Below are positions 1 to 64,000 of a DNA stretch of 64,000 nucleotides, in pieces; within the stretch, counting starts at the first letter, position 1, and the number at the start of each line of letters is the position of its first letter. Where the stretch lies: contig NZ_CP108055.1 in the NCBI RefSeq assembly GCF_036174265.1, positions 10,106,001 through 10,170,000 on the forward strand, read 5' to 3'. The translations under genes were made by a program, and so were the position numbers. Source of the stretch: Streptomyces sp. NBC_00285 (GTDB lineage: Bacteria > Actinomycetota > Actinomycetes > Streptomycetales > Streptomycetaceae). The notes beneath the pieces were generated by a model. It saw only the letters and a list, made by a program, of their open reading frames with translations. It was not told the DNA's origin and searched no databases.

Positions 1-152
1 TCGGCGACCGTGGTGAGCGTCAGCTGCCCGGCCTGCTTGTCGTGTGTGACGACGAACCCGTCCCCGGGCTCACCTATCCTACGAATGACCGGCGTGGACC
101 CGCCAAAACGGTAGTACAAGCTCAGGTCTGTTTCTTCGGCAGGCTCTCTCAT
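1..152 (-). CDS. Unknown protein, N-terminal part (runs off window)
   Basis: An open frame reads leftward from an ATG at 152 to the window edge, giving about 50 residues that begin MREPAEETDLSLYYRFGG. A CAGGAG ribosome site lies about 15 bases upstream of the ATG, somewhat far. The peptide is a coherent mix of hydrophobic and charged residues with no low-complexity shadow character. I do not recognise a family. It diverges from the NB-ARC/TPR gene starting at 232, with only 79 bases between them, so the two probably share a promoter region and may be functionally coupled. The C-terminus lies outside the window. Confidence 0.5.
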   Translation of the reverse strand, partial: MREPAEETDLSLYYRFGGSTPVIRRIGEPGDGFVVTHDKQAGQLTLTTVA

Positions 153-231
153 CGGTTTCGTCAGCGGCTCCTGGGATAGCATCACGCAGGCTGTTGGCCG
201 TCGCGGAAGCGGTGATACTGAAGAGGGAGCC

Positions 232-2253
232 ATGTGGCGAACGCTGGCCGGTGTGGTGTCCGGTCTGCTTGTGCTGTTCGTCGGCAGTCTCGCCTTCAAC
301 GCGGCATCCGGGCAAAGCCATTGGCCAGGACCGCTCGACCTCGTGCGGGTCCACCCCTGGCTGGCGCTCCTCCTCCTGATACCTGTGTCGCTGATCGGGC
401 TGTGGCAGGCGCCGCGCCGCGACCGCGGACCGAACCCGCCCATGACGTACCAACTGCCGCCGCGCAACACTGACTTCGCTGCCCGCGACGCCACGCTGCG
501 GGAACTGCGGCAGCGCCTCACCTCGGCGAGCGGTGTCCCGATGCTGGTCGTGCGTGGGATGGGCGGTGTCGGCAAGACCCAACTCGCGGTCGAATACGCC
601 TACCGACATCTTGAGAAGTACCGGTTCATCGCGTTCGTGCATGCCGGGGACGCCGATCGGGTGGCGTCGCAGTTCGTGTCTCTGGCCGGGGAGCTGGGGC
701 TGGCGGAGGCAAGCTTCGACCAGGTCATCCCGCGGGTGTACGGCAAGTTGGCGGACCGCAGGCCTTGGCTGATCATCTTCGACAACGGGGAGGAACAGAA
801 CACTCTCACGCACGCGCTGCCGTCGGGTGGCCTGGCGACCAACGGCCATGTCATCGTCACCACCAGAGTGAGGAACTGGTCGAGCAGTGCCGGTGTGATC
901 GGTCTGGACGTGTTCGCCAGGCAGGAGTCGGTGAGACTGCTGACGCGTCGGGTGCCCGGCATGACCGCGGCGGTAGCGGACCGGATCGCCGAGGAACTGG
1001 GGGACCTGCCGCTGGCGTTGGAGCAGGCAGCCGGGTACATGGAGTACAACCAGACGGCGCCCGATGACTACGTGATGCTGTTGGCGTCCCGGCTGGAGGA
1101 GATGATCTCGCTGCGCGCACCGGGCGACCGGTCGGCGGTGATGGTGGGGGCCCTGTGGCAGCTCAGTGTGCGAAGGCTGGAGGCGGAGCGGCCGCAGGCA
1201 GTGCGGATGCTGAGGCTGTGTGCCCTACTGGCGCCGGAGCCGATCCCGCTGGACCTGTTCACCCGTAGTCCCGAGATCCTGAACGTGGGCGCCGCCGATC
1301 CGCTGGTGTGGGACAGGACGGTCGGCGCCCTGGCCGGTCTGGGACTCGCGCGGCGCGGGAACGCATCCCTGGTGGTGCACCGGCTGGTGCAGGCCGCCGT
1401 CCGGGCCGATATGCCGGAGGAGGCGCATGCCGACGCCCGGGTCCAGCTGTGCCGGACGCTGGTCGCGGCCGTGCCGCACGACGTCCACGGTGACCCGGAC
1501 GCGCGGCCGCGCTGGCAGGAGTTGCTCTCGCACGTCCTGGCGGTGACCAAGGACGATCCACCGGCCGAGTGCGCTGCGGAGACGGCGGTGCTGCTCAGGC
1601 TGGCGTCGGAATTCCTCATCCAGATCGGGGACTACCAGATGGCACTGCCTCTGTGTGAGCGTGCCCTCGCGATCGACGAGTCGATCGAGGGCCGGGATGC
1701 GGAGACCGGCTTCGATCTGATCACTCTGGCGCAGATCCACCGTGAGCTCCACGCGCCGGAGAGGGCCCGCCCACTCGTGGAACGCGCGCTGCGGCTGCAC
1801 GAGTCCTGCCTGCCGGCGAACGATCCCGCTATCGGAACGGACCTGGCCACGCTCGCGCGCACGCTGTGCCTCCTCGGTGAACACCGTGCGGCGCTGCCAC
1901 TGGCCGAGCGGGCGCTGCAGATCGACGAGGCGGCGCTCGGGCCGAACGACCCGTACGTGAGCTTCGACCTGATTGCACTGGCGAACGTCCATGTCGACCT
2001 CGGCGACTACGAGGCGGCCCTGCCGCTGATCTCACGGGCACTGCAGATCCGCGAGGCCGTCTATGCGCCGGACCACCTGTACATCGGCTACGTCCTCATC
2101 CTCCAGGCCAAGGTCCTGCACGCGATGAACACCCCGACCGCCGTGGATTTCGCGCGCCGGGGTGCACAGATCCTGCAGACCCGGCTGGGCCGGACCCACC
2201 CCAAAACCGAGGATGCCTTCGCTCTGGTCGACCGGCTGCGTCGACTGACGTGA
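232..2253 (+). CDS. Membrane-anchored NB-ARC (STAND-type) ATPase with TPR repeats
   Basis: The 673-residue protein opens with two hydrophobic helices (about residues 5-25 and 43-60). It then has a STAND-type nucleotide-binding domain: P-loop GMGGVGKT at 109-116, Walker-B-like LIIFDN near 180-185, a VIVTTR sensor strand and a GLPLA-like LPLALEQAAG. The C-terminal third (about 450-655) carries four or five 42-44-residue tetratricopeptide repeats of the kinesin-light-chain type, each with an ALPL-x-RAL core. STAND proteins are signal-driven ATPases; the TPRs would sense or bind a partner. The two N-terminal membrane helices are unusual for this class and would tether it to the membrane. The start has GGGAGCC just upstream. 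The partner, if any, may be the divergent gene at 152. Confidence 0.85.
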   Translation: MWRTLAGVVSGLLVLFVGSLAFNAASGQSHWPGPLDLVRVHPWLALLLLIPVSLIGLWQAPRRDRGPNPPMTYQLPPRNTDFAARDATLRELRQRLTSASGVPMLVVRGMGGVGKTQLAVEYAYRHLEKYRFIAFVHAGDADRVASQFVSLAGELGLAEASFDQVIPRVYGKLADRRPWLIIFDNGEEQNTLTHALPSGGLATNGHVIVTTRVRNWSSSAGVIGLDVFARQESVRLLTRRVPGMTAAVADRIAEELGDLPLALEQAAGYMEYNQTAPDDYVMLLASRLEEMISLRAPGDRSAVMVGALWQLSVRRLEAERPQAVRMLRLCALLAPEPIPLDLFTRSPEILNVGAADPLVWDRTVGALAGLGLARRGNASLVVHRLVQAAVRADMPEEAHADARVQLCRTLVAAVPHDVHGDPDARPRWQELLSHVLAVTKDDPPAECAAETAVLLRLASEFLIQIGDYQMALPLCERALAIDESIEGRDAETGFDLITLAQIHRELHAPERARPLVERALRLHESCLPANDPAIGTDLATLARTLCLLGEHRAALPLAERALQIDEAALGPNDPYVSFDLIALANVHVDLGDYEAALPLISRALQIREAVYAPDHLYIGYVLILQAKVLHAMNTPTAVDFARRGAQILQTRLGRTHPKTEDAFALVDRLRRLT

Positions 2254-2615
2254 CGAGGACACCGGGGCCGGCAAGGCCGCTGTGCAGCGTTCCCGGAGGT
2301 GGCCGAGTTCCTTGGCGGGGTCGGCTTATGGTGGCCCGGTAGGGGAAGTTGGCTGTTCCGCCGCCCACCCCGCCCTTTCGCCTCCAGCCGGTTCCCAGTC
2401 TCGTATTTGCGGCCGCTGTGCTCTGCACGAGGCGCCGGTTCCGGTTACGCCGCCGATGGCCGGAGATACGCCGAGCCGTCTGCAGGTTGTGTTCGTCGAA
2501 GAGCCGGCGCAGACAGGCGGCGTGGAAAGCCTCAGCATCAAGGTGGGCACAGGCCCAATGAATAGTGAGTTGCGACGCCCTGTGACCGTTGGCGAGACCT
2601 GTGCGCATCCTCGTT
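2254..2615. other. Gene-free stretch between convergent genes
   Basis: These 362 bases separate the stop of the NB-ARC gene from the stop of the leftward regulator. Open frames exist on both strands, but none has a plausible start and domain content. A minus-strand frame around 2450-2600 has a weak transposase-like flavour that I cannot assign. No convincing hairpin terminator was seen. Confidence 0.4.
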
Positions 2616-3431
2616 TCAGATCGCCTGCGTGGCCAGCCTGGACAGGGCCCGCACGGCAGGTGATCCGGGGTCGGCTGTCATCAGGACGACCTCCTGGTCG
2701 TCCTCGGGCACGAGCAGGATGTCGCAGTTCAACCGCAGCGCGCCGGCCTCCGGGTGGTTCAGGGTCTTGGTGCGATGCCCGGGAGCGTGGACGGGACGCG
2801 TCTGCCAGATCTGCCGGAACTCCTCACTGCCGGCGTGCAGTTCGGCCAGCAGCGCGGCCAGCTGCAGGTCATGCGGGTAGCGGTCGGCGGCCCGGCGCAG
2901 CCGCGCCACCACGATGTGCCCGAATTCCTCGGCGCTGGAGCTCTCGTACGTCCGCCCCTGGCCCAGGAAGCGGCGTCGGGCCAGGTTCGTCGTCCCGCGT
3001 CCAAGGTCGGCGCCGAGCAGTGCCCGGGCCAGGGGGTTCCAGGCGACAACGTCGTACGCCGCGTCAGTGACGATGGCACCGGTCTGCGGGAGCCGCTCCA
3101 GCATCCGGGCCACGTGCGGGCGCACCCGCCGCACGGCGCTGATGCCGGGCGGCGCGCTCGAACCCGCCAGGCGGAACAGATGGCTGCGCTCGGCCGGCGT
3201 GAGCCGCAGCGCGCGGGCCAGCGCGTCCAGGATCCGGGCCGATGGCCGCGGACCCCGGGCCTGCTCCAGCCGCGTGTAGTAGTCGACCGACATGTGGGCG
3301 AGCTCCGCCACCTCTTCGCGGCGCAGACCCGGTGTGCGGCGGTCGGTGCCCGTCGCCGCCAGGCCGATCTCGTGCGGACGCAGGGCCGCCCGGCGGTCCC
3401 GCAGGTAGTGGGCCAGCTCCTGCCGCGCCAT
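2616..3431 (-). CDS. XRE-family regulator with MmyB-like ligand-binding domain
   Basis: The 271-residue protein has an N-terminal helix-turn-helix (about 5-85), with the typical TPGLRREEVAELAHMSVDYYTRLEQ stretch seen at 33-57. A MmyB-type PAS-like ligand-binding domain (about 100-260) follows, containing AYDVVAWNPLARALLG and a C-terminal LNHPEAGALRLNCDIL motif. Proteins of this family usually repress a neighbouring oxidoreductase gene and are thought to sense a fatty-acid-like or aromatic ligand. An upstream ATG at 3446 exists, but the ATG at 3431 has GGAGG 5 bases upstream and is preferred. It diverges from the SDR gene at 3503 over a 71-base gap holding an inverted repeat. Confidence 0.9.
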   Translation of the reverse strand: MARQELAHYLRDRRAALRPHEIGLAATGTDRRTPGLRREEVAELAHMSVDYYTRLEQARGPRPSARILDALARALRLTPAERSHLFRLAGSSAPPGISAVRRVRPHVARMLERLPQTGAIVTDAAYDVVAWNPLARALLGADLGRGTTNLARRRFLGQGRTYESSSAEEFGHIVVARLRRAADRYPHDLQLAALLAELHAGSEEFRQIWQTRPVHAPGHRTKTLNHPEAGALRLNCDILLVPEDDQEVVLMTADPGSPAVRALSRLATQAI

Positions 3432-3470
3432 ACCGCCTCCTCCCACTGCCTGGTACAGGCTGTCCCTGGC

Positions 3471-3504
3471 ATGGCACCCACGACCAGGGAAGTGTGGGTG
3501 CCAT
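3471..3504. promoter_or_regulatory. Perfect 11-bp inverted repeat, probable operator of the MmyB-type regulator
   Basis: ATGGCACCCAC (3471-3481) is repeated in inverted orientation as GTGGGTGCCAT (3494-3504), with a 12-base spacer. The right arm covers the start codon of the SDR gene. Its position between the divergent regulator and its likely target fits an autoregulatory operator that blocks SDR translation or transcription initiation. The operator role is inference. Confidence 0.6.
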
Positions 3505-4219
3505 GAATGAACGCACAGCTCTGGTCACCGGTGCCAACAAGGGCATCGGCAAGCATATCGCCCGGCTGCTCGCCGCCGAGGGCCTCACCGTGTACGTGGG
3601 CTCCCGTGACCCCGGGCGCGGGCAACGGGCCGTCGAGGAGATCGGAGCCGGGGCCCGTCTGCTGGTCCTCGACGTGAGTGATCCCGACGGCATCGCACAG
3701 GCCGCGGCTCAGATGGACCGCTTGGACGTGCTGGTCAACAACGCCGGCATCTCGCCGACACTCGCCCCGCCGACCGACACCGGCGTCGAGGAGTACCGGC
3801 GCACCTACGAGACCAATGTGTTCGGGGTAGTGGCGGTGACCAATGCCTTCCTGCCCGCCCTGCGCCGGTCCCCGAGCCCGCGCATCGTCAACATCTCCAG
3901 TGGCACCGCGTCGCTGACCTGGAGCACCACCCCCAACCCCCAGTTCACCCCGGGAAGCGGCGGCGGCGGCGCCTACCGGTCGTCCAAGGCCGCCCTCAAT
4001 GCCCTCACCGTCCTCTACGCCCAGACGCTGGCCCAGGACGGCTTCAAGGTCAACGCGCTCGCCCCCGGCCTGCGGGCCACTGATCTCAACCCCCGGGCCG
4101 CCGCGGCCGGCGGCGACCCGTCCGAGGCCGCCCAAGGTGCCCTCCGCCTGGCCCTGCTGCCGGACGACGGCCCCACCGGTGGCTTCTTCTCCTGGGACGG
4201 AACCCCCGTGCCCTGGTGA
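3503..4219 (+). CDS. SDR-family NAD(P)-dependent oxidoreductase
   Basis: This 238-residue classical short-chain dehydrogenase has the cofactor motif TGANKGIG at 9-16, NNAG at 79-82, a catalytic serine at 132/133 in NISSG, and YxxxK at Y158/K162 (YRSSK). Plant and bacterial carbonyl reductases of this subgroup share the TGANKGIG form. The C-terminus ends in GGFFSWDGTPVPW, typical of actinobacterial members paired with MmyB-type regulators. Start chosen at the ATG at 3503, next to the inverted repeat. The reading frame stays open far upstream, but nothing before 3503 looks coding because it overlaps the regulator. Confidence 0.9.
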   Translation: MNERTALVTGANKGIGKHIARLLAAEGLTVYVGSRDPGRGQRAVEEIGAGARLLVLDVSDPDGIAQAAAQMDRLDVLVNNAGISPTLAPPTDTGVEEYRRTYETNVFGVVAVTNAFLPALRRSPSPRIVNISSGTASLTWSTTPNPQFTPGSGGGGAYRSSKAALNALTVLYAQTLAQDGFKVNALAPGLRATDLNPRAAAAGGDPSEAAQGALRLALLPDDGPTGGFFSWDGTPVPW

Positions 4220-4269
4220 TCAGTCATGCGCGGAGGACGGGTGCCCGACCCCGCGCACTCGCTCTGCTG

Positions 4270-4559
4270 CCCACCCGCGCACTCCACGAGATCCAGACCC
4301 ACAACCGCCCGGACCAGCACACCCAGGACTGGCAGCAGCGCTACGCGATCCGCGCCGGCATCGAGCCACCCTCTCCCAGAACGTCCGCTCCTGCGGCCTG
4401 CGCAGAACCCGCTACCGCGGCCTGCAAAAGACCCACGTCCAGCACGTCCTGACCACGCTCGCATGCAACCTCACCCGCGTCGCCGACTGGATCGCCGACG
4501 CGACACCCACCCGACGCCGATCAACACGCTTCCACGCCCTCTGCACCGCCACCGCATAG
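4270..4559 (+). pseudogene. Transposase C-terminal remnant (IS1182/IS5-like), frameshifted
   Basis: Two overlapping frames together rebuild a transposase tail. The first (to about 4367) reads WQQRYAIRAGIE, and the second continues TLSQNVRSCGLRRTRYRGLQ and KTHVQHVLTTLACNLTRVADW to a stop at 4557-4559. These are the conserved C-terminal motifs of DDE transposases of the IS1182/IS5-like group. A frameshift separates the halves, and the N-terminal catalytic part is missing, so it is inactive. It sits between the SDR gene and the end of the inositol operon. Confidence 0.7.
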
Positions 4560-4611
4560 GCACACAAGATCACCAACAGAGTCACGGCATTGCGCCTAGG
4601 CCACGCCCGGA

Positions 4612-4647
4612 CGGCAACACCGGTCACGCGCGTGACCGGTGTTGCCG
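4612..4647. terminator. 36-bp perfect palindrome, probable terminator of the inositol operon
   Basis: The sequence CGGCAACACCGGTCACGC at 4612-4629 is followed immediately by its exact reverse complement at 4630-4647, giving an 18-bp stem with no spacer. It lies 80 bases past the stop of iolH, the last gene of the leftward inositol operon, so a strong RNA hairpin there would end transcription. A protein-binding palindrome is the alternative. No T-tract is evident, as is common in this GC range. Confidence 0.5.
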
Positions 4648-4726
4648 CCCACTTGGCACGCCGCATCTGGCAGGCGCCCTGCACCGGAGAGGCGGCTCCT
4701 CACATCTCCCGCAGGTACCTGGTGGG

Positions 4727-5593
4727 CTATCCGGCCAGTTCCTTGGAGATGCGGTCCAGCATGAACGCCGAGGACTCGCGGGCCCGCTCCTCCCAGGCGA
4801 AGACACACGCCGTGGCCACGCCGTCGAAGTCCAGCTCCCGCAGGGTGCCGAAGAAAACTTCCCAGTCGACCTCGCCCTGGCCGATGTCCAGGTGCTGGTG
4901 GATGCGGGCCGCGGTGCCGGGCGGGTTGAGGATGTACCGCAGCCCGCTGGAACCCTTGTGGTTGAAGGAGTCCGCGATGTGCACGTGCTGGAGCCTGTCA
5001 CCGGCGTAGCGCATCATCGCCGCGATGTCGGCCGTCAGGTCGGCGCCGGACAGGTGGAAGGAGTGCGGGGCGCAGTACAGGTAGTTGACCCATGGCTTGT
5101 TGATCGCCCGGACGAGGTCGACGGCGGGGGTGTTCTCCTCGCAGAAGTCGTCCGGGTGGGCCTCCAGGTTCAAAGCGATGCCTTCGCGCTCGAACAGCGG
5201 GAGCAGCTCCTCCAGGGAGCGCCAGAACGCGGCCTCGCTCTCGGCGGCGCGCTCGGGGCGGCCGTTGAACTCGCTGTTCATCAACGGGCATTCGAGGTCT
5301 GCGGTGATTTCGATCATCCGCTTCCAGTAGTGGACTGCGGCCTGCCGCTCGGTCTCGTCGGGCGAGGACCACTTGTAGAGCGGCAGGACGGAGGAGAGCT
5401 GCACGCCGTGGGTGCGCAGGGCGTTCTTCAGCTCGGCGATCCGCTCGTCGTCCGCGCGCGGGTGCAGGAAGAACGGCATGAAGTCGTCGCGCGGCGACAA
5501 CTCGATGTACTCGTAGCCGAGTTCGGCCACCGTGCGCACCATGTCGTCGATCGGCAGGGAGCGGAACATGTACGGGTCGAGAGCGATCTTCAC
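4727..5593 (-). CDS. iolH: IolH-like TIM-barrel sugar isomerase/epimerase
   Basis: The 288-residue protein of the xylose-isomerase-like TIM-barrel fold starts MKIALDPYMF and carries the metal-site elements NLEAHPDDF, CAPHSFHL, HVHIADSFNH and GQGEVDW. The overall pattern (ALDPxxF start, FxPFFxHPxADDE, YWKRxIxIT, NxEFxGRPE) matches the IolH group found in actinobacterial and rhizobial inositol clusters. Its exact reaction is not settled; an inosose or keto-sugar isomerisation is likely. GTG start, overlapping the iolG stop by 4 bases (GTGA), so it is translationally coupled. It is the last gene of the operon. Confidence 0.85.
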   Translation of the reverse strand: MKIALDPYMFRSLPIDDMVRTVAELGYEYIELSPRDDFMPFFLHPRADDERIAELKNALRTHGVQLSSVLPLYKWSSPDETERQAAVHYWKRMIEITADLECPLMNSEFNGRPERAAESEAAFWRSLEELLPLFEREGIALNLEAHPDDFCEENTPAVDLVRAINKPWVNYLYCAPHSFHLSGADLTADIAAMMRYAGDRLQHVHIADSFNHKGSSGLRYILNPPGTAARIHQHLDIGQGEVDWEVFFGTLRELDFDGVATACVFAWEERARESSAFMLDRISKELAG

Positions 5594-6606
5594 GCGACAC
5601 CTCCGTAGAAAGCGGGACGGGGCTTGAGGTCCGTGGCGACGACGCGGCCCGACTCCAGTGCCTCGACGGTCGTGGCGGTGATGACGGTGGCGGCGTATCC
5701 GTCCCAGGCGGACGGCCCGGTGGGCTCGTCACCGGCGGCAATGCCTGCGATCCACTCCCGGAACTCGGTGTCGAAGGCGTCCCGGAAGCGGCCGACCCAG
5801 TCGGTGAGCACCTCGGTGCTGTGCTGGGCGGCCCTGCGGACCGCGACGGTGGCCGGGTCGGGCAGCCGTACGAGGCCCTCCTCGCCGACTGCCTCACACT
5901 GGATGTCGTAGCCGTACTGGCAGTTGACGAAGACCTCAAGGTCGATGCGGACGCCCTTGGCGGTCTCGAAGAGCATGATCTGCGGGTCCTTCAGGTGCGC
6001 GAACCGCCTGCTCGTGGCGCGCGGGGTGAGCACCTGGGTGGAGACGATCTCGTCGTCGAGGAGCCAGCGCAGCACGTCCACCTCATGCACCGCCGTGTCC
6101 AGGGCCGCCATGGCAGAGGTGTACGACTGAGGGACGGTCGGGTTGCGGTGGGCGCAGTGCACGATCAGCGGCTCACCGATCCGGCCCGCGTCGATGACCT
6201 GCTTCATCTGCCGGTAGCCGGCATCGTAGCGGCGCATGAAGCCGACCTGGACCAGGCGGCGGCCGTGCGCGGTCTCGGCCTCGATGATTTTGAGGCAGTC
6301 CTCGGGGGTGGTGGCCAGGGGCTTCTCACAGAACACCGGCTTACCGGCGGCGACCGCGGTCAGCACGTGCTCGGCGTGTGTGGGGCCCCACGAGGTCACG
6401 AGGACGGCGTCGACATCCTCGGAAGCGATCAGGGCGGCGCTGTCGGGCAGTACCCGGGCGTTGAACGGGGCTGCCGCGTCCTGGGCGCGGGCGGTGTCGA
6501 TGTCGGTGACGGCGGTTACCTGCACGCCGGTGACGGTGTGGGTGAGGCGACGGATGTGTTCTTTGCCGATCCAGCCGGCGCCGATGACGCCTACGCGTAC
6601 GGTCAT
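5590..6606 (-). CDS. iolG: Inositol 2-dehydrogenase, Gfo/Idh/MocA family
   Basis: This 338-residue protein begins MTVRVGVIGAGWIGKEH, with a Rossmann GxGxxG near residues 8-13. It has the family EKPLA motif near 95 and a catalytic-region HEVDVLRWLL. The family oxidises sugar-like polyols with NAD(P). Within this operon the expected step is myo-inositol to 2-keto-myo-inositol, the first reaction of the pathway. The open frame extends far upstream, but the ATG at 6606 gives the canonical N-terminus. Two paralogues are present at 16372 and 17445. The gap to the porter gene upstream is 23 bases. Confidence 0.9.
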   Translation of the reverse strand: MTVRVGVIGAGWIGKEHIRRLTHTVTGVQVTAVTDIDTARAQDAAAPFNARVLPDSAALIASEDVDAVLVTSWGPTHAEHVLTAVAAGKPVFCEKPLATTPEDCLKIIEAETAHGRRLVQVGFMRRYDAGYRQMKQVIDAGRIGEPLIVHCAHRNPTVPQSYTSAMAALDTAVHEVDVLRWLLDDEIVSTQVLTPRATSRRFAHLKDPQIMLFETAKGVRIDLEVFVNCQYGYDIQCEAVGEEGLVRLPDPATVAVRRAAQHSTEVLTDWVGRFRDAFDTEFREWIAGIAAGDEPTGPSAWDGYAATVITATTVEALESGRVVATDLKPRPAFYGGVA

Positions 6607-6629
6607 GTGGATTCCTACCTGGTCCTGAA

Positions 6630-8045
6630 CTAGGAGAAGCGCGTGCGGAGTTCGGCTTCGAGGGTTTCGAGGGAGCGCCCCTTGGTCTCGGGGACGCAGA
6701 GCTTCACGAAGGCGACGGCGAGGATGCCCAGCACCGCGAAGAGGAAGAAGGTGTTGGACACGCCCACCCCGTCGACCAGGGAGGGGAAGGCGAGCCCGAT
6801 GGCGAAGTTGGTCAGCCACAGTACGACGGCGGCCATGCCCATCCCAGAGGCGCGCATCCGCATGGGGAAGATCTCCGAGAGCATCAGCCAGGTCACCGGT
6901 GAGATCGCGCCTTGCTGGAAGGCGAGGAAGGTGACGGTCATCGCGAGCACGAGGTATGCCCGGGCGTCGCCGGACGGCAGGAGCAGTGAGAAGACACCGA
7001 TCAGCACCAGCGCGGCTGTGGTTCCGAGCTGTCCGGTCATCAGCATCGGACGGCGGGGCACGCGGCCCAGCAGCCAGATCCCGACGAAGGTGGCGAGCAC
7101 GGAGACGACACCGTTGGCGATGTTGGCGGTCAGCGCGCTGTCGGAGGTGAAGCCGGCGTCGGTGAGGATCTGGGTGCCGTAGTACATGATCGTGTTGACA
7201 CCGGTGACCTGTTGCACGATCGCGATCCCGAAGCCCACGAACATCAGCCTGCGGATCCAGGGTGTGGCTTTGATGTCCGCCCAGCCACCGAGCCGCTGCT
7301 CGGCGTCCTTGACGGCGAGCGCGGCCACCTCTTTGAGCTCGGCCTCGGCCCGCTGCCGGGTCCTGACTTGCTTGAGGACGTCCAGGGCCTCGTTGTAGCG
7401 GCTCTTCGAGGCCAGCCATCGGGGACTTTCCGGCATCACCAGGACGCCGAACCAGAGAGCCACGGCCGGTAGTGTCGCCACGACCAGCATCCAGCGCCAC
7501 ACACCGCCGGACTCGTCGCCCACCCGTGCGATGACCGCGTTGCAGGTGAACGCGGTTAGTTGGCCGGTGACGATCATGAGTTCGTTACGGGTGACCAGTG
7601 CGCCCCGCCGCTCCGCGGGGGAGATCTCCGCGAGGTACACGGGTACCGTGACCGACGCGCCGCCGACCGCGAGACCGAGCACGAACCTGGCCACGACCAT
7701 GACCTCGGTGTTCGGGGCGAGGGTGGCGGCCAGCGCGCCGACGAAGAACAGGACGGCCAGCGTGAGGATGCTGCGCCGTCGGCCGCGTGTGTCCGAGAGC
7801 CGTCCTCCGACGACCGCGCCGAGCGCGGCGCCCAGCAGGAGGGAGCTGGTGACCATGCCCTCGGTGATGGGCGTGAGTCCGAGGTCGTCGGTCATGTACG
7901 GCAGGGCGCCGTTGATGACGCCGGTGTCGTAGCCGAAGAGGAGCCCGCCGAAGGTGGCCACGACCGTGATGAGCCGCAGTCGGCGGGAGACGACCGCAGG
8001 GGGCGCGTGGTCCGTGACCGGGCCGGTGCCGAGCTTGACGTCCAT
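6630..8045 (-). CDS. MFS sugar/inositol porter (IolT-like)
   Basis: The 471-residue protein has 12 predicted membrane segments and the sugar-porter signatures: GYDTGVINGALPY in helix 1, GRR between helices 2 and 3, PESPRWL at the end of helix 6, QQVTGVNTIMYY in helix 7 and PETKGRSLE at the C-terminus. This matches proton-coupled inositol transporters (IolT) and related hexose porters. Placed inside the inositol operon, 8 bases downstream of the IolE-like gene, it most likely imports myo-inositol. An ABC system at 18440-21431 offers a second uptake route. Confidence 0.9.
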   Translation of the reverse strand: MDVKLGTGPVTDHAPPAVVSRRLRLITVVATFGGLLFGYDTGVINGALPYMTDDLGLTPITEGMVTSSLLLGAALGAVVGGRLSDTRGRRRSILTLAVLFFVGALAATLAPNTEVMVVARFVLGLAVGGASVTVPVYLAEISPAERRGALVTRNELMIVTGQLTAFTCNAVIARVGDESGGVWRWMLVVATLPAVALWFGVLVMPESPRWLASKSRYNEALDVLKQVRTRQRAEAELKEVAALAVKDAEQRLGGWADIKATPWIRRLMFVGFGIAIVQQVTGVNTIMYYGTQILTDAGFTSDSALTANIANGVVSVLATFVGIWLLGRVPRRPMLMTGQLGTTAALVLIGVFSLLLPSGDARAYLVLAMTVTFLAFQQGAISPVTWLMLSEIFPMRMRASGMGMAAVVLWLTNFAIGLAFPSLVDGVGVSNTFFLFAVLGILAVAFVKLCVPETKGRSLETLEAELRTRFS

Positions 8046-8053
8046 GGTGCCTC

Positions 8054-9001
8054 CTAACCGAGCTTCGGGCGTCGGGTACCCGTCAGCCCGCAGCTCGCCA
8101 GGTGCTCACGGGTGCTGATCGCGATGGGCAGCGGCACCTCGGGCGCACACGGATACAGGTCCTGCTCGACGATCACGAACAACTCAGCGTCCAGCTTGGC
8201 CAGTTCGGCCACCACGTCGGCCGGGTTCGGCACCCCCGCGGGTGGTGAGACACACACCCCGCGCTTGACGGCTTCCCCGAAGCCCAGGTTTTCTGCGGCG
8301 ACCTGGGCGAGGATCTCGGGGTCCATCTGCTTGATGTGGACGTAGCCGACGCGCTCGCCGAACCGGCGGATCAGGTCCAGGTTGTCGCCGCCGCCGTAGG
8401 CCACGTGCCCGGTGTCCAGACACAGGTTGGTGTAGCGGGCGTCGGACTCGTTCAGCAGCCGCTCGATCTGCGGCTGGGTCTGGATGTGGCTGTCGGCGTG
8501 AGGATGGACGACCAGGCGTATGTCGTAGTCGTCCAGGAGGAGCCTGCCGAGCCGGTCGGCGTTCTTGCCGAAGCCCGCCCACTGCTCGGCGGTCAACTCA
8601 GGGGTCTCGGTGAACGCGCCGGTCTTCTCGTCCCGGTACATGGGCGGGATCAGGACCAGATGGTGCGCGCCGGCCGCGGCGGTCAGGGCGGCCACCTGAC
8701 GGACATGGGCCAGCATCTCGTCCCAGGCCTCGGGCCGGTGCAGGGCGCCGAACGCGGTGCCCCCGGAGACCTTCAGACCCCTGGCGTACAGCTCTTCCGT
8801 CAGCCGCTGCGGGTCGGTGGGCAGATAGCCGTACGGGCCGAGCTCCAGCCACTCGTATCCGCCCCGGGCGAGCTCGTCGAGGAAGCGGGTGTGCGGCACC
8901 TGGTGCTCGTCCTCGGGGAACCACACGCCCCAGGAGTCGGGCGCGGAGCCCAGGCAGAGATTGCCGACGGTGGTGCGCAGGGGGGTTGGCGCCGTTGCCA
9001 T
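8054..9001 (-). CDS. TIM-barrel isomerase/dehydratase, probable inosose dehydratase (IolE role)
   Basis: This 315-residue xylose-isomerase-like TIM barrel opens GSAPDSWGVWFPEDE and contains the metal-binding elements VVHPHADSH, CLDTGHVAYGG, YVHIKQMD and a late FVIVEQD. The APDSWGV opening is shared with inosose dehydratase/IolE-type proteins. The pathway needs an IolE to dehydrate 2-keto-myo-inositol, and this is the only suitable candidate besides the IolH-like protein, so the role is assigned partly by elimination. ATG start at 9001. It lies 24 bases after mmsA and 8 bases before the porter gene. Confidence 0.8.
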   Translation of the reverse strand: MATAPTPLRTTVGNLCLGSAPDSWGVWFPEDEHQVPHTRFLDELARGGYEWLELGPYGYLPTDPQRLTEELYARGLKVSGGTAFGALHRPEAWDEMLAHVRQVAALTAAAGAHHLVLIPPMYRDEKTGAFTETPELTAEQWAGFGKNADRLGRLLLDDYDIRLVVHPHADSHIQTQPQIERLLNESDARYTNLCLDTGHVAYGGGDNLDLIRRFGERVGYVHIKQMDPEILAQVAAENLGFGEAVKRGVCVSPPAGVPNPADVVAELAKLDAELFVIVEQDLYPCAPEVPLPIAISTREHLASCGLTGTRRPKLG

Positions 9002-9025
9002 GGTGTGTCCTTCGGGGAGGGGGAC

Positions 9026-10522
<1,497 letters not shown>

Positions 10523-10535
10523 GGGAGCGGGGTCC

Positions 10536-12419
10536 TTAGAGGTAGTGGCGCTGTGCCTGCTTGTGGGCGGCGTAGGTGTCGTAGGCGGCCTGTGTGCTGT
10601 CGAGTGCGGAGACCTCGCTGACCGGTACGTCCCACCAGCCGTGGGCGGGCGGGTTGGGGCCGTACAGGTCGGTCTCGACGTGGACGACGGTGGTGCGGGT
10701 GGCCGCCTTCGCCTTCTCCATGGCCGAGCGGAACTCCTCGACGCTGGTGGCGTGCAGGACGTCCGCGCCGAGGCTGGACGCGTTGGCGGCGAGGTCGACG
10801 GGGAGCGCCTCGCCGTCGAGAAGGCCGGAATCGTCGTTGCGGAAGCGGTACTTGGTGCCGAACCGCTGCGAGCCGAGAGATTCTGACAGTGAGCCGATGG
10901 AGGCGAAGCCGTGGTTCTGTACGAGGACGACGATGACCTTCAGCCCCTCGGAGACCATGGTCACGATCTCCTGGGCCATCATCAGGTATGAGCCGTCACC
11001 GACCAGGACGACGACCTCACGCGACGGGTCGGCCATTTTGGCGCCGACGCCGGCCGCGACCTCGTAGCCCATGCAGGAGTAGGCGTACTCGACGTGGTAG
11101 GCCTTGGGGTCACGGGCCCGCCACAGTTGCTGCAGGTCACCCGGCATGGAACCGGCCGCGTTGATGACGACTGCGCGGTCGTCCAGGACGTCGTTGAGCG
11201 CGCCCAGGATCTGTGTCTGGGCGGGCAGCCCGCCGGTGTTGCGGTCCGGGGCGAAGCAGGTCTCTTCGATCTGCCGGCTGCGGGCGATGAGTTCACGCGT
11301 GCGCGTCCGGTACTCCGGAGCCACCTCCCAGCCCTCCAGCGCGTCGGAGAGGGCTTCGATGCCGAGCCGGGCGTCGGCCACCAGTGGCTCCGCCGAGTGC
11401 TTGACGGCGTCCAGGCGGGCGACGTTGAGGTTGACGAAAGTGACGTCGGGGTCACCGAAGACGGTGTGGCTGGCCGTGGTGAAGTCGGAGTACCGGGTCC
11501 CGATACCGAGGACGACATCGGCTTCACGAGCCAGCTCGTTGGCCGCGTAGGAGCCGGTGGAGCCGATGCCGCCCACCGCGCAGGGGTGGTCCCAGGGCAC
11601 CGCGCCCTTGCCCGCGTGCGTGTCGGCGACCGGGATGCCGGTGGCGTCGGCGAACGCGCGCAGTGCGCTCTCCGCACCCGAGTACACGGTGCCGCCACCG
11701 GCCACGATCAGCGGCTTCCTGGCGTTCTTGAGCAGGGCTGCGGCCCGTGCGACGGCGGCTGCCTCCGGCACCGGGCGGCAGACATGCCACACCCGGCGCC
11801 GGAAGAAGGAGAGGGGCCAGTCGTGTGCTTCGGCCTGCACGTCCTGCGGCAGTGCCAGGGTGACGGCCCCGGTCTCCACCGGATCGGTCAGCACCCGCAT
11901 GGCCGCCAGCGCGGCCGGGATCAGCTGCTCGGGCCGCTGTATCCGGTCGAAGTACTTCGATACGGCGCGGAAGGCGTCGTTGACCGTGACGTCGCCGCCT
12001 CGGGTGTCCTCCAGCTGCTGGAGCACCGGGTCGGCGGCCCGGGTGGCGAACATGTCCGAAGGCAGCAGCAGCACCGGGATGCGGTTGGTGGTGGCCAGTG
12101 CCGCGCCCGTGATCATGTTCGTGGAGCCGGGGCCGGTGGAGGTCGTGCAGGCGAAGGTCGCCAGCCGGTCACGCATCTTCGCGTAGGCCACCGAGGCGTG
12201 CACCATGCCCTGCTCGTTGCGGGCGAGGTAGTACGGCAGATCCGCCTCGCGGGTGACGGCGGCCTGGAGGAGGGCCTGGCCGATTCCGGCCACGTTGCCG
12301 TGCCCGAAGATGCCCCACACCCCGGGGATCAGGCGCTGTTCCTGGCCGTCCCGCTCGCTGTACTGGTTGGCGAGGAAGCGCACCAGGGCCTGCGCGGTGG
12401 TCAGTCGTACGGTGTTCAT
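10536..12419 (-). CDS. iolD: 3D-(3,5/4)-trihydroxycyclohexane-1,2-dione hydrolase
   Basis: The 627-residue thiamine-diphosphate enzyme has three domains in the usual order. An N-terminal pyrimidine-binding domain contains IFGHGNVAGIGQALLQ, a central domain contains VAGGGTVYSGA, and a C-terminal pyrophosphate-binding domain carries the GDGSYLMMAQEI..NHGF motif that binds the cofactor metal. IolD opens the ring of the cyclic dione to give 5-deoxy-glucuronate. The ATG overlaps the iolB stop by 4 bases (ATGA), which suggests translational coupling. Length agrees with known IolD proteins. Confidence 0.95.
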   Translation of the reverse strand: MNTVRLTTAQALVRFLANQYSERDGQEQRLIPGVWGIFGHGNVAGIGQALLQAAVTREADLPYYLARNEQGMVHASVAYAKMRDRLATFACTTSTGPGSTNMITGAALATTNRIPVLLLPSDMFATRAADPVLQQLEDTRGGDVTVNDAFRAVSKYFDRIQRPEQLIPAALAAMRVLTDPVETGAVTLALPQDVQAEAHDWPLSFFRRRVWHVCRPVPEAAAVARAAALLKNARKPLIVAGGGTVYSGAESALRAFADATGIPVADTHAGKGAVPWDHPCAVGGIGSTGSYAANELAREADVVLGIGTRYSDFTTASHTVFGDPDVTFVNLNVARLDAVKHSAEPLVADARLGIEALSDALEGWEVAPEYRTRTRELIARSRQIEETCFAPDRNTGGLPAQTQILGALNDVLDDRAVVINAAGSMPGDLQQLWRARDPKAYHVEYAYSCMGYEVAAGVGAKMADPSREVVVLVGDGSYLMMAQEIVTMVSEGLKVIVVLVQNHGFASIGSLSESLGSQRFGTKYRFRNDDSGLLDGEALPVDLAANASSLGADVLHATSVEEFRSAMEKAKAATRTTVVHVETDLYGPNPPAHGWWDVPVSEVSALDSTQAAYDTYAAHKQAQRHYL

Positions 12420-13291
12420 CGGTTCTCTCCGAAGGGCAGGCGGTCGTCGACGTCCTGCGTGTCCCAGGTGGCGCGCACCCAGCCGTGGGCGGGGTCGTCG
12501 CAGATCAGCCAGGCCCGGTCCAGTCCAGGCCCCGCCATGACGTTGAGGTAGTAGAGGTCATGGCCCGGCGCGGCGATCGAGGGGCCGTGCCAGCCGTGCG
12601 GGATCAGCACGGTGTCGCCGGAGCGGATCTCGGCGAGTACGTCCATGGGCCGTTCGGGCGTGCCGTAGACCCGCTGGTAGCCGAAGCCGTTCTCGCCGCC
12701 GGAGATCTCGAAGTAGTAGATCTCCTCCAGCTCCGACTCCTCACCGGGCCGGGCCTCGTCGTGCTTGTGCGGCGGGTAGGAGGACCAGTTGCCGCCGGGG
12801 GTGAGCACCTCGCACACCAGCAGCTGCTCGGCGTCGAAGGTCCCGGGCAGGCAGTAGTTGTTGACCTGCCGGGAGCAGGCGCCGGCACCGCGCAGTTCGA
12901 CGGGGACGTCCTCCTTGCGCCCGTACCGAGCCGAGTGACCTCCCTGCTCGGTACGGGCGCAGGGCAGCGCGAACGACCCTCCCGTCACGCTGCTGATCAG
13001 GGCCTCCGACGCGCGGGGAAGATAGGCGAAGTCGGTGACTGAGGCGAACACGTCTGCCCGACCGGCGAGTTCGAAGGTCGTGCCGCCCGTGGTGACGGTG
13101 CAGGAGCCCGTCAGAGGCAGGACCAGGAACTCGCTCTCCCCGGTGGGCAGAACGTGCTCGCCGCCCGGATCCAGGGTCAGGACCTTGAGTCCGGAGTATC
13201 CCCAGCCCGCTGACTCCGGCGTGACCAGGAGGTCGTAGGGCCCGTCGGCCGAAGTCCCCTTCGGCAGGTGGTACTTGCCGGTGTCGCTCAC
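12416..13291 (-). CDS. iolB: 5-deoxy-glucuronate isomerase
   Basis: The 291-residue bicupin protein of the KduI/IolB family converts 5-deoxy-glucuronate to 2-deoxy-5-keto-gluconate. It shows the metal-binding SYPPHKHDEA stretch followed by the acidic ELEEIYYFE strand typical of IolB, and a C-terminal HGWHGPS motif. It starts at GTG and overlaps the preceding aldolase-like gene by 4 bases (GTGA) and iolD by 4 bases. Confidence in function is high from both sequence and context. Confidence 0.95.
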   Translation of the reverse strand: MSDTGKYHLPKGTSADGPYDLLVTPESAGWGYSGLKVLTLDPGGEHVLPTGESEFLVLPLTGSCTVTTGGTTFELAGRADVFASVTDFAYLPRASEALISSVTGGSFALPCARTEQGGHSARYGRKEDVPVELRGAGACSRQVNNYCLPGTFDAEQLLVCEVLTPGGNWSSYPPHKHDEARPGEESELEEIYYFEISGGENGFGYQRVYGTPERPMDVLAEIRSGDTVLIPHGWHGPSIAAPGHDLYYLNVMAGPGLDRAWLICDDPAHGWVRATWDTQDVDDRLPFGENR

Positions 13292-14157
13292 AGCAGGCTC
13301 ACCGCCCGGTCCACGGCACCGGCGACATCGCCGTTCGAGGGGTAGAGCAGGGAACGGCCGACGACCAGGCCCTGCGCGGTGGGTTGCTTCAGTGCCTTGC
13401 CCCAGGAGGCGAAGGCCGCGTCGGCGTCCTTGACCTCACCGCCGAGCAGCAGCGCCGGGAGAGTGGAGGAGGCGAGGACCCGCTCCATGTCGTCCACGAC
13501 CGGCAGCTTCAGCCAGGTGTAGGCGGTGCGGCGGCCGAGTCCCGAAGTGATGGTGACCGACTTGACGACGGCGTCGGTGGACAGGTCGTTGCGGATCCTG
13601 CCGTTCTCCCAGACCGAGATGAACGGCTCGACCATCGCGATGAGTTGACGGTCGTTGAGTTCGTCGACCGCGCGGGCGGTGTTCTCGAGCACGGACGGGG
13701 TGATGGGGTCCTGCAGGGCGATGCGGGTGAGCATCTTGCCGCCGTCGAAGCCCATCGCGGCGATGGTGGCGGCGTCGTAGCCGGTGAAGCGGTCGTCGAT
13801 CTCGAAGACGGAGCCGGCGAGGCCGGCGCGGTTCATGGAGCCGAAGACACTCTTGCCGTCGAGGACGCCCAGCAGGAGCAGGTCTTCGAGGATGTCGGCG
13901 GTGGCGAGTACGCCGGTCACACCGGGGCGGTCCAGCGCGATGCACAGGCGGTCGAGAAGGCGGGAGCGGTCGGCCATGGCGGACGGGTCGGCGCCGACGC
14001 GGTTGGCGCCCCGCGCCGGGTGGTCGGCGGCGACGATCATGGCCCTGCCGTGCTCGCCCAGCAGTGCGGTGGCCTTGACACGTCGCGTGGCGGCGGCTGC
14101 GATGGCGCCGGGTTCGTTGACCCGGGCGGCCACGATCCGGCTGAGGTGGTCGGGCAT
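13288..14157 (-). CDS. Aldolase-like (beta/alpha)8 protein of the inositol cluster (Cgl0159 type)
   Basis: The 289-residue protein contains MIVAADHPARGANRVG, GKMLTRIALQDP, MVEPFISVWENGR, KLPVVDDMERVL and a late GLVVGRSLLYP. These are the strand ends of a class I aldolase-like barrel. Homologues sit in corynebacterial and streptomycete inositol clusters, where no classical IolJ aldolase gene is present. That makes it a good candidate for cleaving 2-deoxy-5-keto-gluconate-6-phosphate to dihydroxyacetone phosphate and malonate semialdehyde; this assignment is inference. ATG at 14157, 7 bases after the iolC stop. The frame stays open further upstream, but that part overlaps iolC. Confidence 0.85.
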   Translation of the reverse strand: MPDHLSRIVAARVNEPGAIAAAATRRVKATALLGEHGRAMIVAADHPARGANRVGADPSAMADRSRLLDRLCIALDRPGVTGVLATADILEDLLLLGVLDGKSVFGSMNRAGLAGSVFEIDDRFTGYDAATIAAMGFDGGKMLTRIALQDPITPSVLENTARAVDELNDRQLIAMVEPFISVWENGRIRNDLSTDAVVKSVTITSGLGRRTAYTWLKLPVVDDMERVLASSTLPALLLGGEVKDADAAFASWGKALKQPTAQGLVVGRSLLYPSNGDVAGAVDRAVSLL

Positions 14158-14164
14158 CTGGTCG

Positions 14165-15145
14165 TCAGGCCTTTCGTTCCGTGAGGGCTTCGGCGGGGCC
14201 GGCAGATGCCTCGCGGAGCGTGGCGTCGACCTCGGTCTGGGTGGGCATGGCGTCGGAGCAGGACAGCCGGGACGCGACGATGGCGCCGGCGGCGTTGGCG
14301 AAGGCGACCGTGCGGTGGGTGTCCCAGCCGGACAGCAGTCCGTGGCAGAGAGCCCCGCCGAAGGCGTCGCCGGCACCCAGTCCGTTGACCACGTCCACCG
14401 GGACGGGCGGGATCTCAGTCCTGGAGCCGTCCCGGTCCATGGCCAGGACGCCCTTCGGGCCCTGCTTCACCACGGCCAGCTCCACACCCGCCGCCAGCAG
14501 TGCCTTCGCGGCCGCGTACGGCTCCCGCTCACCGGTGGCGACCTCGCACTCGTCGAGATTCCCGACCGCCACCGTCGTATGGCGCAGCGCTTCTTGGTAG
14601 TACGACCGCGCGGCGGCCGGATCGGCCCAGAACATGGGCCGCCAGTCCAGGTCGAACACCGTCGCCCCCGACGCGGCCCGGTGCGCCAGCGCGGCGAGCG
14701 TGGCCGACCGGCTCGGCTCCTCGCTCAGCCCGGTCCCCGTCACCCAGAACACCGTCGCGTCCCGTACCGCGTCGAGGTCCAGTTCGTCGGCCCGGACATC
14801 CAGGTCCGGGGCCTTCGGCAGCCGGTAGAAGTAGAGCGGGAAGTCGTCCGGCGGGAAGATCTCGCAGAAGGTCACCGGTGTCGGCGCGATGTCCGACGTC
14901 CCGACGAACCGGGCGTCCACGCCGTAGCCGTTCAGCGCCTGTCGCACGAAGTCCCCGAACGGATCCTGCCCGGTCTTCGTGATCACGGCCGCCGTCCGCC
15001 CGTACCGCGCCGCCGCCACGGCCACATTCGTCGGGCTGCCGCCGAGGTACTTGCCGAACGAGGTGACCTCGGCGAGCCCCACACCGGTCTGGAGCGGATA
15101 CACGTCCACCCCCACCCGGCCCATGGTCAGCACTTCGAACGGCAT
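14165..15145 (-). CDS. iolC: 5-dehydro-2-deoxygluconokinase
   Basis: The 326-residue PfkB-family kinase has an N-terminal GRVGVDVYPLQ, the family glycine pair in GKYLGGSPTNVAVAAAR, and the catalytic GAGDAFGGALCHGLL near 250-264, with the general-base aspartate in GAGD. NLDECEVATGE marks the substrate lid region. IolC phosphorylates 2-deoxy-5-keto-gluconate. It is the first gene of the nine-gene inositol operon and faces the LacI-type regulator across a 193-base promoter region. ATG at 15145, with a weak Shine-Dalgarno-like GAAGGGAAAC upstream. Confidence 0.95.
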   Translation of the reverse strand: MPFEVLTMGRVGVDVYPLQTGVGLAEVTSFGKYLGGSPTNVAVAAARYGRTAAVITKTGQDPFGDFVRQALNGYGVDARFVGTSDIAPTPVTFCEIFPPDDFPLYFYRLPKAPDLDVRADELDLDAVRDATVFWVTGTGLSEEPSRSATLAALAHRAASGATVFDLDWRPMFWADPAAARSYYQEALRHTTVAVGNLDECEVATGEREPYAAAKALLAAGVELAVVKQGPKGVLAMDRDGSRTEIPPVPVDVVNGLGAGDAFGGALCHGLLSGWDTHRTVAFANAAGAIVASRLSCSDAMPTQTEVDATLREASAGPAEALTERKA

Positions 15146-15338
15146 GACGCTTGTTTCCCTTCGCTCCGGAGACTCCGGGGAGCTGCGACAGGATGTCGCA
15201 GAAGAACCTCTGTCGCGCTCTACTAGCGCGCTCTAGTGCTAGTACGATGACCCCAGTCCAAATGTCATGTCAATAGCCTGTTGCCGTAGGATTTCGAGAT
15301 CACGGCCATGGTGGGCGGCATCGGAGGGTGGGTTCACG
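15146..15338. promoter_or_regulatory. Divergent iolC / lacI promoter region with operator
   Basis: The region between iolC and the LacI-type gene contains a near-palindrome ACTAGCGCGCTCTAGT at 15222-15237 (one mismatched pair), with another CTAG half-site overlapping at 15240-15243. The same core recurs as an exact palindrome at 21588-21603 in front of the ABC transporter operon. A central CG in an interrupted inverted repeat is the normal form of a LacI-family operator. A weaker GCGACAGGATGTCGC inverted repeat lies at 15185-15199. Confidence 0.65.
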
Positions 15339-16364
15339 GTGGATGCATCGGGCAGGCAGCGGCCCACGATGGCGGACGTCGCCAAGAAGGCGGGTGTCTC
15401 GCGGGCGCTTGTCTCGATCGTGTTCCGCAACCAGCCGGGCGCGAGCGAGGAGACCAGGCAGCGGGTACTGCGCGTCGCCGACGAGATCGGCTACCGGCCC
15501 GACAGCGCGGCCCGACTACTGGCCCGGGGTCGCAGCCGCACGCTCGGCGTGATGTTCACCGTCCAACAGCCCTTCCACACCAATCTCATCGAGGGCATCT
15601 ACCCCGAGGCCGAGCGACTCGGCTACGAGGTGCTGCTCTCCGGCGCCACCCAGAGCCGCAGCGAGGAGAAGGCCGTGGAGGCGCTGCTCAGTCACCGCTG
15701 CGAGGCGGTGATCCTGCTCGGCTCCTTCGCCGAGCCCGCTTTCCTCGACGAGATCGGACGCCGCACGGTCGCCGTCTCCGTCAGCCGCCGCGTCGCGCAC
15801 GCCCACGTGGACTTCGTGCACTCCGCCGAGGGCAAGGGCGTACGGCAGGCCATGGACCACCTGGTCGAGCTGGGGCATCGCACGATCGTGCACATCGACG
15901 GCGGCCGTGGTCCGGGCTCGGCCGAGCGCCGTCGCGCCTACCGGGCCGCGATGCGCCGACACGGACTGCAGGCCGAGGAACGGATCATCCCCGGTGAGCA
16001 CACGGAACAGTCCGGCATCGAGACCGGTCGCCTTCTGGTGGCGGAGCGCGACGAGGGGCGGGTACTTCCCACCGCGGTCCTGGCGGGCAACGACCGCAAC
16101 GCGATGGGTCTGTTGATCTCCCTCACCCGGGCGGGCATCGAGGTTCCGCGCGATCTGTCCGTGGTCGGTTACGACGACAGCCATCTCTCCCATCTCATGC
16201 CGATCGGCCTGACCACCGTGCGTCAGGACGCGGGGCTCATGGCCGAGTACGCGGTACGTTTCGCGGTGGAACGCCTGGAGGGACCCCAGCGGGAGCTGCA
16301 GGAGGCGGTGGTGGAGCCGAAGCTCGTGGTCCGGGGGACCAGCGCACCACCGCCGGCGGACTGA
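15339..16364 (+). CDS. LacI-family regulator of inositol utilisation
   Basis: The 341-residue protein has an N-terminal LacI helix-turn-helix at about 11-30 (MADVAKKAGVSRALVSIVFR) with hinge RLLARGRSRTLGV. A periplasmic-binding-protein-like effector domain ends with VVGYDDSHLSHLMPIGLTTVRQD. The GTG at 15339 has GGAGGG 9 bases upstream and gives the usual short arm before the HTH. It diverges from iolC, and its operator-like palindrome occurs at both inositol promoters, so repression of both operons relieved by an inositol-derived ligand is expected. Its stop lies 7 bases from the convergent gene at 16372. Confidence 0.9.
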   Translation: MDASGRQRPTMADVAKKAGVSRALVSIVFRNQPGASEETRQRVLRVADEIGYRPDSAARLLARGRSRTLGVMFTVQQPFHTNLIEGIYPEAERLGYEVLLSGATQSRSEEKAVEALLSHRCEAVILLGSFAEPAFLDEIGRRTVAVSVSRRVAHAHVDFVHSAEGKGVRQAMDHLVELGHRTIVHIDGGRGPGSAERRRAYRAAMRRHGLQAEERIIPGEHTEQSGIETGRLLVAERDEGRVLPTAVLAGNDRNAMGLLISLTRAGIEVPRDLSVVGYDDSHLSHLMPIGLTTVRQDAGLMAEYAVRFAVERLEGPQRELQEAVVEPKLVVRGTSAPPPAD

Positions 16365-16371
16365 GGGGGCG

Positions 16372-17442
16372 TCAGGCGGCGTCGAGCGGCACTCCTGCCC
16401 CGCGCTCCCGCTCTTCCGGGAAGATGATGCCGCCCTGCCGCCGGATGTCGTCCATCACCTTCAACGTGGTCACGGAGTCGCCCAACGGGCGCAGCGGTGA
16501 CTGGAGTTGGCTTCCGGCGATGCGGCGCGCCACCTCCGCGGCCTCGAAGTGCAGCGCGTCATGGGCGGTGTGCGGTTCGGTGTACGTCATCCGCGTGCCG
16601 CTTCCGGCGAGCGTGAGGACGATGTCGCCGGGCTGGTGGAACGGGCCCGGCAGATGCAGCGTGCCGTGGGTGCCGGCGATCGTGGCCGTGGTGGGCGTGT
16701 CACTGAAGAGGGTGGTGTGGATGATGCCCTGAGCGCCGTCGGCGCCCCGGAGGAGGGCGGAGGTCTGGCCGTTGACGCCCGCCGGGTGTGGCTGGGCGGA
16801 GGCCAGCACTTCCACGGGTGTGCCGAGGACCGAGACGGCGAAGGCGACGGGATACGTGCCCAGATCGAGGAGGGGGCCTCCCGCCAGGTCGGGTCGGAGG
16901 ATGCGGTGCCCGGCGGCGAAGTGTTCGCCGTGGTCGGCCAGCACTGTGCGGATACCGCCGAGGGCGCCGGAGTCCAGGATCTGCCGGACGACGTCGAACC
17001 GGGGAAGGAAGAAGCTCCACAGGGCCTCGGCGCAGAACAGGCCGCGTTCCTTGGCGAGTTGAGCGATCTCGGTGGCCTGGACGGCGTTCAGGCCGAGCGG
17101 TTTCTCCACCAGTGTGTGCTTGCCGCCTTCGAGGGCGATCCGGGCGCACGCCAGGTGGGCGGTGTGTTCGGTGGCGACGTACACGACGTCGACGTCTGCC
17201 GCCGCGGCCAACTCCTCGTAGGAGCCGTAGGGGTGGGGGATGGAGTGGCGGTCCGCGAACTCCCGGGCGCGGGTGACGTCGCGGGATGCGACGGCCGTGA
17301 AGCGCTGCCGGGTGTTGCGCTGTACGGAACGCACGAAGTGTTCGGCGATCCAGCCGGTACCGAGCACGCCCCACCGTAGTACGGGAGCATCTCCTGGGTC
17401 CGGGGTGCGCGGAGCCGGCAGGACGCTGGGGAAGACGGGCAT
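16372..17442 (-). CDS. Gfo/Idh/MocA-family oxidoreductase (trans-dihydrodiol dehydrogenase-like)
   Basis: The 356-residue NAD(P)-binding protein has WGVLGTGWIAEHF near residue 25 (GxGxxG), the EKPLGLNAVQA motif, and GGPLLDLGTYPVAFAVSVLG in the C-terminal domain. The latter two are typical of the DHDH-like/deoxyfluoro-glucose dehydrogenase branch rather than of inositol dehydrogenase proper. It is the last gene of the ABC transporter operon, 2 bases after the preceding dehydrogenase. It may oxidise inositol stereoisomers or an alternative cyclitol or sugar; the substrate is unknown. Confidence 0.85.
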   Translation of the reverse strand: MPVFPSVLPAPRTPDPGDAPVLRWGVLGTGWIAEHFVRSVQRNTRQRFTAVASRDVTRAREFADRHSIPHPYGSYEELAAAADVDVVYVATEHTAHLACARIALEGGKHTLVEKPLGLNAVQATEIAQLAKERGLFCAEALWSFFLPRFDVVRQILDSGALGGIRTVLADHGEHFAAGHRILRPDLAGGPLLDLGTYPVAFAVSVLGTPVEVLASAQPHPAGVNGQTSALLRGADGAQGIIHTTLFSDTPTTATIAGTHGTLHLPGPFHQPGDIVLTLAGSGTRMTYTEPHTAHDALHFEAAEVARRIAGSQLQSPLRPLGDSVTTLKVMDDIRRQGGIIFPEERERGAGVPLDAA

Positions 17443-17444
17443 GT

Positions 17445-18443
17445 TCAGACCTCCGGGACCTGGACGGTGACGGTCCGGCCCCCGTTCTTCATGGACGTGA
17501 TGACGGCCTCGGCCACCGCGTTCGCCTGCAGACCGTCGTGCGCCGTGGCCAGAGGCGGCGGGCTGCCGGCGGCCACGGCATCGATCCAGACCTGGAGTTC
17601 GAGGCGGTAGGCGTCGGCGAACCTGGGCCGCCAGTCGGCCGGGTAGCCCAGCGAACGGGACCGGGCCGAGTCGGCGACCAGTCGGGCAGGGTTGGTCAGG
17701 GCCAACGTGCCGTGCTCGCCCACGACTTCACAGCGGACGTCGTAGCCGTACTCGGCGTTGAGGAACACCTCTACGGTCGTCAGCGCACCGTTGGCGGTGC
17801 GCAGCAGCATCAGGTGCGGGTCGCGTAGCCCGGTCGATGCGCAAGCGGAGCGGGGGGCATGCCAACTTACGTCCACGACCGGGGAGTTGAGCAGCCACGG
17901 CACGGTGTCGAACTCGTGGATCGCCGACCCGGTGACGCTCGACTCGTCGGTGGCTCCGGGCGCGGAGGAGACCCCTCGACTGACACAGTGCAGCAGCAGC
18001 GGCGCCCCGCAGACCCCTGCGGCCAGCGCCTCCCGCAGCTCCACGAAGGCCGGGTCGAAACGACGCATGAACCCCAGCGAGATCAGCGGTCGGCCTGCTC
18101 GTCGTTCCTCGTGCACGACACGGAGACATGCGTCGAGGGTGGGGGCGAGGGGCTTCTCGCACAGAACGGGTTTTCCCGCCCGTACGGCCGCGACGGACAG
18201 GTCGGCGTGGGTGGAGTCGTGCGAGGCCACGACGACGGCGTCGACCGCCGGGTCGGCGATCACCGCGTACGGGTCTGCGGTGGCGCGGGCGCCCGGGAGG
18301 CCACCGGCGACGCCGGTGGCCCGTCCCTCGTCGAGGTCGGCGACCATGGTGACCATGGCGCCGCAGACATCTCGGTGCAGGGTCTTCGCGTGATCGGCGC
18401 CCATGTTGCCGGCGCCGATCACTCCGATCCGCAGGGTGGTCAT
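17445..18443 (-). CDS. Gfo/Idh/MocA-family oxidoreductase, inositol dehydrogenase-like
   Basis: The 332-residue protein starts [23 protein letters not shown], with [14 protein letters not shown] near residue 95, [16 protein letters not shown] and [11 protein letters not shown]. It resembles the iolG product of this window along its whole length, including the matching [19 protein letters not shown] block, so it is a paralogue, probably acting on another inositol isomer. Its ATG overlaps the ATPase stop by 4 bases (ATGA), which ties it to uptake by the ABC system. Confidence 0.88.
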
Positions 18444-19345
18444 GCCTCGGCCTTGCCCGCCGAGGCCCTGAGATCCGTCTCCTCGGGGAGTTCGTCGACA
18501 TCGACGCCGCGGACCTGGGACAACTCGTGCTTGAGTGCGGCGAGTTCGGTGCCGCCGGCCATGTGGTTGGTGAGTTTTTCCAGCGTGATCTGCTCGCGGG
18601 CGGCGGAGAGTTCCATGGTTCCGAGGCGCAGGACGCTGAAGTGGTCGCCGACCATGTAGGCGTGGTGCGGGTTGTGGGTGATGAAGATGACGCCGAGGCC
18701 GCGGTCGCGGGCGGCGGCCACGTACTTGAGGACGACGCCGGACTGCTTGACGCCGAGCGCGGCGGTGGGCTCGTCGAGGATGAGGACGCGGGCGCCGAAG
18801 TAGACGGCGCGGGCGATGGCCACGCACTGGCGCTGGCCGCCGGAGAGGGTTCCGATGGGCTGGTCCAGGTCGTCCAGGACGATGCCCATCTCACGCAGTT
18901 CGTGGTCGGCGGTCTTCTTCATCGTCTCGATGTCGAGACGGCGGACGGGCCAGGGGCCCTTGGTCATCTCGGAGCCGAGGAAGAAGTTGCGCCACACCGG
19001 CATCAACGGCACGACGGCCAGGTCCTGGTAGACCGTCGCGATCCCCCTGTCCAACGCCTGGCGGGGGGTGGTGAAGTGCACCGGCTCGCCGTCGACGAGG
19101 AACTCGCCCTCGGTGTGCTGGTGCAGCCCGGAGATGATCTTGATGAGGGTGGACTTGCCGGCGCCGTTGTCACCGAGGACGCAGGTGACCTGGCCGGGGC
19201 GGACGGCGAGGTCCACACCGTGCAGGGCGCGGACGTTGCCGTAGGCCTTGCCCGCGTTGCGCAGCTGGACGAGGGGACGGTCCCCGTCCGTGGACGGCGT
19301 GTCGGTCTGGGTCGCGCCGTGGGTGCCGGGCGTGTTGTCGGTCAT
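18440..19345 (-). CDS. Sugar ABC transporter ATP-binding protein (single-domain, FrcA type)
   Basis: This 301-residue ATPase has Walker [10 protein letters not shown] at 58-66, Q-loop YQDLA near 107, signature LSGGQRQ at 167-173, Walker B LILDEP at 188-193 and the switch histidine in ITHNPHH. Only one nucleotide-binding domain is present, so it belongs to the FrcA-like half-size group rather than the double-domain RbsA type; two copies would serve the transporter. The ATG at 19345 has GGAGG 8 bases upstream. The open frame beyond it overlaps the permease gene and is not coding. Confidence 0.93.
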
Positions 19346-19350
19346 GAAGG

Positions 19351-20430
19351 TCACCTCCGGGTCGCGGTGCGCTGCACCCACAAGTTGATGAGGACGGCGC
19401 CGAGGAGCATCACGCCCAGGAACGACTTGAACCAGTCGGGATTCCAGCCCGCGTACACGATGCCCTGCTGCACCATGCCGAACATGAACGCCCCGAACAC
19501 CGGGCCGATCGCGGAGCCGGCACCGCCGGTCAGCAGACAGCCGCCGATGACCGCGGCGGAGATGTAGATGAGCTCCTGGCCCACGCCCTCGCCGGACTGG
19601 ACGGTGTTGAAGGAGAACAACTGGTGCATGCCGACGAACCAGGCGCCGAACCCGACCAGCATGTACAGCGAGATCTTCGTGAACGCCACGGGCACGCCGA
19701 CGGCCCGCGCGGAGTCCTTGTTGCCACCGACCGCGAAGATCCAGTTGCCGTACCTCGTACGCAGCAGCACCCAGGTGGCGACGGCCGCGAACACCAGCCA
19801 CCACACGATGGTGATCTTCACCTGGACGCCGCCGACGTCGAACGAGGACGCGAAGACCTTTTTGGCCTGGCCGAAGCCGCTCATGTCACTGATGTCGTCG
19901 GTGGCGACGTTCCCGGTGACCAGCTTGGTGACGGCGAGGTTGACGCCCTGGAGGATCAGGAAGCTGCCCAAGGTGACCAGGAAGCTCGGCAGCCCCGTCT
20001 TGACCACCAGCCAGCCGTTGAGGAACCCGATCCCCAACGACACCAGCAGTGCGGCGATCACACCGACCCACACGTTCGCGGTGAGTTGGTAGCTGAGCAT
20101 GCTCGCGGTCAGGGCCGAGGTGATGACGGCGACGCCGGCGGAGAGGTCGAACTCGCCGCCGATCATCAGCAGGGCAACCGGCAGAGCCATGATCCCGATG
20201 GTCGACGATCCGTAGAGGATGTTCGCCATCGAGGCGCCATCCCGCACCGGCGGAGCGGCGATCAGGAAGAACACGTATACGGCGGCGGCGCCGAGGAAGA
20301 CGCCCACCTCAGGACGCGCCAACAGCCGTAGAGCCAGGGGCCGTTCAGAGGTCCGGCCGTCGGTTTCCTTCGGGCCGGGGGCCGGCGGTGAGGTCACCGC
20401 CGGCCCGGCGTGCTGGGTCATACTCATCAC
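19351..20430 (-). CDS. Sugar/inositol ABC transporter permease
   Basis: The 359-residue membrane protein of the RbsC/FrcC permease type (BPD_transp_2) has about ten hydrophobic helices. It contains the [11 protein letters not shown] motif and the [19 protein letters not shown] stretch near the C-terminus. It forms the membrane channel for the binding protein at 20427 and the ATPase at 18440. Candidate starts are GTG at 20430 (4-base overlap with the upstream stop) and ATG at 20427. The overlap favours translational coupling. The gap to the ATPase gene is 5 bases. Confidence 0.9.
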
Positions 20431-21431
20431 CGGGTTCCGTTGGCGGCGAACTTGGCGACCTGGTCCACGTTCTCCTTGGTGATGAAGGCGGGGCCCGTGA
20501 GGACCGGGGCTGTGCCGCCGCCGCTGAAGTTGCCGTTGTTCTTGTAGAGCCAGAGCGAGTCGACTGCCAAGTAGCCCTGCAGGTAAGGCTGCTGATCGAC
20601 CGCGAACTCGACGGTCCGGCTCTGGACGGCCTTGACGAGTTCCTTGTTGAGGTCAAACGTGGCGATCTTCGCCTTGCTGCCCGCGTCGGACAGCGACTGC
20701 ACGGCGGTCAGGGCGATCGGCGCGCCGAGGGTGACGACCTGGTCGATGGACGAGTCCTGCCTGAGCTTTGCCGTGATTGTCGCCTTCACGGAGGGCATGT
20801 CGGTGCCGTTGACGTAGAGCGTGTCGGTCTTGCCGCTGAAGCCCTTCCTCAGACCGGCGCAGCGGGCCTCCAGAGCGACCTGCCCCTGCTCCTGGATGAC
20901 ACAGAGGGCGTGCTTGGCGCCGAGTTCGTTGAGGCGCGCCCCGAAGGCCTGGCCCGCGATGTTCTCGTCCTGACCGAAGTACTCCAGCAAGCCGAGCTTG
21001 TTCCAGTCACTGACACCGGAGTTGAAGCCAACGACCGGGATACCGGCCGACTTCGCCTTGTCGATGACGTCCTTGAGGGCGTCGGGCTTGGCGGCCGTCA
21101 GGGCGATGCCGTCGACCTTCTGGTCGATGGCGTTCTGGACGAGGTTGGCCTGGTTCCCGGCGCTGGGGTCGGAGGAGTAGACGAGCTTGATGTTGTCCTT
21201 GGCGGCGGCGGCCTGAGCACCCTTGCGTACCAGATCCCAGAAGGTGTCGCCGGGGGAGGCGTGGGTGACCATGGCCACCGTCATACGTGGAGTGGTGGCC
21301 TTGCCCGCGGAGGCCGCCGCGCCGTCGTCCTCGGACTTCTTGCCGCCGGAGCTGCTGGAGCAGCCGGCGGCGCACAGCGCGCCGGCCAGCAGGGTGGCGG
21401 TCAGAGTGGCGGCTCGGTGGTTTCTGTGCAT
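20427..21431 (-). CDS. Sugar/inositol ABC transporter substrate-binding lipoprotein
   Basis: The 334-residue exported lipoprotein has a positively charged start, a hydrophobic stretch and a lipobox CAAGC ending at C24, followed by a Ser/Gly-rich linker. The mature part is a type 1 periplasmic-binding fold of the ribose/inositol class (AMVTHASPGDTFWDLVRKGAQAA). It is the first gene of the transporter operon. Its promoter region contains the palindrome shared with iolC, so myo-inositol or an inositol isomer is the likely ligand. Confidence 0.9.
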   Translation of the reverse strand: MHRNHRAATLTATLLAGALCAAGCSSSSGGKKSEDDGAAASAGKATTPRMTVAMVTHASPGDTFWDLVRKGAQAAAAKDNIKLVYSSDPSAGNQANLVQNAIDQKVDGIALTAAKPDALKDVIDKAKSAGIPVVGFNSGVSDWNKLGLLEYFGQDENIAGQAFGARLNELGAKHALCVIQEQGQVALEARCAGLRKGFSGKTDTLYVNGTDMPSVKATITAKLRQDSSIDQVVTLGAPIALTAVQSLSDAGSKAKIATFDLNKELVKAVQSRTVEFAVDQQPYLQGYLAVDSLWLYKNNGNFSGGGTAPVLTGPAFITKENVDQVAKFAANGTR

Positions 21432-21587
21432 GTCCCTTGCACCTCACTGTGCTGATCAGGGTGGGTATGGGATGCGGAGCCGGGGAGGAGGACCCGGCCC
21501 GGCGGGGGAACAGCTCTGCCGTGTAGGGCGCGGAAATGCTGACTACGACAGCGGGTGTGTGCTGTCCAACAACCTCTAGAGCGCGTT

Positions 21588-21603
21588 ACTAGCGCGCGCT
21601 AGT
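21588..21603. promoter_or_regulatory. Perfect 16-bp palindrome, probable operator of the inositol LacI regulator
   Basis: ACTAGCGCGCGCTAGT at 21588-21603 is an exact palindrome about 160 bases upstream of the solute-binding gene. An extra CTAGAGCGCG half-site lies just before it (21576-21585). A one-mismatch version is at 15222-15237 in front of iolC. Recurrence at exactly two promoters of related function supports a shared regulator. Confidence 0.65.
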
Positions 21604-22011
21604 TCACGTACTATGAAACGCCTCCAAGGCGATGTCAAGAGATTTGTCAGGACGTATCGACAAGGCTCCCGGCGACCGCTCGGACGGCTGGTGGGCGGGC
21701 TCGGAGGCGAGCGGAGTTCCCGCTCTCGAACGACACCGTCACCGCCAAGCGTGTTCCTCCGGCCTTCGGAGTCGGCCACGACGGTCCTCGGTATCGCGAC
21801 CTCACGAGCGCTGTGTCGAGCAAGACCCGCGGAAGGACGGCGTGGTGACGTTCGGCCGCGGCAACTGCGCCGGCGGCTCGCTGACGTCCGACCGTGCCGC
21901 GCCGGCCTGGCGGGCGAAGCGGACGGAGTCGTCACACGCGTAGTGCCGGAGACCGACCCGCAGGGTGCCGCCATCGATGGTGGCTGCGGTTCGTCCCGAG
22001 TGATCGGTGCG
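21604..22011. other. Gene-free stretch
   Basis: About 400 bases with open frames on both strands but no recognisable protein, ribosome site or strong hairpin. It probably holds the upstream part of the transporter promoter and decayed DNA flanking the transposase remnant. Confidence 0.35.
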
Positions 22012-22275
22012 TCAGGCCGCGAGGCGGAGTCTGCCCCGGCAGTGGGCTTGGTGGACCGGACGGTGCTCCTGCTTGAGGTGCAGAGCGAAGTAGGCGTCGA
22101 ATTCGCCGTTGCTGATCAGGGCCCGCGGTTTCGGGACGGCTTCGGCTCCGGTTCGGCTCCGGCGAGTGACCAGCGGCGCCGGTGATGTCGAGACGGTCCT
22201 TGACTGCCAGGTGGCGGAACGCGTCCTCAGTGATGCCGACAGCGACGGGCTGGCCGCACCTCATCGGGCGATATG
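22012..22275 (-). pseudogene. ISKra4-family transposase C-terminal remnant, frameshifted
   Basis: Reading leftward from about 22275, one frame gives GQPVAVGITEDAFRH then LAVKDRLDITGA. A second frame supplies RWSLAGAE, and a third supplies AVPKPRALISNGEFDAYFAL and HLKQEHRPVHQ to a stop at 22012-22014. The series matches the conserved C-terminus of ISKra4-type transposases ([25 protein letters not shown] is the usual form). At least two frameshifts and the missing front make it dead. Confidence 0.65.
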
Positions 22276-22477
22276 GGGCCACAAGGCCCTGCGTGTAGCG
22301 GGCAGCGGGTCCCTGACCGCGCTGGGGGCCGACGATGTGGTGGACGACCACCTGCGCTTCCGTCAGGGTTGTGGACCTTGCCATTGCGCATCAGCCAGCG
22401 GGTCGGCGTCTGGAGCAGCTGCACGTTTTCGTGCCCGGCACTGCAACCAGTGCCGGATGTCAAGCAGGCCAGTACGC

Positions 22478-23962
22478 CTACCGCGTGGCGAGCTCGCGTA
22501 CCGTCGCCATGTCGCTGAACGGCAGCAGTTCCTCGTTGACGATCTGGTAGGTCTCGCTGCCTTTGCCCGCGATCAGGATGACGTCGCCGCGCTGTGCGGC
22601 GGACAGGGCGAAGGAGATGGCACGGCGGCGGTCGGCGAACCGCTCGAAAGTGGTGCCGCTCGCGAGCAGCCCCGGGACGATCTGATCCATGATCGCCCGG
22701 GGATCTTCGTTCCGGGGATTGTCCGAAGTGAGAACGCACAGATCGGAGTAGGTGCCGGCGATCTTCCCCATCCGGGCGCGCTTGGTGATGTCCCGGTCCC
22801 CGCCGCAGCCGAAGACCGTGACGACCCGGCCAGAGGCGAAGCCGCGGATGGTGGTCAGCACCTTCTCCAGTGAGTCCGGGGAGTGCGCATAGTCCACGAT
22901 GACGGACGTGCCGTCCGGGGTCTCGTAGCGTTCGAACCTTCCCGGGATCGGGGGCATCTGCTCGAGAGCGGCGACCAGTCCGGCCAGACTGTGCCCGATG
23001 AGGTGGCAGGCTGCGACAGTGGCCAGTGCGTTGGAGACGGAGAACCGTCCAGGCACGGGGATCGCCGCCGGATACTTGTGGCCGGCGTGGTGCAGGGTGA
23101 AGCGGGTGCCGGCGGCGTCCATGGTGAGGTCGGTCGCCCGGTAGTCCGCCTCCGCGTCGATGCCGTACGTGACGACCGCGCCGGGCATCAGCGCCCCGAC
23201 GCAGGCTCCGACCGGGTCGTCGGCGTTGACCACCGCGCGCCGGCACAGCCCCTGGAACAGACGCAGTTTGGCGTCCCGGTAGTTCTCCATGGTGCCGTGG
23301 TCGTCCAGGTGATCCTGCGTCAGGTTGGTGAACACCCCTACGTCGATGAACGAGTGGTCGAGGCGGTGGGTCAGCAGGCCCATCGACGTGGCTTCGAGGG
23401 CCACGACGGCGACACCGCGGTCGCGCATGCACCCGAGCAGATACTGGAAGTCCGGCGACTCCGGTGTGGTCAGTACCGACTGCGGCATCGGGATCAGTTC
23501 GTCGCCGATCCGGCTGCCGCCCGTCCCGATGACCCCCACCCTGGCGTGCTCGGCGACCCTCAGCACCGACTCCACCATGGAGGAGACCGACGTCTTCCCG
23601 TTGGTGCCCGTGACCGCCACCATCTTCATCTGCCGGCCTGGCTCCCCGTGGTAGCGGGAGGCGACGACAGCGGCCGCCTTGCGCGTGTCCGCGACGGCTA
23701 CGACGCATACACCAGCTGCCGACGCCCAGGTCGCGACCGGAAGTTGGGCCGTCGCGGAGCAGATGAGTATCGCCACCGCGCCGCGTGCGAGAGCCGGTCC
23801 GATCGACTCCGGGCCGCCCTCGCGATGGCCGGGTACCGCGATGAACAGGGATCCCGGAGCGACGCGGTGGGCGTCGATGTAGATGCCTGCGGTGATCCCC
23901 GTCTCCGGATCGCCCTGGATGACTTCATGATCGTGCCCGGCGAGCAGCTCGCTCAACTTCAC
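22478..23962 (-). CDS. murE: UDP-N-acetylmuramoyl-L-alanyl-D-glutamate--diaminopimelate ligase, orphan MurE
   Basis: The 494-residue Mur ligase has an N-terminal UDP-binding domain (1-110), ATP P-loop GTNGKTS at 119-125 in the central domain, TSMGL substrate loop, FTNLTQDHLDDHG and, in the C-terminal domain, the DAP-specifying DNPR at 414-417 within SDNPRNEDP. The last motif marks addition of diaminopimelate rather than lysine. GTG start at 23962, with GAGGA upstream. It stands alone, outside any division/cell-wall cluster, so it is probably a second copy. Possible roles are a growth-phase-specific enzyme or a resistance duplicate. The frame upstream of the GTG is not convincing. Confidence 0.88.
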   Translation of the reverse strand: MKLSELLAGHDHEVIQGDPETGITAGIYIDAHRVAPGSLFIAVPGHREGGPESIGPALARGAVAILICSATAQLPVATWASAAGVCVVAVADTRKAAAVVASRYHGEPGRQMKMVAVTGTNGKTSVSSMVESVLRVAEHARVGVIGTGGSRIGDELIPMPQSVLTTPESPDFQYLLGCMRDRGVAVVALEATSMGLLTHRLDHSFIDVGVFTNLTQDHLDDHGTMENYRDAKLRLFQGLCRRAVVNADDPVGACVGALMPGAVVTYGIDAEADYRATDLTMDAAGTRFTLHHAGHKYPAAIPVPGRFSVSNALATVAACHLIGHSLAGLVAALEQMPPIPGRFERYETPDGTSVIVDYAHSPDSLEKVLTTIRGFASGRVVTVFGCGGDRDITKRARMGKIAGTYSDLCVLTSDNPRNEDPRAIMDQIVPGLLASGTTFERFADRRRAISFALSAAQRGDVILIAGKGSETYQIVNEELLPFSDMATVRELATR

Positions 23963-24826
23963 AAGGGTCCTCTCGAAGATGCGCCGGCTGCCGGTCGTCT
24001 GGCGGGCGGCGCGCAGGCGGCGCCAGGGCGCCAAATGATGACAAAGCGGGGGAATTGTGGCGAGAGCCGTCGCCGTGCGGTTGCAGAGGCGGGGAAGGGC
24101 AGCCGCGCAAAATGGTCCACCAGCAGGGGCGGAATGATCTGGGAAATGCCGAGAAGTGCCCGGACTCGCTAGCCGTGGCCGTGCAACGCGCGACAGTAGA
24201 TCGCCGACGCGTTCACCGGGTCGACGGCCGCCGTGCACGCGGCGGACGGGCACAGGGCATGAGCGGCCTGGAACAGGCACTCTCTCATTGCGTATGTGCG
24301 ACCCATGTGTGGAGTGTACGTCCAGCCGCGGGGGCGATCGTCCACCGCTCGTGCGCACTTCTGGCTTACTGCTGCCGTGCTGCCTCCGGCACCCGCGCCG
24401 CGAGGAACGCCGTGCGGCGGCGCAGCCAAAAGCCCGGCGACTCGTACAGCCGGATGGCGTTTGTGTGGCGCGCGGAGGTGTGCAGGAAGGGCCTCTCGTC
24501 GCGGGCTCTCGCAGAACGCGCCCAGATCGTCATTTGTGAGAGTGGCGCAACGTGAGATCCGTGGCCCCGGGCGGCTGGTGCCCGCGCAGGCGGGGCACCA
24601 GCCGGCTCGCCCCGGCGACAGAGCCCTGACAGACGCCGATCAAGTCGGTGAACTCCATGGCCCGGTGGAAGCCCCGCATCATCGCCGCCGGATCAACGGC
24701 GCCGTCGTCCTCTGCGAGATCAATGCCACAGGCCGAAGGCCCTCGCCTCGCCCGAGCCGCGACAGCCCGCGGGCATGAGCAACGGTGAATCTGGGCGCCT
24801 CCTGCGCGGGCCGCGAGGAATCTGGA
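23963..24826. other. Gene-poor stretch between murE and the TetR gene
   Basis: This 864-base stretch has several overlapping open frames but none with a convincing product. A minus-strand frame between about 24676 and 24531 (MMRGFHRAMEFTDLIGVCQG) and another near 24290-24180 could be small genes or decayed ones. I cannot support either. A strong hairpin at 24572-24604 is listed separately. Confidence 0.35.
24572..24604. terminator. 12-bp perfect stem hairpin
   Basis: CGGCTGGTGCCC at 24572-24583 pairs perfectly with GGGCACCAGCCG at 24593-24604 around a 9-base loop. It is about 220 bases downstream of the leftward TetR gene and could terminate that transcript. There is no T-tract. Confidence 0.45.
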
Positions 24827-25405
24827 TCATGGGAGGGGGTGTTCTTCGCCCGCGTCGAGGAGCTCGGTCACGAGCCGACGGGCGTACGCGGCGTCGAGTC
24901 CGGCCGGGCGGAAGAGGATGCGGTACATCATGGGGGCGACCACGCGGTCCATCGCCGTCTCGACGTCGGGAGCGTTCTCCTCGCGGCCGATCGCGCGGGC
25001 GAGCATGACGTCGACCTGTTCGGCCGCGTAGGCCGAGCACTGACCGGCGTAGCTGCCGTCCGGGCCGCCGAGCAGAGCGTCACGGATGTAGGCGCGGCCG
25101 GAGGGGGACGACATCTCGTCAAGGAACTGTTCGGCCCAGGCCGTCAGGTCGGACAGCAGGTCACCGTGGTCCTCCGGCGCAGTGTCGGGCCGTAGGCGCT
25201 CCACCGCGACGTCCGACAGCAGCTCCTGAAGGTCGCCCCAGCGGCGGTAGATCGTCGAGGGGGTGACTCCGGCGCGCTGGGCGACCAACGGGACGGTCAC
25301 CGCGTCGCGGCCCCGCTCCGACAGGATGTCGCGGACAGCGGTGTGCACCGAAGCCTGGACCCGTGCACTGCGCCCGCCGGGGCGCACCATCGGCTTACGA
25401 CTCAT
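24827..25405 (-). CDS. TetR/AcrR-family regulator
   Basis: The 192-residue regulator has an N-terminal helix-turn-helix at about 25-70 (VTVPLVAQRAGVTPSTIYRRWGDLQELL) and a helical C-terminal ligand domain. The IYRRW and following residues fit the TetR_C_11-type subgroup. An imperfect inverted repeat sits 5 bases upstream of its ATG and a matching element lies in the amidase/MFS divergent promoter. It therefore likely represses both itself and those genes. The ligand is unknown. Confidence 0.88.
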   Translation of the reverse strand: MSRKPMVRPGGRSARVQASVHTAVRDILSERGRDAVTVPLVAQRAGVTPSTIYRRWGDLQELLSDVAVERLRPDTAPEDHGDLLSDLTAWAEQFLDEMSSPSGRAYIRDALLGGPDGSYAGQCSAYAAEQVDVMLARAIGREENAPDVETAMDRVVAPMMYRILFRPAGLDAAYARRLVTELLDAGEEHPLP

Positions 25406-25409
25406 GACC

Positions 25410-25442
25410 CCACCTTAAAGCACGGATTTTGCGTTTAGGTGG
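25410..25442. promoter_or_regulatory. TetR autoregulatory operator candidate
   Basis: CCACCTTAAAGCA (25410-25422) and TGCGTTTAGGTGG (25430-25442) form an inverted repeat with 11 of 13 pairs matched. The inner 24 bases (25415-25438) align without gaps to 27252-27275 at the amidase/MFS promoter: both read TTAAAGCA, six variable bases, then TTGC(G/A)TTTA. Confidence 0.6.
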
Positions 25443-25572
25443 AGTGTGCCGGCTCGACGGCCGCGCCAGGGCTCCCTCGCCGGTCTCCCCGCTGCGCGCA
25501 TCCGGTCCTGATCCCGACCGGAGCCGAACGGCATAGGGGCCGGTCCGGAACCGCCCGGCCCGCACGCCGCTC

Positions 25573-26964
25573 TCAAGCGGCCGGCGCGAGCGACCGGGCG
25601 GACTGCGTCCGCTCGTAGGCGTGGCCCACCCGCAGCAGCTGCCGCTCGCCGAAGGGCCGCCCGAGCAGCTGCATGCCGATCGGCATGCCCGCCGTGTCGT
25701 GGCCCACCGGGACGGACAGAGCGGGCACTCCGGTGATGTTGGCCGGGGAGGACAGACGCACGTAGGCGTCGGAGACGGCCTCGGTCGAGCCGTCGGACCA
25801 GGTGACGCTCTCCTGACCGGCCTTCACCGCGGTCATCGGGACCGCCGGGGCGGCGATCACGTCGACCCTCTCCAGAACGCGAGCCCATTCCTCCCGCATC
25901 AGCGTCCGGGAGCGCTGGGCACGCAGATAGTCGCCCGCGCCCATCAGCTCACCGGCCTCCAGGAGGATGCGGACGTCCGCCTGGTACAGCTCGGGGACCG
26001 TGCGCAGCGTGCCCTCGTGGTAGGCGGTGGCCTCCGGAACCATCAGCCCCCACTGCGTGGCCTGGATGTACCGGGTCATCGGGATGTCGATCTCGACGAG
26101 ATGGACGCCGAGCGTCTCCAGCTGCGCGATGCCCCGGCGGACGGCGGTCTCCACCTCCGCGTCGACATGGTCGAAGTAGTAGTTGCGCGGTACCCCGACG
26201 CGCATGCCCTCCAGGTCCGGCTCCCGTTCCGGCCGGTGGTCGACGGCGGAGGTGTCCAGCGAGGCGGGGTCACGCGGGTCGTGCCCGGCGAGGATGTTCA
26301 GGACCAGGGCCGCGTCCTCGACGGTGCGGGTGACCGGGCCGACGTGGTCCAGCGACCAGGACAGCGATGTGACGCCGTGGCGCGGCACCAGCCCGTAGGT
26401 CGGCTTGAGGCCGACGACCCCGTTCAGCGCGGCGGGAACCCGGATCGACCCGCCGGTGTCGGTGCCGAGGGCGAAGGTCGCCGCCCCGGCCGCCACCGCG
26501 ACGGCGGACCCGCCGCTGGAGCCTCCCGCGACCCGGCCGCGGTCCCAGGCGTTGCCGGTCTGCGGGGTGGTCAGGCCGTAGGCGAACTCGTGGGTGTGGG
26601 TCTTGCCGACCAGGACGGAGCCTGCGGCCCGCAGCCGGGCGGCGACCGTGCTGTCGGCGGCGGCGCGGTGGCCGGCCCGGACCCGGGAACTGGCGCTGGT
26701 GGGCGAACCGGCGACGTCGATCAGGTCCTTGAGCCCGGCCGGGACGCCGTGCAGCGGCCCCCGGAACATGCCGCGGGCCGCTTCCTGCTCGGCCTCCCGC
26801 GCCGCGCCGCGGGCCTGCTCAGCGGTGACCGCGACGTACGCCTCGACGTGCGGGTCCACCTGGTCGATGCGTTCGAGGACCGAGTCCACCAGCTCGACGG
26901 GGGACAGCCGGCGGGCCCGGATCTGCTGCGCGGCGTCGGCGAGGGTCAGCTCATACGGCTGCAT
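25573..26964 (-). CDS. Amidase-signature hydrolase (AtzE/GatA-like)
   Basis: The 463-residue amidase-signature enzyme has the catalytic triad lysine K79 (GVPAGLKDL), cis-serine S149 in the GGSSGGSA loop and nucleophile S173 in TDTGGSIRVPAA, with the usual 24-residue spacing between the serines. The family hydrolyses amides, carbamates or carboxybiuret. It starts at ATG 26964 with AGGAG upstream and overlaps a small AtzG-like gene by 14 bases. That gene order resembles AtzG-AtzE (1-carboxybiuret hydrolase) pairs. Substrate unknown; transporter and MBL neighbours suggest a catabolic role. Confidence 0.9.
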   Translation of the reverse strand: MQPYELTLADAAQQIRARRLSPVELVDSVLERIDQVDPHVEAYVAVTAEQARGAAREAEQEAARGMFRGPLHGVPAGLKDLIDVAGSPTSASSRVRAGHRAAADSTVAARLRAAGSVLVGKTHTHEFAYGLTTPQTGNAWDRGRVAGGSSGGSAVAVAAGAATFALGTDTGGSIRVPAALNGVVGLKPTYGLVPRHGVTSLSWSLDHVGPVTRTVEDAALVLNILAGHDPRDPASLDTSAVDHRPEREPDLEGMRVGVPRNYYFDHVDAEVETAVRRGIAQLETLGVHLVEIDIPMTRYIQATQWGLMVPEATAYHEGTLRTVPELYQADVRILLEAGELMGAGDYLRAQRSRTLMREEWARVLERVDVIAAPAVPMTAVKAGQESVTWSDGSTEAVSDAYVRLSSPANITGVPALSVPVGHDTAGMPIGMQLLGRPFGERQLLRVGHAYERTQSARSLAPAA

Positions 26965-27160
26965 CGTGCTTCTCCTTTCCGGCGCGGTAGGCGCCGGCGG
27001 GCGGGGTGTCCCCGAAGTCCAGCTCACGCAGGACCGAGACGACGGAGTGGATGTGGTCGGCGGTGGCGGCGACTGCGGCGTGGCGGTCATCGGGCAGCGG
27101 AAGTCCGGCACGGGCGGCCCAGCGGGCGGCCTCGGGCGGCGTGAGTTCAACGGAAGGCAC
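26951..27160 (-). CDS. AtzG-like small amidase partner (DUF4089-like)
   Basis: The 69-residue protein contains ARWAARAGLPLPDDRHAAV followed by an amphipathic helix and a FGDTPPAGAY tail. This matches the short AtzG-like/DUF4089 subunits that stabilise AtzE-type amidases. GTG at 27160 has CAGGAG 6 bases upstream, and its 3' end overlaps the amidase start by 14 bases. An ATG further upstream in the same frame (27271) would put the start inside the palindromic promoter and is unlikely. Easily missed because of its size. Confidence 0.7.
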   Translation of the reverse strand: MPSVELTPPEAARWAARAGLPLPDDRHAAVAATADHIHSVVSVLRELDFGDTPPAGAYRAGKEKHDAAV

Positions 27161-27216
27161 AGGTTTCTCCTGATCAAGGGCGTGGCGACGAAGCACCCCG
27201 CAGCAAAAGCTAACAG

Positions 27217-27275
27217 TTTGCTTTAACTCGACCGTAGGTCCTACGGTCGAGTTAAAGCAAATACATTGCATTTAC
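27217..27275. promoter_or_regulatory. 45-bp perfect palindrome plus TetR-operator-like element
   Basis: TTTGCTTTAACTCGACCG, with its 22-base arm at 27217-27238, is mirrored exactly at 27240-27261 around a single central T. The right arm overlaps 27252-27275, which aligns base for base with the TetR operator candidate at 25415-25438. The site lies between the leftward AtzG-like/amidase genes and the rightward MFS gene. Both promoters would be covered by a bound repressor. Confidence 0.65.
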
Positions 27276-27287
27276 GGAAGGAGTCCC

Positions 27288-28084
27288 ATGCCCGGCGTCA
27301 TCTCCGACGTACAAGCGCTGGCCGACGCGCCAGCGATCTCCGACGCACCCGCGGCGTCCGGCGCACCCGCGCACATCGCTTATCAGGCCACCCGCACCCG
27401 TACGAAGAGGCGCACGGCTTCCTTCGCCCTCGACGTGTCGATACTCGCGGCCCTCCTGGCCGCGTCCAGCGCTCCGACCCCGCTCTACCCTCTCTACCAG
27501 GACCAGCCCTACTGGCCTCAGGCGCTGCTGTCGGCACCGTCTGGGCGCTGGGCGGCTTCTACTCCTCCCTCGGCCCGGCCCTCGTAGGCCTGGTGGCCCC
27601 CGACGCCCCGCAAGCAGCCCGTGGCATGGTCTTCTTCACCCTCAGTGCCGCCGCCGCGCTCACCGTATGGGCGCTGCGGCGCAGGCCGCCCCGCGCCACG
27701 GCGATCGGCGGCTGCCTGTCCGTCCTGCCCGCCGCAGCCCTGACCCTGAGCGGTCTGCACGGCGCCGGGCTGCCCGCCGTCTACGGCGGCGCGGTGCTGG
27801 CGGGCATCGCCTTCGGCGCCGTTTCCCAGGGGGCGCTGCGTATGCTCCTCGCCTCGCTCGACGAGCGGGACCGCGCCGCGACACTGGCCGCCTACTACAT
27901 CCTCAGCTACCTCTCGATGAGCCTGCCCGCCGTCGCCGCGGGCGCCGCCACCCAGCACTACGGGCTGGGGACCACCTCACACGCCTACGCCATCACCGCC
28001 GCTCTCGTCGCCCTGGCGGCCCTGGCGGCACTCACCGCGTCACGACGCGTAGCGGCCAGCCCCGAAGCCGACCGCTCCCGCTGA
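27288..28084 (+). pseudogene. MFS transporter with internal deletion and frameshift
   Basis: The first frame, from ATG 27288 (GGAAGGAG upstream), reads a normal actinobacterial MFS start with SILAALLAASSAPTPLYPLY in helix 1. At about 27500-27520 the reading jumps to another frame beginning GTVWALGGFYSSLGPALVG, which in intact homologues lies around helix 7. The frame then continues to a stop at 28084. Helices 2-6 are missing, so about 130 residues were lost and the frame was broken at the join. The rest is a good MFS C-terminal half. Sequence error cannot explain the missing helices. Confidence 0.75.
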
Positions 28085-28134
28085 AGAGAACAACCGACCG
28101 CTTCCGCTGAAGAGATCAAGGGAAACGACACACC

Positions 28135-29037
28135 ATGCACACCTCCCCCGCCACCGCCCCCGTCCCCTCCTGGACCGTGGGCGGCGTCACCGTCCACCGC
28201 ATCGACGAGGTCGCCCTGCCGCCCGCGACCGGACCCTGGCTGCTGCCCGACGCCACCCCGGAGGTGGTGACCGCCCAGGACTGGCTGCACCCCCACTTCG
28301 CTGGCCAGGACGGGATTCTGCACATCGACAGCCACAGCTTCGCGTTCGTCGTGAACGGGCTGCGCGTTCTCGTCGACACCGGCATCGGCAACGGCAAGGA
28401 GCGGGCCAACCCGGCCTGGCACAACCTGCGGACCGACTTCCTGGAGCGCCTCACCGCCGCCGGTTTCCCCCCGGACTCCGTCGACCTGGTGATCCTCACC
28501 CACCTGCACGCCGATCACGTCGGCTGGAACACACGGCAGGTGAACGGCGAATGGGTCCCCACCTTCTCCAACGCCCGCTACCTCACCTCCCGCACGGAGC
28601 GGGAGTTCTGGGCCACGTACGACATGGAAGCGGCACGCGAACAGATGTTCCGCGACTCCGTGATCCCGGTCGAACAGGCGGGTCTGCTGAGCACGATCGA
28701 CGTCCCGCACAAGGGAGCCGAGATCGCCCCCGGCCTGCGCCTGATCCCGACACCCGGCCACACCCCCGGCCACGTCGCCGTGGAACTGACCAGCCAGGGG
28801 GAGACAGCGCTGATCTCCGGCGACTGCGTCCACCACCCCGTCCAGCTCGCCCACCCCGCCATCGGCGCCTGCGTCGACATCGACCCGCGCCAGTCCGAAG
28901 CCACCCGCCGCGAGCTGCTCGGCTCCCTCGCCGGCACGGACACCCTCCTCCTCGGCACCCACTTCGCACCGCCCACCGCCGGCCGCGTGGTCGCCCACGG
29001 CGACGCCTACCGACTGGAACCCGTCCCCGCTTCCTGA
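28135..29037 (+). CDS. Metallo-beta-lactamase-fold hydrolase
   Basis: The 300-residue MBL-fold protein has the metal motif HLHADH at H123-H128 and a following GHTPGHVAVEL for the third histidine. The metal-bridging aspartate is in LISGDCVHHP and the last histidine is in LLGTHFAPPTAG. The layout resembles AHL-lactonase and arylsulfatase-type members that hydrolyse esters or lactones. A weak ribosome site (AAGGGAAA) precedes the ATG. It lies 50 bases after the broken MFS gene and is probably in the same TetR-controlled unit as the amidase. Confidence 0.85.
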   Translation: MHTSPATAPVPSWTVGGVTVHRIDEVALPPATGPWLLPDATPEVVTAQDWLHPHFAGQDGILHIDSHSFAFVVNGLRVLVDTGIGNGKERANPAWHNLRTDFLERLTAAGFPPDSVDLVILTHLHADHVGWNTRQVNGEWVPTFSNARYLTSRTEREFWATYDMEAAREQMFRDSVIPVEQAGLLSTIDVPHKGAEIAPGLRLIPTPGHTPGHVAVELTSQGETALISGDCVHHPVQLAHPAIGACVDIDPRQSEATRRELLGSLAGTDTLLLGTHFAPPTAGRVVAHGDAYRLEPVPAS

Positions 29038-29437
29038 TTGCCGTTGCCACGCCGTCTCGGTCACCGCAGGTATGGCCCAGCCCCTCGGACCCCACCACCT
29101 CCCACGTACTGGGGGATACGCGGCTTGAGTCGATGGGTTTCCCGCGCTGGAGTCGTATCTGGCGGGGATCGAATCGGACGACGCCGACCTGCAGCCTCAA
29201 AGGAACAACATCGAGAGACAGCGGAGGTGTCCCCTCAATGAGACATACAGAAAACCTGCAGACCACTACAGCGGAACGGGACATCCCGATTGCGGGCCTC
29301 CGCTGCCCCCGAGGGGCCCGCTCCCGTTCGCGAAAGGTAGGCCCGTCGTGCGGTACGACTGCGCCGTATGCCTGAAGCCGTTACGTAGCGCCCACTCGTC
29401 GTCCCAGGTGTCCGAGGGGTAGCAGCGGCCCCACCCG
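29038..29437. other. Gene-free stretch
   Basis: 400 bases between the stop of the MBL hydrolase and the end of the racP-like remnant. No coherent frame, repeat or clear terminator was seen. Confidence 0.35.
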
Positions 29438-29864
29438 TCAGGCGTCGGTGAAGTCGGCGATCACATCGAGCGTGGACTCGACCGAGTTGAGCTGGGTGTT
29501 CAGGTGTTTGATCCACCGGCCTTGGGTTGGAGAGCGGCGTGCGGGGCGACGGTTCCGGTGATGAAGCGGCGGATCTCGGTGAGCTTGCCGTGGTGATCGC
29601 GACCTCGTATGCCTGGAGTTCGGCGGGGTCGGCGCAGAACTTGTAGCCGTCCGGCCGGGTCCAGATCAGGGGAGGCCAGCCGTGTTCGGTGCTGGTGTCC
29701 CGCAGGCAGGCCAGGCCCGAGCGGGTCTGGTGGGGCGACAGCTCGCTGGATCTGACCAGCTGGACGAAGGTCAGACCGGCCGGACGTGCCTCGAACAGCA
29801 CGAACCGGATGGTGTCGGCGTGTCGCTGGGAGGCTGCCGATCTACGCTCGGAGGCGCGCGGCAT
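29438..29864 (-). pseudogene. racP: RacP-like protein, two frameshifts
   Basis: The leftward frame from ATG 29864 reads a RacP-type start, ADTIRFVLFEARPAGLTF and PLIWTRPDGYKFCADPAELQ. The expected continuation moves to a second frame (KLTEIRRFITGTVAPHAAL) and then a third (WIKHLNTQLNSVESTLDVIA) ending at 29438-29440. Both shifts are single-base-type. The rebuilt protein is about 140 residues, the usual RacP size. Function of the family is poorly known. It starts 3 bases after the stop of the small gene upstream, so they form an operon. Sequencing error is a possible cause of the shifts. Confidence 0.65.
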
Positions 29865-29867
29865 CGC

Positions 29868-30089
29868 CTACTCGCCTTGCAGGAGCCGGGCCAGTTCGCC
29901 GTCGACGTCGACCTTCCCGGTGTCGACGGCCGTCTCGATCCAGTCGAGCGTCGCGCGAACGCCGGCGACGTTCTCGTGCACGATCGTGCGTTCGTCGTCA
30001 CCGAGCTGGCGGTCGCGCAGGCCCGGAACGACCCGGCCGGACGCCGCGACGAACGCGTGGCAGGCGGTGACCAGGTCCAGGAACTCCAC
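29868..30089 (-). CDS. Small protein upstream of racP, unknown function
   Basis: The 73-residue protein starts at GTG 30089 with EFLDLVTACHAFVAASGR and continues to a TAG at 29868-29870. The sequence is all-helical in character, with regularly spaced hydrophobics (GVRATLDWIETAV). The frame stays open for at least 50 codons upstream (a region ending APAIRAIDRSVEF), so the true start may be earlier or the gene 5'-truncated. I do not recognise the family. It is coupled to racP by a 3-base gap. Confidence 0.55.
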   Translation of the reverse strand: MEFLDLVTACHAFVAASGRVVPGLRDRQLGDDERTIVHENVAGVRATLDWIETAVDTGKVDVDGELARLLQGE

Positions 30090-30316
30090 CGACCGGTCGA
30101 TCGCGCGGATCGCCGGCGCGACCGGGCTGGTCTGACCGAAGTCCTCGCGGGCCTGCCGGCCGCCCGCGGCTCCGGCCAGGTCCCCTGCCGCAGAGGACTG
30201 TTGGCGACCGCCTCCGGCGCGGCCCCCGTGCCAGCGGGGTCCGAGAGTTGGAAATTCTCTGTAAACGAGTTGATTCCGATGTGTTGACGGCCTGAGCCGC
30301 TCGGTGCTTCACTGCC

Positions 30317-30364
30317 GGAACCGGTTCCGAAACCGGTTCCGGAACCGCTCCCGGTATCGGTTCC
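30317..30364. promoter_or_regulatory. Four tandem 12-bp palindromic units, probable operator array
   Basis: Units at 30317, 30329, 30341 and 30353 read GGAACCGGTTCC, GAAACCGGTTCC, GGAACCGCTCCC and GGTATCGGTTCC. The first is a perfect palindrome and the others are near-palindromes, with AACCGGTT as the core. This core with its central CG is typical of LacI-family operators. The array ends 73 bases upstream of the LacI gene at 30437, which fits cooperative autoregulation and control of the sugar operon. Confidence 0.6.
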
Positions 30365-30436
30365 GCGGGTCTCTGTACGATCGGCCCTTCGGTGCGGGAG
30401 GACGTTCCCGCCGCTGCATGCAGGAGAGGAGGTGGC

Positions 30437-31444
30437 ATGGGAGTCACCATCGCCGACGTGGCCGCCCGGGCCGGCGTCAGCAAAACAACCGTCTCGCGCG
30501 TGCTCAACAGCAAGGGCGAGATCAACGAGAACACGGTCCTGAAGGTCCGCAAGGCGATCTCGGAGCTCGGCTATGTGCCGAGCGCCGGTGCGGTCGGCCT
30601 CGCCCGCGGCACGACACAGATGATCGGCATGCTGGTCCCTGACCTGGCCTGGGCCTGGGCCGGCATCGTGCAGGCGGTCATCGAGACCCTGGAGACCGAG
30701 GGCTTCGGACTGCGCATGCTGACCTGGAACCGCGCAGAGGAATCACTGCGCCGCCTGGGTCTGCAGGTCGCTGCCAAGTCGTTCGACGGTCTGCTGGTGA
30801 TAGAGCCCGAGGGGGCCATGGGATACATCACCGAACTGCACGAAACGGGGCTGCCGGTCGTGCTGATAGACGACCGTTTCCAGCGGCCGGGGTTCCCCTA
30901 CGTGGCCACCACCAACCGGGAGGGTGGTGCGCAGGCGGCGCGGCACCTGCTGGAGATCGGGCGCCGTCGTCCTCTGGTGGTCACCGGTCCCGAGGTGTTC
31001 GGCTGTACCCGGGAACGGCTGGGCGGCTTCGTCGACGTCTACGCGCAGGCTGGGATCGAGGTCGACCCGCGCGGCATCGTCTGCGGGGACTTCCAGTTCG
31101 ACGAGAGCCGGAGCGCGGTCGCCCGCGCTCTCGCGGACGGCCTGGAGTTCGACGCGGTCTTCGCGCACAACGATCCCACGGCGGCCGGCGCGCTCACCGC
31201 CCTGCACGAGGCCGGCCTGTCGATTCCCCAGGATGTCGCCGTGGTGGGCTTCGACGACGTTGAGATGGCCTCGTATACCTATCCGGCACTGACCACCATC
31301 CGCCAGCCCATGCGGGAGATGGGCGAGGCGGCGGCGCGTCTGCTGCTGGACCACGTGCGCGGCTCGCCGGAAGCCGCCTCCTCGCGCACCATTCCGACCA
31401 GTCTTGTGGTCCGCGGCTCGACGTTACGGGCGAGCCCGAACTGA
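30437..31444 (+). CDS. LacI-family regulator of the oligosaccharide operon
   Basis: The 335-residue protein begins MGVTIADVAARAGVSKTTVSRVL, an intact LacI helix-turn-helix with hinge SAGAVGLARG. A type 1 binding-protein effector domain ends in VVGFDDVEMASYTYPALTTIRQP. ATG at 30437 has GGAGAGGAGG upstream; an earlier ATG at 30392 has no site. A perfect hairpin terminator begins at its stop codon. It lies directly upstream of an ABC importer and two glycosidases on the same strand, which are its likely targets. Confidence 0.9.
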   Translation: MGVTIADVAARAGVSKTTVSRVLNSKGEINENTVLKVRKAISELGYVPSAGAVGLARGTTQMIGMLVPDLAWAWAGIVQAVIETLETEGFGLRMLTWNRAEESLRRLGLQVAAKSFDGLLVIEPEGAMGYITELHETGLPVVLIDDRFQRPGFPYVATTNREGGAQAARHLLEIGRRRPLVVTGPEVFGCTRERLGGFVDVYAQAGIEVDPRGIVCGDFQFDESRSAVARALADGLEFDAVFAHNDPTAAGALTALHEAGLSIPQDVAVVGFDDVEMASYTYPALTTIRQPMREMGEAAARLLLDHVRGSPEAASSRTIPTSLVVRGSTLRASPN

Positions 31445-31471
31445 CGCCATGCCATCGCCAGGCATGGCGTC
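31443..31471. terminator. Rho-independent-type terminator of the LacI gene
   Basis: GACGCCATGCC (31443-31453) and GGCATGGCGTC (31461-31471) form a perfect 11-bp stem with a 7-base loop. The stem begins inside the stop codon of the LacI gene. Confidence 0.65.
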
Positions 31472-31487
31472 GGGGCCCCATCGAAGT

Positions 31488-31532
31488 GTCCGTCTCCGCC
31501 GCTCCTGCTCAGCCCCGCAGGCGGAGACGGAC
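31488..31532. repeat. Second perfect hairpin, 13-bp stem
   Basis: GTCCGTCTCCGCC (31488-31500) pairs perfectly with GGCGGAGACGGAC (31520-31532) around a 19-base loop. It follows the first hairpin by 16 bases. It could be a backup terminator or a regulatory structure in the leader of the ABC operon. The remaining 400 bases to the solute-binding gene hold no recognisable gene. Confidence 0.5.
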
Positions 31533-31934
31533 CTCCTCCCGACAGGGAACTGACCCCACAGGACCTCGCGCAGGCCGGTAGGTCCTCCCGCTCAACCTGA
31601 AGCCGGTGCACGCACCGGCACGACCGGCCCGTTCGACTATCGGCCGGCCTCACCACCCTGCACGCGCAACCCTGTTCACGCGTCACCGCCGAGGTGCTCT
31701 TTCCGTCGGCGCCTCCTTCATCCTGCACACCGAACGGCACGCCGGGCCCACCCCTGCCCGGCCGCTACCGCTCCGGACGGACTCCCCAGCCGGGACCTGC
31801 GGCTGACCGCCGATGCCACTGCACCGCGGACGGTCCTCACTTCGCGAGCCGGCCCCTCCGGGCACCCGCTCGCTCTCACCCTTCCCCTTCGCCGCCCCCC
31901 GCGCCTGTTTCGCTCAATGGCAAGGAGCCGCACT

Positions 31935-33233
31935 ATGCGTACGCCTACTCGTCACACCGTCAGAACAGTCCAGGTCCTGTGCGTCACCGTCACGGCAGCT
32001 CTGGTGGCCACCGGATGCGGCCGCAGTGCCGACTCCGGGCCCGGCACGGACGCCCCCGCAAAGCTGGGCAGCGGCAAGGCCACCGGCAAGGTCGTCATGT
32101 GGTCCATGGGCGACCCCGACAAGTCCCTGGAGAGCCTGGCCAAGAAGTTCGAGGAGCAGAACCCCGGCGCCAAGGTCCAGATCACCCCGGTGCCCTGGGC
32201 CTCCGCCCACGACAAGCTGACCACCGCCATCGCAGGCGGCAACACACCGGACATGTCCGTGATCGGCACCACCTGGATGGCCGAGATGGCTGGCATGAAC
32301 GGTTTCCAGGCCACCCCGACGTCGATCAAGTCGTCGGACTTCTACCCGGGTCAGTGGGACACCACGAAGTACAAGGACACCTCCTACGGTGTCCCGTTCA
32401 TCGCCGACACCCAGGCCGTCTACTACCGCAGCGACCTCGCTGCGAAGGCCGGCATCAAGGGCGCCCCGGCCAGTGACTGGGCCGGTTACCTGAAGGACCT
32501 GAAGGCCATCCAGGCCACCGCGGGCAAGCAGAACCCGAAGCTGCGCTACGCCAGCGGGTGGCAGATCGGCTTCAACTCCTGGATCTTCCTCCTGCCGCTG
32601 GTCTGGCAGCAGGACGGCGACATCTACGACCCGAGCACCAAGAAGTTCACCTTCGACTCACCGGCGGTCGCCAAGGCGCTGGAGTACTACGCGAGCGTTC
32701 CCAAGGAGGGCTTGGCGCCGACCGACAAGACGGACAGCCTGCAGGCTTTCCAGGACGGACAGATCGCGGTTTACAAGGACGGCGCGTGGGTCAGCGGCAG
32801 CCTCCGCAAAGACGCCCCGAAGCTGGACAGCAAGTGGAAGACCATGCCACTGCCGAAGGGCAAGCAGGCGGCCGGGTTCGCCGGCGGCAGCGACCTGGCG
32901 GTGTTCAAGGACGCCAAGAACTCCGACGCGGCATGGAAGTTCGCCCAGTTCCTCACCGAACCCGCCAACCTCGCCGCCTACACGAAGGCAACGGGATCCC
33001 TTCCCGCCACGCCGGGGGCGTGGGACGAGGCGAAGTTGAGCGACGACGCGGCGATGCAGGCGTTCGCCGAGCAGCTCAAGGTCAGCAAGGCGCCGCCCGC
33101 CATCACCACCTGGCAGCAGGTCGCCGACGCCATCGACTCCGAACTGGAGAGGCTGAGCCTGGGCAAGGCCACCGTCGCCCAGGCGCAGCAGGACCTGCAG
33201 TCCAAGGCCACCAGCATCGGCACGGGCCGCTGA
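31935..33233 (+). CDS. Oligosaccharide ABC transporter substrate-binding lipoprotein
   Basis: The 432-residue family 1 extracellular solute-binding protein has a signal peptide with lipobox VATGC ending at C28. The mature domain has the SBP_bac_1 pattern (NTPDMSVIGTTWMAEMA, YGVPFIADTQAVYYR, NPKLRYASGWQ, FAGGSDLAVFKD). ATG at 31935 has AAGGAG 8 bases upstream; an ATG at 31917 lacks one. It delivers an oligosaccharide to the permeases at 33268 and 34261. The GH3 and GH32 genes downstream suggest a fructose- or glucose-containing substrate. Confidence 0.92.
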   Translation: MRTPTRHTVRTVQVLCVTVTAALVATGCGRSADSGPGTDAPAKLGSGKATGKVVMWSMGDPDKSLESLAKKFEEQNPGAKVQITPVPWASAHDKLTTAIAGGNTPDMSVIGTTWMAEMAGMNGFQATPTSIKSSDFYPGQWDTTKYKDTSYGVPFIADTQAVYYRSDLAAKAGIKGAPASDWAGYLKDLKAIQATAGKQNPKLRYASGWQIGFNSWIFLLPLVWQQDGDIYDPSTKKFTFDSPAVAKALEYYASVPKEGLAPTDKTDSLQAFQDGQIAVYKDGAWVSGSLRKDAPKLDSKWKTMPLPKGKQAAGFAGGSDLAVFKDAKNSDAAWKFAQFLTEPANLAAYTKATGSLPATPGAWDEAKLSDDAAMQAFAEQLKVSKAPPAITTWQQVADAIDSELERLSLGKATVAQAQQDLQSKATSIGTGR

Positions 33234-33267
33234 ACGGCCGCCACGTGCGCACCCCTCGGACGGACGG

Positions 33268-34254
33268 ATGACATCCATGTCCACGAAAACGCTCCCCGGG
33301 CGGGGCGACACCCACGAACCGATCCCCGCACGGCCCGAGAAGGGAGCCGGCCGCCTGCGACTCGCCCTCCGCAGCACCGCGCGCGGCAGGCAGACCCGGG
33401 CCGCGTGGATCCTCGCGGCCCCGTTCCTCGCCCTGTTCCTGGCGTTCATGCTGGTGCCGGTCGTCTGGTCGCTGCTGATGAGCCTGACCGACACGCAGAG
33501 CGCTGATCTGCGGACCCCGCTGAACGTGTCGTTCATCGGCTTCGACAACTACGTGCGGCTCTTCCAGGACGAGCAGTTCGTTCACGCTCTGCGCAACACG
33601 GTCGTGTTCGTGGTGGTGGGTTTGCCGCTGACGCTGGCCACCGGGCTGGCCGTGGCGGTCGCCCTCAACAGCGGCATCGGCCGCTTCCGGGCCGTCTTCC
33701 GGGTCGGCTTCTACCTCCCGGTGATCACCAGCGTCGTGGCCGTCGCGGTGGTGTGGAAGACGCTGCTGGAGCCGCAGGCGGGGCTGGTGAACACGGTTCT
33801 GGGCTGGTTCGGGATCGACGGTCCGGCCTGGCTGGCGGACACCCGGTTCGCTCTCCCCGTCATGATCGTGATGGCGGTATGGCGCAACCTCGGCACCGTC
33901 ATGATCATCATGCTGGCGGGTCTGCAGTCCGTGCCGCAGTCCCTGATGGAGGCGGCCGAACTCGACGGCGCCGGGGCCTGGCAGCGGTTTTGGCGGGTCA
34001 CCTTCCCGCTCCTGCGCCCCGCCCTGCTGCTGACCGCGGTCACCACCGGAATCGGCTATTTGCAGTTCTTCGACGAGCCGTTCGTGATGACCGACGGCGG
34101 ACCGCTGGACTCCACCCTGTCCGCCACGATGTACGCCTACAACCAGTTCGGCAACGGCAACTACGACGTTGCGTCGGCCGCTGGTTACGTCGTCTTCGTC
34201 CTCATCATCGCGCTGACCGTGCTGCAGTTCCGCGTGCTGCGAGACAAGGACTGA
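33268..34254 (+). CDS. Sugar ABC transporter permease (MalF type)
   Basis: The 328-residue permease has six hydrophobic helices after an N-terminal basic tail and the EAA loop motif LMEAAELDGAGAWQRFWRVTFP near residues 230-250. That loop docks the ATPase. It is followed closely by a second permease, as in maltose-type importers. No ATPase gene is nearby, so a shared MsiK-like ATPase encoded elsewhere is expected; that is known for streptomycete sugar importers and inferred here. An alternative ATG lies at 33277. Confidence 0.92.
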   Translation: MTSMSTKTLPGRGDTHEPIPARPEKGAGRLRLALRSTARGRQTRAAWILAAPFLALFLAFMLVPVVWSLLMSLTDTQSADLRTPLNVSFIGFDNYVRLFQDEQFVHALRNTVVFVVVGLPLTLATGLAVAVALNSGIGRFRAVFRVGFYLPVITSVVAVAVVWKTLLEPQAGLVNTVLGWFGIDGPAWLADTRFALPVMIVMAVWRNLGTVMIIMLAGLQSVPQSLMEAAELDGAGAWQRFWRVTFPLLRPALLLTAVTTGIGYLQFFDEPFVMTDGGPLDSTLSATMYAYNQFGNGNYDVASAAGYVVFVLIIALTVLQFRVLRDKD

Positions 34255-34260
34255 TGCCCC

Positions 34261-35148
34261 ATGAGCACTCTCTCCGCCCTTCGAACGGCCGGGCCGGGCA
34301 CGGACCGGACTCTGCGGCGGCGTCGTATCCGGCAGAAATGGGGCCATCCCTGGCTGTATCTGCCGCTGTTCGGCTGCCTGCTGCTGATGGTCACGCCGTT
34401 TTTGTGGATGCTGTCCGGCTCCTTCAAGCCCGAGGCGGACATCCGCCAGGTGCCGCCGGTCCTGGTCCCCACCTCGCCCACGCTGGCCAGCTACCGGCAG
34501 CTGTTCAGCAGCCTGGACTTCACGACCATGTTCGCCAACTCGGTGATCGTGGCTCTGGCCGTGACCGCGGGCAACCTGCTGTTCTGCTCGATGCTCGGCT
34601 ACGCCCTGGCCAAGCTGGACTTCCCAGGCCGGCGTGCCGTGTTCAGCCTGGTCATCGGCACCCTGATGGTGCCGGGCCTGGTCACGTTCGTGCCCCTGTA
34701 CGTGCTGGTGGCCAACCTGAAGCTGACCGGCTCGCTGCTCGGGCTGATCCTGCCGTTCCTGGCCGCCCCGTTCGGGGTGTTCCTGATGCGGCAGTTCATC
34801 TCCACCCTGCCCGACGAACTCATCGACGCCGCCCGCGTCGACGGCTGCCGGGAACTGGCCATCTACTGGAAGATCATCCTGCCGCTAACCAGGCCGGCCC
34901 TCGCCACGCTGGGGATCATCACCTTCCTGGGTTCCTGGAACAACTTTCTGTGGCCGCTGGTCGTGGCCCAGAACGAGGACCAGTACACCCTCCCCGTCGG
35001 CCTCGCCCTGGCCTCCAGCGGACAGGACTTCACCCGCTTCGGCGTCCTCCTCGCCGGCGCCGTCGTCGTCCTGCTCCCCGTGATGGTCGTCTTCCTGCTT
35101 TTCCAGCGCCACTTCGTTGCCGGCATCGCCACCACAGGCCTGAAGTGA
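34261..35148 (+). CDS. Sugar ABC transporter permease (MalG type)
   Basis: The 295-residue permease has six helices and the EAA motif ELIDAARVDGCRELAIYWKIILP near 180-203, followed by GSWNNFLWPLVVAQ. It pairs with the permease ending 6 bases upstream. The N-terminal arginine-rich tail precedes helix 1. The C-terminus FQRHFVAGIATTGLK is typical of MalG-like proteins. Confidence 0.92.
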   Translation: MSTLSALRTAGPGTDRTLRRRRIRQKWGHPWLYLPLFGCLLLMVTPFLWMLSGSFKPEADIRQVPPVLVPTSPTLASYRQLFSSLDFTTMFANSVIVALAVTAGNLLFCSMLGYALAKLDFPGRRAVFSLVIGTLMVPGLVTFVPLYVLVANLKLTGSLLGLILPFLAAPFGVFLMRQFISTLPDELIDAARVDGCRELAIYWKIILPLTRPALATLGIITFLGSWNNFLWPLVVAQNEDQYTLPVGLALASSGQDFTRFGVLLAGAVVVLLPVMVVFLLFQRHFVAGIATTGLK

Positions 35149-35209
35149 CCTCCGCCGCCTACCCCCGTCACCTCTCTTACCTGTGACGACTCATGACTTG
35201 GAGAACATA

Positions 35210-37510
35210 GTGGGACACCCGGTCCACTCTGCCGCGTACCTGGACCCGGACGCGTCCGTGGAAACGAGAACCGAGGACCTGCTGTCCCGGATGACCTTGC
35301 AGGAGAAGGTCGGGCAGCTGCTGATGCTCGACGCCCAACACGGGGACCTCGAGGACATCGTGTCGGCCAAGCTGGCCGGGTCCGTCCTGCACGTGACACC
35401 GGCTCGGATGCGGGAGGCCATGGAACGGGCCCGGCGGACACGGCTCGGTATTCCGCTGCTGACAGCCGACGACTGCATCCACGGCCACTCCTTCTGGCCG
35501 GGCGCGACCATCTTTCCCACACAGCTCGGCATGGCCTGCACCTGGGATCCCTCTCTGGTCCACCGGGTCGCCCGTGCGTCCGCGACCGAAATCGCGACGA
35601 CCGGCATCCACGGGACGTTCTCCCCGGTGCTGTGCATCACCCGGGACCTGCGCTGGGGCCGGATCAACGAGACGTTCGGCGAGGACCCCTTCCTGATCGG
35701 TGAACTGGGCGCGGCGATGGTGCGCGGCTACCAGGGTGAGGGCCTCAGCGACCCGACCGCCGTGCTGGCGTACGCCAAGCACTTCGCGGGCTACTCCGAA
35801 ACTCTGGGCGGACGCGACGCGAGCGAAGCGGATCTCAGCCCCCGCAAGCTGCGCTCGTGGTTCCTGCCCCCGTTCGAGCAAGCCGTTCGGGCCGGCTGCC
35901 GCGGCTTCATGCTCGGATACCAGTCGATCGACGGTGTGCCCATCACCGCGAACGAGTGGCTCATCAACGGCGTACTCAAGGGCGAGTGGGGCTTCACCGG
36001 CACGCTGGTGACCGACTGGGACAACGTCGGCCGGATGGTCTACGACCAGCGCACCTGCTCCGACTACGCCGAGGCGGCCGCGGTCGCCGTCAACTCCGGC
36101 AACGACCTCATCATGGCCACACCGCAGTTCTTCGAGGGCGCCCAGGAGGCGGTCGCCCGCGGCCTGGTCGAGGAGAAACACATCGAGGACGCGGTACGGC
36201 GGGTTCTGCGGCTGAAGTTCGAACTCGGGCTCTTCGAGGACCCCCGCGTCCCCGACCTCGAACGGCAGGCGCAGGTGATCGGCTGCCGCGCACACACCGA
36301 CCTGAATCTCGAGACCGCCCGGCGTTCGCTGGTGCTGCTGCGCAACGAGGGGATCCTGCCCCTCGACGGCGGGCTGACCGCGGACGCAACTGGCCGCGCC
36401 GCAGGCCAGGGCACACCGCGGACGATCGCGGTCATCGGCCCCAACGCCGACAGCCCGCAAGACATGCTCGGCGACTGGGCGGGCGCCACTGGCCAGGTGC
36501 CGTGGATGTCCGAAGGACATCCACGGGAGTTGGTGGAGACAGTGCTGGACGGCGTGCGCGCCGTCGTCCCGGCCGACTGGACCGTCACGCATGTCCGCGG
36601 AGCCGACGTCGAAAGCCCCGCCTTCGACCCCGACCAGTGGGTCGCCGGGCCCGACGGCCAGCCGCAGCCGCCCGTTTTCACCCCCGCCCCGGTCGACGAG
36701 GCGCAGCTTAGGGAGGCCACCGCCGCGGCAGAGGCCGCCGACTACGCCGTCGTGGTCGTGGGGGACACCATCGCCCTGACGGGCGAGGTGCGCTCCACGG
36801 CCACTCTCGACCTGCAAGGGGGCCAGATCGCGCTGCTGGACGCGGTCGCCGCCACCGGCACCCCCGTGATCGTGGTAATGGTCCAGTCCAAGCCGAGTGC
36901 CCTGCCAGAGTCGGCACTGAACGCGGCAGCGGTCATCGAGGCATTCAACCCGGGCATGCGCGGCGGCCGCGCCATCGCCGAACTTCTCCTCGGACTGATC
37001 GAACCCAGCGGCCGGCTCCCGGTCTCCTTCGCGCGCCATGTCGGACAGCAACCGGTCTTCTACAACCAGGTGCGCGGCCAGCACGGCGACCGCTACGCGG
37101 ATCTCACCCAGGACCCGCTGTTCGCGTTCGGCGAGGGTCTCAGCTACACCACCATCACCTACTCCGACCTTGTCGTGCGGGAGGAGGACGTCGCCGGTGA
37201 TGGCACCGTCGACGCCACGGTGCGGCTCACCAACAGCGGCAACCGCCCGGCCCTGGAGACGGTCCAGGCGTATGTCAGCGACCTGACGACCAGCGTCACC
37301 TGGGCCGAGCAGGAACTGAAGGGGTTCACCCAGGTCGAAGTCCCTCCCGGCAAAAGCGTGGAGGTAACCATCAGCATCCCTGCCTCGCGGTGCTCACTCG
37401 TCACGGCCGACAACCGGCGCGTGGTCGAACCAGGCGAGTTCGCCCTTCGCGTCGGCCCCAGCTCACGGCGTGAGCGGCAGCTGAGCGCGGGCTTCCGCAT
37501 CCGGACCTGA
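35210..37510 (+). CDS. Glycoside hydrolase family 3 beta-glycosidase
   Basis: The 766-residue cytoplasmic enzyme (no signal peptide) has the GH3 N-terminal TIM barrel with catalytic nucleophile D269 in TLVTDWDNVG. It also has the KHFAGY substrate motif, the C-terminal alpha/beta sandwich (LVLLRNEGILPL) and a fibronectin-III-like end (ALETVQAYVSDL). GTG at 35210 is chosen because GGAG lies 6 bases upstream; an in-frame GTG at 35183 has no site. Being intracellular and behind an ABC importer, it probably cleaves imported beta-linked oligosaccharides. Confidence 0.92.
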   Translation: MGHPVHSAAYLDPDASVETRTEDLLSRMTLQEKVGQLLMLDAQHGDLEDIVSAKLAGSVLHVTPARMREAMERARRTRLGIPLLTADDCIHGHSFWPGATIFPTQLGMACTWDPSLVHRVARASATEIATTGIHGTFSPVLCITRDLRWGRINETFGEDPFLIGELGAAMVRGYQGEGLSDPTAVLAYAKHFAGYSETLGGRDASEADLSPRKLRSWFLPPFEQAVRAGCRGFMLGYQSIDGVPITANEWLINGVLKGEWGFTGTLVTDWDNVGRMVYDQRTCSDYAEAAAVAVNSGNDLIMATPQFFEGAQEAVARGLVEEKHIEDAVRRVLRLKFELGLFEDPRVPDLERQAQVIGCRAHTDLNLETARRSLVLLRNEGILPLDGGLTADATGRAAGQGTPRTIAVIGPNADSPQDMLGDWAGATGQVPWMSEGHPRELVETVLDGVRAVVPADWTVTHVRGADVESPAFDPDQWVAGPDGQPQPPVFTPAPVDEAQLREATAAAEAADYAVVVVGDTIALTGEVRSTATLDLQGGQIALLDAVAATGTPVIVVMVQSKPSALPESALNAAAVIEAFNPGMRGGRAIAELLLGLIEPSGRLPVSFARHVGQQPVFYNQVRGQHGDRYADLTQDPLFAFGEGLSYTTITYSDLVVREEDVAGDGTVDATVRLTNSGNRPALETVQAYVSDLTTSVTWAEQELKGFTQVEVPPGKSVEVTISIPASRCSLVTADNRRVVEPGEFALRVGPSSRRERQLSAGFRIRT

Positions 37511-37534
37511 ATACCGCCCACGGGCCTGCAGACC

Positions 37535-37583
37535 CCCGCCCGCCTGCCCGCTGCCCCCGCCGACCCGAGGGCAGGCGGGCGGG
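37535..37583. terminator. 15-bp perfect stem hairpin between GH3 and GH32 genes
   Basis: CCCGCCCGCCTGCCC (37535-37549) pairs exactly with GGGCAGGCGGGCGGG (37569-37583) around a 19-base loop. It follows the GH3 stop by 25 bases and precedes the GH32 start by 30. It may reduce read-through into GH32 or stabilise the upstream mRNA. Confidence 0.55.
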
Positions 37584-37612
37584 CCCCCTCTGTGCCATAC
37601 GAAAGGCAGCGT

Positions 37613-39064
37613 GTGTCCACCACACCCCGCGATCCACACCATCCCGTGGCCCACCTGCGGCCGCCCCGCAACTGGATCAACGACCCCAACGGGCTGGTCT
37701 TCCACGACGGCCACTTTCACGTCTCCTACCAGTACAACCCGTACGGAGCGACCCACGCGAACATGCACTGGGGCCACTTCCGCAGCCCCGACCTGCTCAC
37801 CTGGGAGCCGCTGCCGATCGCGCTGTCCCCAACCCCCGGTGGCGTGGACGCCGACGGCTGCTTCTCCGGCAACGCCGTCTCCGAAGGCGACCGGCTCATC
37901 GCCTTCTACTCCGCGCACCGCGAGGACCGCTCGCCTCAGCACCAGCCGGTCACCTGCGCCGTCTCCCACGACGACGGCCGGACCTTTCGCCCGCGGGGCG
38001 AACTGCTCATCACCGAACTGCCCGACGGCTGCACCATGTACCGCGACCCGTACGTCTGGCAGGAAGACGACGCCTGGCGGATGCTGGTCGGCGCCGCCCT
38101 CGCAGACGGCCGCGCCACCGTCCTCCTGTACGAGTCGCCCGACCTGGAGAACTGGAACTACCGAGGGCCCTTCGCCACCCGTCACCCGGAGCCCATCGGC
38201 GGCACCGAGCAGCTCACCGGCGAGGGATGGGAGTGCCCCCAATACCTCCCGGCAGCCGGCGGACTCAGCGCCCTCATCTTCAGCACCTGGAGCGAACCCA
38301 CCGGCCCGATGCGCGTCGCAGCCCTGATCGGCGAAGAGTACGACGATCAGTTCAAGGGGGGCTCACCGGTGTGGGTGGACCACGGCCCCGACTGCTACGC
38401 ACCCGCTCTGATGCGTGCACCGGGCGGCAGATGGCTGCTGTGGGGCTGGTCATGGGAAGCCCGCGACGAATCCTGGGCCATCAAAGACGGATGGGCCGGC
38501 GTTCTCACCCTGCCCCGTGAGATCTACGTCGACGACGACAGCATGCTGCACCAGCAGCCCGCCGCCGAACTGCTCGCCCTGCGCGGCGAGCACACCGTTC
38601 ACGCCACAGGCGAGACACACGGGCCGCAGCCGGCGGATCTCGGCAGCGTGGGCCGAGCCTTCGACCTGACGGCCCGCCTGGAGCCCACCGCAGACGCCGC
38701 TCTGCGCCTGCTCACCGACCCGGACGGCTCGGAATACCTCGACATCCGCCTCGATACCGAGGCGGGCGAACTGGTCGTCGACCGCGAGCACGCCTCCCTG
38801 GACACCCGGGCTCACGGCGGCTCTTACCGGATGCCTTGCCCCACCGATCGGCCCGTCGACCTGCGCGTGGTCGTCGACCACTCCATCGCCGAAATCTTCC
38901 TTACCACCACCGGTCAGGTTCTCACCCTGCGCTTCTACCCCACAGGGCATGGCCCGTGGCGACTTCAGGCCCGCACCGCGCCGGGTATGCGCCTCGGCTA
39001 CGCGATCGACGCATGGGAGCTGCACCCGCTCGTGATCAAGGTGCCGAGCACCGGCGCCGCGTAG
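37613..39064 (+). CDS. Glycoside hydrolase family 32 (sucrose/fructan hydrolase)
   Basis: This 483-residue enzyme has the five-blade propeller motifs of GH32: nucleophile D24 in WINDPNG, the FSGNAV block, transition-state stabiliser D145 in MYRDPYVW and acid/base E207 in GWECPQY. A C-terminal beta-sandwich follows. No signal peptide, so it acts inside the cell on imported sucrose or fructo-oligosaccharide. GTG at 37613 is chosen with GAAAGG upstream; an ATG at 37592 is possible. Last gene of the LacI-controlled sugar locus. Confidence 0.93.
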   Translation: MSTTPRDPHHPVAHLRPPRNWINDPNGLVFHDGHFHVSYQYNPYGATHANMHWGHFRSPDLLTWEPLPIALSPTPGGVDADGCFSGNAVSEGDRLIAFYSAHREDRSPQHQPVTCAVSHDDGRTFRPRGELLITELPDGCTMYRDPYVWQEDDAWRMLVGAALADGRATVLLYESPDLENWNYRGPFATRHPEPIGGTEQLTGEGWECPQYLPAAGGLSALIFSTWSEPTGPMRVAALIGEEYDDQFKGGSPVWVDHGPDCYAPALMRAPGGRWLLWGWSWEARDESWAIKDGWAGVLTLPREIYVDDDSMLHQQPAAELLALRGEHTVHATGETHGPQPADLGSVGRAFDLTARLEPTADAALRLLTDPDGSEYLDIRLDTEAGELVVDREHASLDTRAHGGSYRMPCPTDRPVDLRVVVDHSIAEIFLTTTGQVLTLRFYPTGHGPWRLQARTAPGMRLGYAIDAWELHPLVIKVPSTGAA

Positions 39065-39151
39065 CTGGCACTGACGCCGACGGCGTCGCTTTGGAGTCGA
39101 CTCGGAGCCGCAGCGGCGTCCTAGTCAGCTGGCCCAACTGAACACAAGTAC

Positions 39152-39441
39152 TTGACAGGGAATGTGAAGTCGGCGGCCGCCGCCTGGATCCGTGACCGGG
39201 ACCTGCAGGCCGACTTCGAGTTCGTCCAGCCGGGCCGGGTGCCGATCGGCTCGGTGGTGGACATCCGGTTCCCGCACGGCGGGCTGCGCGTGCATTTGGA
39301 CCAGGCGGTGGCGCCCGCGTGGGATCAGGACGGTCACGAGCCGGTGCTCGGGATGTCGGTGCCGGTGGACCGGGACACGCTGATCGACCGCTGGTATGTC
39401 CATCGCATCCGCCTCGACAGCGACGGCACCGCCCGCCGGTC
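39152..39441 (+). pseudogene. Fragment of an unknown protein next to ISAs1 remnant
   Basis: The frame reads [40 protein letters not shown], then [20 protein letters not shown]. It looks like genuine coding sequence with strand-rich character but lacks a proper start and is cut where the transposase homology begins near 39442. I do not recognise the family. Confidence 0.45.
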
Positions 39442-39812
39442 CGCATCCACCTGCTCGAAGCCCTGGAGCACACCACCGGCCTGGTCCTGGCCCAGCTGGA
39501 CGTGGGGGAGACGAACGAGATCACCTGCTTCAAGCCGCTGCTGGAGACCATGGCCGACCTGGCCGGGGTGGTCGTCACCAGCGACGCCATGCACGCCCAA
39601 CGCGAGGACGCCGACTACCTTCCCGGCCGTGATGCCCACTACATCGTGATCGTCAAGGGCAACCCGAAGAAGCTCCGCAAGCAGCTCAGATCCCTTCCGT
39701 GGGCAGAGATCCCGCTGCCGGGCCGCGTGCGGGGCATCGGCCACGGACGCTCGGAGATCCGACGGACCAAGGTGGTCACGGTCAACAGCCTGCTCTTCCC
39801 CGGAGCCCATAG
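39442..39812 (+). pseudogene. ISAs1-family transposase fragment
   Basis: The frame gives [60 protein letters not shown] and a late [15 protein letters not shown]. These are the central catalytic motifs of ISAs1-type DDE transposases (the NEI and KGN blocks). Both ends are missing; about 123 of some 370-400 residues remain. Confidence 0.8.
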
Positions 39813-39945
39813 GACTTCTTGAGTCCGGTGCCCCCAGGACGGGGGTGTCGGTGGTGGTGCGGTACGGGTTCATCGGGCGGCCTCCACGGTGACGAGGGCA
39901 CACAGGACGAAGCACAGTCCGGCGAGTGCCGCCAGGACCACTTGT

Positions 39946-40321
39946 GCTTCGGCGCGGAGCTGCGGGAGTTCAACGGCGAAGGCGATCACGTCCACCTGCT
40001 CGTGCACTACCCGCCGAAAATCGCCCTGTCCAAGCTCGTCAACTCCCTCAAGGGCGTCAGCTCCCGATATCTGCGCGCGAAGTACACCGGCCGGATCAAC
40101 CAGATCGGCACCGGATCCGTGTTCTGGTCCCCGTCCTACTTTGCGGGGTCCTGCGGCGGCGCACCCCTGAGCATCGTCAAGGACTACATCGAGAACCAGA
40201 AACGCCCAGCCTGACTGGCCGTCACCCCGAGGAGCAGGGATCTCCGGCGCTACGCGCCTCCGGGCCGAGGATCGCATTCCCGCCCGGCCTGAAGGCCGGG
40301 ATTCCCTGCGAAGAACAAGCG
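39946..40321 (+). mobile_element. Truncated IS200/IS605 element: tnpA 3' end plus left end
   Basis: From about 39946 the frame encodes the last 88 or so residues of TnpA (FNGEGDHVHLLVHYPPKIAL to KDYIENQKRPA, stop at 40212-40214), nearly identical to the intact copy at 52053. The following non-coding end matches the intact element through the hairpin 40283-40300 to base 40321. There the two copies diverge immediately after a shared ATGGA flank (TCCAT on the other strand). The copy carries the HxH motif and tyrosine but has lost its N-terminus and all of tnpB. Confidence 0.85.
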
Positions 40322-40338
40322 ATGGACTGGCTGTCCCC

Positions 40339-40816
40339 ATGTCGGAGGTGGCCCTCATCGCCGTGGGAATCCACCTCGGCGAGATCCGAGCAACCGCGCC
40401 CCCCGTCAGCGGTCCACCACCTGTGCCGGCTGACGACTTCTGGGAAGAAGATCGTAGAAGTCAGCGTGTATGCCCCCACGGGCAGCCTACGAGTCGAATC
40501 CCTCGAACACGGGCCGGTCGGCGGACTGCCTTCCCTCAGCCCAGCGGGACCAGGATGGTATCGGCTCCGCGTTCACGCGCGAGGCCGGAGCATCTCCCAG
40601 GACAAGACCAGCTTTGAACCGGTGGAGGACTACCTCCTCGTGGCCTGGCCCGCACCGCAGGCCGACGCGGACATCGTGCGCGCCGGCGAGCGCATGGAGC
40701 AGGACCTCGCTCACGCGGACAGAGCCCCCAAGCCGCAACCGGCCTCTCCCGCACGGAGCAGTGGACAGGAGATGCTCCGACAGCGCCTCCTGCGGGCAAA
40801 AGGACGCACGGAGTGA
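40339..40816 (+). pseudogene. Hypothetical protein remnant cut by the IS605 copy and frameshifted
   Basis: The first frame (from 40339) reads GIHLGEIRATAPPVSGPPPVP and PADDFWEE. After one extra base near 40450 the second frame reads IVEVSVYAPTGSLRVESLEH, PAGPGWYRLRVHARGRSISQ and EDYLLVAWPAPQ to a stop at 40816. The pattern belongs to a common but uncharacterised actinobacterial family. Its 5' part ends exactly at the left end of the truncated insertion element, which probably interrupted it. Confidence 0.55.
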
Positions 40817-40970
40817 CGCCTCATTAGTCCTCGCTGCCGGAGGTACGGTCGTCGACACCCGCGCCCGCCTCGGCTACACCGCGCCGATCGGGTCGACGGA
40901 CCAGGACCGCATCCAGCGAGCCGCCACCGACGCTCGCCGGCCAAAGCGCCAGCACCTGGTAGCCCGCTGA

Positions 40971-40993
40971 ACCCCCGGCTGCGCGCCGGGGGT
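40971..40993. terminator. 9-bp stem hairpin
   Basis: ACCCCCGGC (40971-40979) and GCCGGGGGT (40985-40993) form a perfect stem around a 5-base loop. It lies 154 bases downstream of both the hypothetical remnant and the leftward inhibitor gene, so it could serve as a bidirectional terminator. Confidence 0.55.
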
Positions 40994-41146
40994 CGCCGTT
41001 CCGCTGCCCGGGCTACGACTGCTCTCCCAGCCGGGCCCAGGTGTGGGTGAACCCGCATCGGCGACGGTGGGGCGGATCCCCCTTGACGGCCCCGCCCCCA
41101 CCGGGCGCTCAGCCCGTGCGGTGCTCACCCTCTCCGGTGTCCGGAC

Positions 41147-41560
41147 TCAGCAGCTGGCGAGCCACTTGTGGGACAGCACCTTGAGGCCCGGGCCACCGCT
41201 GACACCAGGTCCCTTCACGCCCTGTCCTATGCAGCCGAGATACCCCGAGTAGCCCGCTCCGGAATAGAGGCCGACCCCCTCGTACGAGGAAGAAGTCCCG
41301 TGGTTGTAGACCGACTTGACGTTGCGGTCGTCGGCCCATGAACACTTCACGGTCCCGCTGGTCCAGTCGCTGTCGGCGTTGCTCCAACTGCAGCGGTTTC
41401 CCGTGTAGTTGATCTGGTCCCAGACGCACAGGCTCCCGGAAGGGCAGTCACTCGCGGCGGCTTCGGCCGAACTCGGTGCCAACAGGCCCAGAGCCGCCAC
41501 CGTGGCGGCGACGACGGTCGCGCTCAGAGTCCTGCGGACTGTGCGTGTTGTGACGTTCAT
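41147..41560 (-). CDS. Secreted peptidase inhibitor, family I36
   Basis: The 137-residue protein has a Sec signal peptide (basic start, hydrophobic core, cleavage after AEA near residue 35). A small cysteine-rich beta domain of the SMPI/crystallin-like type follows, with SLCVWDQINYTGNRCSW, VKSVYNHGTSS and GLYSGAGYSGYLGC. Family members inhibit metalloproteases or are antimicrobial. ATG at 41560 follows AGGAGAGG. It stands alone between element remnants. Confidence 0.85.
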   Translation of the reverse strand: MNVTTRTVRRTLSATVVAATVAALGLLAPSSAEAAASDCPSGSLCVWDQINYTGNRCSWSNADSDWTSGTVKCSWADDRNVKSVYNHGTSSSYEGVGLYSGAGYSGYLGCIGQGVKGPGVSGGPGLKVLSHKWLASC

Positions 41561-41836
41561 TCATGGTCCTCTCCTGTGAGTGATCCTTCCGGCGGAGAAC
41601 ACATCCCGGGCTGGCCCCTCGGCGGTGCGTGCACCGGTTTCGGCAGCTACGAGCAGGTCCGGGAGGTGTATCCGGCGGCGCGGTCGGTGCCACTCGGATT
41701 CGTCCTGATTCGAGCGGTCGAACATCAGATTCGGACTGGCATCTTCTTGGCCTGGCGGAACCTTGGCAGAACCCCGGCGTCGGCGACACGCTCTTGCACC
41801 TGAGCGCAAATGTGCAGCTCTCGGGGGAGGAATCGC

Positions 41837-41933
41837 GTGCTCCGTATTCACTTGCTGAGGTCGACCTCGCTCGTGTCCGCGTCGCCGCCGAGCCGGAGCC
41901 AATGCGGGAGGTGCTCTCGACGCTTCATCGGTG
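41837..41933 (+). pseudogene. N-terminal remnant of an ArsR-like regulator
   Basis: From GTG 41837 the frame reads VLRIHLL, then a shifted frame reads EVDLARVRVAAEPEPMREVL and STLHR. Actinobacterial winged-helix regulators typically begin with this pattern (LRIHFTxxDLARxR). It stops within 30 codons where hemolysin III-like sequence begins, so it is a junction fragment. Confidence 0.4.
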
Positions 41934-42257
41934 ACGGTGGTGCGGGCGGGCGCGCTGGCCGGAATCGCCTTCCGCATGCTGTGGACCGGGGCTCCCCGGT
42001 GGCTGTACACCCCGTGTTACATCGCGCTGGGCTGGGTGGCCGTCTTCAACCTGCCCGACTTCGCGCGCACCGGCGGCACCGCGGTCGTCGTACTCGTCGT
42101 AGCAGGCGGTCTGCTCTACACCGCAGGCGCTGTCGTCTACGAGCTCAAGCGCCCGGACCCCTCACCGGACTGGTTCGGCTTCCACGAGGTCTTCCACGCC
42201 CTGACCATCGCCGCCTTCACCGCGAACTGCACCGCCATCCAACTCGCAGCCACCTGA
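41931..42257 (+). CDS. Hemolysin III-family protein, C-terminal part only
   Basis: The 108-residue frame carries the last three membrane helices of a PAQR/hemolysin III protein, with LWTGAPRWLYTPCYIALGW and the metal-site-like WFGFHEVFHALTIAAF near the end. Full-length members have about 210-230 residues and seven helices, so the front half is missing and replaced by unrelated DNA. Start GTG 41931. Likely non-functional. Confidence 0.65.
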   Translation: MTVVRAGALAGIAFRMLWTGAPRWLYTPCYIALGWVAVFNLPDFARTGGTAVVVLVVAGGLLYTAGAVVYELKRPDPSPDWFGFHEVFHALTIAAFTANCTAIQLAAT

Positions 42258-42444
42258 CGGTGTTACGTCGCGCGCACAAGTCGGTCCCGGTGGTGAAGTG
42301 TGACCTGTCCGGGTACCGGTGATCAAGTGGCTCGGAAATGTCGATGAGAACTGACAACGCTCAGGGCCTCACGGTTCCGCAGCCCTGTGGATGTTCTGAG
42401 GTGACCTTGGTGGCGGCGAGGTGTCTGTGGGCGCTGGGTTCCGT

Positions 42445-43203
42445 TCAGGTGTGGGTGGTGGCTGATCGCACGACGGTCAGGCCGCACAGGTATGGCTCGT
42501 CGAGCTCGCCTTCGGGGAAGATCCGAACCAGTGCGGTGCGGTTCATGTCGAGGAGTTCGGCCCGCTTGATGGGGTCCATGACCGCGAAGTGCGAGTGGGT
42601 GGCGAGGTATCTGGTGTGCTCCTCGACGGTGATCCGGCGCGACCACGGGATCTCGCGGGTAACCACGTGGACCGGGAACGAGGCGAGCAGCTTGGCCACG
42701 GTTGACGGGTAGTTGCGGGTGAAGGGCGCGAGTCGGGCATCCTCCGCCGCGACCCACGGGATGCGGACGTCGGCCTGGTTCCACCACAGGGCCAGCACGC
42801 CGTGCGGGCGTAGCACACGCAGGGCTTCGGGGACGGAGCGGGCCGGGTCGGTCCAGTGCCAGGCTTGAGCGTAGGTGATCACGTCGAAACTGCCGGCGGC
42901 GAATGGCAGGCAGTTTCCCTCGCCCCGTACCAGCGGGATCTCCGGCTCGGCCGCGCGCAGTTCGGCCGCCATACCAGCGCCCGGCTCCAGGGCGACGACG
43001 TGGGCGCCTCGTTCGCGCATCAGCCGAGTGGCGATGCCGGTGCCGGCTCCGCAGTCCAGCACGTCGGTGCCGGCCAGCGGTCGGCCGGCGAGTTCCTCAA
43101 TGGCGTCGAAGAGGGCCGGCGGATAGTCCGGCCGGGTGGCAGCGTACTGAGTGGCAACAGTGTCGAAGGACAGGGCGCGGGCTTGGTTCGCGTGGGATGC
43201 CAT
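42445..43203 (-). CDS. Class I SAM-dependent methyltransferase
   Basis: The 252-residue Methyltransf_11-type protein has motif I VLDCGAGTG at 48-56 (cofactor glycine loop), acidic VALEPGAGM at strand 2, VITYAQAWHWTD as motif IV and VLRPHGVLALWW. These match the small methyltransferases often annotated as ubiquinone/trans-aconitate methyltransferase-like. Substrate unknown. ATG at 43203. Flanked by degraded DNA on both sides. Confidence 0.9.
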   Translation of the reverse strand: MASHANQARALSFDTVATQYAATRPDYPPALFDAIEELAGRPLAGTDVLDCGAGTGIATRLMRERGAHVVALEPGAGMAAELRAAEPEIPLVRGEGNCLPFAAGSFDVITYAQAWHWTDPARSVPEALRVLRPHGVLALWWNQADVRIPWVAAEDARLAPFTRNYPSTVAKLLASFPVHVVTREIPWSRRITVEEHTRYLATHSHFAVMDPIKRAELLDMNRTALVRIFPEGELDEPYLCGLTVVRSATTHT

Positions 43204-43369
43204 GCCCGTGATCTTTCCGGGTGCGGAGAGAAGTTGTCAGCAGTGCACGGCGAGATCCGCGTCCAGCGCAACTTGTTGACCGGGCCCCTGATGAGAGGCC
43301 ATCACATCCAGCCCGGCCCCGGACCAGTGAATGCGGTCGTCATGACGGCGAGCATGATGCCGATGGACG

Positions 43370-43700
43370 TCAGCCCTTCGTGGTGCCCTGTGCCTGGGCT
43401 GCCCTGGTGCTGGCGAGTCGGCAGGACTCGGTACCGGTCTCGATGATGTTCCCGCCGAAGGTGAGGCGGTCGACGATGGCCACGCAGAGTCGCGGATCGG
43501 TGAACGTCCTGGTCACCCGCCGAAGGACTCCTCCGGGGCTCCGGCCACACCGACTCCAACGCCGCTTTGACCGTGCGCAATCCGACACCGTGCTCGCGCA
43601 TCAAAGCCCGGTAGGACATTGCCGCCCGGGCATCACGGCGGATCGCCGCGTACAGATCGACCTTGGACTTCGGTGGCGCCAGCGCACCCTCATCCCGCAG
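43370..43700 (-). pseudogene. IS21-type deletion remnant: istA front joined to istB end
   Basis: Reading leftward, one frame from about 43700 gives KSKVDLYAAIRRDARAAMSY and RALMREHGVGLRTVKAALES to WPEPRR, the N-terminal HTH region of an IS21-like IstA. Near 43535 a different frame takes over with DPRLCVAIVDRLTFGGNIIE and TGTESCRLASTRA, the IstB C-terminus, ending at 43370. The catalytic middle of the element is gone. Confidence 0.65.
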
Positions 43701-43834
43701 AGCACCCCCAGGCTCCCACCGAAAGCCCTCGGGCGTTGCCAGAGCTCAGCAACACTGCCCTCCGGGAAAACCGGGCGTTCCCGGCTCTGAGCAACAAGCG
43801 GTGTCAGCTCCCACGTACAAAACCACCCGTCCGG

Positions 43835-43988
43835 TGGCTCCGGTGATGCCGCTGATCACTGAGGACGGCTTCATCCCGGTGTCCTCCAATGCCTTCTCCA
43901 GCCGTTGGGCCTCCCGTCCCCGGGCCGTGATCACCTCGGTGCGACACCGCGTCAGATCACGCAGCTGGCGAATCTCGCGTCGGGGCAT
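43835..43988 (-). pseudogene. IS110-family transposase fragment fused to a lipoprotein frame
   Basis: The frame reads MPRREIRQLRDLTRCRTEVI, TARGREAQRLEKALEDTGMK and PSSVISGITGATGR, the coiled linker region of IS110 transposases. It is joined in frame to a lipoprotein start at 44240. About 50 residues of IS110 homology remain. Confidence 0.65.
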
Positions 43989-44240
43989 GAACGAGCCCAT
44001 CACCATCCCCGACGCGTCGGCCCGGGCCAGGAACGCTGCGGGCTGGGAGGTGGCGCTGCCGGGTTTTGGAGCGTCGGGAGCGGAGGAGGAGGCCGCTGGG
44101 CCGGTGGCCCCGGACGGAGTGACGCCGCCGTCTGCGCTGTCCGCACCGCCCTCACCGGGCTGGCATCCCGCCTCCGCCAGCGCTGCCGAAGCCACGAGGA
44201 CCGCCATCGCCGAACCGCGCATTCCGTTGACGTACCGCAT
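43989..44240 (-). pseudogene. Lipoprotein N-terminal fragment
   Basis: ATG at 44240 follows GAGGA. The product starts MRYVNGMRGSAMAVLVASAA with a lipobox EAGC and then a Ser/Gly/Ala-rich spacer, typical of a surface lipoprotein. After about 84 residues it runs directly into IS110-derived sequence without a frame break, so the original mature domain has been lost. The fused product would be about 160 residues. Confidence 0.55.
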
Positions 44241-44839
44241 GCTGTCCTCTTGGGTTCGAGTTGTCCGGAGCGCGGCTTCTCGCCGCCCCCTCGAACCAGA
44301 CAGACCCCTGGAGCTGGTAGTTCTCCCGCATTCCGTCTGTGACCCATCGTTGACGAAACGCGTGTCGAGCGCGAAGACGCCCGTGCGAAACAGAGCCGCT
44401 CGTTCTTCTCCATCGTCTTGGGGACGAAACGGAGCCGAGACGCGAGGCACCTCCAGTTCAAGGAGTCGTTCACTCCCGACCCGCCTTCGAACGATCCGAA
44501 GGTGGAGGTCACGCAGGTCCTCGGCGCAGGTGCAAAGGTCCGGCAGGAGGGAACAGGTCGGCAGTGCCCGTCCGGCTGCCGCCGAGAGGCCGCGTCTACG
44601 GGGATGCCGCCCGCCGTTTGAACGCCCGGCCTCCGACTCGCGGTGCCGGTCGGCGCGATCACGGCGTACGGCGCAACGGCCTCAGCCGACGTTGAAGTCG
44701 AGGTTGTCACGTACCGGCGCCTCGGCCACTGGATCAGGCGGCGATGCACGGAGGGCATCTTCTGGCGGCGCCCACACCCCGAGTCGTAGACGGCGTCACG
44801 AGAAGTGCGAGCGGAATGGTCATCGGGACAAGGCAGAGG
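44241..44839. other. Gene-free stretch
   Basis: About 600 bases between the lipoprotein remnant and the end of the aldo/keto reductase gene. Open frames are short or lack starts. No transposase motif could be recognised and no strong hairpin was noted. Confidence 0.35.
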
Positions 44840-45772
44840 CTAGGGCACCTTGTATCCGGCGGCGCGGAACAGTTCGTACCATTCGGATCGGCTGAGAGGG
44901 ATGTCGGAACCGAGCGCGGCGGCCGTGACGCGTTCCGGCGTGGTCGTGCCGAGCACGACCTGCATCTGTGCGGGGTGGCGCGTGATCCAAGCGACCGCGA
45001 TCGCCTCGGCCGGTACGCCGTATTTGTCGCTCAGCCGGTCGATCACCGCGTTCAGCTCGGGGAAGCGTTCGGAACCGAGGAACGGGCCGTCGAAGAATCC
45101 GGCCTGGAAAGGCGACCACGCCTGGATGGTGATGTCGTGCAGACGGCAGTAGTCGACGACTCCGTCATCGCGTACGACCGACTGATCGAGGTCCTGCATA
45201 TTCGCTGCGACGCCCTGCGCGATCATCGGGGCGTGAGTGATCGACAGCTGAAGCTGGTTCGCCACGATGGGTTGCGTCACGTGCTTGCGCAGCAGGTCGA
45301 GCTGTCGGGGGGTCTGGTTGGAGACGCCGAAGGCCCGTACCTTGCCCGCCGCCGACAGCTCGTCGAAGGCGCGGGCCACATCCTCCGGCTCGACCAGAGC
45401 ATCGGGACGGTGCAGCAGCAGGATGTCGAGATAGTCCGTGTTCAGTGCCTGGAGTGAACCGTTCACGGACTCGATGATGTGGTCGTAGGAGAAGTCGAAG
45501 TAAGGCCCGTCCTTGACGATGCCGGCCTTCGTCTGGATGACGAACTGCTCACGCTCTGACGAGCTGAGTTTCATGGCTTCAGCGAACCGACGCTCGCAGC
45601 CGTGGTCGTCCGAGCCGTAGACGTCGGCGTGATCGAGGAAGGTGATGCCGGCGTCGCGCGCAGTGTTCACGAGTGTGCGCACCGCCTGGTCGGTCATGTC
45701 CTGGATGCGCATCAGTCCAAGGACGACGTTGGGAACCACCATGTCGGTGCCGGGCAGGGTGAAGGTCTTCAT
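44840..45772 (-). CDS. Aldo/keto reductase (YdhF-like)
   Basis: The 310-residue NADPH-dependent reductase has the catalytic tetrad D47, Y52 (FLDHADVYG), K82 (QTKAGI) and H121 (LLLHRPDAL). AFGVSNQTPRQLDLL and the cofactor loop VVLGTTTPERV complete the barrel. The layout matches E. coli YdhF-like oxidoreductases. ATG at 45772 with GAAAGAG upstream. The 250 bases in front probably hold its promoter. Physiological substrate unknown. Confidence 0.92.
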   Translation of the reverse strand: MKTFTLPGTDMVVPNVVLGLMRIQDMTDQAVRTLVNTARDAGITFLDHADVYGSDDHGCERRFAEAMKLSSSEREQFVIQTKAGIVKDGPYFDFSYDHIIESVNGSLQALNTDYLDILLLHRPDALVEPEDVARAFDELSAAGKVRAFGVSNQTPRQLDLLRKHVTQPIVANQLQLSITHAPMIAQGVAANMQDLDQSVVRDDGVVDYCRLHDITIQAWSPFQAGFFDGPFLGSERFPELNAVIDRLSDKYGVPAEAIAVAWITRHPAQMQVVLGTTTPERVTAAALGSDIPLSRSEWYELFRAAGYKVP

Positions 45773-46067
45773 GTGGCTCTTTCGCTGTGACGTGAACGTT
45801 TCGGACGGAACGAAGTGCGAACTGGTCAGCCGTGAGGTCGACGACCGTTCCTCCTCCCGGACGCCTTGGCGAGTGCGCGGTGCGACGTCGCGTGCTCACT
45901 CTAGAAAGCACCGATCTAGAAATCCAACAACTTGTGGTTCTGGTATTGAGAACCGAGGGATGTGAATAAATTCGTCATAGCGGGCGCGAAGGGTACGGGC
46001 CAGGACCGTTGTCGACGTCAGTCGCCTCAGCGGTCTCCTGCTCCAGCTCGACCGTGGAGGGGCGGAC

Positions 46068-46181
46068 ATGACCATCGACGACAGAGCCGATCTGGCGCAG
46101 ATCATCGCCCGAGTTGGCAACTTCGCAGATCGCCAGCGCGCTCTCGAGGTGTGGTCTCCTCGCTCGTCTATGGCGCTGTGA
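46068..46181 (+). pseudogene. Truncated start of a SnoaL/NTF2-like protein
   Basis: ATG at 46068 has GGAGGGG 5 bases upstream and begins MTIDDRADLAQIIARVGNFA, the usual opening helix of SnoaL-like proteins. After 37 codons it ends in a stop, and its 3' end overlaps the end of the leftward gene at 46168. The rest of the domain is absent. Low confidence because so little remains. Confidence 0.35.
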
Positions 46182-46941
46182 AGAGCAGCGGGAAGCGCAG
46201 GCCCAGCCACGGTTTGCGGCCCCAGACGACGACCTTGGCGCGGGCCATGGCGGCGGGGGCGGTCCAGCGGCCCAGGGCGAGGAGGAGGAAGGCGACGGGG
46301 TCGATGGCGATCGTGCAGTCAGGCCGCCCGGGCGGGGCATCGGTGACCGTGGGCACGCCGTCCGCGAAGGTGACGGCGAAGCGGTCGCGGCCGATCCGCA
46401 ACAGATAGCACGCATGGTGGTCGGCCGCGCCGGCGTTCACTACACGTGGCATGGCCAGTCGCATGAAGGGCAGCGTGAACGCGACCACTTCCCGGTTGAC
46501 CATGTGGGGCCCGCGCAGCGCGACCGCGATGTCGTAGCCGTGTCCGAGCAGGTGCGTGAGCAGATACGAGCCCAGGGTGGCCATGTTCATCGGCCCCATC
46601 GGCGTCAGCACCGCCTCCCGGGGACTGCGACCGGCCGCGGCCGCGACGAAGGCCCGGGCCCCGTCCGCGATCTCCGCGCCGAGGACCGCCGGATCCCGCT
46701 GCGGGAAGACGGCCAGAGCCGCGCGGTTGGCCGCCGCGAGGCCGCTCGGCGTCCCATTGCCGTAGGGGCGGTCCTCGCCCGACCCGATGTCCGCCAGCAG
46801 CTTCCCTGCCAGCGCCAGGTGCGCCGCCGCCTCTCCCACCGTCCACTCCGCGCCCCGCAGCGGCGTGTGCGGGTCGGCCCCTGCCTGCAGCAGCTCCGCG
46901 ATCCGGTCGGCAGTGGCGATAATGGCATCCTCGGGTGTCAT
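46168..46941 (-). CDS. Maleylpyruvate isomerase-like (DinB fold) protein with SCP2-like C-terminus
   Basis: The 257-residue protein has an N-terminal mycothiol-dependent maleylpyruvate isomerase-type helical bundle (about 1-150), with WTVGEAAAHLALAGKLLAD and THLLGHGYDIAVAL supplying the metal histidines. A C-terminal sterol-carrier-like domain follows (CTIAIDPVAFLLLALGRWT). Such proteins use mycothiol, the actinobacterial thiol, in isomerisation or transfer reactions. ATG at 46941 is chosen; the frame stays open to 47019 without a better start. Confidence 0.8.
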   Translation of the reverse strand: MTPEDAIIATADRIAELLQAGADPHTPLRGAEWTVGEAAAHLALAGKLLADIGSGEDRPYGNGTPSGLAAANRAALAVFPQRDPAVLGAEIADGARAFVAAAAGRSPREAVLTPMGPMNMATLGSYLLTHLLGHGYDIAVALRGPHMVNREVVAFTLPFMRLAMPRVVNAGAADHHACYLLRIGRDRFAVTFADGVPTVTDAPPGRPDCTIAIDPVAFLLLALGRWTAPAAMARAKVVVWGRKPWLGLRFPLLFTAP

Positions 46942-47329
46942 GAACGCGATCGTGTCGGCGCTCGGGCTTGCTGTCCAGCGCCCCGTCGGTCCCGCTCCCG
47001 CCTGTACCTGAAGAACCACTTACCGGGGTGCGGCATTCATGATCGGGTTCCGGCATTGAAGGGGCCGTCCCGGTCAGGGACGAACTGCACGGCTTCCTCG
47101 CGAGAAGGGCGCCTTGGCGAGGCGATCACGCGGGAGTTCCGTGCTGCAGCGTCGGCCAGGGCAATCGCCCGGGCCGTTGGGTGAACCGCCGCCCCGCCCG
47201 TGCCGGTCGGCACCAAGACGTTGCCCAGCAGGTGGCTGCGTTGCACCGTGGGCAGGGTCCGGCGAAGGCGGACGAGACGTCGGTCAGTCGGTCGGCCGCT
47301 GCCCGTAGGCAGAGGCGCCAGACCCGCCC

Positions 47330-47974
47330 TCACTGTCAGTCGAGGGGATCGCCTACCAGGTCCTGCGGATCGCCATGGTGGCCGCCATCGAATCAGCACC
47401 CGGTCTTGATCCAGACCGGGCGAACTTCACCACCGCCCTGGAGACCGCCCGGAACCTCCTGATCACCGGCCGCGGTGTCGTCCCGACCTCGGACGATATC
47501 GACCTGGTCGGCGACATCGACTGAGCAGTCCTGGCCGATCTGCTCCCGCCCCGGCGACTGCGCACCAACATCCGCAAGGTCAAGTGCCCGATCTCCCGCT
47601 ACCCTGCCCGCCCCACCGACGCCAGGCCGCTGACCAGCCAGGTCATCACCGACATTGCCATCACGCTCTACGCGGCGCACGACATCCCGCCGCAGCCTCC
47701 GATCCGCCATCGCCGTTCCTGGAGCCAGGGCGACCACCCACCGACATCCACCCCGCCTCAGGCATCAGCGACCTCCGGCCGCCAGCACCGCGTGCTCACC
47801 ATCCTCGCCACCGAGCCCGACCGGGCCTGGCACGGCCGGGAGCTCGCACGCATGCTGGACATCACCAGCCTGAACAGCTTCTGCGTGCAACTGTCCCCAT
47901 GGGCAAGCGCTGGCATCATCCGCAAGACGGGACGCCCGCAGTACACCCTCACAGACCTCGCTCCATGCCCTTGA
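47330..47974 (+). pseudogene. IS4-like transposase C-terminal part with premature TGA
   Basis: The frame reads EGIAYQVLRIAMVAAIESAP and ALETARNLLITGRGVVPTSD, then meets TGA at 47522-47524. It continues in the same frame with AVLADLLPPRRLRTNIRKVK, a winged-helix-like REL-ARMLDITSLNSFCVQLSPW section and a stop at 47972-47974. The first half is the C-terminus of an IS4-type transposase of actinobacteria. A single C-to-T change would explain the stop. The front is missing; the 290 bases before it hold no recognisable gene. Confidence 0.6.
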
Positions 47975-47997
47975 CCAGGGCAGAAACGGCTTAACTT

Positions 47998-48165
47998 CGC
48001 GGCATCGGGTGCGGAGGCGGCCACAGGCTCGGCGGGTGGTGACACAGCGTGTGCGTAGCCGCTGGTTCGTTGCGTTGCGGAAGCCGAAGGGAGCGCGGGC
48101 GACGAGTTTGATCACGCGGTTGATGCCCTCGCTTTTGGCGTTGCTATGTCCTGAATTGGTGGGTG
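47998..48165 (-). pseudogene. ISL3-family transposase C-terminal fragment
   Basis: Reading leftward the frame gives TNSGHSNAKSEGINRVIKLV and ARAPFGFRNATNQRLRTRC, the conserved end of ISL3-type transposases (SNAKSEGINRVIK block). No catalytic region remains. A second ISL3 fragment on the other strand lies at 49573, so both may derive from one inverted or multiply broken element. Confidence 0.7.
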
Positions 48166-48321
48166 GAACAAGCCCCGGGCGGCGGGCCGGGGCGGAGGGT
48201 GCGCGCGTGGTGACGATATGCTTACACGCTGGCCCGGAATCCAGGCGTGTCCTCATCGAGGGGTGCCGGACGTCGGAAAGGAACCGGCCGGGTCGAGTGC
48301 GGGACCAGGGGAGGCGATGGG

Positions 48322-49275
48322 ATGCGGCAGGCAGGGGTGCTCGATGTCGGGTGCCACAGTGCTCTGCTGACGGTGGTACAGCGGCGTCCGGGTGCGGTGC
48401 TGGAGCCGGTCTTCTCCCGCAAGGTCCGGCTGAGCCTGCACGAGACCCTCGACCGCAAGGGCCGTCTGGACAAGGCCGGCATGAAGAGTGTCGAGCGGGC
48501 GGTGGCCGAGGCCGTCGCCGCCGATCCGCGTCCGCGTGGACCGGAGGTTTTCGCGTTCGCGACCTCCGTCATCCGGGACGCACCCAACCGCGACGAGGTC
48601 ATCGCGCGCGTGGCCCGCGCCACCGGCACCCGCCTGCGCGTGCTGCCCGGCGAAGAGGAAGCGCGGCTGGCCTATGTGGCCGCCCGCCAGTGGGCGGGTC
48701 CGACGGCCGGGCAGTTGCTAGTCCTGGACATCGGCGGTGGCACCGTGGAGATCGCCTCCGGCACCGGGGACCAGCCCCGCGTCGTGCACTCGCTGCCGCT
48801 GGGCGCCCGCAGGATCACCCGTGACTGGCTTCCCGGCAGCACAGTGCCGTCCCGACGATCCCTGGCAGAGATCCTTCAGCACCTCCGCCGGTCCCTCGAC
48901 GACGTCCCCGACCTGCCGCAAGCGGAGCCGGGAGTGCGGGTGCTGGCCTGTTCCAAGACTTTCGAGCAACTTGCCCGGCTTGCCGCTGCCCTGAGCAGGA
49001 CACCCCGCACACGACGGCGGCTGACCCTGCCCCGACTGCACACGGCAGTCTCCTTGCTGGCCGACGCGGCACCGTCCCGCCGGGCCAAGCTGCCGGGTAT
49101 TTCCCGGCATCGTGCCGAGCAGTCCCTGGCCGGAGCCCTGATCGCCCAGGCACTCATGGAAGCCTGCGGAGCCAGGAGCGTCGAGATCTGCCCCTGGTCC
49201 ACCAGAGAAGGGCTCCTGCTCGAACACCTCGGCGTGGCACCCACCCCGGTCGGCCGCCCCCGCCGCGTCGGCTGA
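48322..49275 (+). CDS. Ppx/GppA-family phosphatase
   Basis: The 317-residue protein has the ASKHA phosphatase layout: N-terminal phosphate-1 loop VLDVGCHSALLTVV (residues 6-19, degenerate from the usual DxGSNS), FATSVIRDAPNRDEV, GEEEARLAY and phosphate-2 loop VLDIGGGTVEIA near 134-145. Members hydrolyse exopolyphosphate or pppGpp. ATG at 48322 with GAGG upstream; the frame extends upstream to 48247 without a ribosome site. It sits between transposase remnants and has no operon partners. Confidence 0.88.
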   Translation: MRQAGVLDVGCHSALLTVVQRRPGAVLEPVFSRKVRLSLHETLDRKGRLDKAGMKSVERAVAEAVAADPRPRGPEVFAFATSVIRDAPNRDEVIARVARATGTRLRVLPGEEEARLAYVAARQWAGPTAGQLLVLDIGGGTVEIASGTGDQPRVVHSLPLGARRITRDWLPGSTVPSRRSLAEILQHLRRSLDDVPDLPQAEPGVRVLACSKTFEQLARLAAALSRTPRTRRRLTLPRLHTAVSLLADAAPSRRAKLPGISRHRAEQSLAGALIAQALMEACGARSVEICPWSTREGLLLEHLGVAPTPVGRPRRVG

Positions 49276-49373
49276 GCCCGGCGGACCCGGTCTCCCGAAG
49301 ACTTTCCCAAGCGAGGCATCCGCCTCCTGGAGGTCATCCCGGCCGCGACCATGACTCCGGTACAAGGGAAGGT

Positions 49374-49565
49374 GTGCAGCTGACGATCGACATGCAGACC
49401 GACATTTACGAGCAGGCGATCGCGGCCGTGCAGGCCGCCTACGGCCTCAACCCTGCTGCCGTGGCGGGCAGTTGGCCCGATGCCCCGGCCGAGCCCGGAA
49501 GGCCTGAGCAGGGAGGACCTGAGGCAGGGCTGGACGGAGCGGATGCTGTTCGACACCATCGCCAC
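49374..49565 (+). pseudogene. N-terminal fragment of an unknown protein, frameshifted
   Basis: GTG 49374 (AAGGGAAG upstream) opens VQLTIDMQTDIYEQAIAAVQ and AAYGLNPAAVAGSWPDAPAE. The frame then shifts to GLSREDLRQGWTERMLFDTI and ATVVPGA. Coding character ends where ISL3 sequence begins. Family not recognised. Confidence 0.45.
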
Positions 49566-49572
49566 CGTGGTG

Positions 49573-49815
49573 CCTGGTGCCTGCCGGAGCCCCCGACGCC
49601 GTCCAGGTCGCCGACTTGTGGCACCTCTGGCACAACCTTGCCGAGGCCGTGACGTCCCTGGTCAGCAAGCACAGTTCCTGCCTTCGCGAACCGGCCCCCG
49701 CCCCGGACTCGCCCCCTGAAATCCTGCACCCGCCGCGCTCCCACGCGGGCCGGCTGGCCGAGCGGGTCCAGCAGCACCACACCGCCGTGCACGACCTGAT
49801 CGGCCAGTCCACCGG
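49573..49815 (+). pseudogene. ISL3-family transposase middle fragment
   Basis: The frame AGAPDAVQVADLWHLWHNLA followed by EAVTSLVSKHSSCLRE is the conserved DDE-region block of ISL3 transposases (DRWHLWHNL is the usual form). It breaks off near 49815, just before the end of the convergent TetR gene. Confidence 0.7.
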
Positions 49816-49859
49816 TGCTCGGTGGGGCAGGGGAATGGCGTGGAGCGCAAGCACGACGG

Positions 49860-50480
49860 TCAGAGCGTCACGTCCGGCGCGGTCGTGCGGGAGGGGGCGC
49901 TGCGGGTGCTGGTGGCCGTGGCCTCCTGCAGGCCGTGGTCGATGAAGTCGATCATCCAGGTGAAGCTGTCGTCGATGTCGGTGGCGAACTGGAACCCGCC
50001 GGCTGCTTCCAGGGATGCGTATCCGTGCAGGACGGTGCGGAGCATCCGCAGCGCGTGGATCTGCTGGTCGGGGTCGATGTGGTAGCCGTGGAGCATGGCG
50101 GCCCAGGAGTCGACCACCCGGTTGAGGGCGTCGATGAGGGGGTCGTCGGGTCCGGTCGGGCGGGCGGCGTTGGCTGCGGAGTATCGGCCGTGGTGGTCCT
50201 TGACGAACGTCCGCATCGCCTGTGCGCCGCGGGTCAGGGCTTCGGTGCCGGACCGGCCCTGGATGGCGTCGCGGATGGCGTCGGCGCACTGGTTCATGGC
50301 CAGGATGGCGATGCGGTGGGCGAGATCGGTCTGGCCGGTGACGTGTTTGTACAGCGAGGGGGTTTTGACTCCGAGCCGTTCGGCGACCAGGCCCATGCCG
50401 AGCTGGTCGAACCCGACCTCGTCGACCAGGGCAGCGGCAGCTTCGGTGACCGCTGCGGCGGTGAGTCCGGCCCTAGGCAC
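49860..50480 (-). CDS. TetR/AcrR-family regulator
   Basis: The 206-residue protein has an HTH at about 8-55 (LTAAAVTEAAAALVDEVGFD and LVAERLGVKTPSLYKHV). A WHG-type C-terminal domain follows, with RTFVKDHHGRYSAA and MLHGYHID. It overlaps the 3' end of the hydrolase gene by 8 bases and so forms an operon with it. It probably represses that operon through the ATTAGC repeats at 51329-51363. Ligand unknown. Confidence 0.9.
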   Translation of the reverse strand: MPRAGLTAAAVTEAAAALVDEVGFDQLGMGLVAERLGVKTPSLYKHVTGQTDLAHRIAILAMNQCADAIRDAIQGRSGTEALTRGAQAMRTFVKDHHGRYSAANAARPTGPDDPLIDALNRVVDSWAAMLHGYHIDPDQQIHALRMLRTVLHGYASLEAAGGFQFATDIDDSFTWMIDFIDHGLQEATATSTRSAPSRTTAPDVTL

Positions 50481-51309
50481 GGCCGGCCGCCTTGGCCAGG
50501 AACGGCAGGGCCAGCGCGAGGACCTGGTCGGGAGTCTGGGCGTGCGGGTAGTGGCCGGCGCCGTCGATCACGGCCAGCTCGCCGAGGCCGGCGGGCAGGT
50601 CGGCGATGATCTTCTCCCCTTCGGCGCGGGGGTCGGCCCAGTCGGGGTCCAGGCTGCCTTCGACGATCAGGACCGGGCAGGTGACGTGGGCGAGCTGGGT
50701 GCCGGCGTCGGTGGGCTTGGACTTGCACATGGCCTGCAGGGCCTTCATCCGGCCGGGCTCACTCAGCGTGGCCTCTATGCGGGCCAGTTCGCTGGTCCAG
50801 TCGGCGGGCTTGGCCGGGTAGGCCACGTCGAGGTACTTCTTCCAGTCCGCCAGGCGTCCCAGGACGATGAACATTGCCAGCCGCGTGTACCCGGTCCGGA
50901 AGCGCTTGACCCGGATCAGCCCGCCCAGGTCGACCGGCTGCGCACGGGTGAACGGAGCCAGCTCGATCACTCCGCTGATCACGTCGGGCGCAGTGGCGGC
51001 CGCGATGGTCGCGGCGCCGCCGCTGATCGACTGCCCGATGATCACGGCCGGGCCGCCGAGGTGACGCACGACGGCGACCAGATCTCCGGCGATGTCGGTG
51101 CGGCTGTAACCGTCCCAGCCGAGGCTGGACTCACCGCACCCGCGGATGTCGACGTTCGCGACCCGGTAACCGGCGGCCACCAGGCCGGGAACGAGGAAGC
51201 GGTAGGAGTGCCGGCTGTCGCCGATACCGTGCGCCAGCACGACCAGAGGACCTTCCCCGGTCACGTCGAAGGCGATGGTGTCCTTGCCGATCCTCAGGTG
51301 CTCGGTCAT
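50473..51309 (-). CDS. Alpha/beta hydrolase
   Basis: The 278-residue alpha/beta hydrolase fold protein has oxyanion motif LAHGIGDSRHS and nucleophile S94 in GQSISGG. The acid aspartate is in VEGSLDPDWAD and the catalytic histidine in DGAGHYPHAQ. ATG at 51309 has GGAGG 5 bases upstream, preferred over the ATG at 51339 that has no site. First gene of a two-gene operon with the TetR regulator. Substrate unknown; esterase, epoxide-hydrolase or haloperoxidase-like roles are all possible. Confidence 0.9.
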   Translation of the reverse strand: MTEHLRIGKDTIAFDVTGEGPLVVLAHGIGDSRHSYRFLVPGLVAAGYRVANVDIRGCGESSLGWDGYSRTDIAGDLVAVVRHLGGPAVIIGQSISGGAATIAAATAPDVISGVIELAPFTRAQPVDLGGLIRVKRFRTGYTRLAMFIVLGRLADWKKYLDVAYPAKPADWTSELARIEATLSEPGRMKALQAMCKSKPTDAGTQLAHVTCPVLIVEGSLDPDWADPRAEGEKIIADLPAGLGELAVIDGAGHYPHAQTPDQVLALALPFLAKAAGRA

Positions 51310-51328
51310 GCCGTCCTCCATCAAAATG

Positions 51329-51363
51329 GCTAATTTCATTAGCTATAGACTAGCCACATTAGC
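51329..51363. promoter_or_regulatory. ATTAGC repeats, TetR operator candidate
   Basis: GCTAAT (51329-51334) and ATTAGC (51338-51343) form a short inverted repeat with a 3-base spacer. A further ATTAGC follows at 51358-51363. This AT-rich site lies 20-54 bases upstream of the hydrolase start and would control the hydrolase-TetR operon. Confidence 0.5.
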
Positions 51364-51539
51364 TATGAGGGTCAACGCCTCACCCAGCCGCGCTCGATCG
51401 GGGGCCGAGCCCGGAGCGATGGGCTGCCGCACGGCGTAGTGCTGGTTTCCGCGAGAACTACTGGGACCCTCATCACCGCAACGTTCCAGGTCGGAGTGCC
51501 CACGCACCTCACATTCCTACAGCCCGTGCTGCTCAGGAC

Positions 51540-51740
51540 ATGATCGGGTCGCTCTGGCTGCGGTGCGGGTGCGCGGCGTGGATGTACTTCATGGCGGTGC
51601 GGAGAGAGACCGAAGAGGTGGATGAGGTGGAGGGGGTCGTCAGTGTGCTGGGCCTCGTTGAGGATGCGGTCCACACGCAGGCGGCCCGCCTGGTGGCCGT
51701 GGGCGCGCAGGGGCTTGTTGATCGCCTGGATCGCCACCGG
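51540..51740 (-). pseudogene. XerD-like recombinase C-terminal remnant, frameshifted
   Basis: Leftward, the frame gives AINKPLRAHGHQAGRLRVDR and ILNEAQHTDDPLHLIHLFGL, then a shifted frame gives TAMKYIHAAHPHRSQSDPIM. This is the typical C-terminus of actinobacterial XerD-like tyrosine recombinases (TAMRYVYAAHP block). It adjoins the second recombinase fragment at 51760. Confidence 0.6.
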
Positions 51741-51759
51741 GGGCTGGGTGTCGTCGGTG

Positions 51760-51945
51760 GACCTTGGAGTGCGGGGCCCATCCGCCCTGCTTGGCGATGG
51801 CGATCTGGTCGTGACCCTTGAGCCGCGCGGACGTCGCGAGCCCGCGGTGCGGGGAGTGTCCGGTGAACCGGATCTCGATTGCGGCGCGTTCGCCGGCGCG
51901 GGTGACGATGTCGCCGATGGACTTGGGCTGCAGCCCGCTCTCCAT
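51760..51945 (-). pseudogene. Tyrosine recombinase gene, 3' part beyond the IS605 insertion
   Basis: The frame reads MESGLQPKSIGDIVTRAGER and IRFTGHSPHRGLATSARLKG, then HDQIAIAKQGGWAPHSK, with the conserved HxxR (GHSPHRG) and the block before the catalytic tyrosine. The 5' part of the same gene is at 53785-54010. Removing 51946-53784 joins the two in one frame. The catalytic tyrosine region is decayed. Confidence 0.75.
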
Positions 51946-52052
51946 CGCTTGTTCTTCGCAGGGGATCCCGGCCTTCAGGCCGGGCGGGAATGCGATCCTC
52001 GGCCCGGAGGCGCGTAGCGCCGGAGATCCCTGCTCCTCGGGGTGGCGGTCAG

Positions 52053-52481
52053 TCAGGCTGGGCGTTTCTGGTTCTCGATGTAGTCCTTGACGATGCTCAG
52101 GGGTGCGCCGCCGCAGGACCCCGCAAAGTAGGACGGGGACCAGAACACGGATCCGGTGCCGATCTGGTTGATCCGGCCGGTGTACTCCGCGCGCAGATAT
52201 CGGGAGCTGACGCCCTTGAGGGAGTTGACGAGCTTGGACAGGGCGATTTTCGGCGGGTAGTGCACGAGCAGGTGGACGTGATCGCCTTCGCCGTTGAACT
52301 CCCGGAGTTTCGCGCCGAAGCTCTCGCACACGTCCCGCATGATCGCTTCGCAGCGCGTCAGCATGTCGTCGTTGAAGATCTCACGCCGGTATTTAGTGAC
52401 GAACACCAAGTGGGCGTGAAGGTTGAAAACGACATGATTTCCTCGTCTGACATCAGGATCTGGTTCCCAGCGCGGTGACAT
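52053..52481 (-). CDS. tnpA: IS200/IS605-family transposase TnpA
   Basis: The 142-residue HUH/Y1 transposase has the HxH metal motif at H68/H70 (DHVHLLVHYPPK) and catalytic tyrosine Y134 in VKDYIENQ. It cuts and rejoins single-stranded DNA at the hairpin-marked ends. ATG at 52481. It diverges from tnpB with a 52-base gap. All key residues are present and the frame is intact, so it may be active. A truncated copy lies at 39946. Confidence 0.95.
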   Translation of the reverse strand: MSPRWEPDPDVRRGNHVVFNLHAHLVFVTKYRREIFNDDMLTRCEAIMRDVCESFGAKLREFNGEGDHVHLLVHYPPKIALSKLVNSLKGVSSRYLRAEYTGRINQIGTGSVFWSPSYFAGSCGGAPLSIVKDYIENQKRPA

Positions 52482-52533
52482 ACACCAAGTGTAGTAGGAT
52501 CAAGCGAACTCGACCGGAAGGGGGTGGGCCGAG

Positions 52534-53748
52534 ATGATCCGTGCGTACAAGTTCCTCCTGCGGCCCACCGTCCGTCAGGCGCAGGCACTGTCCGAGATGC
52601 TGCGGGATCACTGCTCCCTTTATAACGGGGCCTTGCAGGAGCGGCGTGACGCCTGGCGGCATCCGTCGAAGACAACCGTCAGGTACGGGATGCAGTCCGC
52701 GCAGCTCAAGGAGATCCGGGCGTTCGACCCGGAGTGTCAGGGCCGCTGGTCGTTCAGTTCGCAGCAGGCAACCCTGCGCCGTCTCGACAAGGCGTTCGCC
52801 GCGTTCTTCCGCCGGGTCACCTCCGGTGGCACCCCGGGATATCCGCGTTTTCGCGGGGTGAACTGGTTCGATACGGTGGACTTCCCCAAGGACGGGGACG
52901 GCTGCCGGTGGGATTCCGCCCCGCACGACCGGGTCACCCGGGTCCGCTTCCAGGGCGTCGGGCATGTGAAGGTCAACCAGCACCGTGCCGTGGCCGGCAA
53001 GGTCAAGACCGTCTCGGTCAAGCGCGAGGGCCGTCGCTGGTTCGTCGTACTGGCCGCCGAACAGGACCAGCCGCAGCCGCTGCCCGCGACCGGCTCCGTG
53101 GTCGGCATCGACCTGGGCATCGCGAACTTCCTCGCCGACTCCAACGGCGCTTTCGTGCCCAACCCGCGCCACGGCCGCCGCGCGGCCGAAAAGCTCGAAG
53201 CCGCGCAGCAGGCCCTGTCCCGGTTCCCGCGCCGCAAGGCCTCAGACCGCACCGCAGGCCACCGGCGCGCGGTGGACAAGGTTGCCCAGCTCCACGCCAA
53301 GGTACGGCGTCAGAGGCTCGACCACGCCCACAAGACCGCGCTCGGTCTGGTCCGCGCACACGATGTGATCGCGCACGAAGACCTCACGATCCGCAACATG
53401 ACCAAGGTCCCCGCACCCAGGCCCGACCCTGACCGGCCGGGTACCTTCCTGCCCAACGGGGCCGCCGCCAAAGCCGGGCTCAACAAGTCGATCGCCGATG
53501 CCGGATGGGGGGTGTTCCTGACGATCCTGCACGCCAAGGCTGAAAGCGCCGGACGGGAAGTGATCGCCGTGGACCCCCGCAACACCTCCCGCACCTGCCC
53601 CGAATGCGGGCACACCGCGAAGGAGAATCGGCCCACACAGGAAAAGTTCCACTGCGTCTCGTGCGGCCACCACGCCCACGCCGACACCGTGGCAGCCACC
53701 AACGTATTACGGGCCGGGCTGGTCCGTCGCAACGCCAACCCGGCGTAA
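52534..53748 (+). CDS. tnpB: RNA-guided nuclease TnpB
   Basis: The 404-residue protein has an N-terminal HTH_OrfB region (MIRAYKFLLRPTVRQAQALS), a beta-barrel segment and a RuvC-like domain. The three acidic residues are present: D193 (VVGIDLGIANF), E282 (AHEDLTIRNM) and D384 (HAHADTVAATNVLRAG). A zinc ribbon CPECG..CVSCG lies between the last two. All residues needed for cleavage are intact. TnpB proteins cut DNA next to a short motif using RNA derived from the element's right end. ATG at 52534 with GAAGGGGG upstream. Confidence 0.95.
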   Translation: MIRAYKFLLRPTVRQAQALSEMLRDHCSLYNGALQERRDAWRHPSKTTVRYGMQSAQLKEIRAFDPECQGRWSFSSQQATLRRLDKAFAAFFRRVTSGGTPGYPRFRGVNWFDTVDFPKDGDGCRWDSAPHDRVTRVRFQGVGHVKVNQHRAVAGKVKTVSVKREGRRWFVVLAAEQDQPQPLPATGSVVGIDLGIANFLADSNGAFVPNPRHGRRAAEKLEAAQQALSRFPRRKASDRTAGHRRAVDKVAQLHAKVRRQRLDHAHKTALGLVRAHDVIAHEDLTIRNMTKVPAPRPDPDRPGTFLPNGAAAKAGLNKSIADAGWGVFLTILHAKAESAGREVIAVDPRNTSRTCPECGHTAKENRPTQEKFHCVSCGHHAHADTVAATNVLRAGLVRRNANPA

Positions 53749-53784
53749 CGAGAAGCCCCCGGCTTCAGCCGGGGGAGGAGTCAC
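53590..53784 (+). ncRNA. Candidate omega RNA (reRNA) at the tnpB 3' end
   Basis: TnpB guide RNAs are known to span the tnpB 3' end and the right end of the element, ending at its boundary so that the adjoining host sequence becomes the guide. Here the right-end hairpin (53756-53775) and the boundary at 53784 fit that layout. The guide would begin GACGGTGTGCCC at 53785. The 5' limit is a guess; no structure prediction was run. Confidence 0.45.
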
Positions 53785-54010
53785 GACGGTGTGCCCGTGG
53801 TTGTGGAGGCGGCGCCAGGCGTAGCGGTCCGGGTGGGTGAGACCGGCGGCGTTCTTCCATGCGGTCCACGCGCGGACGGGGCAGATGGAGGGGCGGCTGT
53901 TGTAGGGGACGGGCACGATGCGGGGGCGGACTGTGGGGGCGCGCAGGTCGGCGGTGAGTCCGTCGGGGGTGTTGGCGTAGTCGCGGACGCGGTTGAAGGC
54001 GCCCTGGTTC
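53785..54010 (-). pseudogene. Tyrosine recombinase gene, part before the IS605 insertion
   Basis: Leftward, the frame reads FNRVRDYANTPDGLTADLRA, then VPYNSRPSICPVRAWTAWKN and AAGLTHPDRYAWRRLHNHGH to the element boundary. CPVRAW is the usual core-domain motif of these integrases. It joins in frame (HGHTV-MESGL) with the fragment at 51760-51945. Further upstream homology fades. Confidence 0.7.
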
Positions 54011-54350
54011 TGCCCGCCTTGGCGACGGCTGTCCTGTGTGCCTGGATGTTGCTCTTGCTGGCGTTTCTTGCTTCGGGTCCCGTTGGTGATGGTGTTCGCG
54101 GTGATCGGTGGGAGAGGGTGGGGCGACCTGGGGGGGGCGGGGCGGTCTGTGCACTCGTTTGGGCTAGGTGTTCTGTGGGTGTTGCGGGGGTTGAGTGGTG
54201 GGTTCGTCGTGGTTGGTTGCGTGGTTGCCGGGGGATTTTTCGGGGCGCGTGGCGCATGGCGGTGTGTCGGGTGTGTCTGGTGTGAGCGGACGGGTCCTGT
54301 CGATTTGGCGTATCTGTGGGGGAGGTGGGTCGGTCTGTTGAGGAGGCGTT
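54011..54350. other. Gene-free, G/T-skewed stretch upstream of the L,D-transpeptidase
   Basis: The plus strand is unusually rich in G and T, with many GTGGG, GGTTG and TGGGTT runs, and correspondingly C/A-rich on the other strand. Open frames through it have repetitive Pro/Thr/His content and are not credible genes. It probably contains the transpeptidase promoter near its right end. Confidence 0.4.
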
Positions 54351-55175
54351 GTGGCGAGTGGGCGAGTGGCGATGTCGGTGGTGGTCGTGGGGTTGTTCCT
54401 GGAGGCACTGGTGCCGAGGGGAGTCGCCATGGCCGACGCGCCCACTTCTGCCCTCGCATCCGTGGCGTGCACTGCCGGCACCGGTCCCTATCAGCAGGAG
54501 CTGGAGGAGTATCTGAAGCTGCCCGCGGACGGGCAGCAGGCGTCCGGCGACTGTGAGGCGATCCGCGCCTTCCAGAGCCGCAACGCAGTGTGGCCTGCCG
54601 ATGGTTACGCGGGCCTGGTGACCTACCGCACGATGCTCGTGGTTGAGGCCCGCCCCAACCCGAACGCCGCCGGGAAGTGCCCGGTGCGCACCTACCGCGT
54701 CGCCTGTGTCGATCTGACCCGGCAGTTGATGTGGGTTCAGAGGGGGAGCCGGGTGGTGTACGCGCCTGTGCCCGTCCGCTCGGGGCGTGACGGCTATGAG
54801 ACCCGTACCGGCTGGTTCACCGTCTACTGGCGCGACCTCGACCACTACTCCGACCTGTATGACAATGCGCCGATGCCGTACTCCCAGTTCTTCAGCGACG
54901 GCCAGGCCTTCCACGGCACCCCCGGCGACCTGTTCTCCGGCGGCTCCCACGGCTGCGTCAACCTGCGCCTCGACGACGCCCAGCGGCTGTGGAACACCCT
55001 CGCCGAGGACGACGCCGTGTACGTGTGGGGCGTGAAGCCGGGTACGGAACGCAAGGTGCCGCCCCGGCCGACCAAGCCCGAGGACCTGGTCACGCCAGCA
55101 GACGTGCCCCCAGATCCTCACCCGCAAGGGCGCCCGGAAGGACGTACGCCACCGCCGAACCCCGGTGCTCGGTGA
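54351..55175 (+). CDS. Secreted L,D-transpeptidase (YkuD domain)
   Basis: The 274-residue exported protein has a signal peptide (about 1-28) and a peptidoglycan-binding-like helical segment (about 55-95, DCEAIRAFQSRNAVWPADGY). The YkuD catalytic domain has FHGTP and the SHGCVNLRL motif with catalytic C202. It forms 3-3 cross-links or anchors proteins in peptidoglycan. The C-terminal tail is proline-rich. GTG start at 54351 with AGGAGG upstream. Its last 86 bases overlap the end of the convergent peroxidase gene. Confidence 0.9.
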   Translation: MASGRVAMSVVVVGLFLEALVPRGVAMADAPTSALASVACTAGTGPYQQELEEYLKLPADGQQASGDCEAIRAFQSRNAVWPADGYAGLVTYRTMLVVEARPNPNAAGKCPVRTYRVACVDLTRQLMWVQRGSRVVYAPVPVRSGRDGYETRTGWFTVYWRDLDHYSDLYDNAPMPYSQFFSDGQAFHGTPGDLFSGGSHGCVNLRLDDAQRLWNTLAEDDAVYVWGVKPGTERKVPPRPTKPEDLVTPADVPPDPHPQGRPEGRTPPPNPGAR

Positions 55176-56283
55176 AGCGGCTCAGCTCGTCCGTCGCCGT
55201 CATCCGGTGCTGGACACGCGCGAACAGCGCCGGATCCCGCATGAAGGCGAGGAACAACAGGCCCCGGTCGTCCGGCCCGGAGTCGTAGCTGTAGCCCCGG
55301 CGCAGTATCCGCGCGCCGGCGTCCAGCCGGGGACTGGCCGCCCGTACATGGGACCCCAGCGGGATCACGTACCGGCCCTGCGGTGTCTTCGCGAAGATGT
55401 CAACGTCGTCGTGCTCGTGGTGGCGTCCCAGCGGCGCCCCGCTCGCCCGGTGCCGCCCGATGATCCGCTCCTGCCGCTGCGTACTGAGCCGCGCGAACCC
55501 GGCCACATCGATGTGGACACGGCGCACGACGAGGAACGTGGCGTCGTCGGACCACACCCAGCGCTCGCACTCCTCGGGTGACGGTTGCTCCGTGCCGTCC
55601 TTGAAGCCGATCAGGTTGCGCGGTGTCCGCCCGGCCGGGGTCGGCGGCAGGAACCCGGTCTGCCGCCAACGCGGACGCAGGGTGTCGCCCGCCAGCCGGG
55701 TCAGCGCGCTCGCGGCGGCCGTCGTGACGCGCGGATCGTCGGCGCAGAGCTGGACCAGCAGATCACCGCCGCCGTACGCGGGGTCGAGCCGGTCGTCGGG
55801 GAACGGCGGCAGTTCGCGCAGCGCGGGCGGCGCGGCGACGCGCAGGAGCCGGGGGAGGCGGGGACCGATCGCCACGGTCGCGGTGAGCCGGGACTTCGCG
55901 GCGCCCCCGATCTCCGTGATGTCCTTCGCCTGTGCGGGACTTGGCGGCGGGCTTTCACCGTCGAGGGCCTGCGCCAGGGCCCGCGTCCACCGCCCGAACA
56001 CCTCCCGCAGTGCCCGCACGCCGCCCGCTGCCCGTAGCGCCGGGGCGAGGTCGTACGCCAGGACGAGCGCGGCCATCTGCTGAGGTGTCGTCACGCCGGC
56101 CTGGCGCGGGCCCCGGAAACCGAACGCCGGCGGGCCCGCGCCGGCGGGACGGGAACGTGCGTGGTCGGCGCATGCGGAGGTGGAGGCGGTGAGGGCACCG
56201 AGGGCTGCGGCGCGGGTCAGAACGTCCCGGCGGGCGGGGGCCGACGCGCCGTCGGGCGTGGGAAAAGCGGCATGTGCTGTCAT
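55090..56283 (-). CDS. Dyp-type peroxidase, Tat-exported
   Basis: The 397-residue haem peroxidase has a twin-arginine start (RRDVLTRAAALGAL, residues 18-31) ending near a possible lipid-modified C38. The DyP motif GFKDG has the catalytic aspartate D229, the proximal haem histidine H312 is in GSHVRAASP and the distal arginine in ILRRGYSY. This resembles EfeB/DyP of actinobacteria, but no efeU or efeO lies nearby, so an iron-uptake role is not supported. Convergent overlap with the transpeptidase at the 3' end. Confidence 0.9.
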   Translation of the reverse strand: MTAHAAFPTPDGASAPARRDVLTRAAALGALTASTSACADHARSRPAGAGPPAFGFRGPRQAGVTTPQQMAALVLAYDLAPALRAAGGVRALREVFGRWTRALAQALDGESPPPSPAQAKDITEIGGAAKSRLTATVAIGPRLPRLLRVAAPPALRELPPFPDDRLDPAYGGGDLLVQLCADDPRVTTAAASALTRLAGDTLRPRWRQTGFLPPTPAGRTPRNLIGFKDGTEQPSPEECERWVWSDDATFLVVRRVHIDVAGFARLSTQRQERIIGRHRASGAPLGRHHEHDDVDIFAKTPQGRYVIPLGSHVRAASPRLDAGARILRRGYSYDSGPDDRGLLFLAFMRDPALFARVQHRMTATDELSRFTEHRGSAVAYVLPGALAGEDLGARLLA

Positions 56284-56349
56284 AAGAGTGAAAGGGACGA
56301 TACATCTTCGATCGTGCCAAACATTCTTTTTACGCGAATCGGACGGACC

Positions 56350-57693
56350 GTGTCCCGGCGAACCATCGCCCGGGGCCTGCTCGTCGCCGTCTGTCTCCTC
56401 ACCGGCGCCAGTGCCTGTACGGCCTTTTCGCCCGAGGGCTCCGGCGGGGCCGCGCCGGCCTCGGTCGTGCGGGTGCCGCAGGACACCGACTCCCTTCAGG
56501 AGGCGGTCGACCGGGTCGGTGAGGGCGGTCTCGTCCTGGTGTCACCCGGCGTCTACCGGCAGAGCGTGACCGTCTCGAAGGCGCGGGTGGTGCTGCGCGG
56601 CCTCGACCGCTCCCGGGTGGTCGTCGACGGGGAGTTCGAGCGCGCCAACGGCATCACCGTGACCGGCGCGGGCTCCGTCGTGGAGAACCTGACCGTCCGC
56701 AATAACCTCGCCAACGGTCTCCTGTTCACCGGCGTCACCGACCAGGCCGCTCTGGAGGCGGGCCGTGCCGGCGGCTCGGCGTACGACCCCCTCGACACCG
56801 TCAAATTCCCCCCGCTGAAGGGCTTCCGGGCCTCTTACGTCACCGCGTACAACAACGCGCTGTACGGCATCTACGCCTTCGATGCCCGAAGCGGGATCAT
56901 CGAGCACTCCTACGCCTCCGGACACGCCGACTCCGGGATCTACGTCGGCCAGTGCCGTCCCTGCGACACGGTCGTGCAGCACAACACCGTCGAGCACAAC
57001 GCGGTGGGCCTGGAAGTCACCAACGCCTCCGAACGCCTCTATCTGCTGGGCAACCGGGCGAGCCGCAACCGGGTCGGCCTGACCCTCAACTCCAACGACC
57101 TGGAGGCGCTCGGCCCGCAGCACGGCGCCGTCATCGCGGGCAACACGCTCACCGACAACAACGACGACGCCAGTCCCGAGCAGGCTGATGGCGGCTTCGG
57201 CATCGGCATCGGCGCGGGCGGCGGGCGCGCCAACGTCATCGAGCGAAACCTGATCAGCGGCAACAGGGCGGCCGGGGTGCTGCTGAGCGACGTACAGGGC
57301 TATCCGGCGCGCGCCAACACCGTGCGCGCCAACCGGGTCACCGCCAACGGCACCGATCTGGTCCTGGCCACCGGCACCCCGGCCGGCAACTGCTTCACCG
57401 GCAACGGGGAGTCGCTCACCAGCCCGGCGCGCCTGCCGCGCGAGACACACTGCGCAAAGGGCACCCGGGGCGCTGCAGGGCAGGAGCCGGACACCGGGCT
57501 GGTCCGCGACCCCCTGGGCCACCCGACCCCCGTCCAGGCACCCCCCGGCCTCTCCTTCCAGGACGTACCGGCACCGCCGAGCCAGCGGTCAATGCCGCAG
57601 GCCACTACGACTGCGGCACACCCGGCGGTAGACCTACCGGGCAAGGTGAGCTGGAGCGAGTTCAAGCTGCCGGGCGCGAAGGGCGCCCTTTAG
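56350..57693 (+). CDS. Right-handed parallel beta-helix repeat lipoprotein
   Basis: The 447-residue exported protein has a lipobox ASAC ending near C23, then a NosD/PbH1-type beta-helix with repeated short N-rich turns (VENLTVRNNLANGLLF, VVQHNTVEHNAVGLEV, LLGNRASRNRVGLTL, VIERNLISGNRAAGVLL). Such helices bind polysaccharide or act as lyases or scaffolds. A GTG at 56350 gives a proper signal peptide; an in-frame GTG at 56314 is possible. It diverges from the peroxidase, 66 bases apart. Confidence 0.85.
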   Translation: MSRRTIARGLLVAVCLLTGASACTAFSPEGSGGAAPASVVRVPQDTDSLQEAVDRVGEGGLVLVSPGVYRQSVTVSKARVVLRGLDRSRVVVDGEFERANGITVTGAGSVVENLTVRNNLANGLLFTGVTDQAALEAGRAGGSAYDPLDTVKFPPLKGFRASYVTAYNNALYGIYAFDARSGIIEHSYASGHADSGIYVGQCRPCDTVVQHNTVEHNAVGLEVTNASERLYLLGNRASRNRVGLTLNSNDLEALGPQHGAVIAGNTLTDNNDDASPEQADGGFGIGIGAGGGRANVIERNLISGNRAAGVLLSDVQGYPARANTVRANRVTANGTDLVLATGTPAGNCFTGNGESLTSPARLPRETHCAKGTRGAAGQEPDTGLVRDPLGHPTPVQAPPGLSFQDVPAPPSQRSMPQATTTAAHPAVDLPGKVSWSEFKLPGAKGAL

Positions 57694-57766
57694 GGGCGCG
57701 AGGCTGTACCGATGTGCGGCTGCGCCGCGTGGGCGCGACAAGCCACAACCCACCCGCACCCGCCAC

Positions 57767-58600
57767 TCACCGCTCTCCCCATGGCGCGCCCGGCAGAACA
57801 ACCCCCCGCACCCGAACCCCACCCAGATCCATGGTGATCCTCCGGCCCCCACCGAGATCCACCCGAACACGCCGCATACCCCCCTGCTCGTCGATCCAGT
57901 ACGACAGCGGAGAACGCTCACCACGAGACCCGGCCGGCGACGCGGACGCGTTGGGCCGGGGCCGCGGCCCCGAGAAGACGTCGTAGCGCCGACCGTCCAC
58001 GCGCTCGTCGCGCAACCGCAACGGGCCCGACTGCGCGAGCAGCTGCGCGTTGTCGGGCCGGTCGGCGCCCAGCGACAGGGCCAGTTTCAGGGCGGTGTCG
58101 AGCGGCGCGGCGCCGAACGCGCGGCGTGTCCACGCCGTCGCCTTCAGGTGTCCCGCCGCGCGCAGCGCACTCTCGACGGGAGCCGTGGGGGACGCCCCGT
58201 CGGCGACCGCCAGCCCGCTCTGGTCCCAGGCGAGCAGTCCGCCGTCCGGACGTCCGGCGCCTGTCACCTCGTACCACCCGACGGCCCGGTGTCTGCGATG
58301 GTCGACGACGGCGCGTACCACGGCGGTGCCGTCGCCCGACGGCGCGTGGACGGTGATCTCCGAGGGGCTGATCCGGTACGTGCGGAAGCGTGCCAGGGCC
58401 AGGCGCTGGGCCTCCTCGACGGAGAGGGGCCGGGGGCCGGAATCGCCGCCGCCGGTGAGCAGGAGGCCGGAGCAGGCCGCCGCCGCGGCAAGGACGCCCA
58501 GCGCCCACCAGGCCCGCCTCACCCTGCGCGTCCTCGGCATCCTCGGAGTCCTCGGCGTTCTGGGTGTCTTCTCGGTCGTGCCACTCGTGATGCGTCGCAT
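57767..58600 (-). CDS. Membrane-anchored protein of unknown function
   Basis: The 277-residue protein has a basic, repetitive N-terminus (TPRTPRTPRMPRTRR), one membrane helix (about 30-50) and an extracellular domain. The domain contains LSVEEAQRLALARFRTYRIS and a late WIDEQGGMRRVRVDLGGGRR, resembling LolA/YcnI-like lipid-carrier folds in strand pattern. I cannot assign a family. It follows the large surface protein on the same strand, but a strong terminator separates them. Confidence 0.65.
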   Translation of the reverse strand: MRRITSGTTEKTPRTPRTPRMPRTRRVRRAWWALGVLAAAAACSGLLLTGGGDSGPRPLSVEEAQRLALARFRTYRISPSEITVHAPSGDGTAVVRAVVDHRRHRAVGWYEVTGAGRPDGGLLAWDQSGLAVADGASPTAPVESALRAAGHLKATAWTRRAFGAAPLDTALKLALSLGADRPDNAQLLAQSGPLRLRDERVDGRRYDVFSGPRPRPNASASPAGSRGERSPLSYWIDEQGGMRRVRVDLGGGRRITMDLGGVRVRGVVLPGAPWGER

Positions 58601-58617
58601 GGAATGTCTCTACATGC

Positions 58618-58659
58618 GGGCGGGCCGCGTACCGGTCGACACCGGTACGCGGCCCGCCC
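58618..58659. terminator. 19-bp perfect stem terminator of the SdrD-like gene
   Basis: The stem 58618-58636 pairs perfectly with 58641-58659 around a CGAC tetraloop, with GGGCGGGCCGCG as the outer part of the left arm. It is 48 bases downstream of the leftward SdrD-like gene, the expected place for its terminator, and just before the start of the next gene. Confidence 0.8.
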
Positions 58660-58706
58660 CGCGTCACCCTCCCGGGTGCGCGGCCATCACTCCACCAGGC
58701 AGGGCG

Positions 58707-61700
58707 TCAGCACTTCTTGCCCTTGCACGGCTCACCTCGCTTGTTGGCGATCTTCACGATCAGCCCTTCGCTGCCCGTGCCGTTGGCCAGGGTCAGCCGG
58801 TAGGGGCCAAAGACCGGGTTGTCCGGCAGGACGTAGCCCTCGGGGACGTCCTTCTCCACGAGGTAGTACGTGCCGATCCGGTTGCCGTCGAAGGAGCACA
58901 TGCCCGTCCGGCCGCTGACACAGTCGCCGACCATCCGGTCCTTGTGGGCGCCGCCCCGCTGGAGGCCGGAGGTGCCGTTGCTGTCGAGCCACAGCTGGAA
59001 GACCGCGCCGCGCAGCGGCTCGCCGGTCTTCTTGTCGGTCTTGACGACCGTCAGCGCCAAGTCCTCGACCAGGCCCGCGTCGAGGGTGAGGTCCTGACGG
59101 TTGCCCGGGCCGAGGGTGACGACGGGGGAGCAGCCGGTGGTCGGGACGATGACCGAGTCGTCACCCTTGCCGCCCGCGTTCTGCTTGGTCCAGGCGTAGC
59201 CGGCCGGCTTCACGAAGCAGACCTTGTACTTGCCGTCGGCCAGCTTGTCGAAGAGGTATTTGCCGCCCTCGTCGGTCTTGACGGTCTTCAGCAGGTCGCC
59301 GTTGTCGTTGTACAGGTTGACGGTGACGTTCGGCGCCGGGGGCTCGCCGTGGTCCTGGATGCCGTTGCCGTTGGTGTCGTACCAGACGTAGTCGCCCAGC
59401 TTGTTGACCGGGCCGACCAGGCCTGCGTCGACCGTGTGGTTGACGTAGCCGGGGTCGCCGACGCTGACCGTGGTCCGGCCCGCCGAGTCGACGTTCGAGT
59501 CGAGCGCGCGGTCGGAACCGGCCGCCTGCTGGGTCCACTTCAGCTCGGCGAGCGTCGGGGAGCCGGGCAGCGTCGCCGGGTTGATGCCGCTGTAGTCGAA
59601 GGTGGCCGCGTACGCCGTGTTCGGCTTCAGGCCCTCCTCCGTGCCCAGGTAGTACTCGCCGTTCGCGTCGGTCGTGGCGGTCAGCGGCGGCCCGGTCGGC
59701 GGACTCAGCGTGACGACGACGCCCGCGACGGGCGGCTCGGACGGGTCCTGGATGCCGTTGCCGTTCGAGTCGTACCAGACCCGGTTGCCGATCTGGACGG
59801 GCGCCTGGTCGCAGACGAGCTCCAGGTCGGCGAGACCGTTGGCCTTGCCGAACAGGTTCTGGGGGAGGGGGGTGGAGGTGTCATAGGTGGGCTGCACCAG
59901 GAGGTTGCCCTCGATCGCTCCGCTGTCCGCGGTCCAGCTGCGGACGCCCTGCTCGTAGGCGTTGATCGGGTCGTAGACCGTGCCCCACAACTTGTCGCGG
60001 TTCGGCTGGAGTGCCGTGGCGCCCTGGCCGACCTGGTCGTGGACCGCGTCATTGAGGACCGTGGAGTCGTTGTAGAACTCGCCGCCGCCCGGGCCCTCGG
60101 TGTTGTCCGCAAGATTGCCTTTCAGCGAACCGCAGGAGCCGTTGTTCTCCAGCGTGTACGTCGTCCCGGACTTGCAGGCGCGCAGCACGTCGCCGGCGGC
60201 GATGCCGGTGACCAGCGGCTCCGTCGCGCTGTTGTACGCGTACGTGTAGGTCCCCGTCATGTCGCCGAAGCGGTCGCGGTAGCCCAGCACCAGGTCGCCG
60301 TTGTCGGCGATCTCGATGTTGGACAGCATCGGCTGCGGCGCGGAGATGAAGGAGTGCTCCTCCCGAGCCGGCACGCGCTCGTTCCAGGCCTCCCACATGC
60401 CGCTCATGCGCTGGCCGACCGTGGAGGGCTTGGTGCAGCGGAAGTTGGTGGCCGGATCACCGGTGAACCGGTAGGCGCAGCCGCGGGGGTAGTCCAGCGC
60501 GTGCGTGAAGATCTCGCTGAACGCGCCGTTCTTGAACTCGTAGACGTGCGCGCTCAGTTGCCCCGGGTTGCCCCACGCGAGGTCCGAGGTGACGGTCGTC
60601 TCGGCGCCGCACACCCCGCCGACCAGGACGCGCTTGCCGCGCACGCCGATGCCGTACGGGTGCCACTGGCCGACACAGGCCTGCGGCCTCGGGATGTCGT
60701 ACGACGTCTGCGTGCCGGGCGTGACGGAGTCGCCGGAGCCCGTGATGGCCACGCTGTACAGCTTGGAGTCGCTGAGGTTGACCGCGTACAGCGTCTTGCC
60801 GTCGCCGGAGACGTCGACGTCTCCGATGCCCTCGCGGCCGACCTTGCTGTAGACGGCGTTGTCGTGCAGCAGGTTGTCGGTGGTCTCGTGCGCGGTGAGC
60901 GTGCCGGGCAGCGTGACGAAGGTGTCGACGGCGTTCTCGGTGCCGAACTGACGGTAGATCGTGTTGGTGGCGCCCGCCGGGCCGTAGGCCGTGTGCCGCT
61001 TGACCAGCGTGCCCATGTACTTGTTGCCGGTGCGGTCCACGCCGATGCCGAACACGGCCTGCTGCTTCGTGTTGTCGGTCAGCTGGGTGACGCCCCCGGA
61101 GGTGTTACCGGTGAAGCCCCCGCCGAAGGACACCAGGCCCTTGTACGTGTCGGGGGCATCCCCCTTGGCGAGGTTGCAGGTGACCAGGGTCGGGTTCTCC
61201 TGGCAGTACAGGCTGGGATCCCAGAAACCCGTGGTGTACGTGACGTCCGTACCACCGGAGACGTCGACGAAGCCGACGCTGCTGCGGATGACGTCGGCGC
61301 CCGCGCCCAGGCCCGCGACGGCGGGGGAGAGGTTGTCGGGGTCCGGGTTGGCGACCTGGACGCGGTACTTGCCGCCCGTGAGCTCGGTCGTGGCCGCGAA
61401 GGTGGCGGTGCCGTTGGCCCCGGTCGTCGCGTTCCGGACCTGGCCGGCGTCGTCCGTCAGGGTGACCCTGACGCCGGCGAGGCCCGGTTCCAGCACGCTG
61501 TCGTACGCGCCGTCCGCGTCCACCTCGGTGACGACCCGCACGGTCAGGGTGCCGTCACTGGGAGCGGCGGCCCGTGCGGTTGCGGCGAGCGGGCCGAGCC
61601 CGGTGACCGCGAGGGCCGGTGAACCGGTCGCGATCAGCGCGAGGCTCAGACCGGTCAGACCGGCGAGCCGTCTCCGCCGTCCGGGCGGAGTGTCGTGCAG

Positions 61701-61742
61701 GCGCCGGCGCGAGGCGGCGGTACCTGGTTCTGCTCTGAACAC
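58707..61742 (-). CDS. Large secreted SdrD/SpaA-like surface protein
   Basis: The exported protein of about 1011 residues has a basic region and hydrophobic signal helix (LAGLTGLSLALIATGSPALA), then a CnaB-like strand domain. A long central region has repeated beta-propeller-like blades (GIGDVDVSGDGKTLYAVNLS). Two SdrD B-like repeats (VWYDSNGNGIQDPSEPP and VWYDTNGNGIQDHGEPP) carry calcium-site patterns. A SpaA/prealbumin-like domain follows (VVKTDKKTGEPLRGAVFQLW). The C-terminus ends in GEPCKGKKC with no LPXTG signal or membrane helix, so it would be released or attached by other means. GTG at 61742 (GAGGA upstream) is preferred to ATG 61775. Confidence 0.8.
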   Translation of the reverse strand: MFRAEPGTAASRRRLHDTPPGRRRRLAGLTGLSLALIATGSPALAVTGLGPLAATARAAAPSDGTLTVRVVTEVDADGAYDSVLEPGLAGVRVTLTDDAGQVRNATTGANGTATFAATTELTGGKYRVQVANPDPDNLSPAVAGLGAGADVIRSSVGFVDVSGGTDVTYTTGFWDPSLYCQENPTLVTCNLAKGDAPDTYKGLVSFGGGFTGNTSGGVTQLTDNTKQQAVFGIGVDRTGNKYMGTLVKRHTAYGPAGATNTIYRQFGTENAVDTFVTLPGTLTAHETTDNLLHDNAVYSKVGREGIGDVDVSGDGKTLYAVNLSDSKLYSVAITGSGDSVTPGTQTSYDIPRPQACVGQWHPYGIGVRGKRVLVGGVCGAETTVTSDLAWGNPGQLSAHVYEFKNGAFSEIFTHALDYPRGCAYRFTGDPATNFRCTKPSTVGQRMSGMWEAWNERVPAREEHSFISAPQPMLSNIEIADNGDLVLGYRDRFGDMTGTYTYAYNSATEPLVTGIAAGDVLRACKSGTTYTLENNGSCGSLKGNLADNTEGPGGGEFYNDSTVLNDAVHDQVGQGATALQPNRDKLWGTVYDPINAYEQGVRSWTADSGAIEGNLLVQPTYDTSTPLPQNLFGKANGLADLELVCDQAPVQIGNRVWYDSNGNGIQDPSEPPVAGVVVTLSPPTGPPLTATTDANGEYYLGTEEGLKPNTAYAATFDYSGINPATLPGSPTLAELKWTQQAAGSDRALDSNVDSAGRTTVSVGDPGYVNHTVDAGLVGPVNKLGDYVWYDTNGNGIQDHGEPPAPNVTVNLYNDNGDLLKTVKTDEGGKYLFDKLADGKYKVCFVKPAGYAWTKQNAGGKGDDSVIVPTTGCSPVVTLGPGNRQDLTLDAGLVEDLALTVVKTDKKTGEPLRGAVFQLWLDSNGTSGLQRGGAHKDRMVGDCVSGRTGMCSFDGNRIGTYYLVEKDVPEGYVLPDNPVFGPYRLTLANGTGSEGLIVKIANKRGEPCKGKKC

Positions 61743-62008
61743 TGTGTCCTCGTCTCGTGGAGCGAACACCCCCATCGAGCTATGTATGGGATCAATGAAG
61801 AAGATCGAATCGGCCCGTTCGGAGGAGAAGACGGATTATCGGACCGGCCGGGTGGGGCCATCAGGGTGGTGGCGGACGCTGCCGTGGTGATCTCGCGGGT
61901 GCATATGGGGTCCGTCAAGAGCGGGTGAGCGGCCCTATGGAAGCCGTCAACAGGGGCGGATCCGGCCCCGGAGGCGCTGAGCACGCACTGTCCGAACCGA
62001 TCCACACC

Positions 62009-62281
62009 TCACATCTCGCCACGAGCTCGCGATGACCGATCTGGCCTTCGTCGCCACCACGATTTCGCGTCGGTGTCCGCCGCGGCCTCGCTGCGGTCGT
62101 CACGGCAGGCGGCCCAGGCCAGGCAGGCGCCGGCACGGCGGGGCCAGCGCGACCAGCGTGGCGGACAGTCGAACCCCCTCAAACTGCCTGGAAGCCACAA
62201 CGCCAGCGCCACCGTCGCCACTTGCAGGACTGTGCAGATGATGGCTGCCCGGCGGATCCGCGATCGTTGCACCGGGCGCAT
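62009..62281 (-). CDS. Possible small membrane protein
   Basis: From ATG 62281 the frame reads RSRIRRAAIICTVLQVATVA and LALWLPGSL, a plausible membrane helix. It then becomes Trp/Arg-rich with poor protein character, which suggests either a frameshift near 62190 or a chance frame. No homology recognised. The surrounding 61776-62008 and 62282-62489 show no other gene. Confidence 0.3.
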   Translation of the reverse strand: MRPVQRSRIRRAAIICTVLQVATVALALWLPGSLRGFDCPPRWSRWPRRAGACLAWAACRDDRSEAAADTDAKSWWRRRPDRSSRARGEM

Positions 62282-62489
62282 GGTCGCCAGCCCGCCCCGT
62301 GACAGCCAGACGATCGTCACCTTCGGTGCCGGATCGTGACCGGACGTCGCATACCCAGCGCCGTACACAGACACAAAGGACGACCGTCCCTACTGCTGGA
62401 GGGCACCGCCCCTCACGTCCAGAACCGGGCCCGAGGGTCCGCGCCCCCTACCCACGGCTGGATCGCCACCCCGAGGACATCCCCGCCGG

Positions 62490-62560
62490 GACCACCGCGC
62501 CGCGATGTCGATGCACGCTCTGCAGCACACGTACGGGGTGACCTGGCAGACGGTCCGCAA
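62490..62560 (+). pseudogene. Small IS21-like istA fragment
   Basis: The frame RRDHRAAMSMHALQHTYGVT followed by WQTVRKA matches the N-terminal HTH region of IS21-like IstA, comparable to the fragment at about 43535-43700. Only about 25 residues remain. Confidence 0.45.
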
Positions 62561-62660
62561 GGCACCGGCGCTCCTGATTTCCCTCCGAGCGATGACTTTG
62601 CAAAGCCAGGCAGGTCCAAGTGGTCGAACACCAAGGCATCGCACTGCGCCAGGAGGAATT

Positions 62661-63494
62661 TTGACAGCCGATTCGACCGACATCGTCACGGCCCACACCC
62701 TTGAGGTCCCCGGCGCGCGCCTGCACTACGAGGTGCGCGGCCAGGGCCCCCTCATTGTGCTCGTCGGTGCCCCGATGGACGCCAGCGCCTTCGCACCGCT
62801 GGCCGACGTGCTCGCCGCTGATCACAGCGTGCTCACTACCGACCCGCGGGGCATCAACCGCAGCAAACTCGATGATCCCGACCAGGAATCCACCCCGCTC
62901 CTGCGCGCCGACGACCTCTCCCGGCTCCTGGCGCACCTGGACGCCGGCCCGGCCGCGGTTCTGGGCTCCAGCGGCGGCGCCGTCAGCGCACTGGCCCTGA
63001 CCCAATCTCATCCCGACCAGGTCCACACCGTCATCGCACACGAGCCCCCACTGGCCGAGCTGCTCGCCGATCGTCAGGAGCTCCATGCCCAGACCGACGA
63101 CATCATTGCCACCTACCTCACGGGTGATCTCATCGGCGCCTGGACCATGTTCATGATCCAGGCCAACATAACCCTGCCCACGGGCGCGATCGAGGCGATG
63201 TTCGGCGGGGTACGCGATCCGCAACACGTCGCGGACGAACACCGCTGGTTCGCCCACGAACTGCGGGCCACCACGCACTGGCAGCCCGACCTGACTGCTC
63301 TACGCTCGGCCGGCACCCGCATCGTGGTCGGCATCGGCGACGACTCAGCCGAACAGCAATGCGACCGCACTTCCCAGGCGCTCGCCCAGGCCCTTGGCAT
63401 CGAGCCGACATCCTTCCCCGGCGGTCACACCGGCTTCGTCGAGAATCCCGACGCCTTCGCCACCCGCTTGCGCGACGTCCTGCGCCAAAACTGA
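62661..63494 (+). CDS. Alpha/beta hydrolase
   Basis: The 277-residue protein has the strand and turn motifs of the fold: LIVLVGAPMDASAF, nucleophile S104 in LGSSGGAVSA, acid in VVGIGDDS and histidine in PGGHTGFVE. TTG start at 62661 is chosen because AGGAGGAATT lies directly upstream. The frame is open to 62505, but that part carries IS21-derived sequence. Actinobacterial homologues are annotated as hydrolases of unknown substrate, often under TetR control; no regulator is present here. Confidence 0.88.
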   Translation: MTADSTDIVTAHTLEVPGARLHYEVRGQGPLIVLVGAPMDASAFAPLADVLAADHSVLTTDPRGINRSKLDDPDQESTPLLRADDLSRLLAHLDAGPAAVLGSSGGAVSALALTQSHPDQVHTVIAHEPPLAELLADRQELHAQTDDIIATYLTGDLIGAWTMFMIQANITLPTGAIEAMFGGVRDPQHVADEHRWFAHELRATTHWQPDLTALRSAGTRIVVGIGDDSAEQQCDRTSQALAQALGIEPTSFPGGHTGFVENPDAFATRLRDVLRQN

Positions 63495-63614
63495 CCCCTG
63501 AAACGGCACCCCTGAGGGCGGTGTGCCAAAGCACCGTAGCTGTCACCGGCGGAGTCGGACGGCGCTGCCAGCTGGCCGTGGGTCGGCGACTGGGAGAGGG
63601 TCACCACCGACCTC

Positions 63615-63884
63615 ATGCAGCTCGTCCGTGCAGGGCAGTGTGACGCTCTCAGCCTCGGCTTGCCCGAGATCGGGCGTGCCCTCGTCTGCTCGGGCCCGGA
63701 CTCCGGCGTGCGTGCCCTCGATGTCGCCCACGCCGACCAGTCCAACACCTACGGGCCGAAAGAACATGCCGCAGTTCTGGCCGAGGTCGCCATGCTCCTC
63801 GCCTGCTTCGTCGCCGAGCGGGACTTTTGGCCGGGCGATGGCCTGCTGCCCCCGCTCGTGCGCCACAGGACTGAACGTCCGTAG
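63615..63884 (+). CDS. Hypothetical protein
   Basis: The 89-residue frame from ATG 63615 reads MQLVRAGQCDALSLGLPEIG, then a helical region ending RHRTERP. The frame is open upstream to 63541 (SPAESDGAASWPWVGDWERV looks coding), so it may be the end of a longer, truncated gene. No family recognised. Confidence 0.4.
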   Translation: MQLVRAGQCDALSLGLPEIGRALVCSGPDSGVRALDVAHADQSNTYGPKEHAAVLAEVAMLLACFVAERDFWPGDGLLPPLVRHRTERP

Positions 63885-63967
63885 CGCGAGGGCCGCTTAC
63901 GGTCAGAGCATGGACCTCGTCAGCATCGCGTACCCGCGCTTCTGCATCAGCTTGAGTTTTTACCTGT

Positions 63968-64000
63968 GTGCGGGAGCTCCTCGGCATGCCGGGGCTGAAA
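63968..64000 (+). CDS. Possible PucR-type regulator, first codons only
   Basis: The frame from GTG 63968 reads VRELLGMPGLK to the window edge, the usual opening of PucR-family regulators. Only 11 codons are visible, so this is tentative. An ATG at 63910 in another frame (MDLVSIAYPRF) is an alternative. Confidence 0.25.
   Translation, partial: MRELLGMPGLK

Follow-up and report, generated by a model that had tools for sequence, protein, structure and literature searches.

The segment from 51946 to 53784 of the window, by which we mean the whole 64,000-nucleotide stretch of Streptomyces sp. NBC_00285 contig NZ_CP108055.1 that was analysed, is best explained as a whole by an autonomous IS605-group element that moves by single-strand peel and paste, a reading in which we have high confidence. 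We place the element in the IS200/IS605 family, IS605 group, as a new member. Its tnpA and tnpB genes are divergent, 52 bp apart, and lie between two subterminal hairpins; no terminal inverted repeats were seen by eye, and hairpins are present at both ends. The 10.26-Mb contig continues for about 94 kb past the window. On re-check, the coordinates, strands, frames and named residues given by the first-pass annotation were all correct, and the ends that it had proposed, 51946 and 53784, proved right to the base by the empty sites and the right-end comparison described below. The features are as follows.

51946..53784, + strand: IS605-type element, 1,839 bp from left to right end, delimited by empty sites in relatives and by a second copy
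52053..52481, - strand: tnpA, HUH/Y1 transposase of 142 aa, with HVH at 68-70 and Y134
52534..53748, + strand: tnpB, of the RuvC RNA-guided nuclease family, 404 aa, with D193/E282/D384 and a zinc ribbon
51942..51945, + strand: target tetranucleotide CCAT (CL) in the left flank, predicted TAM; present in 22 of 26 left ends
51962..51965, + strand: GGGA, the left guide sequence (GL), immediately 5' of the left hairpin
51966..51989, + strand: left subterminal hairpin, imperfect, from end comparison
53752..53755, + strand: right guide sequence GR, GAAG; present in 28 of 31 right ends
53756..53775, + strand: right subterminal hairpin, which would form the 3' part of the reRNA scaffold
53781..53784, + strand: right cleavage site CR, TCAC, the last four bases of the element; present in 30 of 31 right ends
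53785..53804, + strand: flank predicted, by analogy to ISDra2, to be the source of the reRNA guide
51759..51945, - strand: downstream part of a tyrosine recombinase remnant, 83-88% identical to four relatives (L042, L043, L045, L046)
53785..54001 (54029 in one relative), - strand: upstream part of the same remnant, 74.5-83.4% identical to the same four relatives
39946..40321, - strand: left-end remnant of the element family (L004), 376 bp, 98% identical, bordered by CCAT

Both proteins have the expected family signatures. TnpA matches PF01797 in Pfam (E 4.2e-42; 143.5 bits against a cut-off of 23) and NF033573 in NCBIfam (142.2 bits against 55), its closest solved relative is the TnpA of ISHp608 (E 1.8e-20), and it combines an HxH motif with a single tyrosine. 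TnpB matches PF01385 and PF07282 in Pfam and the NCBIfam model NF040570, guided_TnpB (261 bits against a cut-off of 100), and it falls below the cut-off of the narrower NCBIfam exception model NF038281, IS200_TnpB (187 against 425 bits). Its zinc ribbon reads CPEC/CVSC. The closest natural solved TnpB is that of ISDra2 (8bf8; E 1.6e-29), bettered only by an AI-designed nuclease, and D193, E282 and D384 align with the conserved D, E and D of 8bf8. These three residues are kept in 29, 30 and 29 of 30 full-length or nearly full-length TnpBs, respectively, and 18 of 31 loci have a TnpA frame that is open almost throughout (a manual count, from the table, of matches that begin at residue 1 or 2 and end at 141 or 142), counts that lean towards intact copies because the loci were among the best matches. 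The first-pass annotation had judged that both proteins appear functional: the catalytic residues are indeed in place, but the wording overstated an inference from sequence. From these features, TnpB may be expected to cut DNA under RNA guidance.

Joining base 51945 to 53785 gives, as had been predicted, one open frame reading ...HNHGHTVMESGLQPKSIGD..., and a 480-base query built from the joined flanks was run against 392 genomes of the genus. Fifteen loci aligned to the joined sequence, with 13 alignments spanning the junction (identities of 68-85%); eight of the 13 (L042, L043, L045, L046, and L050-L053) are ungapped within 10 bases of it. The best empty site, in L043, reads CTCTCCAT|GACGGTG, which is exactly the predicted join: 14 bases to the left and 11 to the right of the junction are identical, and CCAT is present once. 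The first-pass annotation had named an empty site with a different junction, or homologues without the joined protein, as grounds for rejecting its reading; the empty sites have the junction where it was predicted and an uninterrupted recombinase, and the predicted joined protein is found in homologues as HTVMESGL (P0001) or close variants. The target bases themselves are CCAT in four of the 13 junction-spanning relatives (L043, L048, L052, and L056), the other nine having CCAG, TCAT, TCAG and others; among the close relatives, L042 has CCAG, L045 and L046 have TCAT, and L047 has TCAG.

The frame into which the element has inserted is that of a recombinase, as the annotation had claimed, but the join does not restore a gene. 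Only residues 196-329 of 349, in L043 numbering, are represented by the remnant; since the N-terminal 195 and the last 20 residues are missing, joining the flanks restores a fragment rather than a working gene. The missing last 20 residues probably hold the catalytic tyrosine, which we assigned by eye. In L042 and L043, the recombinase is 349 aa long, with a weak phage-integrase match (PF00589; 23 bits, below the cut-off of 27.1) and no solved relative by sequence search; 61 homologues were found, some of which carry PF00589 in the database. Homology to the recombinase breaks sharply into other DNA at 51760, which we read as a rearrangement breakpoint. The adjoining block, 51201-51760, matches L055 and L059 at 94-97% identity, stops abruptly at the recombinase remnant, and includes what appears by eye to be part of another integrase.

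The genome carries one more full copy (L002, G000:C1:737882-739729), which is 93% identical to the first and has the same ends. The search for its empty site covered 246 genomes, and six of nine foreign loci were aligned (L080, L081, L083, and L085-L087), whereas L084, L088 and L089 cover one side only and were left out. L080, L081 (86%) and L083 (81%) read CCAT|G, with no element and no duplication; the L080 and L081 alignments each have one single-base gap just left of CCAT. The site reads CAT|G after a larger gap in L085 and CCCT|G in L086 and L087 (72%). Two independent sets of empty sites, one for each full copy, therefore show no target duplication. The gene to the right of the copy 2 junction encodes a response regulator (PF00072 and PF00486), and the insertion probably splits its start ATG: in L081, an in-frame stop is reached 19 codons upstream and no other start codon intervenes, which makes the split ATG the probable start, and in L080 two other start codons are possible. 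L002 itself has an upstream ATG, owing to a base difference close to the stop of tnpB, and from it the regulator frame reads through the right end; the right hairpin of this copy is imperfect.

Element ends were compared in 34 of the loci L001-L041 (L001-L004, L006, and L013-L041), 31 of them with a right end and 26 with a left end; L005, L007 and L008 were excluded as weaker matches (69-75%, in the left/tnpA part), as were L009, L010 and L012, which overlap the window copy, and L011, a recombinase match. Within the genome, the sequence shared by the four left ends of the element lineage begins with CCAT, and that shared by its three right ends runs to GGAGTCAC and then G. Because all in-genome copies share CCAT and G, these copies alone leave the membership of both ambiguous. 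The same applies to the truncated copy at 39946..40321, which the first-pass annotation had taken as independent confirmation of the left boundary: the similarity extends across CCAT, so this copy alone locates the left edge no more closely than the shared target allows. Near it, at 39300-39830, lies a transposase fragment that resembles the ISAs1 family by eye. The genome has a second left-end piece of the lineage (L006, 86%) and weaker relatives too. Across the 31 right ends of this genome and its relatives, TCAC is almost invariant, and the next base is G in 21, A in 5, C in 4 and T in 1. A kept TCAC followed by a varying base indicates that the element ends at TCAC, base 53784, and that the following position is a flank base with a preference.

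Two other readings of these boundaries deserve consideration. The ends could be misplaced by a few bases, with CCAT or the following G belonging to the element, as the G after the three right ends and the CCAT before the four left ends in the genome would allow. Yet the base after the right end varies across the 31 right ends, the empty sites of both copies contain a single CCAT (L043 for the first; L080, L081 and L083 for the second), and a four-base shift of both ends would set TCAC where L043 has CCAT; we regard such a misplacement as highly improbable. The empty sites of the relatives could also be precise excisions rather than sites that were never occupied. According to the available text of PMC5934647, IS608 excision seals the flanking donor DNA, and the two histories would therefore look alike at a single site. 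However, several relatives at 74-88% identity carry the uninterrupted site, which is likelier to be the ancestral state, and the recombinase reading frame is intact in L042 and L043. We thus consider excision unlikely; it would in any case leave the boundaries unchanged.

In the proposed mechanism, TnpA would cut the top strand just 3' of CCAT on the left and just 3' of TCAC on the right, each cut site being recognised through base pairing with the guide next to the neighbouring hairpin (GGNA on the left, GAAG on the right); the excised circle would then reinsert 3' of another CCAT, without target duplication. Strand transfer by TnpA is attributed by analogy. The four left ends without CCAT at the target place are L013, L021, L022 and L029, and GGNA is found in 22 of the 25 left ends that have the hairpin (L002, L013 and L024 being without it). 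The right hairpin has 24 distinct sequences in the 31 copies, and its pairing is largely kept through two-sided changes: pair 5 is CG in 25, GC in 5 and GG in 1, and pair 6 is TA in 12, GC in 10, CG in 5 and others in four. Pairing is not kept everywhere, since pair 4 is C-A in 5 of the 31 copies. G follows the right end more often than expected (21 of 31; p = 1.7e-4 relative to half the G+C content of the window), a preference that fits the effect of the base after the cleavage site on IS200/IS605 integration, as described in the available text of PMC5934647. This enrichment and the probable ATG split by copy 2 prompted a check for insertion into start codons as a rule. No general pattern was seen by eye, from frame and third-position GC, in the 18 of 31 copies with both flanks placed (CCAT was missed in L020 and L028, and the placement of L021 is doubtful).

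The element resembles IS608 (ISHp608 of Helicobacter pylori, IS605 group), whose Y1/HUH TnpA is the best solved match to the TnpA described here and whose tnpA and tnpB are likewise divergent. IS608 inserts 3' of TTAC and leaves this tetranucleotide in the left flank, and its cleavage sites, TTAC and TCAA, have the guides AAAG and GAAT 5' of the hairpins (PMC5934647, available text). Both elements thus insert 3' of a tetranucleotide kept in the left flank, and both have guides directly 5' of both hairpins: TTAC/AAAG and TCAA/GAAT there, CCAT/GGNA and TCAC/GAAG here. AAAG suits TTAC by position as GGNA suits CCAT, the first two and the last guide bases suiting the first two and the last bases of CCAT. 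By position, the guide/cleavage-site pattern matches that of IS608, the pairing itself being predicted. The two elements differ in target (TTAC versus CCAT), the hairpins here are GC-rich, and the best natural solved match of this TnpB is ISDra2 of Deinococcus radiodurans. ISDra2 shares the alignable catalytic residues of its TnpB, the closest natural solved relative, but it targets the pentanucleotide TTGAT and its genes overlap (PMC8612924, available text), whereas here the target is CCAT and the genes are divergent. A literature search for TnpB or IS605 elements with a CCAT target found no paper, and we do not claim that CCAT-targeting elements are unpublished. The element adds an actinobacterial, GC-rich IS605 lineage that targets CCAT, with exactly defined ends, an intact TnpB, and empty sites known for two copies; it holds little surprise and leaves ideas of how IS605-type elements work unchanged.

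The likely role of the element is the published one, in which TnpA peels and pastes and TnpB cuts the emptied site. According to the available text of PMC8612924, the RNA bound by ISDra2 TnpB is about 150 nt long and comes from the end of tnpB and the right end, about 16 flank bases are its guide, and the target pentanucleotide serves as TAM. By analogy, TnpB here would bind an RNA that combines the 3' end of tnpB with the right end. The 16-20 flank bases that follow (GACGGTGTGCCCGTGG...) would be the guide, and CCAT the TAM; TnpB would cut the emptied site, and repair would restore the element there. The reRNA, its guide, the TAM and the cutting are all carried over from ISDra2. The element is a convenient natural case for testing whether TnpB keeps an element at its donor site.

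Codon use is consistent with such an RNA. In the 30 full-length or nearly full-length TnpBs, identical amino acids are encoded by the same codon in 84%, 86% and 78% of pairs over codons 326-350, 351-375 and 376-400, respectively; the median for 40-codon windows is 70%. Raised constraint over codons 326-400 is what an overlapping RNA would require, but the sign is not specific because the value is 79% over codons 276-300 as well; among 365 windows, that of the last 40 codons ranks 43rd. Rfam found no RNA family in the window at the gathering threshold. A search of the genome for chromosomal self-targets, allowing up to 3 mismatches to a pattern of CCAT and 16 guide bases, returned 10 places versus 4 for a reversed-pattern control. 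Outside the right end of the element, the best has 2 mismatches and CCGT for CCAT, and the sole place with an intact CCAT has 3 guide mismatches; with the best matches imperfect, there is no clear second target in the genome.

The copy in the window could nevertheless be a relic that has lost the ability to move or cut although its reading frames are open. Sequence alone does not reveal activity, and the genome holds two full and several broken copies. Against this, the copy retains its catalytic residues along with the hairpin, guide and cleavage site at each end. In addition, a right-end piece of 409 bp elsewhere in the genome (L003:1501-1909, G000:C1:10102139-10102547) is 100% identical to the last 409 bp of the element, pointing to recent activity or recombination. 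We consider a relic rather unlikely and retain an autonomous element as the preferred reading. The 409-bp piece lies about 55 kb from the element, its downstream flank differs, and it abuts what appears by eye to be an amidohydrolase gene. It is conceivable, if doubtful, that this piece is a free-standing guide-RNA gene that could load the TnpB of the intact copy in trans, so that TnpB would cut or guard a second, unrelated CCAT site. If this were true, right ends that stand alone in other genomes would form a store of guides acting in trans.

Among the matches listed, at least 11 of 295 genomes have right-end matches that start after element position 1250 and reach 1839. Of the right-end matches listed, at least those in G038, G193 and G290 belong to longer broken copies; others, such as those in G108, G285 and G191, are possibly solo reRNA loci. 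Four relatives (L026, L031, L034, and L037) have tnpB, both ends and a CCAT flank, and no tnpA reading frame was found in them; they appear to be tnpB-only (IS1341-type) derivatives of the lineage, and the window copy differs from them in carrying tnpA. A cargo-carrying derivative was considered in G193, where left and right ends lie about 1 kb apart, and was rejected: the locus (L090, G193:C1:44600-46900) is instead an internally deleted copy. It is interrupted by what appears by eye to be an IS110-type transposase fragment.
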